A stretch of 64,000 nucleotides of DNA from Shimia aestuarii (GTDB lineage: Bacteria; Pseudomonadota; Alphaproteobacteria; Rhodobacterales; Rhodobacteraceae), in assembly GCF_900114635.1 (NCBI RefSeq), contig NZ_FOTQ01000001.1:62001-126000 (forward strand), written 5' to 3'. A program made the position numbers and the translations under genes. The notes under the pieces were generated by a model, which worked only from the letters and a program-made list of their open reading frames with translations, did not search any database and had not been told where the DNA came from. This document shows, one piece after another, positions 1 to 64,000 of the stretch; positions within the stretch are counted from its first letter, which is position 1; each line of letters opens with the position of its first letter.

Positions 1-15
1 GGTCACAGCTTTCAT
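1..15 (-). CDS. 5' end of a gene that runs out of the window
   Basis: Reading the minus strand from position 15 gives ATG followed by four sense codons (M-K-A-V-T) up to the window edge. An AGGGGGA ribosome-binding-like stretch lies a few bases upstream (about 19-27). The gene would lie downstream of irr in the same direction. Five codons are too few to name a product. Confidence 0.35.
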
Positions 16-99
16 GGAAATCCCCCTGAAATCCCCTTGTGTCATTCCTGCGCCATGCTGTCACAGGGTCAGGCAGGGTGCAACGGGATGCTTATGCTC

Positions 100-516
100 T
101 CAGGTCCTGCGCAGGCGGATCACGACGTCGATCTTGGCGATCTCGGCCCCTTCGGGCGCGTCGGGGAGGCGCGCAATCTGAAGCTGATCCGCCGGCGCAT
201 CGGTCAGCTCACGCTCATCTTCCCAGTAGAAATGCGGATGATCCCCGGTATTGGTGTCGAAATAGCTCTTGGCCCCGTCCACCGTGATCTCCTGCATCAG
301 CCCGGCATCACAAAATGCACGCAGCGTATTGTAAACCGTTGCAAGGGAAACGCTTTCCCCGGAGTGGCGCACCAGCGAAAACAGGCTCTCTGCAGTCACA
401 TGACGATCCTGCCCGTCACCGACCAGCAACGCCGCCAACGCCACGCGCTGGCGCGTCGGGCGCAGGCCCGCGCCTGCGAGCCACCTGGTTCCGTTGTCGA
501 TTGCCTGCGTGTTCAT
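100..516 (-). CDS. irr: Fur-family iron response regulator, Irr type
   Basis: A 138-residue Fur-superfamily regulator. The N-terminal winged helix holds the family pattern LRPTRQRVALAALL (about 19-32) and SLATVYNTLRAF, and the dimer/metal half carries the His-rich stretch GDHPHFYWEDE. In alphaproteobacteria Irr represses or activates iron and haem genes and is removed when haem is plentiful. It is divergent from fabA, the usual roseobacter arrangement, and 180 bp separate the two starts. No Cys-Pro haem regulatory motif is visible, so haem sensing, if any, would be through the His-rich region. The Irr assignment over Fur or Zur rests on length and gene context. Confidence 0.85.
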   Translation of the reverse strand: MNTQAIDNGTRWLAGAGLRPTRQRVALAALLVGDGQDRHVTAESLFSLVRHSGESVSLATVYNTLRAFCDAGLMQEITVDGAKSYFDTNTGDHPHFYWEDERELTDAPADQLQIARLPDAPEGAEIAKIDVVIRLRRT

Positions 517-545
517 GGCGTGCGCTTTCCGTTTCTTAACAGGTC

Positions 546-581
546 ATATAACCCGCCTGCCCCCCGTTTTTCAATTGAAAA
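546..581 (-). promoter_or_regulatory. irr promoter with overlapping palindrome
   Basis: On the minus strand TTGAAA (569-574) and TTATAT (546-551) are separated by exactly 17 bp and make a good sigma-70-type promoter for irr. The perfect 14-bp palindrome TTTTCAATTGAAAA (568-581) covers the -35 box, which suggests an operator, possibly autoregulation. The regulator that binds it is inference. Confidence 0.55.
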
Positions 582-696
582 TGAGTTGCAAGACCAATCT
601 GTGCCTCCACAGGCGCCTTGCAGGACAGCTTGGCACGGTGTTAGAGGGGGCAGAACGGACTACAGACTATAGAGACTATCAAGAGGGACCATCCGA

Positions 697-1206
697 ATGG
701 CCGACTACCCCACGAGCTTTGATAAAGAAGGCCTGCTGCAATGCGCGCGCGGCGAGTTGTTCGGCCCCGGCAATGCACAGCTCCCGGCTCCGCCGATGCT
801 GATGATGGACCGCATCACCGAGATTTCGGGCGACGGTGGCAAACATGGCAAAGGCCACGTGGTTGCCGAATTCGACATCAACCCCGATCTCTGGTTCTTC
901 GACTGCCACTTCCCTGGCAACCCGATCATGCCCGGCTGTCTGGGCCTTGACGGGTTGTGGCAGCTCACCGGCTTCAACCTCGGCTGGCGCGGCTGGCAGG
1001 GGCGCGGCTATGCGCTGGGTGTGGGTGAGGTGAAGCTCAAGGGCATGGTGCGCCCGGACCGAAAGATGCTGACCTATTACGTGGACTTCACCAAGGCCGT
1101 GCAAACCCGCCGCCTGACCATGGGTGTCGCCGACGGCATCGTCGAAGCGGATGGCGAAGTGATCTACGAAGTGAAAGACATGAAAGTGGCGCTTTCCGAG
1201 AGCTGA
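697..1206 (+). CDS. fabA: 3-hydroxydecanoyl-ACP dehydratase/isomerase
   Basis: A 169-residue hot-dog dehydratase. It dehydrates 3-hydroxydecanoyl-ACP and isomerises trans-2- to cis-3-decenoyl-ACP, the branch point of anaerobic unsaturated fatty acid synthesis. The active-site segment [18 protein letters not shown] carries the catalytic His71 and Asp85, and length matches the family. RBS-like AAGAGGGA lies upstream of the ATG. A strong terminator follows directly. FabB and FabI, the usual next genes, are displaced by an oleate hydratase gene. Confidence 0.96.
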
Positions 1207-1230
1207 GGCATCGCCGGATAAACAGCTACA

Positions 1231-1260
1231 AAAGAGGCCTTTGGGCCTCTTTTTTGTTTT
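1231..1260 (+). terminator. Rho-independent terminator of fabA
   Basis: The stem AAAGAGGCC / GGCCTCTTT with a TTTG loop is followed by a T-rich run. It lies 25 bp after the fabA stop, so fabA is probably transcribed separately from the genes downstream. Confidence 0.9.
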
Positions 1261-1454
1261 GCTAATGCGGCGAATGGTGGCTTCTAGCCCATCTGTTGCG
1301 GATGCTGCATCACACGCGAAAGGGAACTAAGTTCCGGATAAGGGACGTTCGCTGCGCCTGCTCGCTTCAAGGCGCCCTGCCTTGATCTGGGACAACGCCA
1401 TGCCACGGGCCCTGTGCCATAAGAGCATTGTCCACAACGAAAGGGCCATACGCC

Positions 1455-3032
1455 ATGCCTGCCGACGCACCACAAGTAGTGCACCATATTGTGGGCGGCG
1501 GTATTGCCGGGTTGGCAGCGGCCGTATTCCTTGTCCGGGACGCGGGTGTCGAAGGCGAAAGAGTCCGAATTTATGAACAGCTCGACGTAACCGGCGGGTC
1601 TCTCGACGGGTGTGGTAACGCTGCGGATGGATACCTGATTCGCGGCGGTCGGATGTTCGAAGAGCATTTCGTTTGCACCTTTGACCTTCTGGACACCATT
1701 CCTTCAGTGGACGACCCCAACATCTCCGTCGCCGAGGACATCTTGGCTTTCAATGGCATGGTGACAGGATCCTCCAACTGCCGCCTTGTGCGTGACGGAA
1801 AACCGGCTGCGGATCGCTACGACCTTACGCTCGAAGCCCGTGACATCATCGATATCAATCGTTTGATCTTGCATTCGGAACGCAGCCTGGGTTCCCAGAG
1901 AATCGACGACTGGTTCAAGCCACCCTTCTTTGAAAGCAATTTCTGGCTGATGTGGTCCACCATGTTCTCGTTTCAGCCTTGGCACGCGCTAAGCGAGATG
2001 CGGCGCTACCTGCGCCGGTTCATCCACCTGTTTCCCGGCTTCACCCGGATCGCAGGGATCCTGCGTACTCGGTACAATCAGTACGACTCACTGATCGCAC
2101 CGATTGTGACCTGGCTGCAAGACAGGGGCGTTCATATCACCACCGGCGCGCAGGTCGTCGATGTGAGGATTGAGGGTGCAAGGCAGGACCGCCGCGTCAC
2201 CGCTCTGGAGTTTGCAGATGACACTACAGCACCGATAACCAAATCCGATCGCGTCTATCTGACTCTCGGCTCCATGACTGATGCGTCTGTCATGGGTTCA
2301 AATAACCGCGCACCATCCTTGGAGGATCGAGAGGGCGGCGCCTGGGCGCTTTGGCGCAAGCTCGCGGCGCAACATAAAGGCTTTGGCCATCCCGAGGCGT
2401 TCTGCAGCAACACCGGCAAGACCGCATGGCACTCCTTCACCGCCACCCTGGATGGTCCGGATTTCTTCGAGTTCATGGAGGATTTCACCAGCAACCGGAC
2501 CGGAACCGGAGGACTTGTCACCTTTGCCGAGTCTGCCTGGACCCTTTCCATCGTGCTCTTTCACCAGCCCCACTTCCGCGGTCAGAAACATGGCACTTAC
2601 ACGTTCTGGGGCTATGGGCTGCGGGGTGAACGTTCTGGCGATTTCGTGCACAAACCCATGTGGGAGGCCACGGGTGACGAGATCATCTCCGAGCTCTCCT
2701 GTCATTTGAAGCTGAACAAAGCGCAAAAGGCATGGTTCAATGGCGCGCGCGTACTGCCCTGTCGGATGCCGTTCATTACCAGCCAGTTCATGCCGCGCCG
2801 CCCAGGGGATCGTCCCGATGTGCGCCCGATTGGCGCCCGGAACTTCGCGGTGATCGGGCAATATTGCGAGCTGCCACGGGATTGCGTTTTCACAGTGGAG
2901 TATTCTGTGCGCTCCGCGCGCGCTGCCGTGTCGAGCTTAACAGGGAGGGTGGACCCGCCGCCGCCCGTGGCACGCACTGACCTCAACCCGATGGTGCTGG
3001 CCCGAGCCGCCCGCGTGCTCTTGGGGATGTGA
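1455..3032 (+). CDS. ohyA: Oleate hydratase (MCRA family)
   Basis: A 525-residue FAD-dependent fatty acid hydratase, which adds water across the cis-9 double bond of free unsaturated fatty acids to give 10-hydroxy acids. The dinucleotide fold is VGGGIAGLAAAVFLVRDAG (about 13-31), followed by YEQLDVTGGSLDG and a family-typical RGGRMFEEHFVCTFDLL. The C-terminal half contains SQFMPRRPGDRPDVRP. The ATG at 1455 is preferred over an in-frame TTG at 1428 because AAGGG lies 9 bp before it. The gene sits between fabA and fabB and is visibly less GC-biased than either, suggesting insertion. Proposed role is detoxification of exogenous unsaturated fatty acids, from the family. Confidence 0.9.
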   Translation: MPADAPQVVHHIVGGGIAGLAAAVFLVRDAGVEGERVRIYEQLDVTGGSLDGCGNAADGYLIRGGRMFEEHFVCTFDLLDTIPSVDDPNISVAEDILAFNGMVTGSSNCRLVRDGKPAADRYDLTLEARDIIDINRLILHSERSLGSQRIDDWFKPPFFESNFWLMWSTMFSFQPWHALSEMRRYLRRFIHLFPGFTRIAGILRTRYNQYDSLIAPIVTWLQDRGVHITTGAQVVDVRIEGARQDRRVTALEFADDTTAPITKSDRVYLTLGSMTDASVMGSNNRAPSLEDREGGAWALWRKLAAQHKGFGHPEAFCSNTGKTAWHSFTATLDGPDFFEFMEDFTSNRTGTGGLVTFAESAWTLSIVLFHQPHFRGQKHGTYTFWGYGLRGERSGDFVHKPMWEATGDEIISELSCHLKLNKAQKAWFNGARVLPCRMPFITSQFMPRRPGDRPDVRPIGARNFAVIGQYCELPRDCVFTVEYSVRSARAAVSSLTGRVDPPPPVARTDLNPMVLARAARVLLGM

Positions 3033-3324
3033 TCAACTTGGGTAATTGCCACACACCACAACCGTTGTCTTGAGAAGAAATGCTGCACTGTACTTGAGTG
3101 ACCTCATTCTTTTCTTCTGCAGCATTGGCGGGACACTGCGAACGGCTTGTGAGAGGCCAAACTACCGCTTTCAAGCTTAGATACGAACGGCAGCCCTGTC
3201 CCGCAAAGCTGACATTTGCACGACCATGCTTTCTCTGAGGTTTCAAACCCACATCCTCCCAACCCTCCTTGCACCCCTGCCCCCCAACCCCTAGTAAGGC
3301 AACAACAGCTAAGGGAGTGCACGT
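3033..3324 (+). other. Intergenic leader before fabB
   Basis: A 292-bp gap with no credible gene. It should hold the fabBI promoter, and GGGAG just before 3325 is the ribosome-binding site. Much of it is less GC-rich than its surroundings. I see no clear terminator for the upstream hydratase and no convincing -35/-10 pair. Confidence 0.4.
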
Positions 3325-4554
3325 ATGCGTCGTGTCGTCGTCACCGGACTGGGCATTGTCTCGTCCATCGGAAACAACGCCGAAGAGGTCACCGCCTCGC
3401 TCAAGGCCGGTAAATCCGGCATCGTGGCCAGCCCGGACATGGCCGAGCACGGGTTCCGCAGCCAGATCGCCGGGACCCTCAAGATCGATCCCAAGGAACA
3501 TATCGACAAGCGCGCGCTGCGTTTCATGGGCGATGGTGCGGCCTATGCCCATATCGCCATGCAACAGGCGATTGCCGATGCGGGCCTCACCGAGGACCAG
3601 ATCGTCAACGAACGCACCGGCCTTGTCGCAGGCTCGGGCGGCCCGTCGACCAGCGCCATGCTGACCGCGCACCAGACCGTGCTGAAATCCGGCGCGACCA
3701 AGCGCATCGGCCCGTTTGCCGTGCCGAAATGCATGTCGTCCACGATCTCGGCCAACCTCGCGACCGCCTTCAAGATCAAGGGCATCAACTATTCCATCAC
3801 ATCCGCCTGCTCGACCTCGCTGCACTGCATCGGCAATGCCGCCGAACAGATCATGATGGGCAAACAGGACGTGATGTTCGCCGGGGGCGGTGAAGAGCTC
3901 GACTGGACCCTCTCGTGCCTCTTTGACGCGATGGGCGCCATGTCCTCGAAATACAACGACACGCCCGAAAAAGCCTCGCGTGCCTTTGACGAAACCCGCG
4001 ACGGGTTCGTGATTTCGGGCGGCGGCGGCATCGTGGTGCTGGAAGATCTCGATCATGCGCTGGCACGCGGCGCCAAGATCTATGCCGAAGTGACCGGCTT
4101 CGCCGCAACCTCGGACGGGCATGACATGGTCGCACCCTCCGGCGAAGGCGGCGAACGCGCCATGCGGCTGGCCACGGCCAGCCTGCCCGAGGGGCGCACC
4201 GTCAGCTACATCAATGCCCACGGCACCTCGACCCCGGTTGGCGACGTGGGCGAGGTCGAAGCCGTGCGCCGCGTCTTTGGAGAGGGCAACACACCGCCGA
4301 TCTCCTCGACCAAATCCATGACCGGCCACGCACAGGGCGCCGCGGGCGCGCTCGAAGCGATCTTCTGTCTCCTGATGCTCGATGGCGATTTCATCACGCC
4401 GTCAATCAACGTGGAAACACTGGATCCGGCCATCAACCCGGACGAGATCGCAACCGAACTGGTCGAGAATGCAGGTCTGGACACGGTGATGACCAACAGC
4501 TTCGGCTTTGGTGGGACCAACGGCTCGATGCTCCTGTCGAAATACAAGGGATAA
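3325..4554 (+). CDS. fabB: 3-oxoacyl-ACP synthase I
   Basis: A 409-residue thiolase-fold condensing enzyme that elongates acyl-ACPs and is required for the unsaturated branch opened by FabA. The catalytic triad is readable: Cys162 in TSACSTSLH, His299 in [11 protein letters not shown] and His335 in [11 protein letters not shown], which fits KAS I numbering closely. The Gly-rich end [13 protein letters not shown] is present. The ATG follows GGGAG at normal spacing. fabI starts 7 bp downstream, so the two are probably co-transcribed. Confidence 0.96.
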
Positions 4555-4561
4555 GCGCACC

Positions 4562-5353
4562 ATGACCATTTCAATGAAGGGCAAACGTGGCCTGATCATG
4601 GGCGTCGCCAACGAACGCTCGATTGCCTGGGGCATTGCCAAGGCCATGCACGAAGCCGGGGCCGAACTGGCCTTCACCTACCAGGGCGAAGCCTTTGGCA
4701 AACGGGTCGAACCTCTGGCCGCAAGCCTCGACAGCGATTTCCTTGTCGATGTCGACGTAACCGACGACGCCTCGCTGGATGCCGCGTTTGAGCAACTGGC
4801 CGCGAAATGGCCAACCATCGACTTTGTCGTGCACGCGATCGCCTATTCCGACAAGAACGAGCTCACGGGGCGTTTTGTCGATACCTCGCGCGAAAACTTC
4901 AAGAACTCGCTTGATATCTCCTGTTATTCGCTGATCGAAGTGGCGCGCCGCGCGCATCCGATGATGCAGGAAAACGGCGGCACGATCCTGACCCTGACCT
5001 ATTCGGGTTCGAACCGCGTCACCCCGTTCTACAACGTCATGGGTGTTGCCAAGGCCGCTTTGGAAAGCGCGACGCGTTATCTGGCCAATGATCTTGGCCC
5101 CGACGGTATCCGCGTCAACGCCATCTCGCCGGGTCCGATGAAAACCCTCGCCGGCGCGGTGATCGGCGGTGCGCGCAAGACTTATAAGCACACCGACCAG
5201 AACGCCCCCCTGCGCGCCAACGCGACGCTCGAAGCGATCGGCGGAACCGCGGTCTACCTCGCATCCGATGCCGGTGTCTGTACGTCGGGCGAGATCATCC
5301 GCGTCGATGGCGGGTATCACGTGCTCGGCATGCCGCAGCCCGAAAACCTCTGA
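4562..5353 (+). CDS. fabI: Enoyl-ACP reductase (NADH), FabI
   Basis: A 263-residue short-chain dehydrogenase that performs the last reduction of fatty acid elongation. The divergent cofactor motif GVANERSIAWGIA near residue 14 and the triad Tyr147, Tyr157, Lys164 (TYSGSNRVTPFYNVMGVAK) define FabI rather than FabL or FabV; it is the triclosan-type target. The start at 4562 gives MTISMKGKRGLIMG, the family N-terminus; an in-frame upstream start would sit inside fabB. The gene is followed within a few bases by a palindromic intergenic repeat. Confidence 0.96.
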   Translation: MTISMKGKRGLIMGVANERSIAWGIAKAMHEAGAELAFTYQGEAFGKRVEPLAASLDSDFLVDVDVTDDASLDAAFEQLAAKWPTIDFVVHAIAYSDKNELTGRFVDTSRENFKNSLDISCYSLIEVARRAHPMMQENGGTILTLTYSGSNRVTPFYNVMGVAKAALESATRYLANDLGPDGIRVNAISPGPMKTLAGAVIGGARKTYKHTDQNAPLRANATLEAIGGTAVYLASDAGVCTSGEIIRVDGGYHVLGMPQPENL

Positions 5354-5357
5354 GGCT

Positions 5358-5420
5358 GGAAGGGGGCGCTGCCCCCGCCGCCGCGATGCGGCGACTCCCC
5401 CGGGGTATTTTTGGAAAAAG
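5358..5420 (+). repeat. Palindromic intergenic repeat, GGGGTATTT family
   Basis: It begins just after the fabI stop. GGGGGCGCTGCCCCC is followed by an inverted repeat around CCGCCGCGATGCGGCG and then CCCCCGGGGTATTTTTGG with an A-rich tail. The same modules in the same order occur at 60681-60830, and partial copies lie at 13866-13928 and 57618-57685. The hairpins may act as transcription ends between fabI and the convergent nitronate monooxygenase gene. Confidence 0.75.
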
Positions 5421-5435
5421 AAAGATAAAAAGGGC

Positions 5436-6491
5436 TCAGCCCTGCCCCGCGGCGCGCCATTCCGTGGCGATGTCCGCAAGGATTGCAGCGGCCTCCCCGT
5501 GCCGGGTCCGGGCCACGCCTGTTCCGGCCCAATGCGCCCCATAGCCGTGTTCGCCCTGCGCCTTGGCAACGCCATGCAGCGCCTTGCCCGCATCATAGGT
5601 GACCGGGTAATCCGGCACGCCGTCCCGCCCTGCCCCCCATTCTGTAAAGCGGTTTTGCAGACAGCGCGCAGGCCGACCTGAAATCGCCTTGGTGAGCACG
5701 GGCGGCTGGCTGTGCAGTGCGCGCAGCGCCGCGCGATACCCGGCATCGGCCGCCGATTCCGTGCAGTCGAGGAAGGCCGTACCCAATTGTGCCGCCACCG
5801 CGCCAAGCCCCATCACGCGCGCCACATCAGCGCCCGTCATCAGACCCCCGGCAGCGATCACCGGCAGGCCAATCCCCGCCACGAGTCGCGTGACCAGCGC
5901 ATCGGTTGTCAGCGCCTCATCCGGTGCGTCGGGGTCAAACATGCCGCGATGCCCCCCGGCTTCGATCCCCTGCGCGACCACCGCGTCCACCCCGGCCCGC
6001 TCGGCAGCGTGGGCCTCGTCAAGGGACGTGGCAGAGGCCAGCACGAGATTGCCCGCTTCCTTCAGGCCCTTGATCCACGCGGGATCGGGCAGCCCAAAAT
6101 GCAGGCTCACCACCCCCGGTTTCTCGTCGAGCACCATGTCGTACATCGCCGGGTCCGCCACGAAAGAGGTGTAGATTTCATGAAGACGGTCCGGTGGGCT
6201 TGCCCCGAAACGGGCAAACTCCGGTGCCAGCGCCTGCAACCACGCCGCCTCGCTTCCAGCATCGCGCCGGGCCGGGTCGTGGCAAAAGAAATTGGCGTTG
6301 AACGGGCGGGCGGTCAGCCCCCGTGTTTCGCGGATCATGGCCCGCGCCGCGTCTACTCCTGCAGCCCCGAGGCCCAATGCCCCCAATCCCCCCGCGTTGC
6401 TGACGGCGGCAGCCATGGCCGGGGTCGACACGCCCGCCATGGGCGCCTGAAAGATCGGCCAACGCAGGCCCAGTTGCGCAATGATGTCCAT
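5436..6491 (-). CDS. Nitronate monooxygenase family protein
   Basis: A 351-residue FMN-dependent TIM-barrel protein of the nitronate monooxygenase (former 2-nitropropane dioxygenase) family, which oxidises alkyl nitronates such as propionate 3-nitronate. Family features are the start WPIFQAPMAGVSTPAMAAAV, the GGLGALG loop, VVAQGIEAGGHRG and the phosphate-binding PVIAAGGLMTGADVARVMGLG with AAQLGTAF. The ATG is preceded by AGGAGG. The gene is convergent with fabI. The physiological substrate cannot be read from the sequence, and some members act as enoyl reductases. Confidence 0.87.
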   Translation of the reverse strand: MDIIAQLGLRWPIFQAPMAGVSTPAMAAAVSNAGGLGALGLGAAGVDAARAMIRETRGLTARPFNANFFCHDPARRDAGSEAAWLQALAPEFARFGASPPDRLHEIYTSFVADPAMYDMVLDEKPGVVSLHFGLPDPAWIKGLKEAGNLVLASATSLDEAHAAERAGVDAVVAQGIEAGGHRGMFDPDAPDEALTTDALVTRLVAGIGLPVIAAGGLMTGADVARVMGLGAVAAQLGTAFLDCTESAADAGYRAALRALHSQPPVLTKAISGRPARCLQNRFTEWGAGRDGVPDYPVTYDAGKALHGVAKAQGEHGYGAHWAGTGVARTRHGEAAAILADIATEWRAAGQG

Positions 6492-6524
6492 GTCATCCTC
6501 CTGATCAGGCGCAAGCTAACACCC

Positions 6525-6562
6525 TGACCCAAAAAGAAAAGCCCGCCAGTTAATGGCGGGCC
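6525..6562 (-). terminator. Terminator of the FKBP-type isomerase gene
   Basis: The inverted repeat GCCCGCCA / TGGCGGGC (6541-6561) is followed, in minus-strand reading, by TTTTCTTTTT. It lies 28 bp past the stop of the 6590-7018 gene and upstream of the nitronate monooxygenase start. Confidence 0.85.
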
Positions 6563-6589
6563 TTTGCAAGTTTCATTGACCGGAAGGTT

Positions 6590-7018
6590 TTAGTTGATCG
6601 AGACCAGTTCGATCGCAAAGGTCAGATCCTTGCCCGCCAGCATGTGGTTGGCGTCCAGCGTCACGGTTTCTTCGGTGATCGCGGCCACCGTCACCGGCAC
6701 GACCTGCCCCGTGGGGGCCTGCATCTGCAATTGCAGACCTACTTCCAGCGGGATTTCCGCCGGGATGTCGGCGCGCGGCACGTCCTGAATGGCGCCTTCG
6801 TGGCGTGGGCCATAGGCCTGATCACAGGGGATTTCGGTGGTCTTCTTGTCACCCACAGCCATACCATCCACGGCCGCGTCAAAGCCGGGGATCACTTGAC
6901 CGGAGCCCAGCGTGAATTCCAGCGGGTCGCGGCCCTCGGAACTGTCGAAAACCGACCCGTCGCTCAGCGTGCCAGTGTAGTGAATACGGACCGTATCGCC
7001 CGATTTTGCGGCTGTCAT
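6590..7018 (-). CDS. FKBP-type peptidyl-prolyl isomerase, SlyD-like
   Basis: A 142-residue prolyl isomerase/chaperone. The FKBP core reads VRIHYTGTLSDGSVFDSS, LGSGQVIPGFDAAVDGM and AYGPRHEGA, with the insert-in-flap domain typical of SlyD between about residues 70 and 120 and the return DANHMLAGKDLTFAIELV. Unlike E. coli SlyD there is no His/Cys-rich nickel-binding tail, since the protein stops at the FKBP core. No signal peptide is visible, so it is cytosolic. It appears monocistronic with its own terminator. Confidence 0.9.
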   Translation of the reverse strand: MTAAKSGDTVRIHYTGTLSDGSVFDSSEGRDPLEFTLGSGQVIPGFDAAVDGMAVGDKKTTEIPCDQAYGPRHEGAIQDVPRADIPAEIPLEVGLQLQMQAPTGQVVPVTVAAITEETVTLDANHMLAGKDLTFAIELVSIN

Positions 7019-7160
7019 GAAATGTCCAATCTCTCAGCGTTTTCCGATCCGGTGATCGGCTTGAGGGTCGCAATCTAGCGGCACCACGCCGGAATGACAA
7101 ACGCCCCTTTTCCCGCGCTCCAAATCCTGCCAAGCTCGGGTCCGAGCGAGGGAGGACACC

Positions 7161-7847
7161 ATGCCCATCACCACCTGTATCTTCGATGCCTATGGCACGC
7201 TTTTCGACGTGGCCGCCGCCGCCCGCGAGGCCGCCGCCGAGCCGGGGCGCGAGATTTTTGCCGAACACTGGCCGCGCGTTGCGCAGGACTGGCGGCTGAA
7301 ACAGTTGCAATACACCTGGCTGCGCGCCGTCGCCGATGCCCATACCGATTTCTGGGAGGTCACACAGAACGGCCTTGATTGGGCGCTCGAGGCCAGCGGG
7401 CTTGAAGGCGACCCCGAGCTGCGCGAACGCCTGTTGCAGCTTTACTGGGAACTGTCCGCCTATCCCGAAGTGCCCCAGATGCTGGCCGACTTGAAGGCAC
7501 AGGGCATGAACACCGCGATCCTGTCCAACGGCTCGCCCTCGATGCTCAACGGCGCGGTCGACTCTGCCGGGATCGGCGCGCTGCTGGACGACGTGCTGAG
7601 CGTTGAGGATGTCGGCATCTTCAAACCCGCCGCCTCCGTCTATGAGCTTGTGTTGAAACGCTTCAACTGTGCGCCAGACAACGTGCTCTTTGTGAGCTCC
7701 AACGGCTGGGATGCCGCCTGCGCCACAGGCTTTGGCTTTACCACCGCCTGGGTCAACCGCGCGGGCGAGCCCATCGACCGCCTTCCCTGGACGCCCCAAA
7801 TCGTGCTGACCGACCTCACCGGCATCCCCGAGGAGACCAACCGCTAA
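7161..7847 (+). CDS. L-2-haloacid dehalogenase, HAD type II
   Basis: A 228-residue HAD-superfamily enzyme predicted to hydrolyse L-2-haloacids to D-2-hydroxyacids. The nucleophile is Asp9 in CIFDAYGTLFD. The substrate-region QYTWLR, the SNGSP motif, Lys in FKPAASVYEL and the SSNGWDA segment match the dehalogenase branch rather than HAD phosphatases. The ATG follows GGGAGGA. The stop overlaps the next start by one base (TAATG), so translation is coupled to the alpha/beta hydrolase gene. Whether the natural substrate is halogenated is unknown. Confidence 0.87.
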   Translation: MPITTCIFDAYGTLFDVAAAAREAAAEPGREIFAEHWPRVAQDWRLKQLQYTWLRAVADAHTDFWEVTQNGLDWALEASGLEGDPELRERLLQLYWELSAYPEVPQMLADLKAQGMNTAILSNGSPSMLNGAVDSAGIGALLDDVLSVEDVGIFKPAASVYELVLKRFNCAPDNVLFVSSNGWDAACATGFGFTTAWVNRAGEPIDRLPWTPQIVLTDLTGIPEETNR

Positions 7848-8680
7848 TGCCTCAATTCACCAGCTCTGACGGCCTCTCGCTTTATTATGATGACACCGGC
7901 GGCGATGGCCCGGTTGTGCTCTGCCTCTCCGGCCTGACCCGCAACAGCAGCGACTTTGACTATGCCATGCCCGCCCTCTCCGACGCGCGCGTGATCCGCA
8001 TGGATTATCGCGGGCGCGGCCAGTCGGACTGGGCCGAGGATTTCTCAACCTACAACGTGCCGCGCGAAGCGCAGGACGCACTGGAATTGCTCGATCACCT
8101 CGGGATCAATCAAGCCGCCATCCTTGGCACGTCGCGCGGCGGGCTGATCGCGCTGACACTGGCCGTGATGGCGCGCGACCGCCTCACCGGTGTCTGTTTC
8201 AACGATGTCGGCCCGGTGATCGAGGTTGATGGGCTGGCTGTGGTGCTCGATTTCGTGGGCCGCAACCCGGTCTGGAAAACCCATTCCGAGGCCGAAGCCG
8301 CAATTGGCAGCCGCATGGCCGGGTTCGCGAACGTGCCGCAATCGCGCTGGCGCGAAGAGGTGGAAAAGCATTTCATCGCCACCGGGGATGGCCTCAGGAT
8401 CAACTACGATCCGAAACTGCGCGATGCCACGCTCGCCGCCTTTGATCCCAGCGCCGAAGCGCCCGATCTCTGGCCTCTCTATGACGCCCTGCGCGGCCTG
8501 CCGCTGGCGGCCATTCGCGGCGCCAACTCCGACATCATGAGCGCGTCCACCCTGGCCGAGATGCAAAACCGTCTGCCCCTGCGCGCCGCGACCATCCTCG
8601 ATCGCGGCCATGTGCCCTTCCTTGACGAACCAGACGCGGTGGCGCTTTTGCGCGACTGGGTCAACGACCTGAAAGCCTGA
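7847..8680 (+). CDS. Alpha/beta-fold hydrolase
   Basis: A 277-residue alpha/beta hydrolase. The oxyanion segment is LCLSGLTRNSSDF, the nucleophile elbow is GTSRGG (Ser about 95) and the catalytic His is in DRGHVPFLDEP near the C-terminus. The strand/helix pattern with a cap domain in the middle resembles the MhpC/DhlA-type group. Its start overlaps the stop of the haloacid dehalogenase gene by one base, and a dehydratase gene follows after three bases, so it belongs to the same operon. The substrate cannot be deduced. Confidence 0.82.
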   Translation: MPQFTSSDGLSLYYDDTGGDGPVVLCLSGLTRNSSDFDYAMPALSDARVIRMDYRGRGQSDWAEDFSTYNVPREAQDALELLDHLGINQAAILGTSRGGLIALTLAVMARDRLTGVCFNDVGPVIEVDGLAVVLDFVGRNPVWKTHSEAEAAIGSRMAGFANVPQSRWREEVEKHFIATGDGLRINYDPKLRDATLAAFDPSAEAPDLWPLYDALRGLPLAAIRGANSDIMSASTLAEMQNRLPLRAATILDRGHVPFLDEPDAVALLRDWVNDLKA

Positions 8681-8683
8681 GAG

Positions 8684-9658
8684 ATGAATATCGACATGAT
8701 CCGCGCCGCCGCCCAGCGGCTTGAGGGCCACGCACGGCGCACGCCCCTGCTCTCGTCTCCCTTCCTTGACGAAATCGCCGGACGGCGCGTTCTGGTCAAA
8801 CCGGAATGCCTGCAACATACCGGCTCGTTCAAGTTTCGCGGCGGCTGGTCGGCGGTCTCTGCGCTTGATCCCGAGACCCGCAAACGCGGCGTGATCGCCT
8901 TTTCCTCGGGCAATCATGCCCAGGGCGTGGCCCTCGCTGCCGCCCAGCACGGTGCGCCCGCGGTGATCATCATGCCCAATGACGCACCCCAGCTCAAAAT
9001 CGACAACACCCGCGCGCTGGGGGCCGAGGTCGTGCTCTACGACCGTCCCGGCGGCGAAAGCCGCGAGGCGGTGGGTGACAGGATTTCCAGCGAACGGGGC
9101 CTCACCCTGATCCGCCCTTATGACGAACCGCAAGTGATCGCCGGACAGGGCACCACCGGGCTTGAGATTGCCGAACAGGCCCGCGCCGAAGGGGTCGAGA
9201 CGGGCGACGTTCTGATCTGCTGCGGCGGCGGCGGGCTGACCTCCGGCATCGCGATGGCTCTGGAAGCGGATGCGCCCGGCCTGCGCGCACGGCCTGTGGA
9301 ACCCGAAGGCTTTGACGACGTGGCCCGCTCGCTGATCTCGGGCGGGATCGAAACCAACAACCGCCAATCGGGCAGCCTGTGTGACGCCATCATCACGCCT
9401 TCGCCGGGCGAGATCACCTTCCCGATCATGTCCCGCCTCTGCGGCCCCGGCCTTGTCGTGACCGAGGAAGAAGCGCTCCGCGCCGTGGCTCTCGCCTTCA
9501 AACGCCTCAAGATCGTTGTTGAACCCGGCGGCGCCGTGGCGCTGGCCGCTGCGCTGTTCCATGCAGACAAGATCGAAGGCGACGCGGTGATCGCGGTTTG
9601 TACGGGCGGCAATGTCGACGCCGATCTCTTTGCCGACACGATCACGAAATACGACTAG
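8684..9658 (+). CDS. Threonine/serine dehydratase (PLP fold II)
   Basis: A 324-residue pyridoxal-phosphate enzyme. The Schiff-base Lys is in HTGSFKFRGG (about 50), the substrate loop is FSSGNHAQGVALAA and the phosphate-binding glycine loop is CCGGGGLTSGIA. There is no C-terminal ACT regulatory domain, so it resembles catabolic threonine dehydratase, serine racemase or hydroxyaspartate dehydratase rather than biosynthetic IlvA. No other glyoxylate/hydroxyaspartate genes are adjacent. It lies 3 bp after the hydrolase gene. Its TAG stop is immediately followed by a long palindromic repeat. Confidence 0.87.
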   Translation: MNIDMIRAAAQRLEGHARRTPLLSSPFLDEIAGRRVLVKPECLQHTGSFKFRGGWSAVSALDPETRKRGVIAFSSGNHAQGVALAAAQHGAPAVIIMPNDAPQLKIDNTRALGAEVVLYDRPGGESREAVGDRISSERGLTLIRPYDEPQVIAGQGTTGLEIAEQARAEGVETGDVLICCGGGGLTSGIAMALEADAPGLRARPVEPEGFDDVARSLISGGIETNNRQSGSLCDAIITPSPGEITFPIMSRLCGPGLVVTEEEALRAVALAFKRLKIVVEPGGAVALAAALFHADKIEGDAVIAVCTGGNVDADLFADTITKYD

Positions 9659-9789
9659 GATCGCGCCCGACCCCGAGGGTGGGCGCCTCTCTAAACCATG
9701 ACACGGTGGCTAAATCGGCCATGCCATCCAGCCACCGAAACAAGCCAATCAAATCGCGCCCGCCCTTGGGGGCGGGGTCGGGCGCGATC
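9659..9789 (+). repeat. Long inverted repeat starting at a TAG stop codon
   Basis: A perfect 16-bp inverted repeat, GATCGCGCCCGACCCC at 9659-9674 and its complement at 9774-9789. Weaker pairing continues inward (GGGTGGGCGC against GCGCCCGCCC), and about 99 bp lie between the arms. The left arm starts at the base after the TAG stop of the dehydratase gene. A second copy with the same architecture is at 16414-16545. The loop contains no gene. Confidence 0.8.
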
Positions 9790-9836
9790 CGGATCGCAAG
9801 CGATCCGGGGCATCAAGCCCTCAGAGGAGGACTAAA

Positions 9837-11030
9837 ATGACCCGCTTCACAATCGCCTCTTTCAACGTCAAGAACCTGATCGGCCCCGACCGCGAATATT
9901 ACGAGTTCCAGACCTACACCCCCGAAGAATACGCCTGGAAAGAAGACTGGACCGCCAACCAGATTTTCTCGATGAACGCCGACATCATCGGCTTTCAGGA
10001 AATCTTCGAAGAAGAGTCGCTGCGCGATGTGATTGCCGAAGCCGACCGCGTCGGCATCGCCTCCAACGATGCGGTGTTGCCGTCAAAATCCAAGAGCTAC
10101 CGGAAAAAGGCGATCTTTCGCAAACTGGGCTATGATCCCTACACTGACGCCACCCTCGCCTTTGCCCCCAACGCCAACGACACCGGCCTCCCCGGTCAGC
10201 GCCGCCCCGGTTTAGCGATCCTGTCGCGCTTTGGCTTTGCCGAACCGCCCGAAATCATTCAGGACCTGCCCGAACCGCTCGACATCCCGTTCCGCGAATT
10301 GACCGGCGAGGACGCGGGGTTCTACCGCATGACCCGCCTCTCCCGCCCGATCCAGAAGGCGCGTATCCCCGTGGGCAACACCACGATCACCGTCTTCAAC
10401 TGCCACCTGAAATCCAAGCTGGGCGAATATCTCAAACCCGCCGGGGCTGACTATGCCCCAGAGGCCGATCTCACCCGCTATGATCCCGTGGGCCGCGCCA
10501 TGGGGGCCTTGCGCGCCGCCGTGCGTCGCATGGCCGAAGCCTGGGTGCTGCGCCGCGCCATCGTGGCCGAGTTGCAAAAGGGACGCCCGGTTATGGTGCT
10601 GGGCGATTTCAACGATGGCGAACACGCGGTCAGCAGTGAAATCATCTCGGGCGAAGTCCCGTTCCGCAACTACGCATGGATGCTGCGCCACGACGCCCGC
10701 GACCGCGACGACCGCTACTCCAAAGAGGAAAACACCCAGATCACCGGTGCCGTCAAAGCAACGCGCCTGACAAGCGCCGAACAGCTCTTCGTTCAGAGAT
10801 CCATGCGCGACATGGTCTATACTTCGGCCTTTGCCGGTGTCTATGAAAGCATCGACCAAATATATTTGTCCCGCCATTTCCACCCCGAGAACGACAAGCG
10901 CCTTGGCGAGATGGAGTATTTCAGCGTATTCAACGACCACCTGACCGATGGCAGCCACGCAGAGGCCCCCTATAACAAACTGGCCAGCGACCACGGACAA
11001 ATCATGGCGCATATAAAACTGGGAGAGTGA
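9837..11030 (+). CDS. Endonuclease/exonuclease/phosphatase family protein
   Basis: A 397-residue protein of the DNase I-like metal-dependent fold. Visible motifs are FTIASFNVKNL at the N-terminus (metal Asn), DIIGFQEIF (metal Glu), ITVFNCHLKSKLG, VLGDFNDGEHA (catalytic Asp-Asn) and LASDHGQIMAHI at the C-terminus (His). The family covers nucleases and phosphodiesterases, and the substrate is not identifiable. There is no signal peptide. AGAGGAGG lies 6 bp before the ATG. The stop overlaps an upstream GTG of the next gene, indicating one transcript with pcaD. Confidence 0.8.
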   Translation: MTRFTIASFNVKNLIGPDREYYEFQTYTPEEYAWKEDWTANQIFSMNADIIGFQEIFEEESLRDVIAEADRVGIASNDAVLPSKSKSYRKKAIFRKLGYDPYTDATLAFAPNANDTGLPGQRRPGLAILSRFGFAEPPEIIQDLPEPLDIPFRELTGEDAGFYRMTRLSRPIQKARIPVGNTTITVFNCHLKSKLGEYLKPAGADYAPEADLTRYDPVGRAMGALRAAVRRMAEAWVLRRAIVAELQKGRPVMVLGDFNDGEHAVSSEIISGEVPFRNYAWMLRHDARDRDDRYSKEENTQITGAVKATRLTSAEQLFVQRSMRDMVYTSAFAGVYESIDQIYLSRHFHPENDKRLGEMEYFSVFNDHLTDGSHAEAPYNKLASDHGQIMAHIKLGE

Positions 11031-11032
11031 CC

Positions 11033-11821
11033 ATGCAGATTGCCGACCTCGACGGCACCCGCCTGCACTATCGCATCGACGGCGACCCATCGGGCGCGCC
11101 GCTCCTGTTCATCAATTCGCTCGGCACCGATTTCCGGCTCTGGGATCCGATCCTGCCCCATCTGCCGCCGGGCCTGCGCATCATCCGCTATGACAAGCGT
11201 GGCCACGGGCTTTCCGATTGCCCGCCCGCGCCCTATGCCATGGGCACTCTGGTGCGGGACGCCGAACAATTGCTCGAACTGCTCGACGTGAAAGACGCCA
11301 TGGTCGTAGGCCTGTCGATCGGCGGCATGATCGCGCAAGGTTTGGCGGTCAAACGGCTCGACCTCGTGCGCGCGCTGGTGCTCTCGAACACCGGGGCCAA
11401 GATCGGAACCCGCGACCTCTGGGATGAACGCATCGCCACAGCCCGCGAAAACGGAGTCGCGGCGCTGGCCCAGGGCACCATGGAACGCTGGTTCTCCCGC
11501 GATTACCTCACCCGCCCAGAGTTATCCCTCTGGCGCAACATGTTCGAACGCACGCCCCTCGAGGGTTTCACCGGCTGCGCCGCCGCCATCAAGGGCACCG
11601 ATTTCTACACGCCCACTTCCGGCCTGCGCCTACCCACGCTGGGCATTGCAGGCTCCGAAGACGGCGGCACACCCCCAGATCTGGTACGCGAAACCGTCGA
11701 CCTGATCCCCGGCTCGCGCTTTGAATTGATCCGTCGCGCCGGGCACCTGCCTTGCGTCGAAAAACCCCAAGCCTACGCCGCCCTGCTTACCGATTTCCTC
11801 AAGGAGACCGGCCATGTCTGA
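11033..11821 (+). CDS. pcaD: 3-oxoadipate enol-lactonase
   Basis: A 262-residue alpha/beta hydrolase that opens 3-oxoadipate enol-lactone to 3-oxoadipate in the protocatechuate pathway. The pattern LLFINSLGTDFRLWDPILP, YDKRGHGLSD, the nucleophile elbow VGLSIGGMIAQG and the late His RRAGHLPCVEKP is that of PcaD. ATG 11033 is preferred over GTG 11027 because GGGAGAG is best spaced for it. The 3' end overlaps the next hydrolase by 8 bp. pcaB follows one gene later, which supports the assignment, but pcaC, pcaGH and pcaQ are absent. Confidence 0.85.
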   Translation: MQIADLDGTRLHYRIDGDPSGAPLLFINSLGTDFRLWDPILPHLPPGLRIIRYDKRGHGLSDCPPAPYAMGTLVRDAEQLLELLDVKDAMVVGLSIGGMIAQGLAVKRLDLVRALVLSNTGAKIGTRDLWDERIATARENGVAALAQGTMERWFSRDYLTRPELSLWRNMFERTPLEGFTGCAAAIKGTDFYTPTSGLRLPTLGIAGSEDGGTPPDLVRETVDLIPGSRFELIRRAGHLPCVEKPQAYAALLTDFLKETGHV

Positions 11822-12524
11822 CATCCTTCTCGTGCACGGCTCCTGTCACGGCGCATGGTGCTGGCGCGACCTTGAACCCGAACTCGAAGCGCTCGGACAC
11901 ACTGCCCGCAGCATCGACATGCCCAGCCACGGCGCTGATCCCACGCCTGTGGGCGACGTCACCCTCGACGCTTGCGCCCAAGCGGTTGTCGATGCCTTGG
12001 GGGAGGACACCATAGTTGTCGGCCACAGCTGGGGCGGCTTCCCGATCAGCCGTGCCGCCGACCTCGCACCGGGGCGCATCGCCCGCCTGATCTATCTCTG
12101 CGCCTATGCCCCGTGGGACGGCTATTCGCTGGCCGACATGCGCCGCGCCGCGCCCCGCCAACCGCTGATGCACGCTGTCATGCGAGCCCCTGACGGAAAA
12201 AGCTTCTCCATCGACCCGACCCAGACAGGCGCGGTGTTCTATCACGACTGTCCTGACGGCACGACCGAATTCGCCAACATGCGCCTCTGTCCACAGGCGA
12301 TCCTGCCCCAGGAGACCCCGATCACCCTTGGCGCGGGCCACGCCACGGTGTGCAAAAGCTATATCCGCTGCATGGATGACCGCACCATCCCGCCGGAATT
12401 CCAGGTCACGATGACCGAAAGCTGGCCGCCCGAGGACGTCTTTGAAATGCGGACCAGCCACTCGCCCTTCTTTGCCGACCCCAAGGGCCTCGCCGCCCTC
12501 ATTGACCAGATCATACGAGGATAA
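11814..12524 (+). CDS. Alpha/beta hydrolase, EstC/hydroxynitrile-lyase-like
   Basis: A 236-residue lid-poor alpha/beta hydrolase. It begins ILLVHGSCHGAWCWRDLEP, has the nucleophile elbow VGHSWGG (Ser near residue 72) and ends with FEMRTSHSPFFADPKGL, where His is the catalytic base. This HGSCHGAWCW signature belongs to the esterase/hydroxynitrile-lyase-like branch. It overlaps pcaD by 8 bp and pcaB starts 3 bp after it, so the three are translationally linked. It may open an ester or lactone feeding the aromatic route; that is inference. Confidence 0.78.
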   Translation: MSDILLVHGSCHGAWCWRDLEPELEALGHTARSIDMPSHGADPTPVGDVTLDACAQAVVDALGEDTIVVGHSWGGFPISRAADLAPGRIARLIYLCAYAPWDGYSLADMRRAAPRQPLMHAVMRAPDGKSFSIDPTQTGAVFYHDCPDGTTEFANMRLCPQAILPQETPITLGAGHATVCKSYIRCMDDRTIPPEFQVTMTESWPPEDVFEMRTSHSPFFADPKGLAALIDQIIRG

Positions 12525-12527
12525 TTC

Positions 12528-13853
12528 ATGGCCGGTTCCGTCTTTGACAGCCCGATGTTTGCGCGCCTTTTCCCCACTGGCGAAGCAGGCCGCCTTTTCT
12601 CAGACAGCGCCGAAGTGCGCGCCATGCTGCTGGTCGAGGGCATGCTGGCCAAGGTACAGGGCGAACTGGGGGTAATCCCCCAGGACAGCGCCTTCTTCAT
12701 TCAGCGCAGCGCCATGGAAGTGCAGATCGACCCGGCCGGGCTGGCCGACGAAACCGGACAAAACGGCGTCAGCGTGCCGGGGCTGGTCGCCGCCTTCCGC
12801 AAGGCGATGGAAGCCCCCGAACACAGCCAGTACATCCACTGGGGCGCGACGTCCCAGGACATCATCGACACGGGCCTGATGCTGCGCCTGCGTCAGTTGC
12901 TGACACTGGCCGAGGCCGACCTCAAAGCAATCCTGACCACGCTGGGGCAACTGGCCGACACCCATGCAGACACCCCGATGGCCGCACGCACATGGGGCCA
13001 GCACGCCACCGTGACCAGCTTTGGCGCACAGGCCGCCGAATGGGGCGCGCCACTTCTGGAACTGCTCGGCGAATTGCCCGCCCTGCGCGCCGGGTCCCTC
13101 TGGATATCGCTCTCGGGCGCAGCTGGCACGTCGGGCGCGCTTGGCCCCAAAGCCGATGAAACCCGCGCCGCGCTGGCCAAAACGCTCAACCTCACTGACC
13201 CGGGGCGCAGCTGGCACGTCGACCGCACGCCGGTGCTGCGCATTGCCACGTGGCTTGCGCGGATCAACACCGCCCTTGGCAAGCTTGGCGCCGATCTACT
13301 CAGCCTTACCCAAAGCGGCATTGCCGAGGTGTCGCTCGGCCCTGCCGGGGCGTCCTCGACCATGCCCCAGAAACAGAACCCGGTGGCCCCCTCGGCCCTC
13401 GTGGCGCTGGCGCGCCAATCCGCCAGCCTCATGGCCACGCTTCAGGGCGGCGCCCTGCAAACCCATCAACGCGACGGCGCGGCATGGTTCGCCGAATGGC
13501 TCTCCCTGCCCCAGCTCTGCCTTGGCGCTGCCTCCGCCCTCACCATTGCCCGCAACACCAGCGAAAGCCTGTCACCGAACACGGATGTGATAACTTCCAC
13601 GGCAGATAACCCGCTCGGCCTGATCCATGCCGAGGCGCTTTCTTTTGCGCTGGCCACACAGATGCCCCGCCCCGACGCGCAGGCCGCCACCAAGGCGCTC
13701 TGCCGCGAAGCGGGCGAAACGCAAACCCCTCTGCAAACCCTCGTCTCCCGCGATTTTCCGCAGGTCGACATGACCTTGCTTCATGCTGACACCCAGATGG
13801 GACAAGCCCCCATGCTCGCCCGCATCTTTGCCCGCAACGTCGCCGCGCTTTGA
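12528..13853 (+). CDS. pcaB: 3-carboxy-cis,cis-muconate cycloisomerase
   Basis: A 441-residue fumarase/aspartase-superfamily enzyme that cyclises 3-carboxy-cis,cis-muconate to 4-carboxymuconolactone. The superfamily signature GPAGASSTMPQKQNPVAPS (about 276-294) with an N-terminal WGATSQDIIDTGL is characteristic of PcaB rather than adenylosuccinate or argininosuccinate lyase. It is the last gene of the tightly packed 11.0-13.9 kb group. No 4-carboxymuconolactone decarboxylase gene follows, so intermediate steps must be encoded elsewhere. Confidence 0.9.
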   Translation: MAGSVFDSPMFARLFPTGEAGRLFSDSAEVRAMLLVEGMLAKVQGELGVIPQDSAFFIQRSAMEVQIDPAGLADETGQNGVSVPGLVAAFRKAMEAPEHSQYIHWGATSQDIIDTGLMLRLRQLLTLAEADLKAILTTLGQLADTHADTPMAARTWGQHATVTSFGAQAAEWGAPLLELLGELPALRAGSLWISLSGAAGTSGALGPKADETRAALAKTLNLTDPGRSWHVDRTPVLRIATWLARINTALGKLGADLLSLTQSGIAEVSLGPAGASSTMPQKQNPVAPSALVALARQSASLMATLQGGALQTHQRDGAAWFAEWLSLPQLCLGAASALTIARNTSESLSPNTDVITSTADNPLGLIHAEALSFALATQMPRPDAQAATKALCREAGETQTPLQTLVSRDFPQVDMTLLHADTQMGQAPMLARIFARNVAAL

Positions 13854-13865
13854 ATCCACGTGACA

Positions 13866-13928
13866 TGGGTATTTGGAACCATTGAGAAAAAGAAGCGCAC
13901 CCCGCTCTTCATCTTGCCCCAAATACTC
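13866..13928 (+). repeat. Palindromic intergenic repeat, partial copy
   Basis: GGGTATTTGG followed by CCATTGAGAAAAAGAAG and, after a CGCACCCCGC centre, CTTCATCTTG and CCCAAATACTC form an imperfect inverted repeat. The GGTATTT and CATTGAGAA modules match those at 60730-60786. It sits 12 bp after pcaB and may end that transcript. The rest of the gap up to 14039 holds no gene. Confidence 0.65.
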
Positions 13929-14039
13929 GAATGCCTCCTTGTCAGGTACCGCAACGGCATGAGGGTCTTTTCCGGTTTTCCACCGTTGACCCGCCCCTGA
14001 TTTCGTGCCCCTCTCTGCGAGCTTTTTGCCGGAGTCCCG

Positions 14040-15242
14040 ATGTTCGCCCGCCTGCCCGTCCTTGTCATTCTTGTCACCGTGGTGATCGACGCCATGGGCA
14101 TCGGGCTGATCCTGCCGGTCATGCCCGACCTGATCCGCGAGATAACGGGCGGTGATCTGGCCGAGGCGGCGATCTGGGGCGGCATTCTTGCGACCGTTTT
14201 CGCCGTGATGCAGTTCCTCTGCGGCCCGCTTCTGGGCAGCCTGTCGGACCGTTTCGGGCGCCGTCCTGTCCTGCTGGTCTCACTTGCGGTGATGTCTGCC
14301 GATTACGTGGTCATGGCGCTGGCCGGGTCGATCTGGCTTCTCGTTCTGGGCCGCATCGTCGCTGGAATCACCGCCGCCACCCATGCCACCGCGCTGGCCT
14401 ACATGGCCGACATCTCTAAACCCCACGAAAAAGCGCGTGCCTTCGGCATCGTTGGTGCCGGTTTCGGCATCGGCTTTGTCCTGGGCCCCGTGCTGGGCGG
14501 CGTTCTGGCCGAGTTCGGCACCCGCGCGCCTTTCTGGGGCGCCGCGATCCTCGCCGGCGCCAATGCGCTTCTGGGCTGGATGGTGCTGCGCGAAACCGTG
14601 ACCGACGCTACCCGCCGCGCCTTTACATGGCGCCGCGCCAACCCGCTTGGCTCGCTTGCGGCGCTGGGGAAACTGCCCTCGGTGGGCAAGCTTCTCTGGG
14701 TCTTCTTCCTTTATCAGGTCGCCTCAGCGGTCTACCCGGCGGTCTGGCCCTATTTCACCACCGAGCGCTTTGGCTGGTCGCCGGGCATGATCGGTTTCTC
14801 GCTGGCCGCCTACGGGCTGGCCTTCGCGCTGGTTCAGGGGTTTGCCATCGGCCCGTCCATCCGCTGGGTCGGCAATCGCTGGACCGTGACCATCGGCCTC
14901 GCGATCGAACTGGCAAGCTTTGTCTTTCTCGGCTTTGTCGCATCCGGCCTGCTGCTCCTCGCCGCCATCCCGGTCTTTGCCCTTGGCGCGCTTGGCCTGC
15001 CCGCGCTGCAGGCCATCCTGTCACGCCGCGTCGCCGATGATTCTCAGGGCGAATTGCAGGGCGTGCTCGCCTCGCTAACCTCGCTGGCGCATATCCTTGC
15101 CCCCCTCGTCATGACCCAGACCTTCGCGCATTTCTCTGGCCCCGACGCCCCGGTTTACCTGCCCGGCGCGCCCTTCCTTGTCTCCGCGGTCCTGATGATC
15201 TGCGCCATTGCCGTCTTTCTGCGCTCGCGCCGCGCTACGTGA
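14040..15242 (+). CDS. MFS efflux transporter, TetA-like
   Basis: A 400-residue inner-membrane protein with about 12 hydrophobic segments. Motif A is GSLSDRFGRRPVLL between segments 2 and 3, and the antiporter-type motif C region reads GIVGAGFGIGFVLGPVLGG in segment 5. This arrangement is that of drug:H+ antiporters of the tetracycline-resistance type, though chromosomal homologues in marine bacteria need not confer tetracycline resistance. GGAG precedes the ATG. It lies between the pca-type genes and an alcohol dehydrogenase; a link with export of an aromatic intermediate is speculative. Confidence 0.83.
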   Translation: MFARLPVLVILVTVVIDAMGIGLILPVMPDLIREITGGDLAEAAIWGGILATVFAVMQFLCGPLLGSLSDRFGRRPVLLVSLAVMSADYVVMALAGSIWLLVLGRIVAGITAATHATALAYMADISKPHEKARAFGIVGAGFGIGFVLGPVLGGVLAEFGTRAPFWGAAILAGANALLGWMVLRETVTDATRRAFTWRRANPLGSLAALGKLPSVGKLLWVFFLYQVASAVYPAVWPYFTTERFGWSPGMIGFSLAAYGLAFALVQGFAIGPSIRWVGNRWTVTIGLAIELASFVFLGFVASGLLLLAAIPVFALGALGLPALQAILSRRVADDSQGELQGVLASLTSLAHILAPLVMTQTFAHFSGPDAPVYLPGAPFLVSAVLMICAIAVFLRSRRAT

Positions 15243-15331
15243 CGTCAAAAACGACACCAGGCGTCTTTTTTGGCTAGCCTTTGAGTCGCCACCCGCCAAC
15301 TCTGGACGCAGGGAATGAGAGGGAGTGCCCC

Positions 15332-16414
15332 ATGCAAACTATCAAGGCTGCCGTCTGCCATGAATTCGGCCAACCGCTGGTGATCGAAGACATCCAGCTG
15401 GCCGACCCGTCTCTGGGTGAAATCGAAGTCACGCTTGATGCCGTGGCGATCTGCCATTCCGACATTTCCTTTGCCGATGGCGCATGGGGCGGCACACTTC
15501 CCGCCGTCTACGGCCACGAGGCTGCCGGGCGCATCAGCGCGGTCGGTCCGGGCGTCACCGGGCTTGCCGTTGGGGACTCGGTCATCGTCACCCTGATCCG
15601 CGCCTGCGGCTCCTGCCCGGCCTGCGCCGGGGGTCAGCCCACGATCTGCGAAACCCCGGTGGATGGCGACAGCCACCCGCTCAAAACCGCCGATGGCGGC
15701 GCCCTGCATCAGGCCATGGCCTGTGGCGCCTTTGCCGAAAAAGTCGTGGTCAGCCACCGCCAGGTGGTCAAGATCAACCCCGACATGCCCAAGGACGCCG
15801 CCGCATTGGTAGCCTGCGGCGTGATCACCGGCGTCGGCGCCGTGGTCAACGCGGCCCAGATCCGCGCAGGGCAGGACGTGGTGGTGATCGGCGCCGGTGG
15901 CGTGGGTCTCAACGCCATTCAGGGCGCGCGCATCGCAGGGGCACGGCGCATCGTCGCCGTGGACATGTCCGAGGAAAAACTCGCCATTGCCAAGGAGTTC
16001 GGCGCGACAGACGGCATCCTCGCCACCGACAAAAAGCCGTGGATCCGCGCCATGCGCGCCATGGGCAAGGGCGCCGATGCGGTGATTGTCACCGTCGGCG
16101 CCATCCCCGCCTATGACGACGCCCCCCGCTATCTCGGCCGGGGCGGCAAGGTGATCATGGTCGGCATGCCCCATTCCGGCGCAAAATCATCTTATGAACC
16201 CGTGATCCTCGCCGCCGTCGGCCAGGGTATGATCGGCTCCAAGATGGGCGACGTGGTGATCCAGCGTGACATCCCGTGGATGGTTGATCTCTATGAACAG
16301 GGCCGCCTGAAACTCGACGAACTGATCTCGGGCCGCTGGTCTCTGGATCAGATCAACGAGGCCATTGCCGACACCAAGACCGGCTCGGCCAAGCGCAACG
16401 TCATCATGTTCTAG
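15332..16414 (+). CDS. Zinc-dependent alcohol dehydrogenase
   Basis: A 360-residue medium-chain dehydrogenase. The catalytic zinc region is AICHSDISFADGAWGG and YGHEAAGRI, the structural zinc lobe has four Cys in CGSCPACAGGQPTIC, and the NAD(P) fold is VIGAGGVGLNAIQGARIAGA. The start at 15332 follows GAGAGGGAG and gives the family N-terminus MQTIKAAVCHEFG. Members oxidise alcohols or thiol-bound hydroxymethyl adducts. The 3' end merges with a palindromic repeat that begins on the last base of the TAG stop. Confidence 0.87.
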   Translation: MQTIKAAVCHEFGQPLVIEDIQLADPSLGEIEVTLDAVAICHSDISFADGAWGGTLPAVYGHEAAGRISAVGPGVTGLAVGDSVIVTLIRACGSCPACAGGQPTICETPVDGDSHPLKTADGGALHQAMACGAFAEKVVVSHRQVVKINPDMPKDAAALVACGVITGVGAVVNAAQIRAGQDVVVIGAGGVGLNAIQGARIAGARRIVAVDMSEEKLAIAKEFGATDGILATDKKPWIRAMRAMGKGADAVIVTVGAIPAYDDAPRYLGRGGKVIMVGMPHSGAKSSYEPVILAAVGQGMIGSKMGDVVIQRDIPWMVDLYEQGRLKLDELISGRWSLDQINEAIADTKTGSAKRNVIMF

Positions 16415-16545
16415 GGCAGCGCCCGACCGCGGGTGGGCGCACGACCCTATGAACGCAGCACTTTATCTTTCAACCCGCTGCTCCCGTGTCGCTTGGCAAC
16501 AACGTCGCCAAAAGCGCCCGCCCATGGGGCGGTCGGGCGCTGCCC
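16414..16545 (+). repeat. Long inverted repeat starting at a TAG stop codon (second copy)
   Basis: A perfect 17-bp inverted repeat, GGGCAGCGCCCGACCGC at 16414-16430 and its complement at 16529-16545, with inner pairing GGGTGGGCGC / GCGCCCGCCC and a 98-bp interior. It shares GCGCCCGACC and the inner arms with the element at 9659-9789, has nearly the same arm spacing, and likewise begins at a TAG stop. The interiors differ between the two copies. Confidence 0.8.
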
Positions 16546-16601
16546 GGCGCTGCGAAACCGCAGCTTTAATCCGGGCAATTCCAAGGCACCAGCAGGGTGT
16601 T

Positions 16602-16994
16602 CTAATCCGGCTGGTCCCAGGGTTGGGCCGCATCCGGGTAGATCACCTTTTCCGGCCGGTACTCCTCTGGCCGGTCCAGCGACCCCGCATGAACGTAAAG
16701 TCGATCGCTCATCCGTGCGCTGCGCCGCAGGATGGGCGATCCGCAATCCGGGCAAAACCCGCTCCATGTCGCCCCACCGGATCCCCCCTGCATCTCGAAT
16801 TCGCGCATGTCGCCGGTGACCGAGAACGTGTCACGCACCAGCGGCACCATTTCGGAATGCCCTGTTCCCGTCAGTTGCTGGCAATCCCGACAATAACAGC
16901 GAAACGCGGGCGCATCCGCGCGCGTGCCCTCGTATCGCACGCCCCCGCATTTGCACTGCCCGGTGATCCGCTCTGAAAAGGTTTTCTGGGTCAT
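16602..16994 (-). CDS. GFA-family zinc protein
   Basis: A 130-residue protein of the glutathione-dependent formaldehyde-activating (GFA/CENP-V) fold. The zinc-binding cysteines are visible as CKCGGVRYEG, CYCRDCQQLTGTGH and FCPDCGSPI. It probably binds zinc and perhaps a thiol adduct; an enzymatic role is uncertain for the family. The ATG at 16994 gives the usual short N-terminus. A GTG at 17054 overlaps the stop of the upstream monooxygenase gene (GTGA) and would add 20 residues, so translational coupling remains possible. Both genes read in the same direction. Confidence 0.82.
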   Translation of the reverse strand: MTQKTFSERITGQCKCGGVRYEGTRADAPAFRCYCRDCQQLTGTGHSEMVPLVRDTFSVTGDMREFEMQGGSGGATWSGFCPDCGSPILRRSARMSDRLYVHAGSLDRPEEYRPEKVIYPDAAQPWDQPD

Positions 16995-17050
16995 TCCACG
17001 ACAATAAGGCGCGACGTTGATCTTGTCAGCACCCACGCCCGCGCGCTTGA

Positions 17051-18976
17051 TCACCCCGCCTGGCCCACTGGCAGCAGGAACCCGGCAAAGAACGCACTCA
17101 GCGCGTCATAGCCATCAAGCGGCAGGACATGCGCGACATATTGATCGGGGCGCACCACCACCATGCAGCCCTGATCCCGGTCGATCCCGCGCATGTCAAA
17201 GATATCGCCCAGCCCCTTGTGATCGACACAAAAGACCTTTTCGTGGTCCTGCAGACCAAGCCTGCCCTTGCAGGGTTTCAGCAGCGACGGCATGCCCTCA
17301 TAGGACAAGGCGTCGAATGTCTGCTGGAACACCGCGCGCAGGTCGATCACCGCGTCGATATCCTCGTTGGCGCGGGTGTGGCGCCGCACGGGCGACGCTG
17401 CGTCGGTCTCAAGCCACTTCGCAAGCCGCGCGATTGCGCCCCCGGCCTGCCCGTCATCGCCAGCACCAGCAAAGGCAAAAAGCCGCCAGCGCCCATCGGC
17501 TTCGGCCACATGGCCAAGCTGCATCTGCATCGCATCCGCCACCCGCACGACCGGCGCCGAATGGAAGCGGCGGCCAATTTCCTGCCCTGTCGCGAACGCC
17601 TGATGGGTTGGTTCCCCGATCAACTCGGACGGGTCATATTTCACGGCCAGCCCCCCTGTGAACTCAAGGTTTTCCTTGAACGCCTGCACGAAACGCGGCT
17701 CGTCCCCCGCATCAAGCGCCGATTGGCCCGGCGGTGCCGACATGATCCGCGCCCATTCGTGATCCGTATCGACAAGCCGCTTGGCCTCAAGCCAGCGCTC
17801 CGCCGAATAGCTGCGCAGCAGCCGCGCATCCGCCCGCCCCTGGAACACATGCGCCAGTTTCCAGCCAAGGTTGAACGTGTCCTGCATCGACACATTCATG
17901 CCCTGCCCGGCCTTGGGGCTGTGGGTATGACAGGCGTCTCCGGCGGTGAACACGCGCGGATTGCGGTCCTCGCCCGGCGCCACGTCGTCAAACCGGTCCG
18001 TCAGGCGGTGCCCGATTTCATAGATCGACCACCAGACCACCTCTTTCACGTCGATCGAATAGGGCGCCATGATGCGATTGGCGGCGGCGATCATGTCTTC
18101 GCGGGTGAACTTTCGGTCCGCCACGCGCTCGTTTGCGCTCAGCTTGTCCAGCTCCACATACATGCGGAACAGGTATCCCCCTTCGCGCGGCAGGATCAGG
18201 ATATTGCCCTCGCTGGCCGAACTGATCAGGCATTTCTGGCGCACATCGGGGAAATCCGTGTTCGCAAGGATGTCCATCACCCCCCAGGCCTGGTGCGCCG
18301 CATCCCCATGCAGCTCTCCGCCAATGGCCTTGCGCACGTTCGACCGCGCCCCGTCGCAGCCCACCACGTAATTGGCGCGCACGGTCCGGGTCTGACCCCA
18401 GTCCACGCCCGTATCCTCAAGCGTCACCGTGACCGGATATTCCTCGGCGTCCGGGTCCACCACCAGATCCCTGACCGCCCAGTTGTAATCCGGTTGCAGC
18501 CGCGTCGGCGCGTTTTCCATCACGTCCAGGAACAGCTGGTGAAGCCGCGCCTGGTTGATCAGGATGTGCGGCATCTCGGAGCTGTCATCTGCCACGTCCT
18601 GCACCCGCCCAATCCGCTTGATATGGGCCGGGTTCTCGGGGTCCGCCATCCAGAACGCCGTCTGGTTCACCCAGTAGCTTTCGCGCTTGACCGTGTCGGC
18701 AAAGCCAAAGGCCTGGAACATCTCCATCGTGCGCGTGTTGATCCCGTCGGCTTTGCCCTTGGTGATATTGCGCGGGTCGCGTTCAACGATCATGGTTTCG
18801 ATCTCGGGAAACTGCGCCAGCTGCGCGGCAAGGCAAAGCCCCGCCGGCCCGGTCCCCGCAATCAGCACGTCGACCTTTTCAGGCAGCGGTGCAAACGGGT
18901 CGCGATCCCGCACTCCCGGCGCGGCGGTCTTGCGGTCGGGGTCTCCCCCACGGAATCCATCAACGTAATATTGCAT
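17051..18976 (-). CDS. mobA: FAD-dependent 3-hydroxybenzoate 4-monooxygenase-like protein
   Basis: A 641-residue flavoprotein monooxygenase. FAD motifs are LIAGTGPAGLCLAAQLAQ (N-terminal), GCDGARSNVRKAIGG and VFTAGDACHTHSPKAGQGMN, followed by the thioredoxin-like C-terminal domain of phenol hydroxylases. MQYYVDGFRGGDP, NQAWGVMDILA, ADGRWRLFAFAG and the end VVVRPDQYVAHVLPLDGY closely resemble what I remember of Comamonas MobA, which makes protocatechuate from 3-hydroxybenzoate. AAGGAGG lies 7 bp before the ATG at 18976. It has its own promoter and operator-like repeats, and pcaB/pcaD lie 3-6 kb away. Phenol 2-monooxygenase activity is an alternative. Confidence 0.82.
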   Translation of the reverse strand: MQYYVDGFRGGDPDRKTAAPGVRDRDPFAPLPEKVDVLIAGTGPAGLCLAAQLAQFPEIETMIVERDPRNITKGKADGINTRTMEMFQAFGFADTVKRESYWVNQTAFWMADPENPAHIKRIGRVQDVADDSSEMPHILINQARLHQLFLDVMENAPTRLQPDYNWAVRDLVVDPDAEEYPVTVTLEDTGVDWGQTRTVRANYVVGCDGARSNVRKAIGGELHGDAAHQAWGVMDILANTDFPDVRQKCLISSASEGNILILPREGGYLFRMYVELDKLSANERVADRKFTREDMIAAANRIMAPYSIDVKEVVWWSIYEIGHRLTDRFDDVAPGEDRNPRVFTAGDACHTHSPKAGQGMNVSMQDTFNLGWKLAHVFQGRADARLLRSYSAERWLEAKRLVDTDHEWARIMSAPPGQSALDAGDEPRFVQAFKENLEFTGGLAVKYDPSELIGEPTHQAFATGQEIGRRFHSAPVVRVADAMQMQLGHVAEADGRWRLFAFAGAGDDGQAGGAIARLAKWLETDAASPVRRHTRANEDIDAVIDLRAVFQQTFDALSYEGMPSLLKPCKGRLGLQDHEKVFCVDHKGLGDIFDMRGIDRDQGCMVVVRPDQYVAHVLPLDGYDALSAFFAGFLLPVGQAG

Positions 18977-19017
18977 CCAAACGCCTCCTTGCAGCCCCCG
19001 GTCATGCGGGACGCGCA

Positions 19018-19072
19018 AATTAATAGCTATACTGACTATCTCCTGTCAAGAATTAATAAGCATACCGACTAT
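19018..19072 (-). promoter_or_regulatory. mobA promoter flanked by 22-bp direct repeats
   Basis: On the minus strand TTGACA (19044-19049) and TATTAA (19020-19025) are 18 bp apart and point at the monooxygenase gene. Two direct repeats at 19018-19039 and 19051-19072 agree at 18 of 22 positions; in gene direction both begin ATAGTC and end TATTAATT. They start 33 bp apart, about three helical turns. One covers the spacer and -10 and the other lies just upstream of -35, which looks like a repressor operator, perhaps MarR type. Confidence 0.65.
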
Positions 19073-19117
19073 TTGTCGATTTCTCACGACTTAACAAAAG
19101 CTTGGCATCTGCCTCGC

Positions 19118-20563
19118 TTACTGCTTCAGGATCAATGCCGCGTAGAAGTTGATGCCTTTCTCGATATTCTCGATCGAAAGCCGCTCGTTCAAACCGTGGA
19201 ATCGCGCAAGGTCATCCCCTTCGATCTGGAACGGGTTGATCCGATAGGCCGCCTTGGCCGCCTTGGCATAATGGCGTGCATCCGTCGCCGCGATGGTCAG
19301 CCCCGGCACCGAGGCGATCGGGCCAAATGCCTGCCGGATCGCGGCTTCGATATCTACATATCCCGGCCCGCTGGAATCCGACACCGGCGAGGCGGGCGAA
19401 GCGAATTCCCGCTGCACCACGATCTCGATTTCCGGATCGTCAATCGCAGACCGCACATGCGCTTCGATATCATCCACGCTATCACGCGGATGGATGCGAA
19501 AGTTGATCGTCGCCACCGCGCGCTGTGCCAGCACGTTTTCCTTGGGCGACCCTTCCAGCATGGTCGGCGCCGTGGTCGTGCGCAGCATCGCATCCGTCGA
19601 CGGCGACCCGGACAAAATCCCCTCCAAGAGCGGATCAAACAGCCAGCGATTGGCAAAAATCGCGCGTTTCTCGATGGTGAAATGCCGCCCCAGCGCGTCA
19701 AAGAACTCGGCCGATACACCCGTCAACCCGCCGGGCACGGGGTTGTCCTGCAACCGCGCCACCGCCTTGGCCAGCTTGCCCACCGCCGTTTCGCGCGGCG
19801 GCATCGACGAATGCCCGCCCGCCCCCGTGGCCACAAGCTGCATCGTCACATAGCCCTTTTCCGCAAGGTTGATGCTCGCCACCGGCACGTCCAGCCCGGG
19901 GATCACCTTGTCGAGCACGAAGGACCCTTCATCCAACGCCCATTCCAGTTCCACACCCAGTGCCTTCAGATGGGCCGCCACCGCCTCGGCCCCCTTGCCG
20001 CCGGTCTCCTCATCCCCGCCAAAGCTCAGGTAAATCGTGCGTTTCGGTGTGAACCCGTCGGCGATCAGCTGTTCCGCCACGGTCATGATCGCGATCAGCG
20101 CGCCCTTGTTGTCGAGCGTACCCCGCCCCCAGACAAATTCGCTGTCGACCGCGCCCGCATAGGGCGGATGCTCCCATTGATTAAGCGAAAACGGCGCCAC
20201 CGGCACCACGTCATAATGCGCCGCCAAAAGCACCGGCGCCAACGAAGGGTCCGTCCCCTGCCACTTGTAAAGCGGGGTCACGGGCTCAAGCTCGACCCGC
20301 TCCATCGTGGCATGCACCTTGGGATACTCCGCCTCCAGAAACGCAAGGAACGCGCGAAAATCCGGGCGGCTCATATCCGTGGACACGGTCTCGAACGTCA
20401 CCGCCCGGCTCAGCGCCCGCACCGCCCCCTCAAGATCGGCCTCGAACCGGAACGGTTCCGCCTCGGCCACCGCCTCGGGGCGGTACTGAAACGTCTTCAC
20501 GCCAATCACCGCGGCCAACACCACCAGAACCAGCAAGATCCCGGCCAGAATCCGTTTCAACAT
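19118..20563 (-). CDS. M20-family metallopeptidase, membrane-anchored
   Basis: A 481-residue M20 (carboxypeptidase S-like) metallopeptidase. Residues about 5-22 form a hydrophobic N-terminal anchor (LAGILLVLVVLAAVIGV). Zinc and catalytic motifs are LAAHYDVVPV, WGRGTLDNKGALIA and FGGDEETGGKGA, and the dimerisation domain includes GGHSSMPP. It likely hydrolyses peptides or N-acyl amino acids on the periplasmic side. The ATG at 20563 follows GAGAGGGG. It is divergent from the enolase-superfamily gene and upstream of mobA on the same strand, but mobA has its own promoter. Confidence 0.86.
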   Translation of the reverse strand: MLKRILAGILLVLVVLAAVIGVKTFQYRPEAVAEAEPFRFEADLEGAVRALSRAVTFETVSTDMSRPDFRAFLAFLEAEYPKVHATMERVELEPVTPLYKWQGTDPSLAPVLLAAHYDVVPVAPFSLNQWEHPPYAGAVDSEFVWGRGTLDNKGALIAIMTVAEQLIADGFTPKRTIYLSFGGDEETGGKGAEAVAAHLKALGVELEWALDEGSFVLDKVIPGLDVPVASINLAEKGYVTMQLVATGAGGHSSMPPRETAVGKLAKAVARLQDNPVPGGLTGVSAEFFDALGRHFTIEKRAIFANRWLFDPLLEGILSGSPSTDAMLRTTTAPTMLEGSPKENVLAQRAVATINFRIHPRDSVDDIEAHVRSAIDDPEIEIVVQREFASPASPVSDSSGPGYVDIEAAIRQAFGPIASVPGLTIAATDARHYAKAAKAAYRINPFQIEGDDLARFHGLNERLSIENIEKGINFYAALILKQ

Positions 20564-20713
20564 GTTCAATCCCCTCTCCCACTTACCGATCAATCTGCCC
20601 AAAGCCCTCCTGCAAGTCACCCATGACCCGGCGTTATCCCGACATGCACCTGTCGCATTCCGCCTTGCACGCTCAGAAAACGCACGTCAGCCTGACAGGA
20701 AAGGGAGATCAAC

Positions 20714-21946
20714 ATGCGCCTCACGGACCTCGACATCATCGTCACCGCCCCCCCCGCCCCCGGCTGGGGCGGGCGCTACTGGATACTGGTGAAACTCACC
20801 ACGGATACCGGGATCACGGGCTGGGGCGAATGCTACGCCTCTTCGATTGGCCCCGACGCCATGACCCACGTCATCCGCGACCTGTTCGAACGGTATTTCG
20901 AAGGTGAAAACCCTGAGAACATTGAAAAACTCTTCCGCAAAAGCTATTCCTCCGGCTTCACCCAGCGCCCCGACCTCACCGTCATGGGCGCGTATTCCGG
21001 GCTCGAGATCGCCTGTTGGGACATCCTCGGCAAGGACCGCGACCGCCCAGTGCACGCGCTGATCGGCGGACAGATGAATGACCGTCTGCGCGCCTATACC
21101 TACCTCTACCCGCTGCCCCATCACGACATCAACGCCTTCTGGTCCTCGCCCGAACTGGCCGCCGAATGCGCGCTGGCCATGGTGGACAAGGGCTATACGG
21201 CAGTGAAATTCGACCCCGCAGGCCCCTACACCATGCGAGGCGGCCATATGCCCGCGATGAACGACATCACCAAATCCGTCGCCTTCTGCAAAGCTATCCG
21301 CGAGGCCGTGGGCGACCGCGCCGACCTTCTCTTCGGCACGCATGGTCAATTCTCCACCGCAGGCGCGATCCGCCTTGGAAAGGCGCTCGAACCCTATTCC
21401 CCACTCTGGTTCGAAGAACCCATCCCGCCTGACAACGTGGCCGAAATGGCCAAGGTTGCCCGCGCCGTGTCGATCCCCGTGGCCACCGGCGAACGCCTCA
21501 CCACCAAGGCTGAGTTCGCCCCCATCCTGCGCCAGGGCGCGGCCACGATCCTGCAACCCGCGCTTGGGCGCGCGGGCGGCATCTGGGAAATGAAGAAGGT
21601 CGCCGCCATGGCCGAAGTCTATAACGCCCAGATGGCCCCGCATCTCTATGCCGGGCCGATCGAATGGGCCGCCAATATCCAACTCGGCCTGTCGATTCCC
21701 AACTGCTTGCTGGTCGAAAGCATCGAGACCGATTTCCACTATAACCTGATCAAACACAGCTTCCGGGTTGAAGACGGCTATATCGCCGCCCCCACCGGCG
21801 CGGGTCTTGGCATCGAGGTCGACGAAGACCTCGCCCGCGCCCACCCCTTCACCGGCGACGGGCTGCATCTTGAGATGCAGAACGATCCCTGTGACTACAA
21901 ACACGGCAACAACTTCGCCGGAGGCGCGCCGCCGGTGACGGACTGA
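20714..21946 (+). CDS. Enolase-superfamily (mandelate racemase/MLE) protein with altered metal site
   Basis: A 410-residue MR/MLE-type protein, closest in layout to D-galactonate dehydratase (DgoD). Metal ligands Glu234 (LWFEEPIPP) and Glu260 (VATGERLTT) and the catalytic-type His210 and His310 (MAPHLYAGP) keep the 26-26-50 residue spacing I recall for DgoD. The position of the first ligand Asp, however, reads Gly208 in LLFGTHGQF, and the usual QPD is QPA at Ala283. Expected role is dehydration of a sugar acid, but the missing carboxylate makes the chemistry uncertain. The ATG follows AAAGGGAG. Confidence 0.75.
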   Translation: MRLTDLDIIVTAPPAPGWGGRYWILVKLTTDTGITGWGECYASSIGPDAMTHVIRDLFERYFEGENPENIEKLFRKSYSSGFTQRPDLTVMGAYSGLEIACWDILGKDRDRPVHALIGGQMNDRLRAYTYLYPLPHHDINAFWSSPELAAECALAMVDKGYTAVKFDPAGPYTMRGGHMPAMNDITKSVAFCKAIREAVGDRADLLFGTHGQFSTAGAIRLGKALEPYSPLWFEEPIPPDNVAEMAKVARAVSIPVATGERLTTKAEFAPILRQGAATILQPALGRAGGIWEMKKVAAMAEVYNAQMAPHLYAGPIEWAANIQLGLSIPNCLLVESIETDFHYNLIKHSFRVEDGYIAAPTGAGLGIEVDEDLARAHPFTGDGLHLEMQNDPCDYKHGNNFAGGAPPVTD

Positions 21947-21959
21947 CACGCTGTCAAAC

Positions 21960-22676
21960 CTACGCCACTCCTTCCCCCGGGGCGCGCAACATCGCGATCC
22001 CTTCGGCGGTGCTGTGCTTCGACTTGGGAAACCAATCCGGCAAAGATCGCTTCAATGCCGCATCTCCACTGACGTACATCCGTCCCAGTTCTTCTTCACG
22101 CGCCAGCGTGGACCGTCCCATGATCACAGCCCCAAAAGACTCCGTAGTTGTTTCCACGTAAAGATCCACCTCGAAGCCCGGCACGTCCACGCACACTTCC
22201 ACTGGAAAACCGGGACGCAACAACAGCCAATAGACCTCGTGCGCCTCGTCCGCGTCCGAGAAATGAAACCGCACCACGATCCGACGCGCAGGCACCTTGC
22301 TCACATCCATCTTGCGCATTTTCCACATCAATGTGGACACTTCATAAGACAGCGCCACGTCCGCCTCGATGTTGGCCTGTGCCCAGTGCGCCAGCGCGAT
22401 GAGCGCAGGCTCCAAATCCACGGCCTTTTGCGTGCGCAGGTAATCCACGCTTCCCTTGGCCGGATCCTCGATCCTCTCCACCATCCCTGCTGCCTCCAAC
22501 TCGCTCAACCGACGCGACAAAACGGTCGGCGAGATACCTCCCAAGGCACGGCGAATATCATTGAACCGGGTTTCCCCGGCCCAAATCTCACAAAGGATCG
22601 GAAGCGTCCAACGCGCCTGCAAAACTTCGCAGGCTTTGGATATCGGGCAGATCAGCCCATATGGTTTGGCGGTCAT
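21960..22676 (-). CDS. HxlR-family transcriptional regulator with C-terminal extension
   Basis: A 238-residue regulator. Residues 1-100 form the HxlR winged helix (CPISKACEVLQARWTLPIL, TRFNDIRRALGGISPTVLSR, LEAAGMVER). The remaining part (about 110-230) resembles the SCP2-like sterol-carrier/ligand domain found fused to some HxlR proteins (VCVDVPGFEVDLYVETT). It lies tail to tail with the enolase-superfamily gene, 13 bp apart. GGGAGGG precedes the ATG. Its target is unknown; the thioesterase or the neighbouring catabolic genes are candidates. Confidence 0.85.
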   Translation of the reverse strand: MTAKPYGLICPISKACEVLQARWTLPILCEIWAGETRFNDIRRALGGISPTVLSRRLSELEAAGMVERIEDPAKGSVDYLRTQKAVDLEPALIALAHWAQANIEADVALSYEVSTLMWKMRKMDVSKVPARRIVVRFHFSDADEAHEVYWLLLRPGFPVEVCVDVPGFEVDLYVETTTESFGAVIMGRSTLAREEELGRMYVSGDAALKRSLPDWFPKSKHSTAEGIAMLRAPGEGVA

Positions 22677-23167
22677 GATCGCGCCCTCCCTTATGCGACA
22701 AGGGTAGTGGGATGCCCACCGCCGGGTCCAGTATCATTTGTGTACCGACCCGCTCTCTTTGGCCGACTGGCCGCATGATGCGCTCGTCACGCACACTTGT
22801 CCTAAAGGAAACAATCCAGAGGACATACCCGATGCCACTGAATTTCGCCCGGTTGACCCCGCCACTCCTGCGCGGTTTATTGACCCTTTACCGGATTCGC
22901 GGACGCATGGACTTGCCTGCCTCCTCCAAGTCCCGCGAATGCTCGCGCGCGCCCAAATCACATCCCGACTTTGCCCCGCGCACCTCCCCCCCGGGCGCGG
23001 CACGTGACGCGCTCGCGGGGTCCATGCTCTGGTATGCCACGCCGCGCGACTTCTGAACCACAACAAACACGTTCCCTCTCCCCCGAAAAAGGCCAAAAGC
23101 CCAACGGTTCCAATACTTCCCAAACAGCGGCATACTCGCCTTGTTCCACCCCAAAAGGAGTATACGC
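22677..23167 (+). other. 491-bp intergenic region
   Basis: It lies between the divergent HxlR and thioesterase genes and should contain both promoters. A 74-codon open frame at 22832-23056 has GAGGA before its ATG, but its Ser/Pro/Arg-rich composition and lack of recognisable features do not convince me that it is coding. No tRNA, hairpin terminator or repeat was recognised. AAAAGGAG just before 23168 is the ribosome-binding site of the next gene. Confidence 0.4.
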
Positions 23168-23590
23168 ATGCCCGCTATGATTTCCTTCCGCTCGGTCGTC
23201 GAACCCTCCGACTGCGATTTTTTGGGCCACATGAATGTTTCCAGGTATTTCGCGGCCTGTTCCGATGGCGTCTTTGCCATTCAGTCGGAAATGGGCCTGA
23301 CCGCCAATGACATGCGTTCGGGCCGCCGCCTGTCCTTTGCCGTGGTCCACGCCGACAGCGATTTTCGCGCCGAATTGTCTGCGGGAGACTCGATCTTTCT
23401 TGAAACCGCCATCCTCGAAATCGGCACCAAATCAATGACGTTTCGCCACCGCCTGATCCGCGCCGAGGACAAGGCCATTTCATTCGAGACGATCTTCAAA
23501 TGCGTCATGCTGGATCTCGCCGCACGACGCGCCAGCCCAATTCCCGAAGACGTCATCAAAAAAGCGGAAGCTTGGCGGGAGACCGCGTAG
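23168..23590 (+). CDS. Acyl-CoA thioesterase, 4HBT hot-dog family
   Basis: A 140-residue single hot-dog domain. SDCDFLGHMNVSRYFAACSD at the N-terminus carries the Asp-x5-N-x3-Y type pattern of 4-hydroxybenzoyl-CoA thioesterase/FadM-like proteins, with the active Asp about 15 residues in. AAAAGGAG is 8 bp before the ATG at 23168, which fixes the start. It presumably hydrolyses an acyl- or aryl-CoA in the cytosol. No operon partner is clear; the ArsR-type gene begins 75 bp downstream. Confidence 0.82.
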   Translation: MPAMISFRSVVEPSDCDFLGHMNVSRYFAACSDGVFAIQSEMGLTANDMRSGRRLSFAVVHADSDFRAELSAGDSIFLETAILEIGTKSMTFRHRLIRAEDKAISFETIFKCVMLDLAARRASPIPEDVIKKAEAWRETA

Positions 23591-23664
23591 TCAAATCACG
23601 ACCGAACTCGCATTCGAAATCGCACCATGTTATAAAATGCGTGAAAACCCGAGGAACCGCACCC

Positions 23665-23991
23665 GTGAACATGCAAGCGCCCCCCGCTCCGCCCTCTGAA
23701 ATGGCCCGCAGCGCCGCGTCGGCCGCCGCGTATCTGAAAACGCTCGCCCACGAGGGCCGCCTGATGATCCTTTGCCATCTCGGGTCAGGCGAGAAATCCG
23801 TGGGCGAATTGGAAAACCTTCTTGAAATCCGTCAAGCCGCCGTTTCGCAAATGCTCGCCCGCCTGCGCGAAGAGGGGCTGGTGTCCACCCGGCGCGAGGG
23901 CAAGACCATCTATTACAGCCTTGCGGACCAGAACACGGCCGAGGTGATCGGTATGCTCTACCGCCTGTTCTGTGGCCCTGCCGAGGATTAA
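23665..23991 (+). CDS. ArsR-family repressor, SqrR/BigR-like persulfide sensor
   Basis: A 108-residue ArsR winged-helix protein (LAHEGRLMILCHL, EIRQAAVSQMLARLREEGL, RREGKTIYYSLAD). Cys37 and Cys103 (from the GTG start) are 66 residues apart and sit in LMILCHL and YRLFCGP, as for the redox pair Cys41/Cys107 of SqrR, which forms a polysulfide bridge in response to reactive sulfur species. GAGGA is 9 bp before GTG 23665; an ATG at 23671 is the alternative. It ends 6 bp before a DNA-repair helicase gene, so the two are likely co-transcribed. Confidence 0.83.
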   Translation: MNMQAPPAPPSEMARSAASAAAYLKTLAHEGRLMILCHLGSGEKSVGELENLLEIRQAAVSQMLARLREEGLVSTRREGKTIYYSLADQNTAEVIGMLYRLFCGPAED

Positions 23992-23997
23992 GGCCCG

Positions 23998-26421
23998 GTG
24001 TCAGTCGCGGGCGCCCTGCCCCAACCGCTTGAAAACTGGTTTAAAACGCGCGGCTGGCAGCCCCACCCGCATCAGCGCGACATGCTCGCGCGCGCGAATG
24101 ATCCCTGCACGCTGCTGATTGCGCCCACCGGGGGCGGCAAGACCATGGCCGGGTTCCTGCCCACGCTGGCCGACCTGGCCCGCGCGCCCCACGACGGCCT
24201 GCACACGCTCTATGTCTCTCCGCTCAAGGCGCTCGCCGCCGACATCAAGCGCAATCTGCGCGCGCCGGTGGATGAAATCGGCCTGCCCATCCGCATCGAA
24301 GACCGCACCGGCGACACCTCCAACACCGCCAAGAAACGCCAGCGCGCCGATCCGCCACATATCCTGCTGACCACGCCCGAAAGCCTTGCCTTGCTGACGT
24401 CCTACCCGGACGCGCCGCATATTTTCAAAGGCCTGAAGCGCGTGATCGTCGATGAAATACATGCCCTTGCCGAAAGCAAGCGCGGCGATCAACTCTTTCT
24501 CGCGCTCGCCCGTCTTCAAACCCTCTGCCCCGACCTGCGCCGCGTCGGCCTCTCGGCCACCGTCGACCGCCCCGCCGACATCGCCCGCCTTCTCGCCCGA
24601 CATCCCGACCCCTGCCAGATCGTGACCGCCGATCCCGGCCCGGACCCGGACATCTCCATGCTTGAAACCGACGAGGAACCGCCCTGGTCGGGGGGCGGTG
24701 CGGCCTATGCGATCCCCGCCGTTCTCGAACAGGTCAAGCGCCACAAGACCACGCTCATCTTCCACAACACGCGCGCGCAGGCGGAAATTTTCTTTCATAA
24801 TCTGTGGCTTGCCAATGACGAAGGCCTGCCCATCGGCATCCACCACGGCAGCCTCGACCGCGAACAGCGCCAAAAGGTCGAAGCCGCCATGGTGCGCGGC
24901 GATCTGCGCGCCATTGTCTGCACGGGTTCTCTGGATCTGGGCATCGACTGGGGCGACGTCGATCTTGTGATCCAGGTCGGCGCCCCCAAGAACGTCAAAC
25001 GCCTTGTCCAGCGTATCGGACGCGCCAACCACCGGTACAACGCGCCCTCCAAGGCGCTCTTGGTGCCCGCCAACCGCTGGGAAGTCATCGAATGCGTCGC
25101 CGCGCTTCAGGCCGTGCGTGATCATGACCTTGACGGAGACCCGCGCGGCCCCGGCCCGCGCGACGTGCTGTGCCAGCACATCCTCCTGACCGCCGCCGCC
25201 GGACCTTTCGAAGCCGACGCGCTCTTTGAAGAGATGCAAAGCGCAGGACCTTATGTCGACCTGACAAGGCCCGAGTTCGACGCCTGCCTCGACTTCTGCG
25301 CCACGGGCGGCTACGCGCTCAGGGCCTATGACCGCTGGCAACGCCTGCAACAGCGCAGCGATGGACAATGGCAATTGCGCGACCCCCGCGCCGCTGCGCA
25401 AATCCGCATGAATGCAGGCACCATTCAGGACACCGATACGCTCAAGGTGCGCCTCAAACGCAGCCGCGGCGGCAAGCCTCTTGGCGAGGTCGAAGAAAGC
25501 TTTGCCGCCACGCTCTCGGCGGGCGACACCTTCCTGATCGGCGGACAGATCGTACGCTATGAAGGCCTCCGCGAAATGACCGTCGAGGTTTCACGCAACG
25601 CTGCAAGAAAGCCCCGTATCGCTGTGTTTTCAGGCACAAAATTCGCAACATCCACCCAGCTCTCCCAACGCATCCTGCGCAGCTTGCAACGCCACGAATG
25701 GCCCGACCTTCCGGCCCACACGGCCGACTGGATACACCTCCAGAACCGCATGTCCCGTCTGCCGGAACCGGGACGGCTTCTGATCGAAAGTTTCCCGCGC
25801 GATGGGCGCGAAAACCTCTGCGTCTATGGATTTGCCGGACGCAACGCGCAACAGACGCTTGGCCTGCTTTTGACCAAGCGAATGGAGGAAACCGGGCTGG
25901 CGCCGATGGGGTTTGTCTCGACCGATTATGCTACACTGATCTGGGGTCTGGACGCCGTCACCGACCCGACCCCGCTCTTTGATCTTGAGGCTTTCCGCGA
26001 CGGGTTGGATGGCTGGCTGGCCGGTAACGCCCTGATGAAACGCACCTTTCGCGGCGCGGCCACGATCTCGGGGCTGATCGAACGCAACATGCCCGGCAAA
26101 CGCAAATCCGGGCGGCAGGCGACGTTTTCCTCCGACATCCTCTATGACACGCTGCTGAAATACGATCCCGAACACCTCCTGATGCAGATCACCCGCCAAG
26201 AGGCGATGCGCGGCCTTGTTGATTTCGCCCGCATCGAAGATCTCCTGACCCGCGTCGAAACCCGGATCGATCTCGTGCGCACGCCCCATGTCACCCCGTT
26301 TGCGGCGCCGCTTTTCCTCGAAGTCGGCAAGGTTCCGGTCCAGAGCGGCAGCGCCGAAGAGCGTCTGCTCGCAGAAGAGACCGAGGCGCTCATGATGGAC
26401 AGCGGACTCGCACAAATGTAA
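23998..26421 (+). CDS. Ligase-associated DNA damage response DEXH-box helicase (Lhr-like)
   Basis: An 807-residue superfamily 2 helicase. Helicase motifs in order are the Walker A APTGGGKT (about 41-48), VDEIHALAES (motif II), GLSATVDRP (III), the C-terminal RecA domain with GSLDLGIDWGDVDL and VQRIGRANHR (VI), then a winged-helix and Lhr-type core domain. Proteins of this size are 3'-5' DNA translocases encoded with an ATP-dependent ligase, an exonuclease and PdeM. PdeM follows 116 bp downstream; the ligase and exonuclease are not in this window. The start is GTG, and no ATG occurs before the conserved N-terminal part. Confidence 0.9.
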   Translation: MSVAGALPQPLENWFKTRGWQPHPHQRDMLARANDPCTLLIAPTGGGKTMAGFLPTLADLARAPHDGLHTLYVSPLKALAADIKRNLRAPVDEIGLPIRIEDRTGDTSNTAKKRQRADPPHILLTTPESLALLTSYPDAPHIFKGLKRVIVDEIHALAESKRGDQLFLALARLQTLCPDLRRVGLSATVDRPADIARLLARHPDPCQIVTADPGPDPDISMLETDEEPPWSGGGAAYAIPAVLEQVKRHKTTLIFHNTRAQAEIFFHNLWLANDEGLPIGIHHGSLDREQRQKVEAAMVRGDLRAIVCTGSLDLGIDWGDVDLVIQVGAPKNVKRLVQRIGRANHRYNAPSKALLVPANRWEVIECVAALQAVRDHDLDGDPRGPGPRDVLCQHILLTAAAGPFEADALFEEMQSAGPYVDLTRPEFDACLDFCATGGYALRAYDRWQRLQQRSDGQWQLRDPRAAAQIRMNAGTIQDTDTLKVRLKRSRGGKPLGEVEESFAATLSAGDTFLIGGQIVRYEGLREMTVEVSRNAARKPRIAVFSGTKFATSTQLSQRILRSLQRHEWPDLPAHTADWIHLQNRMSRLPEPGRLLIESFPRDGRENLCVYGFAGRNAQQTLGLLLTKRMEETGLAPMGFVSTDYATLIWGLDAVTDPTPLFDLEAFRDGLDGWLAGNALMKRTFRGAATISGLIERNMPGKRKSGRQATFSSDILYDTLLKYDPEHLLMQITRQEAMRGLVDFARIEDLLTRVETRIDLVRTPHVTPFAAPLFLEVGKVPVQSGSAEERLLAEETEALMMDSGLAQM

Positions 26422-26537
26422 TTCATAGGGTCTATCTTGCACCAAAACGGTGCATATTTTCGCAATAAATGTTCGAATAAGACAAGCGTCGCACGAACCC
26501 TCTTGCGCGCATGTTCACCCCGGTCTAGGAACACACC

Positions 26538-27203
26538 ATGAACGGCGTAGAGTTTTCACTGGCGGGGGCAACCCTCACCGCGCTCGGCTCCGGCGCGCTC
26601 TGGTGGGCCGAGCGGCGCCTGCTCGTGGTGTCCGATCTGCACCTTGGAAAGTCCGATCGTCTGGCCCGACGCGACGGAGCGCAGCTCCCCCCGTACGAGA
26701 CCCGCGATACCCTGATCCGGTTGGAAAACGATCTCAACAGCACCAACGCGGGCACCGTGATCTGTCTTGGTGACAGTTTCGACGATCTCGAAGCGGCCCG
26801 CACCCTTTCCGAGGCAGACCGTCTCTGGATCAACCGTCTTCAGGCAGGGCGCCGCTGGGTCTGGATCGAGGGCAACCACGATCCAGGTCCAATTGCCCTT
26901 GGCGGCACACATCTCGCCGAACTGCCCCTGCCGCCGCTCACCTTCCGCCATATCGCCCAGTCCGGCAAAAGCGGCGAAATCTCGGGCCACTACCATCCCA
27001 AGGTCCGCGTGCAAACCCGCCTGCGCGCCATCTCGCGTCCCGCGTTCCTATTCGATGCAGACCGCGTGATCCTGCCGGCCTTTGGCACCTATACCGGCGG
27101 ACTTCGCAGCACCGACGCCGCACTGGCCACGCTCATGCGCCCCGAAGCTCGCGCCATCATCACCGGTCAGACCCCGCGCATGGTCCCCATGCCACGTGGA
27201 TAA
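26538..27203 (+). CDS. pdeM: Ligase-associated DNA damage response endonuclease PdeM
   Basis: A 221-residue calcineurin-like metallophosphoesterase. The five metal motifs are readable: VVSDLHLGK, LGDSFDDLE, EGNHD and GHYHPK, with a C-terminal PAFGTYTGGL. Family members are Mn-dependent phosphodiesterases linked by gene neighbourhood to the Lhr-like helicase and a DNA ligase, and this pairing is seen here. The 116-bp gap to the helicase contains an AT-rich stretch that could hold an internal promoter. It converges with the LytTR gene. Confidence 0.9.
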   Translation: MNGVEFSLAGATLTALGSGALWWAERRLLVVSDLHLGKSDRLARRDGAQLPPYETRDTLIRLENDLNSTNAGTVICLGDSFDDLEAARTLSEADRLWINRLQAGRRWVWIEGNHDPGPIALGGTHLAELPLPPLTFRHIAQSGKSGEISGHYHPKVRVQTRLRAISRPAFLFDADRVILPAFGTYTGGLRSTDAALATLMRPEARAIITGQTPRMVPMPRG

Positions 27204-27227
27204 AACCTGCCATCCCTCTGACTCTGC

Positions 27228-27992
27228 TCAGAATATCCCGGCCTCATCGAGAACCGGGCGATAATTGCGGCTCACCGGCACACGCGTGTCATTCACCAGA
27301 ATAAGAAAACATCGCCCCTGTTGCATTTCGCAGCGCCGGATCGCATCGCGCGCCACCCAATGCGACCGGTGCACCCGGAAACCCTCGACGCCTTCCATTT
27401 CCTTGATCGCGTCGGTCAGGCGCATCCGTACCCTTTCGCGCCCCTTGTCCGTGGTGACATCCACCGAATGATCCGTGACCGAAAGATGCAGAATCCACGG
27501 CGCCGCCTCGCCATTCAGCCTGTCCGCCAACCGGGGACGCACTCGTTCGACGGCGGCGGATCTGGCCCCGCTTGCGATCATCACAAACGCCCGGATCGTG
27601 ACCACGGCCCCCGACACCAGGGCGACATAAGACAGGGTCAGGTAAAAGGGCACCGCCCCCACTTCGGGCCCGAAAAAGGGCACCTGCCCCAGCCCCCAAA
27701 CCGCGACCGAGATGAACAGCGTGGCAAACATCCCCTCGACGACAAACCGGGTGATGTCGCTTTGCGCCGGGCACAGGTACACGGCCAGCGCCCGCCCGCC
27801 AAATCCCAGCAGGAACGACAGGGTGACGACCGCGCTCCAATAGATCACCCGCTGCCCGAAATCCATGTAGGAATACGTGCCAAACGGGCTCGCGACCACA
27901 ACGGCGACGCAAAGCAAAAGCCAGATTGCCACAACCTGTGGCTTCAATATCGAGCGATAAGTCAATCGCGCGACTGCAAGAAATTTCTTCAA
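27228..27992 (-). CDS. Membrane-bound LytTR-domain transcriptional regulator
   Basis: About 254 residues. Four hydrophobic segments occupy roughly residues 15-135 (VVAIWLLLCVAVVVAS, VIYWSAVVTLSFLLGFGG, FATLFISVAVWGLG, LSYVALVSGAVVTI). A C-terminal LytTR DNA-binding domain follows (HLSVTDHSVDVTT, MEGVEGFRVHRSHWVA, LVNDTRVPVSRNYRPVL). The start is uncertain: I chose TTG at 27992 because AGGAAAG precedes it and the preceding in-frame sequence is Arg/Pro-rich and runs into the divergent thioesterase gene. Targets are unknown. Confidence 0.75.
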   Translation of the reverse strand: MKKFLAVARLTYRSILKPQVVAIWLLLCVAVVVASPFGTYSYMDFGQRVIYWSAVVTLSFLLGFGGRALAVYLCPAQSDITRFVVEGMFATLFISVAVWGLGQVPFFGPEVGAVPFYLTLSYVALVSGAVVTIRAFVMIASGARSAAVERVRPRLADRLNGEAAPWILHLSVTDHSVDVTTDKGRERVRMRLTDAIKEMEGVEGFRVHRSHWVARDAIRRCEMQQGRCFLILVNDTRVPVSRNYRPVLDEAGIF

Positions 27993-28108
27993 TGTCTTTC
28001 CTGGAGACAGGCCCCCTTTGGGCGGCCACACCCTCTTGACCCGGGCCGCAAATGCTCTTCTCCTGCCACTGATCGCCCAAACCCGGATCAGCAACAAGGG
28101 GGAAACAA

Positions 28109-28537
28109 TTGGATCTGTCGCGCGAAATTGCCGCAAAAGTCGAGCAGAGCTTTGCAAACCAGGCCATGATGACGACCTTCGGCGCGAGGTTGACCCGTCT
28201 CGCACACGGCATGGTCGAGATCGAGGCTCCCATTCTCGAACAATGTACACAACAGCATGGGTTCGGCCACGCCGCCCTGACCTTTGGTCTGGGCGATTCG
28301 GCCGCCGGGTACGCTGCCCTTTCGGTGATGCCACCAGAGGCCGAAGTGCTCACCAGCGAGATGAAGATTCACCTGCTCTCCCCGGCCCATGGCGACCTGT
28401 TGCGCGCCACTGGCAAGGTTGTCAAACCCGGACGGCGCCTCGTGATTGTACAGGCAGAGGTACATGCGATCTCCGGGGATCTGACCACACAGATCGCGCT
28501 TATGACCGGCACCATGGTTCCGGTTTTTCCAAAATAA
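28109..28537 (+). CDS. PaaI-family thioesterase
   Basis: A 142-residue hot-dog protein of the PaaI type. The conserved helix region reads QHGFGHAALTFGLGDSAAGYAA, where PaaI proteins carry the HGG...D active-site pattern, and the last strands are EMKIHLLSPAHG and LVIVQAEVHAI. The start is TTG at 28109 with AAGGGGG 6 bp upstream. It is divergent from the LytTR gene and converges with folD across a hairpin. The substrate is unknown. Confidence 0.8.
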   Translation: MDLSREIAAKVEQSFANQAMMTTFGARLTRLAHGMVEIEAPILEQCTQQHGFGHAALTFGLGDSAAGYAALSVMPPEAEVLTSEMKIHLLSPAHGDLLRATGKVVKPGRRLVIVQAEVHAISGDLTTQIALMTGTMVPVFPK

Positions 28538-28563
28538 AACAGGCGGATACGTCGATCCGCCTG
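28531..28563 (-). terminator. Terminator of the folD transcript
   Basis: The inverted repeat CAGGCGGAT / ATCCGCCTG (28540-28563) is followed, in minus-strand reading, by TTTTATTTT. It lies between the convergent thioesterase and folD genes. The T-rich tail favours termination of the minus-strand folD mRNA, while the hairpin could serve both directions. Confidence 0.8.
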
Positions 28564-28591
28564 CCATTCTTCAAACGCTCAGTCGCTGTTC

Positions 28592-29494
28592 TCAGGCCGT
28601 AAGACCCTCCGGTTCCGCCAGCCCGTTTGCCCGGCAGCAAGCGGTGACCGTGTTGGCCAGCAGACAGGCGATCGTCATCGGACCGACCCCACCGGGCACC
28701 GGCGTGATTGCCCCGGCCACGGCGGCGGCGCTTTCGTAATGCACGTCGCCCACCAGCCGGGTCTTGCCCTCGCCTTTTTCCGGCGCATCAATCCGGTTGA
28801 TGCCAACGTCGATCACCGTCGCGCCGTCCTTGATCCAGTCGCCGGGCACCATTTCCGGGCGCCCCACCGCAGCCACCACGATATCGGCGCGCCGCACCAC
28901 ATCCGCCAGGTCCTTGGTCCGCGAATGCGCGATCGTGACCGTACAGCTGTCGCCCAGCAAAAGCTGCGCCATCGGTTTGCCCACGATGTTCGAGCGCCCG
29001 ATCACAACCGCATCCATGCCCGACAGGCTGCCGTGATGATCCCGCAGCATCATCAGGCAGCCCAGCGGCGTGCAGGGCACCATGCTTTTCTGCCCGGTGC
29101 CTAGCAGGCCGACATTGGAAATATGGAACCCGTCCACATCTTTTTCGGGCGCAATCGAGTTGATCACAAGGTCTTCATTCAGATGATCTGGAAGCGGAAG
29201 TTGAACAAGAATACCATGTACTTGCGGGTCATTGTTAAGCTGTTGGATCAGGTTGAGAAGATCCGCCTCCGCCGTGTCCGCCGCCAGCTTGTGTTCAAAG
29301 CTGTTCATGCCCACTTCCACGGTCTGTTTGCCTTTCGAGCGCACATAGACTTGGCTCGCGGGGTCTTCGCCGACCAGCACCACAGCCAGCCCCGGAGTGA
29401 TCCCGTTTTCTTCCTTGAGACGGGCCACATGCCCGGCCACCTTGTCGCGCACCTTGGCCGCAAAGGCCTTGCCGTCAATCACTTGCGCTGTCAT
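28592..29494 (-). CDS. folD: Bifunctional methylene-THF dehydrogenase/methenyl-THF cyclohydrolase
   Basis: A 300-residue FolD that interconverts 5,10-methylene-THF, methenyl-THF and 10-formyl-THF with NADP. All catalytic residues are present: Tyr50 and Lys54 in VYVRSKGK, Gln98 in LVQLPLP and Asp121 in EKDVDGFH. The NADP loop is [14 protein letters not shown] and the C-terminal signature is [13 protein letters not shown]. It is the last gene of a minus-strand C1 cluster with a FolD paralogue 12 bp upstream, then chorismate mutase and fhs. A terminator follows. Confidence 0.96.
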
Positions 29495-29506
29495 CTTGAT
29501 CTCCCG

Positions 29507-30400
29507 TTATACATCCGTCCGGGCATAGCTGTCCCGGTAATGGTCCATTTGCATCCGCGTCGCCAGCACGGCGTTTTTCATCAAGGTTGCGACGGTCACG
29601 GGGCCAACCCCGCCCGGTACGGGCGTGATCCATCCGGCCACTTCGGCGCAACTGTCAAAATCCGCGTCCCCCACCGTGCGCGGCCCGTCCGGCGTCTCGA
29701 CGCGGTTGATGCCGATGTCGATCACCGCCGCGCCGGGCTTGATCATGTCCCCGGTCACAAGGCCCGGCTTGCCCACGGCAACAAAGACCGCGTCCGCCGC
29801 GCGCGAATGCATGGCGACCGACCGCGTCATGTGGTGGCACACCGTCACCGTCGCGCCCAAGCCCATCATCAGGAAGGCAATCGGTTTGCCCACGATTTCG
29901 GAGTGGCCAATCACAGTGACGTTCAGCCCTTCCATCTGCAGGGGCAGCGTTTTCAGGATCTCCACCGACGCCACCGCCGTACAGGGGCCCAGTGCGAGGT
30001 CATTATAGACGATGTTGCCGATCGACGCGGGGTGCATGCCCTCGACATCCTTGAGCGGGTGTACGGCCTTTTGCAGCGCCTTCACCGGGATATGTTCGGG
30101 CAACGGGCGCTGGATGATGATCCCGTTGACACGCGGGTCATGGTTCAGCCCCTGAAGAATCCCGATCAACTGTTCCAGCGACGTCTCCGCCGGATAGCTG
30201 CGCGCCTCGAACTGCACCCCGGCGCTTTCCGCCTGTTTCTGCTGGTTGCGCACATAAAGCTCGGCCGCCGCCGTGTCACCAACGCTCACCGAAACCAGGC
30301 GGGGCGACCAGCCCAGCTCGCTCAGCTTCTGCGCCTCGGCCCTGACGTCTGATCGCAGCTCCGCTGCAACCGCTTTTCCGTCAATCACAACTGCGCGCAT
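29507..30400 (-). CDS. FolD paralogue lacking the cyclohydrolase lysine
   Basis: A 297-residue FolD-fold protein starting MRAVVIDGKAVAAEL. It keeps Tyr49, Gln97 (IIQRPLP), the NADP loop VIGHSEIVGKPIA and [13 protein letters not shown]. The catalytic Lys of FolD is replaced by Gln53 (YVRNQQKQ), and the catalytic Asp by Glu120 (LKDVEGMH). In FolD/MTHFD enzymes these two residues drive cyclohydrolase chemistry, and a Lys-to-Gln change abolishes it while leaving dehydrogenase activity. It may therefore be a dehydrogenase-only partner of the neighbouring FolD, or act on another pterin adduct. It lies in one cluster with folD and fhs. Confidence 0.85.
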   Translation of the reverse strand: MRAVVIDGKAVAAELRSDVRAEAQKLSELGWSPRLVSVSVGDTAAAELYVRNQQKQAESAGVQFEARSYPAETSLEQLIGILQGLNHDPRVNGIIIQRPLPEHIPVKALQKAVHPLKDVEGMHPASIGNIVYNDLALGPCTAVASVEILKTLPLQMEGLNVTVIGHSEIVGKPIAFLMMGLGATVTVCHHMTRSVAMHSRAADAVFVAVGKPGLVTGDMIKPGAAVIDIGINRVETPDGPRTVGDADFDSCAEVAGWITPVPGGVGPVTVATLMKNAVLATRMQMDHYRDSYARTDV

Positions 30401-30411
30401 GGTCCGCTCCG

Positions 30412-30708
30412 CTATTCGAAATCGATGCTCTGCGCTTCCCGCGCGATCGACCAGTCTATCAGTTTGCGCCACATCGCCTCGACGATCTCGGGGTCCAGCC
30501 CCTCGTCCCTGGCTGTGGCTTTCACCTTGGCCACAACATCCTCGATGCGGGCCGGAATAGAGGCGGGCAACCCCGCCTCTGTCTTGATCTCCACCGCGCG
30601 GTCGATATAGCCAGCGCGTTTTGCCAGCAACCGGACCAACTCCCGGTCCAGCGTATCGATCTGCTCGCGCAGCGTGGGCATATCGGGGCATTCGGCAGGG
30701 TCAAGCAT
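30412..30708 (-). CDS. Chorismate mutase, AroQ/PchB type
   Basis: A 98-residue all-helical AroQ-class protein converting chorismate to prephenate, or with PchB-like lyase activity. LREQIDTLDRELVRLLAKRAGYIDRA is the N-terminal helix with the conserved Arg, and EAMWRKLIDWSIAREAQ is the last helix with active-site Glu/Gln types. ATG 30708 is chosen because LDPAECPDMPTLREQID is the usual short N-terminus. It sits 11 bp from the FolD paralogue and 63 bp from fhs, an unexpected but apparently co-transcribed companion. Confidence 0.85.
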   Translation of the reverse strand: MLDPAECPDMPTLREQIDTLDRELVRLLAKRAGYIDRAVEIKTEAGLPASIPARIEDVVAKVKATARDEGLDPEIVEAMWRKLIDWSIAREAQSIDFE

Positions 30709-30771
30709 CGCATTCCACTCGGAAATTTCTGCGCATGCCCTACCCTGCCTTTTGCCAAACCGCAACGCAGA

Positions 30772-32448
30772 TCAGAACAGACCTTCGACCAGGCCTTCCT
30801 CGTTGATGCGGATGTTTTCCGCCGCCGGAGTGCGGGGCAGACCCGGCATGGTCATGATCTCACCACAGATCACCACCACGAACCCGGCCCCCGCGCTCAG
30901 CCGCACTTCACGGATCGGAACGGAATGGCCCGTGGGCGCACCGCGCAGGTTCGGATCGGTCGAGAACGAGTACTGCGTCTTGGCCATGCAGACCGGCAGA
31001 TGCCCGTATCCCGCCTCTTCCCACTGGCGCAGCTGGTCGCGGATTTTCTTGTCCGCCAGCACTTCGTCAGCGCGGTAGATGGCCGTGGCGACGCGCTCGA
31101 TCTTGTCGAACAGGGACATGTCGTCATTATAAAGCGGCGCGAACTGGCTGACGCCGGCATCGGCGATCTCGGCCACGCGGGTAGCAAGCTCCTTGGTCCC
31201 TTCCGACCCCTTCTCCCAGTGCTGGCACAGGATCGCTTCGGCGCCCTGGCTGGCAACGTAATCCTTGACGGCCTGCACCTCGGCGTCGGTGTCGGTGACA
31301 AAGTGGTTGATCGCCACCACGACCGGCACGCCGAACTGCTTGAGGTTGCCGATATGGCGCCCCAGGTTGGCGCAGCCGTCGTTCACCGCGTCCACGTTTT
31401 CCGGGCCCAGATCGGCCTTGGCCACGCCGCCGTTCATCTTCATCGCGCGGATCGTCGCGACCAGCACCACGCAGTCGGGCGCGAGTCCCGCCTTGCGGCA
31501 CTTGATGTTCATGAACTTCTCGGCGCCAAGGTCGGCCCCGAACCCGGCCTCCGTCACCACGTAATCCGCGATTTTCAAAGCGGTGGAGGTCGCAATCACC
31601 GAGTTACAGCCATGCGCGATGTTCGCGAACGGGCCGCCATGCACGAAGGCCGGGTTGTTTTCCAGCGTCTGCACAAGGTTGGGCTGCATCGCATCGCGCA
31701 GCAACACGGTCATCGCGCCATCCGCCTTGATGTCGCGGGCATAGATCGGGGTGCGGTCGCGGCGATAGGCCACGATCATGTCGCCCAGGCGCTTCTGCAG
31801 GTCGGCAAGGTCGGTCGCAAGGCACAGGATCGCCATGACTTCCGAGGCGACGGTGATGTCGAACCCGGTCTGGCGGGCAAAACCGTTGGCCACGCCACCA
31901 AGGCCGACAACCGTGTCCCGCAGGGCCCGGTCGTTCATGTCCATTACACGGCGCCAGGTGATCCGGCGCTCGTCGATCTCAAGCTCGTTGCCCCAGTAGA
32001 TGTGGTTGTCGATCATCGCGGTCAGCAGGTTATGCGCCGCCGTGATCGCGTGGAAATCGCCGGTGAAATGCAGGTTCATTTCTTCCATCGGCACGATCTG
32101 GGCATAACCGCCCCCGGCGGCCCCGCCCTTCATGCCAAAGTTCGGCCCCAACGAGGCTTCGCGGATACAGATCGCCGCTTTCTTGCCAATCGCGCACAGA
32201 CCGTCGCCAAGGCCGACGGTGGTGGTGGTCTTGCCTTCGCCCGCCGGGGTCGGGTTGATCGCGGTCACAAGGATCAGCTTGCCGTTCTTGTTGCCCTGAA
32301 CCGAGTTGATGAACTCCTGGCTCACCTTGGCCTTGTCATGGCCATACGGCAGCAGGTCGTCGCTGCTGATTCCCAGCTTGGCACCGATCTCCTGAATCGG
32401 GCGTTTCTTTGCCTCGCGGGCAATTTCGATGTCAGTCTTGAAGCTCAT
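30772..32448 (-). CDS. fhs: Formate-tetrahydrofolate ligase
   Basis: A 558-residue enzyme making 10-formyl-THF from formate, THF and ATP, or releasing formate in reverse. The ATP loop is [18 protein letters not shown] (about 65-82), with family motifs [19 protein letters not shown] and [16 protein letters not shown]. The ATG at 32448 with AGGGA upstream gives the family N-terminus [10 protein letters not shown]. It heads the minus-strand series fhs, chorismate mutase, FolD paralogue, folD, a route for oxidising methyl-derived C1 units to formate, common in roseobacters that demethylate DMSP or betaines. Confidence 0.96.
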
Positions 32449-32610
32449 GGCGGTCCCTATCGCAGACTTGTTGGTCGTTCTGACCAAAACCATAGCGACA
32501 CGCCAAGCCGACTCAGGCAGCATTTCCGACATTTCCCACGCCCGTTGCGGCGACAGAACGGGCACAGGTTTCTTTTTGGAAACGATTGCGCCCCTTGGGC
32601 GGCAAATGGT

Positions 32611-33210
32611 TCAATCGGCGCGGGCGGCCTCGAACTGGCTCCAAACGGGCTGATCCGGGATGTGCAGGCGCAGAATGTCCCCCACGCGGAACACCCCTTC
32701 CCGCTCGACCCAGGCCGTCACACCGCGCCGGCCCACTGCCGCCGCTTTGAAAGCTTTGCCATGGCCGGGATGGGCCGCCTCGATCACCCGACCGGGCAGA
32801 ACGCAGGGGCGGTTTTCCATGTCGACCACGATGGTTGTGCCATTGTCGCCCTGCAAACGCGACGACGGCGGCACGTGGCTGAAATCGGGAATGCCCCGCA
32901 CCACCATGCTCGCGCCCAGCATGCCCGGGTCCAGTGTGTCTAGCCCGATTTCCGCAGCGATGACGTCCAGCTCTTCCTGCGACACCACCGAAAGCTGGCG
33001 CACATTGGCAATCTCGGTGTGGCGCGGATGCTGCGACAACACCCGACTGCAGGATTCGCGCGTGATCCCGGCGTGGAACTCGCCCACCGGGCCTCCAAAA
33101 TCCACCGGCATCTCCGTGATCGGCACTGCGCTCAGGTCCTCGACCGAATTCGCCACCCGGCCCAGCCAGACGATTTCTCCGTAGAATTCCGAGGGTTTCA
33201 AAGCAGGCAT
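32611..33210 (-). CDS. MOSC-domain protein
   Basis: A 199-residue MOSC (molybdenum cofactor sulfurase C-terminal) protein, a family that transfers sulfur to, or reductively uses, molybdenum cofactor. Typical segments are GGPVGEFHAGITRESCSRV, LGASMVVRGIPDFSHVPPSSRL, NRPCVLPGRVIEA and RRGVTAWVEREGVFRVGD, with one conserved Cys in NRPC. ATG 33210 has GGAG upstream; an alternative GTG at 33231 overlaps the stop of the methyltransferase gene. The two genes are therefore adjacent in one transcript. Confidence 0.83.
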   Translation of the reverse strand: MPALKPSEFYGEIVWLGRVANSVEDLSAVPITEMPVDFGGPVGEFHAGITRESCSRVLSQHPRHTEIANVRQLSVVSQEELDVIAAEIGLDTLDPGMLGASMVVRGIPDFSHVPPSSRLQGDNGTTIVVDMENRPCVLPGRVIEAAHPGHGKAFKAAAVGRRGVTAWVEREGVFRVGDILRLHIPDQPVWSQFEAARAD

Positions 33211-33227
33211 GACAGGCTCCGGGTCAG

Positions 33228-34001
33228 TCACGCGCCAGATGCGCGCAAGGTAAAGAACAGGCGGCGAAACGCGAACAGGACCGACCCGTCCGCGCGCAGC
33301 GGATACGCCTGTGCCATAGCCGCTTCATAGGCCGCGATCAACGCCTGCATCTCCTCTGCATCCACCGCCTCAAGATAGGGGCGCGCAAAGGTGCTTTCGG
33401 TGAACAGCCGCACCGGATGGGCGCCTTCGGCGGCGGGCAGATGCTGCAGGTAATGTGTCTCCCAGACCTGTACCGCCCCCAGCGGCGCCAACAGGTCGAA
33501 ATAGGCCTCCGGGGTCAGGATCTGCGGTCCCCGCGCCACCACCCGATCCCCGAACAGCGCGCCAAACGCCGTACCCCAGCCCCGATGAGACGGCGCGTCA
33601 TTCTGAAACGGCATCTGCACCGCCAGCACACCGCTTTGGGCCAGCATACCGGCAAGGCGTGGCAGCAGCGTGTCGTGATCCCCCAGCCATTGCAGCGCCG
33701 CGTTGGAATAGATCAGCGCCGCAGGACGCTCCGGCGCCCATCCGGCGATATCGGCCTCGATCAGCCGATCATAAACCGCCCGCTCCCCGGCCCGCGCCAG
33801 CATCGCCGGGGAATTGTCCACCCCGACGAGCGCCTGTCCGGAAAACCGCGCCTTCAGCGCCGCGCCCACCGGGCCATTGCCACAGCCAAGGTCGACCACG
33901 TCCCCCTCCGGCACCGCCCCTGTGCGCCCCAGAAGATCTAGCGCAGGCAGAAGCCGCTGATCCGTAAAGGTCTCGTATTTACCGGGGTTCCAGTCATTCA
34001 T
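33228..34001 (-). CDS. SAM-dependent methyltransferase, trans-aconitate methyltransferase-like
   Basis: A 257-residue class I methyltransferase. Motif I is VVDLGCGNGPVGAAL, the acidic residue ending strand 2 is in LVGVDNSPAML, and motif IV is ALIYSNAALQWLGDH, a pattern shared with Tam (trans-aconitate 2-methyltransferase). The C-terminal half ends LFAFRRLFFTL. The start at 34001 follows AAAGGG and gives MNDWNPGKYETF, the Tam-like N-terminus. It precedes the MOSC gene and lies after ftsH. The substrate is by family resemblance only. Confidence 0.78.
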   Translation of the reverse strand: MNDWNPGKYETFTDQRLLPALDLLGRTGAVPEGDVVDLGCGNGPVGAALKARFSGQALVGVDNSPAMLARAGERAVYDRLIEADIAGWAPERPAALIYSNAALQWLGDHDTLLPRLAGMLAQSGVLAVQMPFQNDAPSHRGWGTAFGALFGDRVVARGPQILTPEAYFDLLAPLGAVQVWETHYLQHLPAAEGAHPVRLFTESTFARPYLEAVDAEEMQALIAAYEAAMAQAYPLRADGSVLFAFRRLFFTLRASGA

Positions 34002-34041
34002 GTCGCGCCACCCTTTCGTTCTGAGAAAGTGCCCGTCGGCC

Positions 34042-34070
34042 AAAGTAAAAGGCCGGGGTCTCCCCCGGCC
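34042..34070 (-). terminator. Terminator of ftsH
   Basis: GGCCGGGG / CCCCGGCC (34051-34070) is followed in minus-strand reading by TTTTACTTT, 12 bp past the ftsH stop. Confidence 0.85.
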
Positions 34071-34081
34071 TGTTCAAACCT

Positions 34082-35998
34082 TTACGCCGTCGGTTCCGGC
34101 TCCATCCCGCCATCGCCGCTGGGCTTGTTGCGCGGCTTGGTTTTCGGGATCGCGGTCACGCTCGGGGCGCTGCCTTCATCCGGGCTGTCATCATCATCCC
34201 CGGCATGCGGCGGCTCGCCATTCATCACCCGCTTGATTTCGTCCCCGGTCAGGGTCTCGTATTCCAGCAGCCCCTTGGCAAGACGCTCCCATTCCTCGTG
34301 CTTGTCCTTGAGGATTTCCAGAGCGCGGTCATAACCCTGCTGGATAAAGCGCTTTACCTCTTCCTCGATCAGCTCCTTGGTATGGGCCGATACCGAGAAC
34401 CCGGCAGTGTTACCGCTATAGCCCTCATGGGCTTCGGCATAGTCGATGTTGCCGACCTTGTCCGACATGCCCCAGCGCATCACCATCGCGCGCGCCAGCT
34501 GGCTCGCCTGCATGATGTCACCGGCCGGGCCGTTCGACACGTGGTCTTCGCCATACTTGATCACCTCGGCGGCCTTGCCGGCCATGGTCATGGCAAGCTT
34601 TTCCTCGCATTCATCCCGGTGATAGTTCAGCCGATCCATCTCGGGCAGAGACACAACCATGCCCAGCGCGCCACCGCGCGGAATGATGGTCGCCTTGTAG
34701 ACAGGATCGCACAGCGGCAGCGACAGCCCGACAACCGCGTGGCCGGCCTCGTGATAGGCGGTCTTTTCCTTCTGGTCCTGCGTGAGCACCATCGAGCGGC
34801 GCTCGGAGCCCATCATCACCTTGTCCTTGGCGTTCTCGAAATCTTCCATGGTCACGAACCGCCGCCCCACGCGCGCCGCCATCAGCGCGGCCTCGTTCAC
34901 AAGGTTGGCAAGGTCCGCGCCCGAGAAACCCGGCGTACCACGCGCAATGATACGCAGGTCCACATCCGGCCCCAGCGGGGTCTTGCGGGCATGCACGCCC
35001 AGAATTTTTTCGCGGCCCTTGATATCGGGGTTGCCCACCGTGACCTGACGGTCAAAACGGCCCGGACGCAGCAATGCGGGGTCCAGAACGTCTTTCCGGT
35101 TGGTCGCGGCCAAAATGATGACGCCTTCATTGGCCTCGAACCCGTCCATCTCGACCAGAAGCTGGTTGAGTGTCTGTTCGCGTTCGTCGTTACCGCCGCC
35201 ATAGCCCGCGCCACGATGGCGCCCCACGGCGTCGATCTCGTCGATAAAGACGATACAGGGCGCATTCTTCTTGGCCTGCTCGAACATGTCGCGCACCCGA
35301 GAGGCACCCACACCGACGAACATTTCCACAAAGTCGGACCCGGAAATGGTGAAGAACGGCACACCCGCCTCGCCCGCAATCGCGCGCGCCAAAAGCGTCT
35401 TACCGGTACCCGGAGGGCCCACCAGCAGCGCACCCTTGGGAATCTTGCCGCCAAGGCGCGAGAATTTCTGCGGGTTGCGCAGGAATTCGACGATCTCTTC
35501 AAGCTCTTCCTTGGCTTCGTCGATACCGGCCACGTCGTCAAAGGTCACACGACCATGTTTCTCGGTCAGCATCTTGGCCTTGGACTTGCCAAAGCCCATC
35601 GCGCCGCCCTTGCCGCCGCCCTGCATGCGGTTCATGAAATAGATCCACACCCCGATCAACAGAAGGAACGGCAACAGTGAAATCAGGAACGCCTGAAACC
35701 CGCTCTGTTCCTGGCTTTCGGCCCGCACCGGAATGTTGTTTTCGATCAAAAGCGTGGTGACTTCGGCGTCCGTCGGCTTGATCGCCACATAATTCGACCC
35801 GTCCTTGGTGGTATAGCGCACTTTTTCGCCATCCAAGGTCACGCTCGACACCTGATCGCTATCCACGGCCGCGACAAAGTCGGAATAGCTGTTCTCACGG
35901 CTCTGCAACGACGCGCTGTCGCCGCTAAACAGATTGAACAGGGCCAGAATCAACAGAAAAAGAACGACCCAGAATGCAATATTGCGTGCGTTGCCCAA
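34082..35998 (-). CDS. ftsH: ATP-dependent zinc metalloprotease FtsH
   Basis: A 638-residue inner-membrane AAA+ protease that degrades misfolded membrane proteins and regulators. Two N-terminal membrane segments (about 8-24 and 107-124) flank a periplasmic domain. Walker A is [14 protein letters not shown], Walker [13 protein letters not shown], the second region of homology is [20 protein letters not shown], and the zinc site is YHEAGHAV. The start is TTG, giving the usual [14 protein letters not shown], with GGGAG upstream. It is the last gene of the tol-pal-tilS region and ends at a strong terminator. Confidence 0.97.
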
Positions 35999-36110
35999 GG
36001 CAAATCTCCCAAGGTTAGACCGACGCCGTGCCTAACACAGCGCGCGTCACAGTTAAATAGACATCACACGACCATGTTCAATGCGATAATTGCCATCCGG
36101 CGGGGCGAGA

Positions 36111-37325
36111 TCAGAAGAAATCCGCCCGCCCGGCCCTGATCCGTGCTGTCCAGCCCTCCGCCCGTCCCGCCAGAGGCGCCGCCACAAGCCGCGCGCCCAG
36201 CCAGACCGCAGGGCTTGCCAGCACCGAAACACGCGGGCGCCCGGTGGTGCGCCAGTCCGGGCATTCTGCAATGCCCGCCTCGCCCAGCGCGGCAATTTCA
36301 AGCCCCGCCTGCCCCGGTCCGTCCAGACGCCACCGCCCGTCCCACGCGGCAGTTATATCACATCGAACGCCGGCCACCGCCGCCCATTCGCGAGTGATAC
36401 GCAGCGTTTGCGCCTTGCGGATCACAAGACAGCCATGCAGGGCCGTCGTTTTATCGGACGCCAGTGCGACTTGCAGCGCATCAAAACGCGGTTTGTAAAC
36501 CTGCCCCGACACCCAGTTCAGCGCCCGCGCGACGACCCGCGTGCGCAATTCCTCGGGGGCCGCATCGAACGCCGCCAGCGCAATCACCACATCCCCGGCA
36601 TCAAAGGTCACTGCCTCCGCCACCAACTGCCGCTCGGCATAGTCCAGCGCTGCCCGTGCCCGAGCCATATGCTCCGCCGTGCGGGTCAGCCGTTCCACGC
36701 TCACTCCCAGGGGGGCCAGCACCTCAAGCGCCCGCCGCGCCTTGATCCGGTCATAGGCCGGGTCTTCATTGCTCGGATCATCCGCCCAGACCAGCCCCGC
36801 CTGCCGCAGATGGTCACGCAATTCTGCGCGCCGCACGTCCAGCAAGGGCCGGAGCCAGACAATCCCGTCCCGCGCCAGAATCGGCGCCATCGCCGCCAGC
36901 CCGTCCACGCCCGACCCGCGCCCCAGCCGCATCAGCACCGTTTCCGCCTGATCATCCGCCGTATGGCCCAGCGCCACATGCCCGATCCCGCGCCGCTTTG
37001 CCCAATCGCTGATCAGCGCCCGCCGCCCGTCCCGCGCCGCGGTCTGCACGCTGCCGCGCCCGTCCCAGCCCCAGGCCAGCACCTCATGACCAATCCCGAA
37101 CCGGGCGCAATACTCCGCCACGAGCGCTATCTCCTCCGCCGCCTCGGCGCGCAATCCGTGGTTCACGCTCACCACGGCCAGCTCGGTCCCCGCCACGCGC
37201 AACAGATCCAACAACGCCATGCTGTCGCCGCCGCCCGATACCGCGACCCCGATCCGGGGCCGCTCATTTTCTGGAAAAACCCCGGCCAGCCCTTTCGCCA
37301 GCCGGTCCTGCAGCGTTACGGGCAC
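36111..37325 (-). CDS. tilS: tRNA(Ile)-lysidine synthetase
   Basis: A 404-residue PP-loop ATPase that converts C34 of the CAU-anticodon tRNA-Ile to lysidine. The PP-loop is VAVSGGGDSMALLDLL (about 27-42), followed by VNHGLR and the Lys/His region GHTADDQAETVLMRL and RPLLDVRRAELRDHL. The start is GTG at 37325, overlapping the end of the CpoB gene by 10 bp, which is usual for this alphaproteobacterial operon. ftsH follows 112 bp downstream. Confidence 0.92.
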   Translation of the reverse strand: MPVTLQDRLAKGLAGVFPENERPRIGVAVSGGGDSMALLDLLRVAGTELAVVSVNHGLRAEAAEEIALVAEYCARFGIGHEVLAWGWDGRGSVQTAARDGRRALISDWAKRRGIGHVALGHTADDQAETVLMRLGRGSGVDGLAAMAPILARDGIVWLRPLLDVRRAELRDHLRQAGLVWADDPSNEDPAYDRIKARRALEVLAPLGVSVERLTRTAEHMARARAALDYAERQLVAEAVTFDAGDVVIALAAFDAAPEELRTRVVARALNWVSGQVYKPRFDALQVALASDKTTALHGCLVIRKAQTLRITREWAAVAGVRCDITAAWDGRWRLDGPGQAGLEIAALGEAGIAECPDWRTTGRPRVSVLASPAVWLGARLVAAPLAGRAEGWTARIRAGRADFF

Positions 37326-38158
37326 TGCAACCGGGCCATCTCGGCCTGTGCCTTGGGCACTTCTCCCGATCCGGGATAACGCACCCTGACCTCGTTCAAT
37401 GTCACGCAGGCTTCGTTGGTCTGATCCAACCGGCCCAGCGAGCGACCCAGATGATAGAGCGCCTCTGCCGCGACATCGCCCTGCGGCGCCCCGCTATAGG
37501 CTTCAAGGAAAGCGCGCGCCGCGCGGGTGTTTTCACCCAACCCCTCATGCGCCTGCCCCCGGCGCAGATGCGCTTCGGCTTCCAGCGGGCTGCCGGGATA
37601 GGTGTCGACAAAGGCGGTAAACTGGTCCACAGCCGCACGGTAATCGCCATTTTCCAGCGCCAGCTTGGCGCGCCCGAAATCCGTGCTCTCGCCCACGGCC
37701 AGCTCCGTCGCCGTACCATCGCCGGACCCGATGTCGTTGGTCCCGCTGCCAAAGCTCGGCGCCGTTCCGGTATCCCCGCCAAGGGTCGAGGTCTCGCCCA
37801 GCGCGCTCACGTCTCCGCCTTCCAGCTCGACCAGCCGGAATTCGAGATCCCCGATCCGGTTGGTCCCGTCTTCCACGATTCGCTGCACCCGGTATTCAAG
37901 CTGTTCGGTCTTGCCGGTCAGGTCCTGCAGCCGCGCCTCGATCGAGTCCAGCCGCTCCAACGCCGATCCGCCGACCGTCGCCGTGCCCGGCGACCCGGTC
38001 GTCGACAACTCGCGCTTGAGCCGCTGGATATCGACATAAAGCACGCTCAGCTGCTGGCGGATATCCGCCAAAGTCTCGTCCCGCGACTGGCTCAGCCCCG
38101 CCACCGGCACCATTGCCACGGCCACGGCAAGAACGCTCGCAAATACCTGCCCCCGCAT
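37316..38158 (-). CDS. cpoB: Tol-Pal system protein YbgF/CpoB
   Basis: A 280-residue periplasmic protein. The signal peptide is about residues 1-23 (VFASVLAVAVAMVPVAGLSQS), followed by a coiled-coil trimerisation region (about 25-110, DIRQQLSVLYVDIQRLKREL). A Gly/Thr-rich linker and C-terminal TPR repeats (GDYRAAVDQFTAFVDTYPGS and following) complete it. CpoB couples peptidoglycan synthesis to Tol-driven outer-membrane constriction. It starts 6 bp after pal and overlaps tilS. Confidence 0.93.
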   Translation of the reverse strand: MRGQVFASVLAVAVAMVPVAGLSQSRDETLADIRQQLSVLYVDIQRLKRELSTTGSPGTATVGGSALERLDSIEARLQDLTGKTEQLEYRVQRIVEDGTNRIGDLEFRLVELEGGDVSALGETSTLGGDTGTAPSFGSGTNDIGSGDGTATELAVGESTDFGRAKLALENGDYRAAVDQFTAFVDTYPGSPLEAEAHLRRGQAHEGLGENTRAARAFLEAYSGAPQGDVAAEALYHLGRSLGRLDQTNEACVTLNEVRVRYPGSGEVPKAQAEMARLQCP

Positions 38159-38164
38159 GATCCC

Positions 38165-38677
38165 TTACCCCGTCAGCCCTGCAGCCAGCACCGTCACCGC
38201 GCGACGGTTCTGGGCATAACAGCTTTCCTCGGAACAGATTTCGATCGGACGTTCCTTGCCATAGCTCACCGTGCGCAGCCGGTTGCCCGCAACGCCCTGC
38301 GCCACCATCAGCTCGCGCACAGCACTGGCGCGCCGCGCGCCCAGCGCAAGGTTGTATTCGCGCGTACCCTGCTCATCGGCGTGACCTTCGATCACCGCCG
38401 TGTATTCCGGGTTTGCCATCAACCAGTTGGCCTGCGACAGCACCGTCAGCCGCCCCTGCTCGGAAAGCGTCGACTGGTCCACCTCGAACAGCACCCGGTC
38501 GCCCACGACCTGCTGGAAATGCGCGATCGACGTGGGATCGTCCACGCTGCCCGCCTCTGCGGTCGCGCCACTGTTGCCGCTGTTGTACTGATCCTCGCCG
38601 CCGAACATGTCGTTGTTCGAACAGGCTGCCAATGTCAGGCCCATGGCCACAAGGGCCGCCTTGTTGAAAATGCTCAT
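38165..38677 (-). CDS. pal: Peptidoglycan-associated lipoprotein
   Basis: A 170-residue outer-membrane lipoprotein. The lipobox is LTLAACSNN with the modified Cys at about 20. The OmpA-like peptidoglycan-binding domain carries VIEGHADEQGTREYNLALG and GARRASAVRELM, with the DAP-binding Asp/Arg pair. The start at 38677 gives the lipoprotein signal MSIFNKAALVAMG. It is separated from tolB by 77 bp, where an additional promoter could lie. Confidence 0.95.
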   Translation of the reverse strand: MSIFNKAALVAMGLTLAACSNNDMFGGEDQYNSGNSGATAEAGSVDDPTSIAHFQQVVGDRVLFEVDQSTLSEQGRLTVLSQANWLMANPEYTAVIEGHADEQGTREYNLALGARRASAVRELMVAQGVAGNRLRTVSYGKERPIEICSEESCYAQNRRAVTVLAAGLTG

Positions 38678-38754
38678 AACTCTATGCCTCGCCTCGTTTC
38701 CCTTGGTCTTTGGCGATGTCTTATCACATCGCCCCTGCCTTTGAAATATTGCCG

Positions 38755-40080
38755 CTACTGGAGCGGGGACCAGCTCGGATCCGATCCCCCGCCGTTGAGT
38801 TTTACAGGCTTCAGGTTGCGCCCCGAAACATCCACCGAATAAAGCGCCGCAACACCCCCGGCCCCGCGCGTTTCGCGGGTGAACATGATCACCCGCCCGT
38901 TGGGTGCCCATGTCGGCCCCTCATCCAGGAACGACGCCGTGAGCAGACGCTCCTCGCTGCCATCCGTGCGCATCACCCCGATATGGAAACGGCCCTTGTT
39001 CTGCTTGGTGAACGCAATGAGATCGCCGCGCGGCGACCACACCGGCGTGCCGTACCGCCCCTGTCCGAAACTGATCCGCGTCGCCTCGCCGCCATTGGCG
39101 CTCATCACGTAAAGCTGCTGCGTGCCCGAGCGGTCGCTCTCAAACACGATCTTGGAACCGTCCGGGCTATAGGAGGGCGCGGTCTCGATCGACGGACTAT
39201 TGGTCAGCCGCTGGCGTTTGCCGCTGGCGATATCCATCTTGTAAAGGTCGGTATTGCCGCCTTCGGTCACGGACATCACCACGCTTTTGCCATCGGGCGA
39301 AAAGCGCGGCGCAAAGCTCATCGTGCCGCTGTCATTGGACAGCACCTTCTGGCGTACCGACCCCACATCCATCACGTAGACCTGCGGAAACCCGGTTTCA
39401 TAGCTCGTATAAAGCACCCGGTCGCCCTTGGGCGAAAAGCGCGGCGCCAGAACAATCGCGCTGCTGTCGGTCAGGTATTGCAGGTTGGCCCCGTCGTAAT
39501 CCATGACCGCCAGCCGCTTCTTGCGGTCATTCTTCGGGCCGGTCTCGCTCACGAACACCACGCGACTGTCAAAATAGCCGCCCTCACCGGTGATCCGGCT
39601 ATAGACCGCGTCCGCCACCTTATGCGCCATGCGCCGCCAGCCATCCGTCGTTCCCTTGAAGCGCAAGCCATTGCCAAGCTCCTGCCCGGCGAACACGTCC
39701 CAGACCCGGAATTTCACCTCAAGCTGGTTGCCGCTCACGCTCACGCCGCCCGTAATCAACGCCTGCGCGTTGATCGCCTTCCAGTCGGCAAACTGAACCG
39801 GGCTGCCAAAATGGGTGATCGTGGAAATATGCGCCTTGGCCGGGATTTCCCGGAACAATCCGGTGCCGCTCAGGTCCTCGGCGATCACCCGGCTGATATC
39901 CTTGGAAATCTGGTTCGACCCGGGCGTTTCGGCCACGAAATCGGGCACCGCATAAGGCAAAGGTTCAATCACGCCCTCGGTGATCTCGATCCGAAGCGGT
40001 CCGTTCTGGGCCTCGGCCACCGGGGCCACCGGGCCAAGTATCAACAGCCCCAACAGAAGGCTTACGAAGAATCTGGTCAT
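38755..40080 (-). CDS. tolB: Tol-Pal system beta-propeller protein TolB
   Basis: A 441-residue periplasmic protein. The signal peptide (about 1-24, [21 protein letters not shown]) is followed by the D1 domain and a six-blade beta-propeller with repeated Asp/Gly-rich blades such as [30 protein letters not shown] and [15 protein letters not shown]. TolB binds Pal and the TolA system during cell division. Its start overlaps the tolA stop by 4 bp (ATGA). Confidence 0.96.
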
Positions 40081-41150
40081 TTGCGCCTCATTTTCTCCGG
40101 ATTAAAAGTAATTTCGACGTCGCGCCAATGGTCATATTTTTCCGTCGGCAGATCATAGCCGTTTTTCTGGCACCGCAAAACCGCACGCCGCGCCGATTGG
40201 AACGCCGTGCGCGTCGCTGCCTCGTCCCCCCCGGCCGCACTGATCAGGCGAATGTCGCCCGACACCTTGCCGTTCTGGTCAAGCGAGAAGCCCACCGTCA
40301 CCGTGACATCCGCCGCGCGCGATCCCACGTCCACGACCCAGCAATCCTGCACCGCCACGCGCAGCCCGTCCTTTTCGCCCTGCGTAAGCGGCGGCCCCGA
40401 GGGCGCGCGCGCCGCCGGGGCGGTTTCGCTCGCGGCCTCGGCCAAGGCGGCGGCAACAGCGGCATCCGTTCCCTGTCCGGGATCGGGGCGCGCCGCCGGG
40501 CGGGTGCGGGGACGCAGGGACCGGCTCGGTGCCGCGCTGGCCTGTTCGGCTTCCTTGGGTTCGGTCACGATCTCGGTTGTCGCCGCCTCCGGGGCGGTTT
40601 CCTCCTTCGGCTCCTCGGCGACCTGGCCGCTTTCATCGGGCTTGGTGGCTTCCTGCAACTCGTCCGCAATGGTCGTGTCCGGCTTGGGCTGGGCGACCGG
40701 CTCGGGGGCGACACGCGGCGCGGGACGCGGCACAGGGCGCACCGAGCGTTCCGGCACAACCACCGCCGTTTCCACCTCGGGCGTTTCCAGCACCGGCGCC
40801 TCATCCGTCACATCCTGCGGTTCGGGCGGGGCGATCTCGCTCAGCTCCGGTGCGCCATCCGGCCCCCCGGCCTCGGCCTCGCGCGGGACGGGCACATCCA
40901 CGGGCGCGTCCGGCTCCGAGGTCATGTCCGGTGTCTCCACCTCGGCCTCGGGAATGACCGGCACGGCCACCTCCGTTTCGGGGCGGGGCGCCTCCTGCGC
41001 GCGCATCACCGCGTCAAACTCTTCGGATGTGATCACCGACACGCCTGTCACCTCCATGGGCGGCGGCTCTGAACGGAACGCCCCGCCCAAAAGGACCCAC
41101 CCGATCAGCCCGGCATGCGCCGCGCCCGATATGTAATGCCCGACATGCAA
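40077..41150 (-). CDS. tolA: Cell envelope integrity protein TolA
   Basis: A 357-residue bitopic protein. A single N-terminal membrane segment (about 8-26) is followed by a long low-complexity linker rich in Pro, Glu, Val and Arg (about 45-240). A C-terminal globular domain (about 255-357) includes [20 protein letters not shown] and a late Cys. The linker lacks the Ala/Lys helix of E. coli TolA, which is typical of alphaproteobacteria. It spans the periplasm to reach TolB/Pal, driven by TolQR. It overlaps tolB by 4 bp. Confidence 0.9.
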
Positions 41151-41160
41151 CGCGCGCGCC

Positions 41161-41637
41161 TCAGTTCTCAGGACCGCCCAGCGACGGCCCCCCGATATCC
41201 GTCACCAGACCGATATCGCTGAACCCGCCCGCATTGAGCGCGCCCATCACCTGCACCACCGCTTCATAGGGAATCTTCCCGTCCGCGCGCAGATACACCC
41301 GATCCGACGCCCGTTCTTCCGCAATGGCACGCAGCTTGGGCACCAGTTCCTCGGGTGACACGCGCGAGGTCTGGATGGTGATGCTCAGGTCCTCGGCAAT
41401 CGTCACTGTCAGCGGTTCTTCCTGTTCTCCGGGCAGCGGATTGGCCGCCGTCTTGGGCAGCTCCACCGGCACACCCACCGTCAGCAACGGCGCGGCCACC
41501 ATGAAGATGATCAGCAACACCAGCATGACATCGACAAAAGGCGTGACGTTGATCTCGGACATCGGCGCACTGCGCCGCCGCGTGCGTCGCCGCCGCTTGC
41601 CGCCCCCGCCCCCCGGTTGCATGACCCCCGCGCCCAT
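41161..41637 (-). CDS. tolR: Biopolymer transporter TolR
   Basis: A 158-residue ExbD/TolR protein. A basic, Gly-rich N-terminus (GGGGGKRRRRTRRRSAP) precedes MSEINVTPFVDVMLVLLIIF, which holds the proton-pathway Asp in the single membrane helix (about 33-52). A periplasmic domain follows. With TolQ it forms the proton-driven motor of the Tol system. It starts 3 bp after tolQ and ends 10 bp before tolA. Confidence 0.94.
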   Translation of the reverse strand: MGAGVMQPGGGGGKRRRRTRRRSAPMSEINVTPFVDVMLVLLIIFMVAAPLLTVGVPVELPKTAANPLPGEQEEPLTVTIAEDLSITIQTSRVSPEELVPKLRAIAEERASDRVYLRADGKIPYEAVVQVMGALNAGGFSDIGLVTDIGGPSLGGPEN

Positions 41638-41640
41638 GGC

Positions 41641-42315
41641 TCAGGCGTCCAACTGGCGGCTGAGGATGGTGGCGAACTCGTCGGCAAAAGCTTCGTACCC
41701 GGCAATGATCCGATCACTGTCGGAACTCAGCTTGTTGTAGAAAATTACCGCCGGAATGGCCGCCAAAAGACCCAGCCCCGTCGCCAGAAGCGCCTCGGCA
41801 ATGCCGGGCGCGACGACCGCAAGGTTGGTGTTCTGCTGTGCCGCAATCTCGATAAAGGCGTTCATGATGCCCCAGACCGTGCCGAACAGCCCGACAAACG
41901 GCGCGGTCGACCCGACCGTGGCAAGGACCGGCAATCCCTTCTGCAGCACTTCGGCCTCTTTCACGATCGCCACGTCCATACTCCGGTCGATCCGGCTTGT
42001 CGCATTGGCAATCAGCCCCCCGTCCTGCCGGTGGCTGCGCTGCCACTCAACCATTCCGGCGGCAAATATCCGCTCCGAACGCCCCCGCGGCTCCGGCCCC
42101 AGCTCTTCGAAAAGCTGGTCCAGCGGCTCCCCGGACCAGAATGCCCGATCAAACCGCTTCGCCTCGCGCCGCGCGGCGCGGTAAAGGATGGTTTTCTGGA
42201 TGATCACCGACCACGACCAGAACGACGCCGCGATCAACAGCACCATCACCAGTTTCACGGTCAGCGTTGCGCGCGCGAAAAGCGCCCACATGGAAAAGTC
42301 GACTGCTGCTTCCAT
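41641..42315 (-). CDS. tolQ: Proton channel protein TolQ
   Basis: A 224-residue MotA/TolQ/ExbB protein with three membrane helices (about 17-38, 130-152 and 165-187). The conserved segments GLPVLATVGSTAPFVGLFGTVWGIMNAF and IAEALLATGLGLLAAIPAV contain the Thr and Ala/Gly residues lining the channel. It heads tolQRAB. The usual upstream partner ybgC is not adjacent; only a remnant of its 3' end lies at 42462-42500, and intact ybgC is 4 kb away. Confidence 0.95.
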   Translation of the reverse strand: MEAAVDFSMWALFARATLTVKLVMVLLIAASFWSWSVIIQKTILYRAARREAKRFDRAFWSGEPLDQLFEELGPEPRGRSERIFAAGMVEWQRSHRQDGGLIANATSRIDRSMDVAIVKEAEVLQKGLPVLATVGSTAPFVGLFGTVWGIMNAFIEIAAQQNTNLAVVAPGIAEALLATGLGLLAAIPAVIFYNKLSSDSDRIIAGYEAFADEFATILSRQLDA

Positions 42316-42461
42316 TCTGCCTGCTCTTTATTGCGGTCCCGTTATCGGGCCTTGTTTTGCAGCAAAACTAGCGCAGTTAAACGGGGAAAGCCATCAAATT
42401 GACGTCAGACGCGGAAAACCGCGCATGGCTTTACTCGCCGTGCACCAAGCGCGTGTAACGC

Positions 42462-42500
42462 CGCGCTCTCAATGCATCAAATGACGCACACCGCCGGTTT
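42462..42500 (-). pseudogene. Remnant of the ybgC 3' end (copy next to tolQ)
   Basis: CTCAATGCATCA, TGACGCAC and GCCGG are shared with the end of intact ybgC (46331 onward). In the ybgC frame the minus strand ends V-R-H-L-M-H-stop against V-R-Q-L-M-H-stop. Homology fades after about 13 codons. This is the position where ybgC would end if it were directly upstream of tolQ, as in related genomes. Confidence 0.6.
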
Positions 42501-42555
42501 CCGCTCAATTCGCGATCTTTCCACTTACGCCCTGCAATTGCGCCAAAAAGAGATT

Positions 42556-44274
42556 TCATTCCGGCAATCCCGCTTTCAGCAACGCCTCGATATCTGCGTT
42601 CCCGCCGTTCTTGACGCTGTAAAGCTGCGTCTTGGCCCACTCACGCACGGTAAAATTCGGGCGATACCTCAGCAAAAGCGCCGCGTGTTCGCGCGCCGCC
42701 GCCTCGTTTCCGATCTGCATGTAAACGATGACAAGGTCGATCAATCCGAACCCCTCGACCTTTGCGCCATACTTGCGAAACGCCGATATGGCCTCCTCGT
42801 ACCGCCCCACCGACCGCAGGGCAAAACCGTAAACGCCAAAGTAATACGGCGGATGCTTTGGGCACAGCCGCATCGCCCTTTCGGCGGTTCGGACGGCTTG
42901 GGCCTCTTCACCGTTAAATATCTGCGACAGGGCCAGCCGTATCGTGACCTCTGCATGGCTGGGGTTTATCTCCAGCGCGCGTTGAAAGTGGTTTTGCGCA
43001 CTCGTATTCTTACCTTCGATATTGTCGGCAAACCCCAGTACGCCATGGGCTTCGGCGCTCCTGTCATCAATACTAAGCGCCTGTTCCGCCCATTCCCGCA
43101 TCAAAGTCAGCGAACGCGCTCGTGACGGGCTGAACCCGTGTCGCGCATCAAGTCCATGCGTCAGGGCCAGCGTGGTCATCGCAGACGCGTAATCGGGATC
43201 AATAATCAGGGCCTTTTGCGCCATGATCCGCGCTGCCGCGCTGGTCTCCCGCGTGATGCTTCGCATTGCTTCATTCGCCCGAACCTGCAACTCCCATGCT
43301 CGCAGATCCCGAGTCCCCGAACCCCGCTCGAACGCCATCTCGCCTTCCAGGATTTCCCCGTGAAGCGCCTTGGCAATACTAAGTGAAATGTCATCCTGCA
43401 GGTCAAAGATATCTTCGAGCTCCCGGTCGTACCGGTCCGTCCAGACATGCTGCCGACTTGTCGCATCGAGCAACTGAGTGCTGATGCGCACCCGGTTTCC
43501 GACCTCTCGAATGCTACCTTCAAGAATATGGCTTGCCCCGAGTTCCATTCCAATTCGTCGAATGTCGACATCGCGCGCCGCATAGGCCGCCGAGGAATGG
43601 CGCGACACGACACACAGTCCAGGGACCTTGGACAAGGTCGTAATAATCTCTTCCGAGAGCCCCTCGGCAAGAAAAGACTGTCCCACGGCCCCAAGGGTTT
43701 CAAACTCAAGCACGGCAACTACCGGCTTGTCCTGTAGAGGATTTTCGACGCGCTGCTCCGCCCTGTCGGAAAGCCATCCGTACACCGTGACCGGCTTGCC
43801 GATATTCTTGAGGTTCATGGGACCGAAGTTAACGAAATCGGCCTCGACCCTGCCCTCGATATGCTCGAACACCGATTGCGAAATACACAGCCCGCCCGGC
43901 TCCGCGATGGCTTCCAGCCTCGCCGCGACATTCACGCCTTCGCCAAAAAGGTTGTTCACCTCCCGGATCACGTCACCAAGGTTGATACCACAGCGAAACA
44001 GGAACTCCGGGTCTTGCGAAGGCGTCCTGTCCGGATCCGACATTTGCGTCTGGATCGCCACGGCGCAGCGCACGGCTTGAACCGGGCTGTCAAACTCGGC
44101 GATGACGCTGTCCCCCGCGCTTCCGAAAATCCGGCCGCCACGTTCGCTGATGTGATGGTCCACCATGCCGCGGCATGCGCTCAGGTTGACGAGTGTTGCC
44201 TCTTCATTCCGGTGCATCAGCCGCGCGTATCCAACAACGTCCAGCGCGAGGATTGTCACAAGACGGCCTTCCAT
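42556..44274 (-). CDS. Class III adenylate/guanylate cyclase with TolB-like and TPR domains
   Basis: A 572-residue three-part protein. The N-terminal class III cyclase domain (about 5-185) has metal Asp in ILALDVVGYARLM and FGSAGDSVIAEF and the Asn/Arg pair in LFGEGVNVAARLEA. A TolB/FlgO-like N domain follows (about 195-315, LAEGLSEEIITTLSKV), then TPR repeats to the C-terminus. There is no transmembrane segment. ATG 44274 has GTGGAG upstream. It would make a cyclic nucleotide in response to an unknown signal. It is less GC-biased than the tol genes and is flanked by ybgC remnants, suggesting insertion. Confidence 0.85.
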   Translation of the reverse strand: MEGRLVTILALDVVGYARLMHRNEEATLVNLSACRGMVDHHISERGGRIFGSAGDSVIAEFDSPVQAVRCAVAIQTQMSDPDRTPSQDPEFLFRCGINLGDVIREVNNLFGEGVNVAARLEAIAEPGGLCISQSVFEHIEGRVEADFVNFGPMNLKNIGKPVTVYGWLSDRAEQRVENPLQDKPVVAVLEFETLGAVGQSFLAEGLSEEIITTLSKVPGLCVVSRHSSAAYAARDVDIRRIGMELGASHILEGSIREVGNRVRISTQLLDATSRQHVWTDRYDRELEDIFDLQDDISLSIAKALHGEILEGEMAFERGSGTRDLRAWELQVRANEAMRSITRETSAAARIMAQKALIIDPDYASAMTTLALTHGLDARHGFSPSRARSLTLMREWAEQALSIDDRSAEAHGVLGFADNIEGKNTSAQNHFQRALEINPSHAEVTIRLALSQIFNGEEAQAVRTAERAMRLCPKHPPYYFGVYGFALRSVGRYEEAISAFRKYGAKVEGFGLIDLVIVYMQIGNEAAAREHAALLLRYRPNFTVREWAKTQLYSVKNGGNADIEALLKAGLPE

Positions 44275-44406
44275 TTCGTGGCTCCACTTCAGGAGACAGC
44301 TTAGCAACGTAAAAGATCAAAACATAGACTTGTTATGATTGCGAAAACGGCGGGCACAGATACAAGAAAAACCGATAGTTCATCCTCGCTGAACGCCCCC
44401 GCGCCC

Positions 44407-44511
44407 TTAATGCATAAGCTGGCGCACCTTCGCCGGAAGCCGCACTGGCTGCCCGGCCTTGTTCATGCACACCGCCGTCACGTTGGCCGCCTTGCTCACA
44501 ACTGTCAGCTC
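44407..44511 (-). pseudogene. Remnant of the ybgC 3' end with a 69-bp deletion
   Basis: The minus strand encodes 34 residues plus stop that match the last 57 residues of YbgC in frame: ELTVVSKAANVTA then VCMNKAGQPVRLPAKVRQLMH. Compared with intact ybgC exactly 23 codons (69 bp) are missing, between two GCCGTCAC repeats at 46398-46405 and 46467-46474, so deletion by recombination between short repeats is likely. No start codon or N-terminal part is present. It lies between the cyclase and tannase-family genes. Confidence 0.85.
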
Positions 44512-44518
44512 AAACCTT

Positions 44519-46102
44519 TCACTGCGGAACTTGGCAACTGAAGCTACCGGCGTCGTTCGGGTCGCCAGCGTCATCGTAGGTTACCACCGCGGGATGAGCG
44601 CAGATGATCCGCCCTCCCTGTCCGGTCGGCTCGCGTGTCACCGGATGCACATAAGGCGCGGCGAGTTGATTGGGGGCCACGCCTGTATCCAACCATGCTA
44701 CGAGCGCTGCGACATAATCTGTGCCGTCCGGTCCCGGCCCAAACCGGCAGTGGGTGACCCCCGGGCGCACAAACAAGCGCACGTCGTCACGGGCACTCGG
44801 GTCCATCTCCAGCACCTTCTCGTAATAATCTATGGTTCCGTAAGGCGACAAAGATCCATCCATCCAACCGTTGTCGAGGATCAGCTTGCCGCCGTTGGCC
44901 CTGAACGCGGAGAGGTCAGGATTGTCCGCATCAAGCGTAGGACCAACGCGCGCGGCGTGGTGCGCAAAATCCGAAAAATCATACCCCGCGTAGGTCCAAT
45001 CAGGATCACTGTAGAAAAAGTTCTTCATCAATTGTGAAGAAAAGCCCCAGGTCGCGTTCGGGATCGGTGGGGCTTCGTACGCAACACCCTCCTCGTCCCC
45101 GTCACCCGGATGGAAATCCAGAGCAGCGCCTTCCACATAGCCTCCCGTATTCCAGGTCGACCATCCCAGCGGGTTGCCGGGCAATTCCACGCCCATGGGC
45201 ATACCGGGCCAGGAAGTGCCCCCGAACTCCACCTCGCGGTAGAGATCCTCTGCCACACGAACTTGCTCTTCGCTGAGACATTGATTTGTTTCGCCTGCGC
45301 CGCATTGCAGGCTTGAAACCTCAAAATCGCATTGTCGCGGATCATTCAGAATCCCGTCCTCAAGCCCGTCAATCGCGTTGCATCGCGCCATGATCGCCTT
45401 TCCAATGAGAGCCTGCGCATCCGCGTCGATCACTGGCAAGGAAATCTGGTTCGGATCCGGGTACATGTTCATGGCGTCATAGGTCCACCGACCGGCCATT
45501 TCCTTCGTCCAGGAGTATGCCGGAGCACCTGCATAGATCCCCTCGAACAGGTCGGGAGAGCGCTGTGCGAGCATCATGGCCTGCCCACCACCTCGAGAAC
45601 AGCCAAAGAAGAGGTTACGCTGGATCTCCGCCCCATAATATGCGGTGATGATCGCCTTTGAGACGACCGCAGTTCTGTGCACCGCCAGAAATCCGAAATT
45701 GACCTGCCGTTCGAGGTTGTTAAGCGCCCAGGTTGCCACGATGTTGTTACCCTTGTGGCCTGTGTCTGTTGTTACTGTCGCCCATCCGTCCTCAAGGATG
45801 TTCGCCAGACCCAAGACGGCGTTATTGAAATCACCGGAGAACCCTCCGCCTCCGCCCATGACGAATTTCCCGTTCCACGCGTCGGGGAGCAGCAACTCAA
45901 ATCCGATTTCGGTGCCGATTTCGCCAACGACACGGCAATGCGCGGCCGGGCTTGACGACGCCTCCGCGCTTACGATCCGCATGTCGGGAACAATTGGAAT
46001 GGTGTCGACGCTGCACTCGGCGGCGCCGGATCCTGATGTCAGTAAAGTGCCCACGAGGGCGAAACCGGTCGTTTTGGCAAGGAGTTGTTTGGCGCGCGTC
46101 AT
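44519..46102 (-). CDS. Tannase/feruloyl esterase family protein, secreted
   Basis: A 527-residue alpha/beta hydrolase. The signal peptide is about residues 1-29 (LAKTTGFALVGTLLTSGSGAA). The family CS-D-HC pattern is complete: the nucleophile in FFGCSRGGGQAMM and the His in GVTHCRFGPG each sit next to a Cys that forms the family disulfide, with an acidic residue between. Members hydrolyse gallate, ferulate or similar aromatic esters outside the cytoplasm. CGGAGG lies before the ATG at 46102. Its stop is 8 bp from a ybgC remnant, and base composition is less GC-rich than ybgC or tol genes, so acquisition is likely. Confidence 0.87.
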   Translation of the reverse strand: MTRAKQLLAKTTGFALVGTLLTSGSGAAECSVDTIPIVPDMRIVSAEASSSPAAHCRVVGEIGTEIGFELLLPDAWNGKFVMGGGGGFSGDFNNAVLGLANILEDGWATVTTDTGHKGNNIVATWALNNLERQVNFGFLAVHRTAVVSKAIITAYYGAEIQRNLFFGCSRGGGQAMMLAQRSPDLFEGIYAGAPAYSWTKEMAGRWTYDAMNMYPDPNQISLPVIDADAQALIGKAIMARCNAIDGLEDGILNDPRQCDFEVSSLQCGAGETNQCLSEEQVRVAEDLYREVEFGGTSWPGMPMGVELPGNPLGWSTWNTGGYVEGAALDFHPGDGDEEGVAYEAPPIPNATWGFSSQLMKNFFYSDPDWTYAGYDFSDFAHHAARVGPTLDADNPDLSAFRANGGKLILDNGWMDGSLSPYGTIDYYEKVLEMDPSARDDVRLFVRPGVTHCRFGPGPDGTDYVAALVAWLDTGVAPNQLAAPYVHPVTREPTGQGGRIICAHPAVVTYDDAGDPNDAGSFSCQVPQ

Positions 46103-46330
46103 CGCAGCCTCCGGAGTTCTGGGTCCGGTCCATAGGAACATGCGAAAGCACTTGTCGCAAGTTCAGGAGGTTTCACGTCCGTTCCGGCATTTCCGCCTAG
46201 GATGACTCATGGCCCAATATTCATCAACAAGGTTGCCCCGACATCCGAGCACTTCGTTGCAGGTATCGCTTGGCACGTCCGAACACCGGCTTTCGCCCTC
46301 TCGACCACACGCAACACATGCCCCGCGCCC

Positions 46331-46717
46331 TCAATGCATCAGCTGACGCACCTTCGCCGGAAGCCGCACCGGCTGCCCGGCCTCGTTCATGCACACCGCC
46401 GTCACCATGGCGTGAAACAGCACCTCTTCGCCCCGTTTCACCCATTGCTCCATCACCAGCCGCGCCGCCGTCACGTTGGCCACCTCTGTCACCACGATAA
46501 GCTCATCATCAAGCTTGGCCGACCCGAGATAATCCGCTTCTACCCGGCGCACAGCAAAGACGATCCCTTCCGCCTTCATCTCGTGCTGATCAAGCCCGAT
46601 CTCGCGCACCCATTCGCTGCGCCCGCGTTCAATGAACTTGAGGTAGTTCGCGTAATACACGATCCCCCCCATATCGGTGTCCTCGTAATAGACGCGGATC
46701 GGCAGTGTGTAGGTCAT
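46331..46717 (-). CDS. ybgC: Tol-Pal-associated acyl-CoA thioesterase YbgC
   Basis: A 128-residue hot-dog thioesterase. The active-site segment is RVYYEDTDMGGIVYYANYLK with Asp and Tyr, typical of YbgC, followed by FIERGRSEWVREIG. Substrates are short or medium acyl-CoAs or acyl-ACP tied to phospholipid metabolism. In most proteobacteria the gene lies directly before tolQ; here two foreign-looking genes and two partial copies of its own 3' end separate it from tolQ. The start ATG at 46717 gives MTYTLPIRVYYEDT. Confidence 0.93.
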   Translation of the reverse strand: MTYTLPIRVYYEDTDMGGIVYYANYLKFIERGRSEWVREIGLDQHEMKAEGIVFAVRRVEADYLGSAKLDDELIVVTEVANVTAARLVMEQWVKRGEEVLFHAMVTAVCMNEAGQPVRLPAKVRQLMH

Positions 46718-46779
46718 CGCATTTGGCTCCCCGGTGCGGCTGCCCCATTGCTAGGCAAGCCGCACGGGCTTTTCAACCG

Positions 46780-48312
46780 CTATCCCAACCCCACCCCGGC
46801 AAAGCGCACGCCGCTCAGCTCGGCCATCTCCTTCTTCCACGTGGTGATGTCCTCGCGCCGGAAATCCGACAGGCTGTCATGCCCACAGGCCCGCGCGAGC
46901 ACCTGCATCAACTCGACACTGGCCCCGAAATAGCGCGCCAGTTTCTCGGCCCCACCCTGCACATCCAACAGCTTGCGCAGCTCCGGCTTTTGCGTGGCAA
47001 TCCCCACCGGGCAATTGTTCGAGTTGCACATCCGCGCCGCGATACAGCCCACGGCCTGCATCGCCGCATTGCTCACCGCAATCGCATCCGCCCCCAGCGC
47101 CATCGCCTTCACGAAATCTTCGGCCACTCGCAGCCCGCCGGTGATCACCAATGTCACCTCGCGCCCCGCCCTCGCGTCCAGATGCCGCCGCGCCCGCGCC
47201 AGCGCCGGAATGGTCGGCACCGAGATATGGTCACGGAAAATCAAAGGCGCCGCGCCCGTGCCTCCGCCCCGACCATCCAGAATGATGTAATCGGCCCCCG
47301 CGGCCAGCGCGAAATCGATGTCATCCTCGATATGATTGGCCGACAGCTTGAACCCGATCGGAATGCCGCCCGAGCGTTCGCGCACCTGATCCGCGATCCG
47401 TGCAAAATCTTCGGGGCCTTGCAAATCCGGGAAGGTACTTGGCGAAATCGCCGCCTGCCCCGGCTCCAGCCCGCGCACTTGCGCGATCTTGCCCTGCACC
47501 TTCTCGCCCGGCAAATGCCCCCCGGTCCCGGTCTTGGCCCCTTGCCCGCCTTTGAAATGAAACGCCTGCACCTTCTCCACAAGGTCGATATCCCAGCCAA
47601 ACCGTGCCGAGGCCAGTTCATAGAAGTACCGCGAATTCTCCGCCTGCTCCTCGGGCAGCATGCCCCCTTCACCCGAACAGATTCCGGTCCCGGCCATCTC
47701 CGCGCCACGTGCCAGAGCGGTCTTGGCCTCTTCCGAAAGCGCCCCAAAACTCATGTCCGAAACGAACAGCGGAATATCCAACACCAAAGGCTTCTTTGCA
47801 CGCGGCCCGATCACCACCTGCGTCGCCACCGCGGCCTCATCCAACAGCGGCTTGCGCGCCATCTGCGCGGGCAGGATCTGGATATCGTCCCAATGCGGCA
47901 GATCATTGCGTGGCACGCCCATCGCGCCCATCTCGCCGTGGTGCCCCAGCTTGCTCAGCCCGTCCCGCGCCAGCGCATGAATGCGCGCCACGGTCGGCTC
48001 TTCCGGGGTCGGCTCTGCCTGCGGCACGTCCGAGGACGGTTTGGGTGCCGGGTCGCCCACCTCGGCGTCTCCCAACCGCGCATGCGTCCCGTCGCAAAAC
48101 GGCGCGTTGGCCGTGCCCTTGCACTGGCACAGGGTCGCGGCCCCATCGTTCTCAGCGGTGAATTTCAACGGGGTGATATCGGTGCCGCGATGGCTGCCGT
48201 CACAAAAAGGCTGGTTCTTGGACCGCCCGCAGCGGCACCAATGATAATCCTTGCCCTTCTCCAGATCGACCTTGGTGGGTGTCTTGGCGGCAATGATGGG
48301 CACGTCGTTCAT
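46780..48312 (-). CDS. Twin CDGSH iron-sulfur domain fused to a glutamate-synthase-like FMN domain
   Basis: A 510-residue fusion. Two CDGSH-type [2Fe-2S] motifs come first (CRCGRSKNQPFCDGSH about 26-41 and CQCKGTANAPFCDGTH about 63-78). A short Pro/Glu linker leads to a GltB-like FMN barrel with FVSDMSFGALSEEAKTAL, GTGICSGEGGMLPEE, ILDGRGGGTGAAPL and the cysteine cluster CIAARMCNSNNCPVGIAT (3Fe-4S type). There is no glutaminase domain, so it is not a classical glutamate synthase. GGAGG is upstream of ATG 48312. It is probably an electron-transfer oxidoreductase of unknown substrate. Confidence 0.85.
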   Translation of the reverse strand: MNDVPIIAAKTPTKVDLEKGKDYHWCRCGRSKNQPFCDGSHRGTDITPLKFTAENDGAATLCQCKGTANAPFCDGTHARLGDAEVGDPAPKPSSDVPQAEPTPEEPTVARIHALARDGLSKLGHHGEMGAMGVPRNDLPHWDDIQILPAQMARKPLLDEAAVATQVVIGPRAKKPLVLDIPLFVSDMSFGALSEEAKTALARGAEMAGTGICSGEGGMLPEEQAENSRYFYELASARFGWDIDLVEKVQAFHFKGGQGAKTGTGGHLPGEKVQGKIAQVRGLEPGQAAISPSTFPDLQGPEDFARIADQVRERSGGIPIGFKLSANHIEDDIDFALAAGADYIILDGRGGGTGAAPLIFRDHISVPTIPALARARRHLDARAGREVTLVITGGLRVAEDFVKAMALGADAIAVSNAAMQAVGCIAARMCNSNNCPVGIATQKPELRKLLDVQGGAEKLARYFGASVELMQVLARACGHDSLSDFRREDITTWKKEMAELSGVRFAGVGLG

Positions 48313-48412
48313 GAGATCCTCCCCGAATGCATGATGCACTCACGAGACCACGATGCCTCACGCGATCAAAGCCTTATCCCCGCACAACGCCTGCGCGCTG
48401 GCGCGAAAGTGA

Positions 48413-49051
48413 TCAGTCGTCGCCCTGAAGCCGCGCAAACAAGCGCAAGGCATGGCTCGCATCCTGCGCCGCCACCGGCATCATCCGGTCATACCCGGCA
48501 GCAATCACGCCGGCGATCTCCGGGCGCAGCACCGTCGCGCCGCTTTCCGGCAACACCGCCAGCGGCGAACGCTCGGCAAAGGCCCGATCCCCCCAGAGCA
48601 GGATCACCTGCACCGCCTGCGCAAGCGCAAGGCTTTCGGCCGGAATTTCGGACATCGCCTCATTCATACGCAGGAACACGAATGCCGCCTGAATCCCACC
48701 CTGGTCATCAAACCGGAACGCCCGGTACTGGGTCGCATCCGCGTCCTTGAGCCGCCCCACCAAAGGCGCAAGCTCCGGGATCAGCCGCCCAAGGTCCGGC
48801 ACATCCAAAAGCTCGTCCCATTCGCGGAAAAAGAATACCATCAGGTTCGCGCCCAACTCCGGGTCGGTCTCGGCCATCTGATGCCCGGCCAGCGTCACAA
48901 CCGCCTCGATCGCGCCCTTGACGATGCCCAGCGTCTCGTCCTGCACCCCGAACACGATCGGCGCGATCGGGCGACCCCAGCGGGCAAACCCATAGCTGCC
49001 ATCATTGCGGGTGAACAGCGCTTCGATCTCTTCCGGCATCAGACGCGGCAT
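48413..49051 (-). CDS. Conserved hypothetical protein
   Basis: A 212-residue soluble protein with no family I recognise. It starts MPRLMPEEIEALFTRNDGSY; AGGAGAG upstream of ATG 49051 fixes this start over earlier ones. It has no signal peptide or membrane segment, one Trp-Asp-Glu region (FFREWDELLDVPDL), a hydrophobic helix LALAQAVQVILLWGDRAF and an Ala-rich C-terminus. It reads in the same direction as the CDGSH fusion gene 100 bp downstream, and its upstream region is a 360-bp gap with tandem repeats. Confidence 0.7.
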   Translation of the reverse strand: MPRLMPEEIEALFTRNDGSYGFARWGRPIAPIVFGVQDETLGIVKGAIEAVVTLAGHQMAETDPELGANLMVFFFREWDELLDVPDLGRLIPELAPLVGRLKDADATQYRAFRFDDQGGIQAAFVFLRMNEAMSEIPAESLALAQAVQVILLWGDRAFAERSPLAVLPESGATVLRPEIAGVIAAGYDRMMPVAAQDASHALRLFARLQGDD

Positions 49052-49411
49052 CGGCTTCTCTCCTGAAAATCCAACCGGGCGCTTCATGCCTGCCCACGCT
49101 CCAAGAGGCAAGACCCGGCTGCCCCGGACAGGCCCATGAAAAACCGCCTCGATTTTTCACCCCGACTCACACATGACCCGGCCCGCGCGCCACTGAAGAC
49201 ACCGGCCGCCGCCTTAACCGGCCCAATTCGGCCTTCCAGACCGACGCAATACCGACGTGATACCGACGCAAAACCGCAGGCCGATTCCCCTGTTAACCAA
49301 GACATTTTCCCACGATTCGCCCCACACAAGCCAAGCCACGCCGCCCGCCACCGCAACGCGCCGTTAACCTCTTCATTTTGCCAAAAATACTCAGAACGCC
49401 CCGACCGAGGC
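49052..49411 (-). other. 360-bp intergenic region between ruvB and the 48.4-kb gene
   Basis: No credible gene. It contains three 11-bp tandem repeats (49241-49273), three TTAACC hexamers (49214, 49293, 49364) and a short ATTTTGCCAAAAATAC segment at 49375-49390 that also begins the repeat at 57618. It should hold the promoter of the 48413-49051 gene. TTAACC is a half-site type bound by CtrA in alphaproteobacteria, but no TTAA-N7-TTAA pair is present. Confidence 0.45.
49241..49273. repeat. Three 11-bp tandem repeats
   Basis: CCGACGCAATA, CCGACGTGATA and CCGACGCAAAA lie head to tail with no spacing. The period of 11 bp keeps the copies on one face of the helix. Confidence 0.7.
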
Positions 49412-50437
49412 CTAGTCAAACAGCTGTGCCTGCTCGCCCCGTTTCGGCGCCTGCAACCCCAGATGTGCCCAGGCTTTCTGCGCCAGCATCCGCCCCCGTG
49501 GCGTGCGCTGCACCAACCCCTGCTGCAAGAGAAACGGCTCGATCACCTCTTCAATCGCATCCCGCGCCTCGCTCAGAGCGGCACTGATCGTATCGATCCC
49601 CACCGGCCCGCCACCATAGTTTTCGGCAATGAACCGCAGATAGCGCCGATCCGCCCCGTCAAGCCCGAGATGATCCACGCCAAGCCGCGTAAGGGCCCCA
49701 TCTGCAAGGGTTTTTGTGATCCGCCCATCCCCCTCGACCAGCGCGAAATCCACCACCCGGCGCAGCAATCTCCCGGCAATCCGGGGTGTTCCGCGCGACC
49801 GCCGCGCAATTTCCCGCGCCCCTGCATCCTCCGCAGGCACCCCCAGCTTGCGGGCATTGCGGGTGACGATCTCATTGAGCTCATCCTCGGTGTAAAACTG
49901 CAACCGCGTCGGAATGCCGAACCTGTCGCGCAGCGGCGTCGTGAGCAACCCGAGCCGCGTTGTCGCCCCGACCAGCGTAAAGGGCTGCAGCTCGATTCTG
50001 ACGGTCCGCGCCGCAGGCCCTTCGCCAATCACCAGATCAAGCTCGAAATCCTCCATCGCCGGATAGAGAACCTCTTCCACGGCCGGGTTAAGGCGATGAA
50101 TTTCATCAATAAAAAGCACATCCCGCGCTTCGAGATTGGTCAAGATCGCCGCCAGGTCCCCCGCCTTGGCCAGCACCGGCCCGCTCGTCATGCGAAAGCT
50201 CACCCCCAGCTCACGCGCCATGATCTGCGCCAGCGTGGTCTTGCCCAATCCGGGCGGCCCATGGAACAGCGTGTGGTCCATCGCCTCGCCCCGCCGCCGC
50301 GCGCTCTCGATGAACACCTTGAGGTTCGCCCGCGCCTCGGCCTGCCCGATGAACTCATCAAGCACCTGCGGGCGCAAAGCGCGGTCGGCATCCTCGGGCC
50401 GGGGATCAGGGCGCAATGTCGGGTCCGGCTGATCCAT
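49412..50437 (-). CDS. ruvB: Holliday junction branch migration ATPase RuvB
   Basis: A 341-residue AAA+ motor. It carries [18 protein letters not shown], Walker [15 protein letters not shown], Walker [13 protein letters not shown], the sensor [18 protein letters not shown] and the C-terminal winged helix with [17 protein letters not shown]. It moves Holliday junctions bound by RuvA. It is the last gene of ruvC-ruvA-ruvB, starting 3 bp after the ruvA stop, with AAGGGA as RBS. Confidence 0.97.
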
Positions 50438-50440
50438 GAC

Positions 50441-51127
50441 TTATCCCTTCGGTGCCAACAACTTAAGCGCGGCGCGGATCAATCCGGCCGCATCCGCGTC
50501 CGGGTCTTCGCCAGCCGCCTGCGCCACCGCGCCAGCCGCCTCACCCGGCCCATATCCTAGGTTGCTCAACGCCGACAACGCATCCGCCTGCACCGCCGCG
50601 CCGCCGCCTTTCACAACGGGCGCAGGCTTCACAACCGCCGGCGCGCGGTCCTCCTCAACAAGCGCACCCTCTGACGCCGGCGCCCCCTCCAGGGCCTGTC
50701 CCAACGTCCCACCCAGCGCCATCACCTCCGGCGCCTTATCCTTCAACTCGATCACCACCCGCTGTGCCGTCTTGGGGCCCACCCCCTTGGCTGCCTTGAT
50801 CGCGGTCACATCTCCGAGAGAAATGGCCCGGCTCACCCCATCCGCGCCCAAAGCGCCCAGGATCGCCATCGACGCCTTGGCGCCAATGCCCTGCACGCTC
50901 ATCAGCAGGCGATGCCATTCCTTCTCCTGAAGGGACGTAAACCCAAATAATTGCAGCAAATCTTCCCGGACCAGCAAATCGGTATAAAGCGACACCGCCT
51001 CGCCAATCCCCGGCAACGCCGCCAATGTCCGCTCCGAGCAATAGACCACATAGCCCACGCCCCGCACGTCGATCAGCACGTGGTCTGCCGCCCGGTATTC
51101 CACACGCCCCGTCAGTTTCCCAATCAT
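50441..51127 (-). CDS. ruvA: Holliday junction DNA helicase RuvA
   Basis: A 228-residue junction-binding protein. The N-terminal OB fold begins [20 protein letters not shown]. Helix-hairpin-helix motifs are [17 protein letters not shown] and [19 protein letters not shown], and the C-terminal domain III that contacts RuvB ends [21 protein letters not shown] Pro/Ala linker of about 40 residues separates them. It overlaps ruvC by 4 bp (ATGA) and is followed by ruvB. Confidence 0.96.
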
Positions 51128-51630
51128 GCGCTGGCCCTCTTCAAAGCGGCGGCATAGCCCGCCCCGGCCCGCGCGTGATGCGCATGGCAAATGGCAATCG
51201 CCAGCGCGTCGGCGGCATCCGCTCCCTTGATCACCACACCGGGCAATTGCAGCTTCACCATATGCTCGACCTGTTGCTTCTCGGCATGTCCCACACCCAC
51301 AACCGTCTTCTTGACCTTGTTGGGCGCATATTCCCCGATCTCCAGCCCGGCCTGCGCCGGCACCAAAAGCGCGATGCCCCGCGCCTGACCCAGCTTGAGC
51401 GTTCCAGCCCCGTCCTTGTTCACGAAGGTCTGTTCAATCGCCGCCTGATCAGGCTGAAACCGCGCCACCACATCGGTCAGTTGCTCATGCAAAGACAGCA
51501 GCCGCGCCGCCAAATCTGTCCCGACCGAATGGCAAATTCCGTTGGCGACATGGCTGAGTCGGCTGCCATCTGCCTCGATGACACCCCAGCCCATGTTCCT
51601 CAACCCGGGGTCAATTCCCAAAACACGCAT
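51124..51630 (-). CDS. ruvC: Holliday junction resolvase RuvC
   Basis: A 168-residue RNase H-fold nuclease. Catalytic acids are Asp7 in [17 protein letters not shown], Glu in [19 protein letters not shown] and the paired Asp in [20 protein letters not shown] 51630 gives the family N-terminus; earlier in-frame starts would lie in the non-coding leader. It leads the ruvCAB operon, and its upstream region is shared with the divergent DUF1127 gene. Confidence 0.96.
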
Positions 51631-51963
51631 GTTGTCGCCCCTGCCGCCTGCAATTTGTTGCTTTTTTGAAGCAGTAGCACGAAACAAGAACAAACACCAA
51701 GCGGAATACGCCGAGGCGATTTTGCGACACTTGCGCACCCGCGCGCGACACCGGCCTTGGAGCGACGCGGAATGACGCCTGAAAACGACACTTAAGGCGT
51801 CGTTTTCGCCCTTGTTTTACAGGGTTTTCGACCGGATGCGACCAATGCAGAAATTGCATGGCACCTATGATGTTTTTGCTGCTTGTTTGTTGTGCAGAAC
51901 GTCCATATTTGCCGCTCATCATCAACGGACCATCGTTCACCACACAACAGAAGGAAGATTGAT
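51631..51963 (+). other. Divergent promoter region between ruvC and the DUF1127 gene
   Basis: 333 bp without a gene. It contains a hairpin-forming inverted repeat GAAAACGAC / GTCGTTTTC (51781-51789 and 51799-51807), nested with GACGCCT / AGGCGTC. There is also a palindrome ATGCA-N5-TGCAT at 51845-51859. GAAGGAAG just before 51964 is the RBS of the DUF1127 gene. These palindromes are candidate operators for one or both genes. Confidence 0.5.
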
Positions 51964-52152
51964 ATGGCCACTTATGACAACGTCTACACCCCCGGTTTTG
52001 CTGGCCGTATTGGTCAGACCCTCGTCAACGCCGTTTCCGCGTTCTCCGCATGGAACGCAACCCGCGTGACGCGCAACACCCTGCACCAGCTGACCGACCG
52101 CGAACTCGAAGACATCGGTCTGTCGCGCGGTGATATCGACACCCTGATCTGA
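51964..52152 (+). CDS. Small DUF1127 (YjiS-like) protein
   Basis: A 62-residue protein with the DUF1127 C-terminal pattern TRNTLHQLTDRELEDIGLSRGDI, an Arg/Asp-rich helical motif common in alphaproteobacteria. In some species such proteins modulate phosphate, carbon or RNA turnover, but the role here is unknown. The N-terminal half (YDNVYTPGFAGRIGQTLVNA) is family-typical for roseobacters. It is monocistronic, with GAAGGAAG RBS and a strong terminator, features of an abundantly expressed small gene. Confidence 0.88.
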   Translation: MATYDNVYTPGFAGRIGQTLVNAVSAFSAWNATRVTRNTLHQLTDRELEDIGLSRGDIDTLI

Positions 52153-52198
52153 CCTGCGCGCCCCTGCCGGGCGCAGAGGTCGGTCGATCCGATCAGAA

Positions 52199-52230
52199 AA
52201 CCGTGGCCTCGTCCGGGCCACGGTTTTTTT
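52199..52230 (+). terminator. Terminator of the DUF1127 gene
   Basis: AACCGTGGCC / GGCCACGGTT stem followed by seven T residues. Confidence 0.92.
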
Positions 52231-52254
52231 GTGCCTTTTGGGCAGGCGAACGAC

Positions 52255-52286
52255 AAAGGCTCCGCAGAGAGAGATGCGGAGCCTTT
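52255..52286 (-). terminator. Hairpin after the 52.3-kb membrane-protein gene
   Basis: AAAGGCTCCGCA / TGCGGAGCCTTT forms a 12-bp stem with an 8-base loop, 28 bp past the stop of the minus-strand 52314-52658 gene. The T run is short, but the perfect stem between convergent genes suggests a terminator. Confidence 0.75.
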
Positions 52287-52313
52287 GCACTGAGCTGAAT
52301 TGGAGGGTCAGCG

Positions 52314-52658
52314 TTATTTGAATGTCTTGATCTGGACCGCAACCCAACGCGACACCGGATCGGCGCGCATGGTCCACGCGGCGGCCTGTTCGACAACCGA
52401 ACCGCCATCCAGACGCGCCACATGCTGCGTGTAAAAATCGGGGCCATACTGGGCCATGATCGCGCCCTTTATCCCAAAGAAGGCGACGACAACCATCATC
52501 AGACCGGTCCATGGAATGCCGCGCCGACGCCCGGCGCCGCGCACGATCACATAACCGTCGCGATTAATGGCAACCCGCTTGCGGGAACGGCGTCCCTTGG
52601 CCTCATTGCGATAGATGTTGGCCAGACGCTCGTGAAACTCTGCGTGTGATTCACTCAT
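52314..52658 (-). CDS. Small single-pass membrane protein, unknown function
   Basis: A 114-residue protein. A basic N-terminal part (KGRRSRKRVAINRDGYVIV, about 21-39) is followed by one hydrophobic segment (IPWTGLMMVVVAFFGIKGAIMA, about 48-69) and a C-terminal region presumably outside the cytoplasm (QHVARLDGGSVVEQAAAW). I recognise no named family. It lies between the convergent DUF1127 gene and prmA, has a hairpin after it and looks monocistronic. Confidence 0.7.
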   Translation of the reverse strand: MSESHAEFHERLANIYRNEAKGRRSRKRVAINRDGYVIVRGAGRRRGIPWTGLMMVVVAFFGIKGAIMAQYGPDFYTQHVARLDGGSVVEQAAAWTMRADPVSRWVAVQIKTFK

Positions 52659-52860
52659 GGCAACTTACTCGTGTTTGGCCCCCACCAAACATGGCCAAAA
52701 TGGCCTTCAAATGTGGCAAAAATGTGGCGTCGCAGTCCAATTGCGGCGGTTTCAAGACAAATGGGGCGAAAACGCCAAAATTCACCCTGCCAACCGGAAA
52801 CAGTTCACCCAAACAATCTATAACTGTCTGATTTTCAGAAACATTAGCGCGGTGCTACGC

Positions 52861-52887
52861 AAAAAATGGGCGGCACCAAGGCCGCCC
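52861..52887 (-). terminator. Terminator of prmA
   Basis: GGGCGGC / GCCGCCC with a six-base loop (52868-52887) is followed, in minus-strand reading, by ATTTTTT. It lies 26 bp past the prmA stop. Confidence 0.85.
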
Positions 52888-52912
52888 GATTCTATCTGGA
52901 TCGCTCAGGGTT

Positions 52913-53782
52913 TCACCGCCGGGTCAGCGTCAGCGTCGTCCATTCCCCGATCTCTTCGCGGGTATGAACATCGAACCCGGCTGCGTCATAGGCCGCGACC
53001 ACCTCGTCCGCCTGTTCGTTCAGGATGCCCGAGAGGATCGCATGGCCACCGGCCACGATATTTCCCCCCATGTCCGGAGCCAGATCCACCAGGGGCGCTT
53101 TGAGAATATTGGCGAACACAAGGTCATAAGGAGCCTTGACCGCAAGGTCCGGATGCCCAAACCCTGCCGCCTCAAGGCAGATGACCCGCCCCTCAAGCCC
53201 GTTGGCCTTGGCATTCGCCACGGCCACCTCGACCGCGACCTCGTCGATGTCGCTGGCCAACACCGGATTGGGCCAGATGCGCGCGGCCCCCATCGCCAGC
53301 ACCGCCGTGCCACAGCCGATATCGGCCACGTTCTGCCCCACGAAACCTTCGTTCGCCAATCGGTCCAACGCCTTGAGACATCCCAGCGTGGTGCCGTGAT
53401 GACCGGTGCCAAAGGCCATGGCCGCCTCGATCAGAAGCGGTTCGCTGCCCTCGGGCACCTTGTCTGCGTCATGGCTGCCATATACGAAAAACCGACCTGC
53501 CTCGACCGGCGCCAGCTCCCGTTTGACCTTGGCGACCCAGTCGGTTTCCGGCAACTCGCTGACCACGAAAGGCTTGGCCCCAAACGCGGCTGCAAGCACC
53601 GCGAGACCGGCCTCGTCCGGACTTTCGATGAAATACCCACCAACTTCCCAAAGCCCCGAGCCGTCCTCGATTTCAAAGACCCCAACGCCAGTGGGCTCGG
53701 GGTTCAGGCGTTCCATCGCCTCGCCCAGCTGATCGGCTTGGGCTTTTCCAACAAGGGTGGTCAGGGCGGTGAATGTGGGCAT
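52913..53782 (-). CDS. prmA: Ribosomal protein L11 methyltransferase
   Basis: A 289-residue SAM-dependent methyltransferase that trimethylates L11. The C-terminal catalytic domain has GTGHHGTTLGCLKALDRL, motif I NVADIGCGTAVLAMGAA, ASDIDEVAVEVAVANAKANG and the catalytic DLVFANILKAPLVDLA. The N-terminal L11-recognition domain is about residues 1-90. AGGAG precedes the ATG. It is monocistronic with a terminator after it and the MATE gene 58 bp upstream on the same strand. Confidence 0.93.
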   Translation of the reverse strand: MPTFTALTTLVGKAQADQLGEAMERLNPEPTGVGVFEIEDGSGLWEVGGYFIESPDEAGLAVLAAAFGAKPFVVSELPETDWVAKVKRELAPVEAGRFFVYGSHDADKVPEGSEPLLIEAAMAFGTGHHGTTLGCLKALDRLANEGFVGQNVADIGCGTAVLAMGAARIWPNPVLASDIDEVAVEVAVANAKANGLEGRVICLEAAGFGHPDLAVKAPYDLVFANILKAPLVDLAPDMGGNIVAGGHAILSGILNEQADEVVAAYDAAGFDVHTREEIGEWTTLTLTRR

Positions 53783-53840
53783 GACGGTCTCCTAAAGGGT
53801 TCTGAGCGGCCTAGTGCGCCCGACAGGCAAGGTCAACGCT

Positions 53841-55172
53841 TTAAACAGGCCGCCCGATCCCACGCAGGTAGTGCCAGCTCCAGATCGCCCCCAAAAGACC
53901 CACCGCCGCACCTACACCGGATTGGGCATAAACCACGCCCGGCGCCTCAAAGACCGAAGCCGCCCACCACGCCACCGGTAGGATCAGGACACCGTCCCGC
54001 AGCCAGTTGAGCATGGTCGAGCGCGCTGGTTTGTCGGTGTTGTTGAAGGTGGCGTTCGACACGAATAAGGCGCCCGTAAAGATGAACGCCCCGGCCCCGA
54101 CATAGGCAAAGGCCTCATAGACCAAAACACCTTCACCGACCAAGCCAAAGCCCTGCACCACAAGCTGCGCCGTCGCGGCCAGCAAGGCCCATGCCAAAAG
54201 CGTATAGCCCGCGCAAAACACCAGCGCGTCGCGGAAGGTCATGCGCAGCCGATCATAGAGGCCAGCCCCGTAATTCTGCCCAAAGATGCCGCCAACCGCG
54301 CCAGAGAGTGAGAAGATCCCCCCAAAGGCCACCACCATCAGCCGGTTCACCACAGCCCAGGCCGCCACGGCATTGTCTCCGAACCCGGCAATGACCCCGG
54401 TCAACAAGTAGTTGCCAAATGGCGTAGCCATCTGGGTCAGGATTGCAGGGACAGCAACCTTGGCAAACGGACCCACACAGCGCCGGATCGCCCAGATCGC
54501 GGGGCGGGCATAAAGGTTGTGCACGCCAATCGCAAAACGCATCGCCATGCCCGCCATCACAAAGCGCGACAGCACCACCCCCATCGCAGCCCCATCCAGC
54601 CCAAGGCCAAGCCCGAGGATCAGGAACGGATCAATCACCATCGCCACCGCACCGGAGGTGAGCGTGACAAACATCGAGCGCCGCCCGTCCCCTTCGGCCC
54701 TGAGACAGGCTTGTCCGGCAAGGCCGATTGCCATCACGATCAGCGACGGCATGGAAATAAGGATGTAACGCGCCGCCAGCGCCAGCGTCTCGCCTTCCGC
54801 CCCCACAAGCGCCAGCATCGGCTTGCGCAGCGACACAAACAGAAGCGCCACGAAAGTTTGCACCGCAATGGTCAACACCATTGCACTTGTCGCCTCGTGC
54901 CGCGCCCGCTCAAAATCCCCCATCCCGATCCGGCGCGAGATCAGCGCGGTCCCGGCAATCATCAAGCCAATACCGATCGACACCGCGAAAAACTGGATCG
55001 CGAAGGCATAGCCAATGGCGGCGACGAGCTTCTGGTCTCCGATCCGTGCAATCCACAAAAGGTTTGCCAGGTCGACCAGGAAGACAAAGGTGATCCCCAC
55101 CGCCCCGGTCAGGGTCATGCGAACCACGTGACCCATGGTCGACCCGTCCAGAAACCGCCCGCGCCGCTGCAT
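53841..55172 (-). CDS. MATE-family efflux transporter
   Basis: A 443-residue membrane protein with about 12 hydrophobic helices in two homologous halves. Family positions include the start RFLDGSTMGHVVRMTLTGAVG, VDLANLLWIARIGDQKLVAA and, in the second half, PAILTQMATPFGNYLLTGVI and IFGQNYGAGLYDRLRMTF. It is probably a Na+ or H+ antiporter for toxic organic cations. It begins 3 bp after the stop of the MFS gene, so the two transporters form an operon. Confidence 0.88.
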   Translation of the reverse strand: MQRRGRFLDGSTMGHVVRMTLTGAVGITFVFLVDLANLLWIARIGDQKLVAAIGYAFAIQFFAVSIGIGLMIAGTALISRRIGMGDFERARHEATSAMVLTIAVQTFVALLFVSLRKPMLALVGAEGETLALAARYILISMPSLIVMAIGLAGQACLRAEGDGRRSMFVTLTSGAVAMVIDPFLILGLGLGLDGAAMGVVLSRFVMAGMAMRFAIGVHNLYARPAIWAIRRCVGPFAKVAVPAILTQMATPFGNYLLTGVIAGFGDNAVAAWAVVNRLMVVAFGGIFSLSGAVGGIFGQNYGAGLYDRLRMTFRDALVFCAGYTLLAWALLAATAQLVVQGFGLVGEGVLVYEAFAYVGAGAFIFTGALFVSNATFNNTDKPARSTMLNWLRDGVLILPVAWWAASVFEAPGVVYAQSGVGAAVGLLGAIWSWHYLRGIGRPV

Positions 55173-55175
55173 GGC

Positions 55176-56408
55176 TTATTCCGCCGGGCTCGGCGCATAG
55201 CGCACAAGGCACGTTTCATTGCCTTTTTCCGGGTGGCGCGGGATCAGCGTGGCCAAGGCCAGCGACACCGCCGCCATCGCCGCCGCCAGCGCAAACACCG
55301 CCCCGGGGGACGCCAGCCACAAAAGCCCCAACAGCACCGGAAGGAACACCGCCGCGATATGGTTGATGGTAAAGGCCACGGCCGCCGTGGGCGCGATATC
55401 TTCGGGGTCGGCGATCTTCTGGAAATACGTCTTCAGCGCCAGCGCCAGTGCGAACAGCATGTGGTCGACCACGTAAAGTATGGCCGCCAGCACAACGCCC
55501 CAGCCAAAGAAATAAATACCGCCATAGGCCAGGAACACGATCACCAGCCCGGCGTATTCGAAGATCAGTGTCCTCCGCTCGCCAAACCGTGCAACCGCGC
55601 CGCCGAACATAGGCGCCGCAACCATGTTGATCACGAGGTTGATCAGGTACAGCCCCGTGATCTCATGCACGTCGAACCCAAAGCGTTCGACCATCATGAA
55701 CCCGGCAAAGACGACAAAAATCTGTCGCCGTGCGCCCGCCATGAACTGCATCGCGTAATACAGCCAATAGCGTTTCTTAAGAACCATCTTGCGCACCTGC
55801 GGGGTGCGGGCTTCGAATTGCGGAAAAGCAACGAAGCAATAGACCGCGATCACCGCAGTGACCCCACCACCCAGCAGGTAAACCGTGTTGTATTCCAGCT
55901 CATACCGCTTCCACGTCAACACGATCAGCCCATAGGCCACCAGCGTCGCTGCAGACCCCGCGGCCAACAACCAGCCCAGCACCTTGGGCGCGCGCGCCTT
56001 GTCCAGCCATTGCAACTGCAACGACTGGTTCACCGTCTCATAGTAGTGAAAGCCGATCGAACTGAGCATTGTGATCGTCAGGATACCCGCAAGCGACGGA
56101 AACCATGCTGTCACCGCCGTCGCCACTCCAAGAAGGAACAGCGACACCATCCCCAGCACCTGCTCACGCATCACCATCAGGATCGCGATCACACCAACGG
56201 CGAAAAAGCCCGGAATCTCGCGAACCGTGTGCAAAAGGCCGATATCCGCCCCGTCAAACCCAGCCACTTCGACAACGAAGTTGTTCAGCAGCGCCGACCA
56301 GGTGTTGAAGGCAATTGGCATCGCCAGCGCCATCAGGAACAAAAGTGTCACGGGACGCCGCCAAACCGGCAGATGCGCCGCCTCATCAAGGGTGATTTTG
56401 TTTAACAT
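55176..56408 (-). CDS. MFS transporter
   Basis: A 410-residue protein with about 12 hydrophobic helices. It starts MLNKITLDEAAHLPVWRRPV, and the loop after helix 8 has APMFGGAVARFGERRTLIFEY, a variant of MFS motif A. The first-half motif A is not conserved (VMREQVLGMVSLFL), so it is not a standard drug antiporter. It forms an operon with the MATE gene (3-bp gap) and is divergent from the YeeE/YedE gene across a 128-bp region with a palindrome. The substrate is unknown. Confidence 0.8.
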   Translation of the reverse strand: MLNKITLDEAAHLPVWRRPVTLLFLMALAMPIAFNTWSALLNNFVVEVAGFDGADIGLLHTVREIPGFFAVGVIAILMVMREQVLGMVSLFLLGVATAVTAWFPSLAGILTITMLSSIGFHYYETVNQSLQLQWLDKARAPKVLGWLLAAGSAATLVAYGLIVLTWKRYELEYNTVYLLGGGVTAVIAVYCFVAFPQFEARTPQVRKMVLKKRYWLYYAMQFMAGARRQIFVVFAGFMMVERFGFDVHEITGLYLINLVINMVAAPMFGGAVARFGERRTLIFEYAGLVIVFLAYGGIYFFGWGVVLAAILYVVDHMLFALALALKTYFQKIADPEDIAPTAAVAFTINHIAAVFLPVLLGLLWLASPGAVFALAAAMAAVSLALATLIPRHPEKGNETCLVRYAPSPAE

Positions 56409-56468
56409 GTGGTCCGAATACGCCTGTTGCGACAGCTTGGCGAGTGCAAAAACCCGCAGGTCTGATCT

Positions 56469-56491
56469 GAATCAATGCACAAAAGTGATTC
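56469..56491. promoter_or_regulatory. Palindrome in the divergent MFS-yeeE promoter region
   Basis: GAATCA (56469-56474) and TGATTC (56486-56491) form an inverted repeat with an 11-bp spacer, centred between the two divergent starts. It is a plausible operator for one or both genes; the binding protein is not known. Confidence 0.4.
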
Positions 56492-56536
56492 CCCGCGCAT
56501 ATATCCACGCATTCGCATTTTTTTATAGGTGGCGGC

Positions 56537-57601
56537 ATGGATATCCTGACTCTTGTCGAAAGCATCGGCGAAGCCCCGACGGCGGCGGTGCTTGGCCTGA
56601 TCACGGGTCTGGTTTTCGGGATCGCGGCGCAGCGATCCCGTTTCTGCTTGCGCGCTGCCACGGTGGAGTTTGCGCGCGGCGAACTGGGCGACAAGGTCGC
56701 GGTCTGGCTGCTGACCATCTCCACCGCTATTGTCTGGGTGCAGGGCGCCCAAGCCTTGGGGTTGATGCATTCGGCCGACGCCCGCATGATGGCCGTCCCC
56801 GGAAGCTGGTCGGGCGCCATCATTGGCGGTTTGCTGTTTGGCGTCGGCATGGTGCTGGCGCGCGGCTGCTCCGGGCGCCTTCTCGTGCTGGCCGCAACCG
56901 GCAACCTGCGCTCCGTGATCTCCGGTCTGATCTTTGCCGTTGTCGCCCAGATGAGCCTTGCCGGGCTGCTCTCGCCCCTGCGTGACCGCCTTGCCAGCCT
57001 CTGGATCACCTCCGAAGGCCGCAATGTCGACCTCATCGCCGCCTTTGGCCTGCCCGACCTGTCGGGCCTGATCTTCGGGGCGATCATGGCCGTGCTGGCG
57101 CTGATCATTGCCCGGCGCAACCGGATCGGCGCCTCCCGCCTGATATTTGCATCCGGTGTCGGATTTGCCGTTGCCGTCGGGTGGGTGCTCACCTACGGGC
57201 TCGCGCAGGTCGCCTTTGAACCTGTCCAGATCGAAAGCGCCACCTTCTCAGGTCCGTCCGCCCACACACTGATGTTCTTTCTGGATCGCAATGCGGTTCT
57301 GGAATTCGACGTCGGGCTTGTGCCGGGCGTGGTGATCGGCTCGTTCCTCGCCGCATCGCTTGCAGGCGAGTTCAAGTTCCAAGGGTTCGAAGGCGAAGCC
57401 AACATGCGCCGCGCCATGACCGGGGCCGTGCTGATGGGCTTTGGCGCGATGCTTGCGGGCGGCTGCGCGATCGGCGCGGGTGTTACGGGAGGCTCGATCT
57501 TTGCGGGCACCGCTTGGGTTGCGCTCTTTGCGATGTGGCTCGGTGCCATCGCTACGGACTTCCTCGTCGACCAGCGCGGCGGCGCCACGGCCACAGCCTG
57601 A
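56537..57601 (+). CDS. YeeE/YedE-family sulfur transporter (TsuA-like)
   Basis: A 354-residue polytopic protein with two repeated halves. The conserved Cys-containing loops are QRSRFCLRAATVEFARGE, GMVLARGCSGRLLVLAATG and GAMLAGGCAIGAGVTGGS, the pattern of the thiosulfate importer TsuA and related YeeE/YedE proteins, in which these Cys line the pore. It likely moves thiosulfate or a related reduced sulfur species. GGTGG lies before the ATG. BigR/SqrR-type repressors control such genes elsewhere, and one is encoded at 23665. Confidence 0.87.
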   Translation: MDILTLVESIGEAPTAAVLGLITGLVFGIAAQRSRFCLRAATVEFARGELGDKVAVWLLTISTAIVWVQGAQALGLMHSADARMMAVPGSWSGAIIGGLLFGVGMVLARGCSGRLLVLAATGNLRSVISGLIFAVVAQMSLAGLLSPLRDRLASLWITSEGRNVDLIAAFGLPDLSGLIFGAIMAVLALIIARRNRIGASRLIFASGVGFAVAVGWVLTYGLAQVAFEPVQIESATFSGPSAHTLMFFLDRNAVLEFDVGLVPGVVIGSFLAASLAGEFKFQGFEGEANMRRAMTGAVLMGFGAMLAGGCAIGAGVTGGSIFAGTAWVALFAMWLGAIATDFLVDQRGGATATA

Positions 57602-57617
57602 TCCACCTCAGGCTTCA

Positions 57618-57685
57618 TTTTGCCAAAAATACCTCTGGGGGTGAATTGAGCCGTCAGGCTCAAGAGGGGGCAACGCCCCCTTCCG
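57618..57685. repeat. Palindromic intergenic repeat, partial copy
   Basis: ATTTTGCCAAAAATACCTC is followed by GGGGGTGAATTGAGCCG, TCAGGCTCAAGAG and the hairpin GGGGGC-AAC-GCCCCC. The GGGGTGAATTG(A/G)GCCG and CAGGCTCAA modules match 60788-60815. It separates the convergent yeeE and priA genes and probably ends one or both transcripts. Confidence 0.7.
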
Positions 57686-57693
57686 CTCAAAGT

Positions 57694-59928
57694 TCAGTAA
57701 AAACTCTGCGGATCAATATCCACTGCCAGCCGCAAATCGCCCTTGAGCCGGAACTGCCCAACCCACTCGGCCAGCGCCGCCTGCAACGGCGCGCCCTTGT
57801 CCGCCTTGACCAGCAGACGTACCCGATGCCGCCCGCGCACCCGTGCAATCGGCGCAGGTGCGGGCCCATAGACCTCGGCCCCGATCGCCCGGAGCATCCC
57901 GGCATTGCGTGCCAGCGCATTGCCCAGATCAAACACCTGGCTGACATCGCCCCCTGAAAGGATGATCCCCGCCATCCGTCCATAGGGCGGCACCCCGGCA
58001 TGACGCCGTTCACCCGCTTCGGCCTTCCAGAACCCCAGTTCATCCCCGGCCAGGATGGCCCGGATCACAGGATGCTCGGGTTGATAGCTCTGCAACATCG
58101 CGACCCCCGGCTTCTCGGCCCGCCCCGCGCGCCCCGCCACCTGCCGCATCAACTGAAACGTCCGCTCGGCGGCGCGCAGATCCGACCCCTGCAACCCCAG
58201 ATCGGCGTCAATCACCCCGACCAGCGTCAGTAGCGGGAAATTATGTCCCTTGGCCACCAGCTGCGTGCCGATGATGATATCGGCCCCACCCGCGGCAATG
58301 GTCTCGATCCCTTCCTTGAGCGCACGTGCCGATCCGAACAGGTCCGACGACAACACCGCCAACCGCGCCTCGGGCCAGAGCTTGCCCGCCTCTTCCGCCA
58401 GCCGCTCCACACCGGGACCAACCGGCGCCAGCTTGCCTTCGACCTCACAGGACGGACAGGCCTCCGGCATCGGCTTGGTCTCGCCGCATTGATGACAGAC
58501 CAGCCGCTTGAGAAAGCGATGCTCCACCATGCGCGCATCACAATGATCACAGCCCACCTGATGCCCACAGGCCCGACAGATCGTCACCGGCGCATAGCCA
58601 CGCCGGTTGATGAACAACAGGCTCTGCTCGCCAGCCAGAATGCGCCGGTCCACCGCCGCCTTGAGCGTCGGGGAAATCCAGCGGTCGCGCGGCAAATCCT
58701 CGACCCGCATGTCAATCGCGCGCATCTCGGGCAACACCGCCGCGCCATAGCGCGCGGTCAGCTCCAGCCGGTCATATTTCCCGGCCTCCGCATTGGCCCA
58801 GCTTTCCAGCGACGGTGTGGCCGAGGCCAACACCACCCGCGCGTCACACAAGGATGCGCGCAGTACGGCCATGTCCCGCGCGTTGTAAAGGACACCGTCT
58901 TCTTGTTTGTAAGACGTGTCATGCTCCTCATCGACCACGATCAGCCCGAGGTCCCGATAGGGCAGGAACAGGGCTGATCGCGCGCCCACCACAAGCTGTG
59001 CGTCCCCCTGCCCGACCATCTTCCATGTTCGGCGGCGCTCGGTCATGGTCACGCCGGAATGCCACTCCGCCGGGCGCGCGCCAAACCGCGCCTCGACCCG
59101 CGTCAGGAACTCTGCCGTCAACGCGATCTCAGGCAACAGCACCAATGCCTGCCGCCCCATGCGCAGACACTCGGCCACGGCTTCAAGATACACCTCGGTC
59201 TTGCCCGACCCCGTCACCCCCCGAAGCAGCGTCGTGCCATAACGCCCCGACCGCACACCGGCCTTCAAGGCTTGCGCCCCTACCGCCTGTTCCTCGGTCA
59301 AAGCCTTGCCGCCATAGTCCGGATCCAGCCGGGGAAACGGCAAATCCCGTGGCGTGTCTTCCTCGCGCACGACACCCTGCTTGACGAGCCCCTTGATCAC
59401 CGAGTTCGTGACTCCGGCCATCTCGCTCAACTCGCCCATGGTAAAGGCCAGCCCGCCATATTCGTGCAAGGTTTCCAGGACCCGACGCCGCGCATCCGTC
59501 TGGCGATCCGGTTCCCCTTCGTCCAGCCGATAGACCTTGCGCATCGACGGTGGGTCGCTCAGCCCCGGCGCGCGCGTGGCCAGCCGAAGCATCGCATGCA
59601 GCGGCGTCAGCGTGTAGTCGGCCGCACGCGTCAGAAAGGCTTTCATGTCGTCGCCCATTGGTGCGACATCAAGAACCCGGTTCACGGGCCGGATGCGGTT
59701 GATATCGAAACCGCCTTCACCTTTGCCCCAAACCACGCCCAGAACCCGACGCGGCCCCAGCGGCACCTCGACAAAGGCCCCTTCGACGCAACCACCCTCG
59801 GGCGCTTTGTAGTCAAGGAATCGGTCCAGCGGCTGTGTCGTCAGTACCGCCACCAGTTCACCTTCATCAAAAAACTCTGGCCCCTGCACACCGCTGCCTT
59901 CTTTTCCTGACCATGTTTCCGCTAACAT
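57694..59928 (-). CDS. priA: Primosomal protein N', replication restart helicase PriA
   Basis: A 744-residue helicase that reloads the replisome at broken forks. The N-terminal DNA-binding domain (about 25-115) includes [10 protein letters not shown]. The helicase core has Walker [20 protein letters not shown] box [14 protein letters not shown] and FINRRGYAP. The zinc-binding insert has paired Cys ([34 protein letters not shown]), and the C-terminal helicase motifs include [19 protein letters not shown] and [13 protein letters not shown]. It is divergent from the transaldolase gene. Confidence 0.96.
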
Positions 59929-60024
59929 TCACCTGCGACCCGGCGGAATTCGGGGTTCCCGCAGGAACATCTATCAGGTAAAGGCAAGCCAACCCAAGTC
60001 CAACCCAAAGAAAGGACACGCGCC

Positions 60025-60678
60025 ATGAAATTCTTTGTTGATACCGCCGAGATCGACGCCATTGCCGAACTGAATGCCCTTGGCATGGTCGACGGTGTGA
60101 CCACCAACCCCTCGCTGATCAAGAAGTCCGGCCGCGACATTCTCGAAGTGACCAAAGAAATCTGCGATCTCGTTGACGGCCCGGTGTCGGCCGAAGTCAC
60201 CGCCACGGACGCTGACGAGATGATCGCTGAGGGGCGCAAGCTGGTCGAGATCGCCGAAAACATCGCTGTCAAAGTGCCGCTGACATGGGACGGGCTCAAG
60301 GCCTGCAAGACGCTGACCGACGATGGCCACATGGTCAACGTGACGCTCTGCTTCTCCGCCAATCAGGCGCTTTTGGCCGCCAAGGCGGGCGCAACCTTCA
60401 TCTCACCCTTCCTCGGACGTCTCGATGACATCAACCTTGATGGCACGGACCTGATCGCGGACATCCGTCAGGTCTATGACAACTACGGCTATGAAACCCA
60501 GATCCTCGCCGCCTCGATCCGCACAGTGAACCACGTCACCCAATGCGCCCTGATCGGGGCCGACGTGATGACCGCGCCCCCCGCCGTGATCAAGGCCATG
60601 GTCAACCACCCGCTGACCGACAAGGGACTCGACGCCTTCCTCGCGGATATCAAAGCCGCAGGCATCAAGATTCTGTAA
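60025..60678 (+). CDS. tal: Transaldolase, short (TalC/FSA) type
   Basis: A 217-residue class I aldolase of the short transaldolase/fructose-6-phosphate aldolase group. The N-terminus is [20 protein letters not shown], and [15 protein letters not shown] and the Schiff-base Lys in [16 protein letters not shown] are family hallmarks. [20 protein letters not shown] and [12 protein letters not shown] complete the barrel. It transfers dihydroxyacetone units in the pentose phosphate pathway; FSA activity cannot be excluded. AAAGGA lies upstream of the ATG, and a palindromic repeat follows the stop. Confidence 0.93.
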
Positions 60679-60680
60679 AG

Positions 60681-60830
60681 CCGGCAAGGGGGCGCTGCCC
60701 CCACCGCAGCAAGCTGCGCCTCCCCCCGGGGGTATTTCACACCATTGAGAAGACGCACCTGCCCTTTCTCAATGGTTCGAAATACCACGGGGTGAATTGG
60801 GCCGACAGGCTCAACAGGGGCAGCGCCCCA
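60681..60830. repeat. Palindromic intergenic repeat, full-length copy
   Basis: The most complete copy. It contains GGGGGCGCTGCCCCC (60688-60702), a hairpin GCAGC-AA-GCTGC and CCCCCCGGGGGTATTTC. Nested inverted repeats follow: GGTATTTC (60731-60738) with GAAATACC (60779-60786), and ATTGAGAA (60744-60751) with TTCTCAAT (60766-60773). Then come GGGGTGAATTGGGCCG, ACAGGCTCAAC and GGGGCAGCGCCCC (60817-60829). It starts right after the transaldolase gene and contains no coding sequence. Confidence 0.85.
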
Positions 60831-60916
60831 TTTTCTCTAAACTCCAACAAAAAAAATTGCGGCATTCGTGCGGGGCCTCTGCTATGGTCGCGCCAACGAC
60901 CAGAAACGGCATCACC

Positions 60917-61627
60917 ATGAGCAGTACTCTCAAGATCGACGACAGCTTGCGCGAGAAGATCATTTCGCAACCCGACGTGATTCTCGAAGATCGCGACCTG
61001 ATGCGCGCGCTGATCGCCGCCAATGAAAAGACCATGGGTGGCAATATTGTCGACCTGCGCGGTATCGCCATGGAACGGCTCGAAGCGCGGCTTGACCGGC
61101 TGGAAGACACACATCGTTCCGTCATCGCCGCAGCCTATGAAAACCTGGCTGGTACCAACCAGGTGCACAGGGCGATCCTGCGCATGCTTGACCCGGTAGA
61201 GTTCGAATCCTTTCTGCACGATCTTGGAGGCGAAGTTGCGAATATCCTGCGGGTTGACGCGATCCGGCTTGTTCTGGAAACCAAGGAAGACACGTCCGAG
61301 GACAGCGCCATTCAAAGCCTCGGCGACGTGCTCGCGGTGGCGGAACCTGGCTTCATCGACGACTACCTGACTGGTGGACGCAATGTCCCACTGCGACAGG
61401 TCACATTGCGCCAGATCCAGACCGGCGCGGAAAACATCTATGGCGAAAGCGCTGACTGGATTCGATCCGAAGCCTGTCTCAAGCTTGATTTCGGCGCGGG
61501 CCGCCTGCCCGGCCTTCTGGTCATGGGTGCCGAAGACCCGCATCATTTCACTCCGCAGCAGGGCACCGATCTGTTGGCGTTTTTCGCCGGTGTGTTCGAG
61601 CGTGCCATGCGCCGCTGGCTGTCGTGA
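60917..61627 (+). CDS. DUF484 family protein
   Basis: A 236-residue protein of the DUF484 family with a GAF-like fold. Its N-terminal helical segment (SQPDVILEDRDLMRALIAAN, about 15-34) is the family signature, followed by coiled coil (MERLEARLDRLEDTHRSVI) and a GAF-type domain ending DLLAFFAGVFERAMRRWL. ATG 60917 begins MSSTLKIDDSLREK. As in many proteobacteria it sits directly upstream of xerC, with the stop overlapping the xerC GTG start (GTGA). Its biochemical role is not known. Confidence 0.88.
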   Translation: MSSTLKIDDSLREKIISQPDVILEDRDLMRALIAANEKTMGGNIVDLRGIAMERLEARLDRLEDTHRSVIAAAYENLAGTNQVHRAILRMLDPVEFESFLHDLGGEVANILRVDAIRLVLETKEDTSEDSAIQSLGDVLAVAEPGFIDDYLTGGRNVPLRQVTLRQIQTGAENIYGESADWIRSEACLKLDFGAGRLPGLLVMGAEDPHHFTPQQGTDLLAFFAGVFERAMRRWLS

Positions 61628-62538
61628 TCAGCCCGGCAGCCACAAGCGCCCTTGACGATTTCCTCGCACAGCGTGCGGCCCTGTCCGGCGCATCCGAGAA
61701 TACGCTCAAAGCCTATCGCAGCGATCTTCTCGACTATCTCGTGTTCATGACCCGACACAAAGGCGGCCCCCAGGGGATCGCCCCACTGACCGCGGTCTCG
61801 GTCTCAGATATGCGCGCGTGGATGGCCCATGCGCGCGGCACCGGGCTTGGCGCACGCTCCCTGTCGCGCAAGCTCTCTGCCGTCAAAAGCTTTTACCGGT
61901 GGCTGGCCGAACACGAAGTCTTCGATCCAACTGCGGTCCTGTCGGCCCGCGCCCCCAAGTATCAGCGCAAACTGCCCCGCCCCCTGCCCGAAGACGCCGC
62001 CCGCGCCGTTCTGGACACGGTTGAACTGCAATCGCAAAAGGACTGGATCGGTGCCCGCGATACGGCCGTCATGACCCTGCTTTATGGCTGTGGCTTGCGC
62101 ATTTCCGAGGCGCTGGGCCTCACCGGCAAGGACGCGCCGCTTGCGCCGACCTTGCGGATTCGTGGCAAGGGCGGCAAGGAACGGCTGGTTCCGGTTCTGG
62201 ACGCCGCGCGCGACGCCGTTGACACCTATCTGCGCCTCTGTCCCTATCCGCAGGAACCGGACAGCCCCTTGTTTCGCGGCGCGCGCGGTGGTGCGCTCAA
62301 TCCGCGCCAGGTGCAGAAAGTGATGGAGCAGACCCGTCTGCAACTTGGCTTGCCCGCCTCGGCCACGCCGCACGCGATGCGGCACAGCTTTGCCACTCAC
62401 CTCCTGTCAGCCGGGGGTGATCTGCGCGCGATCCAGGAATTGCTGGGCCACGCGTCGCTGTCCACCACCCAGACCTACACCGAGGTGGACAGCACGCGGC
62501 TTATGGAAATCTACAACCGCACCCACCCCAAGGCGTGA
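61624..62538 (+). CDS. xerC: Tyrosine recombinase XerC
   Basis: A 304-residue site-specific recombinase that resolves chromosome dimers at dif with XerD. The N-terminal SAM-like core-binding domain has TLKAYRSDLLDYLVFM. Catalytic residues are Arg in YGCGLRISEALGL, Lys in RGKGGKERLVPV, the HAMRHSFATHLL box, LLGHASLSTTQTY and the nucleophile Tyr in the latter. The start is GTG 61624, overlapping the DUF484 stop. The housekeeping neighbourhood identifies it as XerC rather than a mobile-element integrase. Confidence 0.93.
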   Translation: MISPAATSALDDFLAQRAALSGASENTLKAYRSDLLDYLVFMTRHKGGPQGIAPLTAVSVSDMRAWMAHARGTGLGARSLSRKLSAVKSFYRWLAEHEVFDPTAVLSARAPKYQRKLPRPLPEDAARAVLDTVELQSQKDWIGARDTAVMTLLYGCGLRISEALGLTGKDAPLAPTLRIRGKGGKERLVPVLDAARDAVDTYLRLCPYPQEPDSPLFRGARGGALNPRQVQKVMEQTRLQLGLPASATPHAMRHSFATHLLSAGGDLRAIQELLGHASLSTTQTYTEVDSTRLMEIYNRTHPKA

Positions 62539-62576
62539 TCCGGCACCAGCCCCGCGCTTGCGCTCCCTCAAATCAC

Positions 62577-63533
62577 TTAGGCACGCCCCTGCGGGATCAC
62601 CTCATACCCCGGTTCTTCGGGCTCATCATCCGTCATTTCCGGTGGGAAACCCGGCGCGCGGATGTCCAGCCCAGTGGCCTCTTCCAGCCGCTTGATAATG
62701 TTCGGGCTCAATTCCCGCTCACCATAGCGCGCGATCCCATCGTCAAAGATTTCGATCATCTTCGGGTTCAACTCGACGGGAACACCGGCACGGTCCGCCA
62801 CCGCCTGAAACAGGCCAATGTCCTTTTTCACAAGGTCCATCGTAAAGGAAATATCGCGCGATCCGTTCAGGATCACCTGGCTTTCGGTTTCATGACTGAA
62901 CGAATTGCCCGAGCTGATCCGGATCGCCTCAAACGCCACGTTAAGGTCCATGCCCGCCGCCTTGGACACCACCAGCGCCTCGGCATTGGCAATCAGGTGC
63001 GCAGTGGCGAGATAGTTGGTCACCACCTTCAGAACCGAGGCAGATCCAAGCTCGCCGGTGTGTAGGATACGCCGCCCCATCGTGGTCAACAACGGCAGGA
63101 TGCGGTCGAACGTGGGCCGGTCACAGCCCGCGAAGATCGAGATATTTCCGGTATCGGCCCGGTGGCACCCTCCCGAAACCGGGCAATCCACCGCCGCGCC
63201 GCCCCGCGCGATCACCAGAGCCCCAAGCCGTTTGGCTTCGGCTTCATCCGTAGTCGACATCTCCATCCAGATCTTGCCCGGCCCCACCTCGGGCAACATC
63301 TCCTGCATCACCGCATCCGATGCCGCAGGCGATGGCAGACAGGTGATCACCGCATCACAGCGGCGCATCATCTCGGCTGCGTTTTCCGCTGCCTCGGCCC
63401 CGGCGGCGACCTTGGCCGCGACAAGCTCGGGGTTGAGGTCAAACACCATCAGGTCCACACCGTTGCGCAAAAGGCTGCCGCTTAGCTTGCCGCCCACGTT
63501 CCCCAGACCGATAAATCCGACTTTCATGGCCAT
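62577..63533 (-). CDS. NAD(P)-dependent beta-hydroxyacid dehydrogenase (HIBADH family)
   Basis: A 318-residue 6-phosphogluconate/3-hydroxyisobutyrate dehydrogenase-superfamily protein. The Rossmann motif is VGFIGLGNVGGKLSGSLL, the substrate segment DCPVSGGCHRADTGN, and the catalytic Lys lies in SASVLKVVTNYLATAHL. The all-helical C-terminal domain ends with an acidic, Pro-rich tail (PPEMTDDEPEEPGY), longer than usual. The start at 63533 follows GGGAG; an ATG two codons later is equally possible. It probably reduces or oxidises a small 3-hydroxyacid. It lies in the same direction as the truncated racemase-type gene. Confidence 0.83.
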   Translation of the reverse strand: MAMKVGFIGLGNVGGKLSGSLLRNGVDLMVFDLNPELVAAKVAAGAEAAENAAEMMRRCDAVITCLPSPAASDAVMQEMLPEVGPGKIWMEMSTTDEAEAKRLGALVIARGGAAVDCPVSGGCHRADTGNISIFAGCDRPTFDRILPLLTTMGRRILHTGELGSASVLKVVTNYLATAHLIANAEALVVSKAAGMDLNVAFEAIRISSGNSFSHETESQVILNGSRDISFTMDLVKKDIGLFQAVADRAGVPVELNPKMIEIFDDGIARYGERELSPNIIKRLEEATGLDIRAPGFPPEMTDDEPEEPGYEVIPQGRA

Positions 63534-63616
63534 GTCTCCCTGCCGTTTCGGGCAAGGTGCATGCGGCGTTTGCGCCCTGTCATGCCCATCCGCGACACAG
63601 GCCCGCAAAAAGCGGG

Positions 63617-64000
63617 TCAGATGGCGAAGATTTTCCCGGGCGCGTCATCGGCCACCGGGGCCCCGGACAGCCGCGCCATGTGCCAGGCCAGGGCCTGATT
63701 GCTGCTCAGCACCGGCTTGCCCAGCGCTTCCTCAACCTCTGCAATCACATCCAGCGTGCGCAGATTGGTGCAGGAAAGGAAAACCCCGTCCACATCGTCG
63801 CTCGTCCCCACTTCCAGCGCCGCAGCCCGAATAGAGGCCGGATCAATCCGTGCCACCCGTGCCTCACCGGCCTCGCCAAAAGAGACCGTGCGCGGAACCG
63901 CGATACCTGCCGCTTCAAATGCTCGGCGCACCGGCACCGAGACGCTGTCGATATAGGGCGTGACCATGCCGATTGAGCGCAGCCCCAATGTACTGCACGC
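63617..64000 (-). CDS. Maleate isomerase/Asp-Glu racemase-type protein, 5' part outside the window
   Basis: 128 codons of an open gene entering from beyond position 64000. The visible C-terminal part begins ACSTLGLRSIGMVTPYIDSV and contains GVFLSCTNLRTLDVIAEVEE and KPVLSSNQALAWHMARLSG. These fit the maleate cis-trans isomerase/arylmalonate decarboxylase branch of the Asp/Glu racemase superfamily, with the second catalytic Cys in LSCTNLRT. The first Cys is near the window edge. It ends 83 bp before the dehydrogenase gene, and the two may act in one carboxylic acid pathway. Confidence 0.78.
   Translation of the reverse strand, partial: ACSTLGLRSIGMVTPYIDSVSVPVRRAFEAAGIAVPRTVSFGEAGEARVARIDPASIRAAALEVGTSDDVDGVFLSCTNLRTLDVIAEVEEALGKPVLSSNQALAWHMARLSGAPVADDAPGKIFAI

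Follow-up and report, generated by a model that had tools for sequence, protein, structure and literature searches.

The DNA analysed here (the window, a whole stretch of 64,000 nt) lies inside a 1.57-Mb contig of the Shimia aestuarii genome, a 4.23-Mb draft in 27 contigs. It carries tol-pal genes, and the ybgC stop codon is separated from tolQ by 4015 nt. Read 5′ to 3′ on the minus strand, the order is ybgC, an esterase gene, a partial ybgC 3′ end (tail B), a cyclase/TPR gene, a second partial ybgC 3′ end (tail C) and tolQ. The features are as follows.

46331–46717, minus strand: intact ybgC, encoding a 128 aa tol-pal acyl-CoA thioesterase (TIGR02799, 158.2 bits, cut-off 141.35; Pfam 4HBT_2)
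46142–46330, minus strand: spacer between ybgC and the esterase gene; its starting 10 nt are the same as in the flank of tail B, and the rest is without significant similarity
44519–46141, minus strand: esterase cargo gene, tannase/feruloyl-esterase family (PF07519, 293.9 bits)
44397–44512, minus strand: tail B, a ybgC 3′ end, 5′-truncated and internally deleted
44308–44396, minus strand: spacer between tail B and the cyclase/TPR gene, without significant similarity to the other spacers
42556–44307, minus strand: cyclase/TPR cargo gene, with a class III nucleotide cyclase domain (PF00211) and TPR_19
42461–42489, minus strand: tail C, a 29-nt relic of a ybgC 3′ end in the native position
42316–42460, minus strand: native ybgC–tolQ intergenic DNA, aligning with the corresponding gap of the closest relative in the genus set, genome G007 (z 37)
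41641–42315, minus strand: tolQ (PF01618)

Once the inserts are set aside, the tol-pal order ybgC, tolQ, tolR, tolA, tolB is intact (tolA and tolB were assigned from gene place and comparison with relatives, the other tol genes from the annotation of the window). Each insert is shorter than 2 kb and carries one cargo gene. As called, the esterase is 540 aa long, with an alternative second ATG at 46102, and the cyclase/TPR protein is 583 aa, with an ATG at 44274. Directly upstream of ybgC, at 46780–48339, is a CDGSH and glutamate-synthase-like gene that is patchy among relatives, occurring at 2 of the 80 named Rhodobacteraceae loci and 4 of the 24 same-genus loci introduced below (about 1.5 kb upstream was covered in the genus set).

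The coding part of tail B (44407–44511, 105 nt including the stop) translates as ELTVVSKAANVTA-VCMNKAGQPVRLPAKVRQLMH-stop. It matches ybgC codons 72–84 at 31 of 39 nt and the last 22 codons with the stop at 61 of 66 nt, and between these two halves the intact gene has 23 extra codons (69 nt). Copies of GTGACGGCG bound the missing 69 nt at both places in intact ybgC, the pattern expected of a deletion between short repeats. By BLASTN within the window, tail B matches ybgC in a 91-nt piece (E 3e-33) and a 41-nt piece (E 6e-5). By eye, the identity between tail B and intact ybgC continues for 10 nt beyond the stop. Set against shuffles, these 10 identical nucleotides have a p value of 0.105, and none of nine local comparisons of the DNA past the stop was significant (lowest p 0.053).

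Tail C matches the gene end at 26 of 29 nt (E 6e-5, BLASTN within the window). The first-pass annotation had given it 39 nt; its identity as a ybgC relic was borne out, and the length demonstrated is 29 nt, since beyond this, in the upstream direction, the sequence resembles ybgC no more than controls do. An upstream extension of tail C by way of a second deletion was tried and rejected, as 199 of 300 and 72 of 300 control 75-mers scored equally well. A 29-mer spanning the ybgC stop has three matches in the window at ≤3 mismatches and none in 100 shuffles, and at ≤6 mismatches on both strands of 1.2 Mb of the contig it finds exactly the three ybgC-end sites. Both tails are thus genuine ybgC ends. 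This and the layout confirm the first-pass description of three ybgC 3′ ends and two inserted genes between ybgC and tolQ, and the tail matches are better than chance. In the coordinates of the parent gene, tail B starts 174 nt and tail C 21 nt before the gene end. With regard to integron gene cassettes, which carry an attC site after each gene, the folding of the tails is no better than that of shuffled sequences (z 0.11 and 1.46), and there were no Rfam matches at gathering scores and no tRNA.

In related genomes the site is empty. The gene ybgC directly precedes tolQ in all 24 other same-genus genomes, a set that includes named Shimia species, and in all 80 named Rhodobacteraceae loci, with gaps of 107–369 nt. 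The named loci are the best 80 of 571 encoding a relative in a species-level genome collection; as ten genomes are common to the two sets, about 94 species were covered. Since the site is empty in 24/24 and 80/80 cases, both inserts look private to the lineage. The inserted gene order was absent from every relative compared, and none of the genomes examined had a single insertion or different cargo at this site. Self-repeats within the 104 relative loci numbered seven at E ≤ 1e-5, none touching ybgC, at a setting where a 29-nt tail would fall below detection. A joined ybgC and TolQ query had matches in 385 of 394 genomes. The upstream order ruvB, a 232-aa gene and ybgC is kept in relatives, which indicates that ybgC was not relocated. 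Thiosulfatihalobacter marinus (NZ_JAECRZ010000001.1), taken as genome G007, has the nearest ybgC among the best 80 of 571, at 92% identity.

The distance from the tail C stop to tolQ, 153 nt, falls inside the range of gaps seen in relatives, and the DNA between them aligns with the ybgC–tolQ gap of G007. Given this spacing and alignment, tail C is best read as the original ybgC end, with its stop in the native position. A block conserved in the genus alignment near 42360–42398 is promoter-like by eye and may have a promoter role; a sigma-70 scan did not call it. At locus L040 of the genus relative G001, the gap is longer and a short palindrome-like stretch follows the ybgC stop.

The cargo genes differ from their surroundings in composition, with GC3 of 0.67–0.68 vs 0.76–0.80 in seven neighbours. 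Three of the 24 same-genus relatives encode, elsewhere in their genomes, esterase homologues that are 70–77% identical, and across the family 42 of 393 other genomes have matches at E ≤ 0.001 (best 76% identical); G007 has none at this threshold. For the cyclase/TPR protein, one of these 24 relatives has a homologue at 67% identity, and the best match in G007 is 33% identical. The same query gave 26 matches in its own genome, a number that includes fragments of a single gene, indicating that such genes are common there. In nine stretches around relatives of the cargo genes, DNA similarity to the interval in the window is essentially limited to the cargo genes themselves, with no match to ybgC or the tails at E ≤ 1e-3. 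On plasmids, the two cargo proteins had homologues in 163 and 619 records, all below 60% identity, and the sole PADLOC result was a low-scoring PycC hit to the cyclase (22.6 bits). The data support the view that two foreign genes split the normally adjacent ybgC and tolQ.

Whether the tails stem from the resident gene or from elsewhere was assessed by comparison with the relatives, two of which (L046 and L050) were excluded for length differences from the polarisation, the tree, the 3′/5′ ratio and the permutation tests. Tail B differs from its own ybgC at 13 of 105 nt, from the next best, G007, at 24, and is closer to its own ybgC than to any of the 24 relatives (L046 being out of register); the own gene and G007 differ at 15. 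When the 13 differences between tail B and its own gene are polarised with G007, nine fall on tail B, none on the intact gene and four are unresolved (sign test 0.004). Polarised instead by the majority of 22 relatives, seven sites favour the intact gene, five tail B and one neither; some tail B states are thus the commonest in the genus, and the G007-based reading is not clear-cut. When the own ybgC, tail B and 22 relatives are placed in one tree, tail B joins the own gene with UFBoot 83 and has the longer branch of the two (0.149 vs 0.031). The AU test gave p values of 0.76, 0.33 and 0.056, and the alternatives of own gene with G007 without tail B (0.33) and of tail B with G007 (0.056) were not rejected. 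Across the 29-mer, singletons are absent from the intact gene and number three in each of tails B and C, all six differences being private to one tail or the other, as expected if the resident gene was the template for both. Tail B shares the LMH end of its own ybgC, which among the relatives occurs only in G007. Tail B most likely descends from the lineage's own ybgC and later decayed, and the tail data fit decayed resident copies, not a distant donor.

The intact gene is somewhat uneven in its divergence from G007: at cut 213, the 5′ part has 35 differences in 213 nt and the 3′ part has 17 in 174 (binomial p 0.018). With cuts at 213 and 260, this pair has the lowest ratio of 3′ to 5′ divergence among 253 pairs, whereas with the cut at 306 it falls at the 5.5th percentile. 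For a G007-like 3′ direction, permutation of five chosen triples gave 0.062, 0.58, 1.0, 1.0 and 0.17, and in the opposite direction the lowest value was 0.031. At most, these figures hint at an imported ybgC 3′ end.

A search for recombination machinery found no tyrosine integrase in the inserts (whole-genome PF00589 search and Pfam scan of both cargo proteins); PF00589 had 12 matches genome-wide, the nearest at 61993–62493 of the window. A Ku gene was not found, making Ku-dependent end joining unlikely. There are 25 direct repeats at E ≤ 1e-6 in 1.2 of the 4.23 Mb, one of which is tail B; judged by their overlap with ORFs, the remaining 24 do not look like displaced gene ends, in a survey that would miss tails the size of C. 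No ybgC was confirmed on viral contigs, and a search of open-access papers turned up no description of DNA inserted between ybgC and tolQ. Other repeats were noted in passing. Within the window there are dispersed short repeats of 53–56 nt, 84–85% identical (57627–57682 and 60780–60832; 5360–5410 and 60686–60737), and a roughly 180-nt direct repeat (28668–28849 and 29589–29758; 69% identity, 740 nt apart). At locus L228, a 333-nt direct repeat, 97.6% identical (1188–1519 and 2129–2461; G000:C18:581188–581519 and 582129–582461), has copies about 610 nt apart and no clear gene end there.

The history that we favour, with confidence a little above even, is that of two successive insertions, private to the lineage, just past the ybgC stop, by recombinase-independent recombination that copied the ybgC end. 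In the first, the cyclase/TPR gene would have entered and the native ybgC end, now tail C, would have stayed beside tolQ; in the second, the esterase gene would have entered and a second, 5′-truncated end, tail B, would have been left. After each event an intact ybgC would stand upstream and a spare 3′ end downstream, and the spare ends would presumably decay once copied. The nesting and the shorter tail C suggest this order of events, cyclase and then esterase. The stepwise insertion proposed in the first-pass annotation is supported in this respect, tail C being the shorter relic, at the native position. The two copies of the ybgC end may stem either from one-sided homologous recombination combined with illegitimate joining, or from a switch of template back into ybgC. 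The former requires a donor whose cargo is linked to ybgC, and none was present in the 104 loci. Template switching is put forward as a suggestion: it would need neither integrase nor donor, and would leave two events at one gene unexplained. For homology-facilitated illegitimate recombination, the layout is consistent with homology at one end, and no dedicated recombinase was apparent from the search for tyrosine recombinases and the Pfam matches of the cargo proteins. Counting against a non-specific mechanism are the two events at one gene end, with no displaced gene end apparent among the other 24 repeats in 1.2 Mb.

A recombinase-independent mechanism is preferred over an integrase route with modest confidence, and this is the least certain part of the reconstruction. 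Under the integrase route, the main rival, two elements would have integrated site-specifically at the ybgC 3′ end, each bringing a replacement end, and their integrases would later have been lost. The architecture is like that of e14 at icd, with an intact gene and a displaced 3′ end across the insert, and such integration would account for two events at one gene end. It would also suit the identity with the intact gene, which by eye breaks off 8–10 nt beyond the stop codon in each of the two comparisons, and the closeness of the 3′ part of intact ybgC to G007. Against this, neither insert holds a tyrosine integrase, the start points of the tails are unequal (although tail C may be eroded), and the mosaic hint is weak, as seen at cut 306 and in the permutation values. 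Taken together, we consider site-specific integration possible but unlikely. The two events at one place would likewise be explained by a recombinase-free cassette that used the end of a housekeeping gene as its attachment site. The first insertion would create direct repeats of the ybgC end around the cargo, enabling the cargo and one ybgC end to exit as a circle, which would then re-enter the ybgC of other cells by homologous recombination. We rate this as very improbable.

Two further explanations concern the tails themselves. The first-pass annotation had allowed that they might be xenologous, and a distant donor could have replaced the locus with its ybgC and neighbours, leaving foreign tails. 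The 13 differences between tail B and the intact gene, five at sites where tail B has the commonest genus state, would be in keeping with this, but tail B is nearest to its own ybgC and groups with it on a longer branch (other placements not being rejected), the LMH end is otherwise confined to G007, and the gene order upstream is the conserved one. A clearly foreign origin of the tails is accordingly not borne out, and we hold it to be very unlikely. Chance similarity or misassembly could be raised on account of tail C, at a mere 29 nt, but the shuffles and the 1.2-Mb search stand against it, and the ybgC-end copies are diverged and lie inside the 1.57-Mb contig, so that this explanation is scarcely credible.

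The insertion pattern is a variant of a known route of DNA uptake, and both the favoured and the integrase mechanisms have precedents. In PMC6379469, e14 is described as a 15-kb prophage that inserts by site-specific recombination at E. coli icd and displaces a 163-bp icd end. As at icd, the ybgC gene end is intact with a displaced copy beyond the insert, and the 163 bp is similar to the 174-nt parent span of tail B. Unlike the prophage as described there, the ybgC inserts each comprise less than 2 kb with a single cargo gene, lack a tyrosine integrase and are stacked in a pair. In Vibrio cholerae, T6SS effector genes undergo serial displacement, for which PMC5361080 proposes a process resembling homology-facilitated illegitimate recombination. 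There too, older pieces of genes, a 3′ end among them, are pushed downstream by successive insertions at the same place. The Vibrio cargo, in that account, consists of effector–immunity modules behind a conserved upstream anchor, whereas the cargo at the ybgC locus is unrelated to ybgC, and no donor with cargo linked to ybgC was found. PMC5361080 also mentions Rhs C-terminal displacement, where orphaned 3′ regions are strung behind a constant gene as they are here, although the Rhs regions are alternative domains and those at ybgC are one and the same end in decay.

The locus shows that the gap between ybgC and tolQ accepts insertions provided that ybgC retains its end and the DNA directly before tolQ persists. 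Single genes flanked by ybgC ends, if present in other genomes, would suggest an integrase-free, cassette-like mode of capture. The locus may be viewed as a record of two gene acquisitions in a conserved envelope operon, with their scars at different stages of decay.
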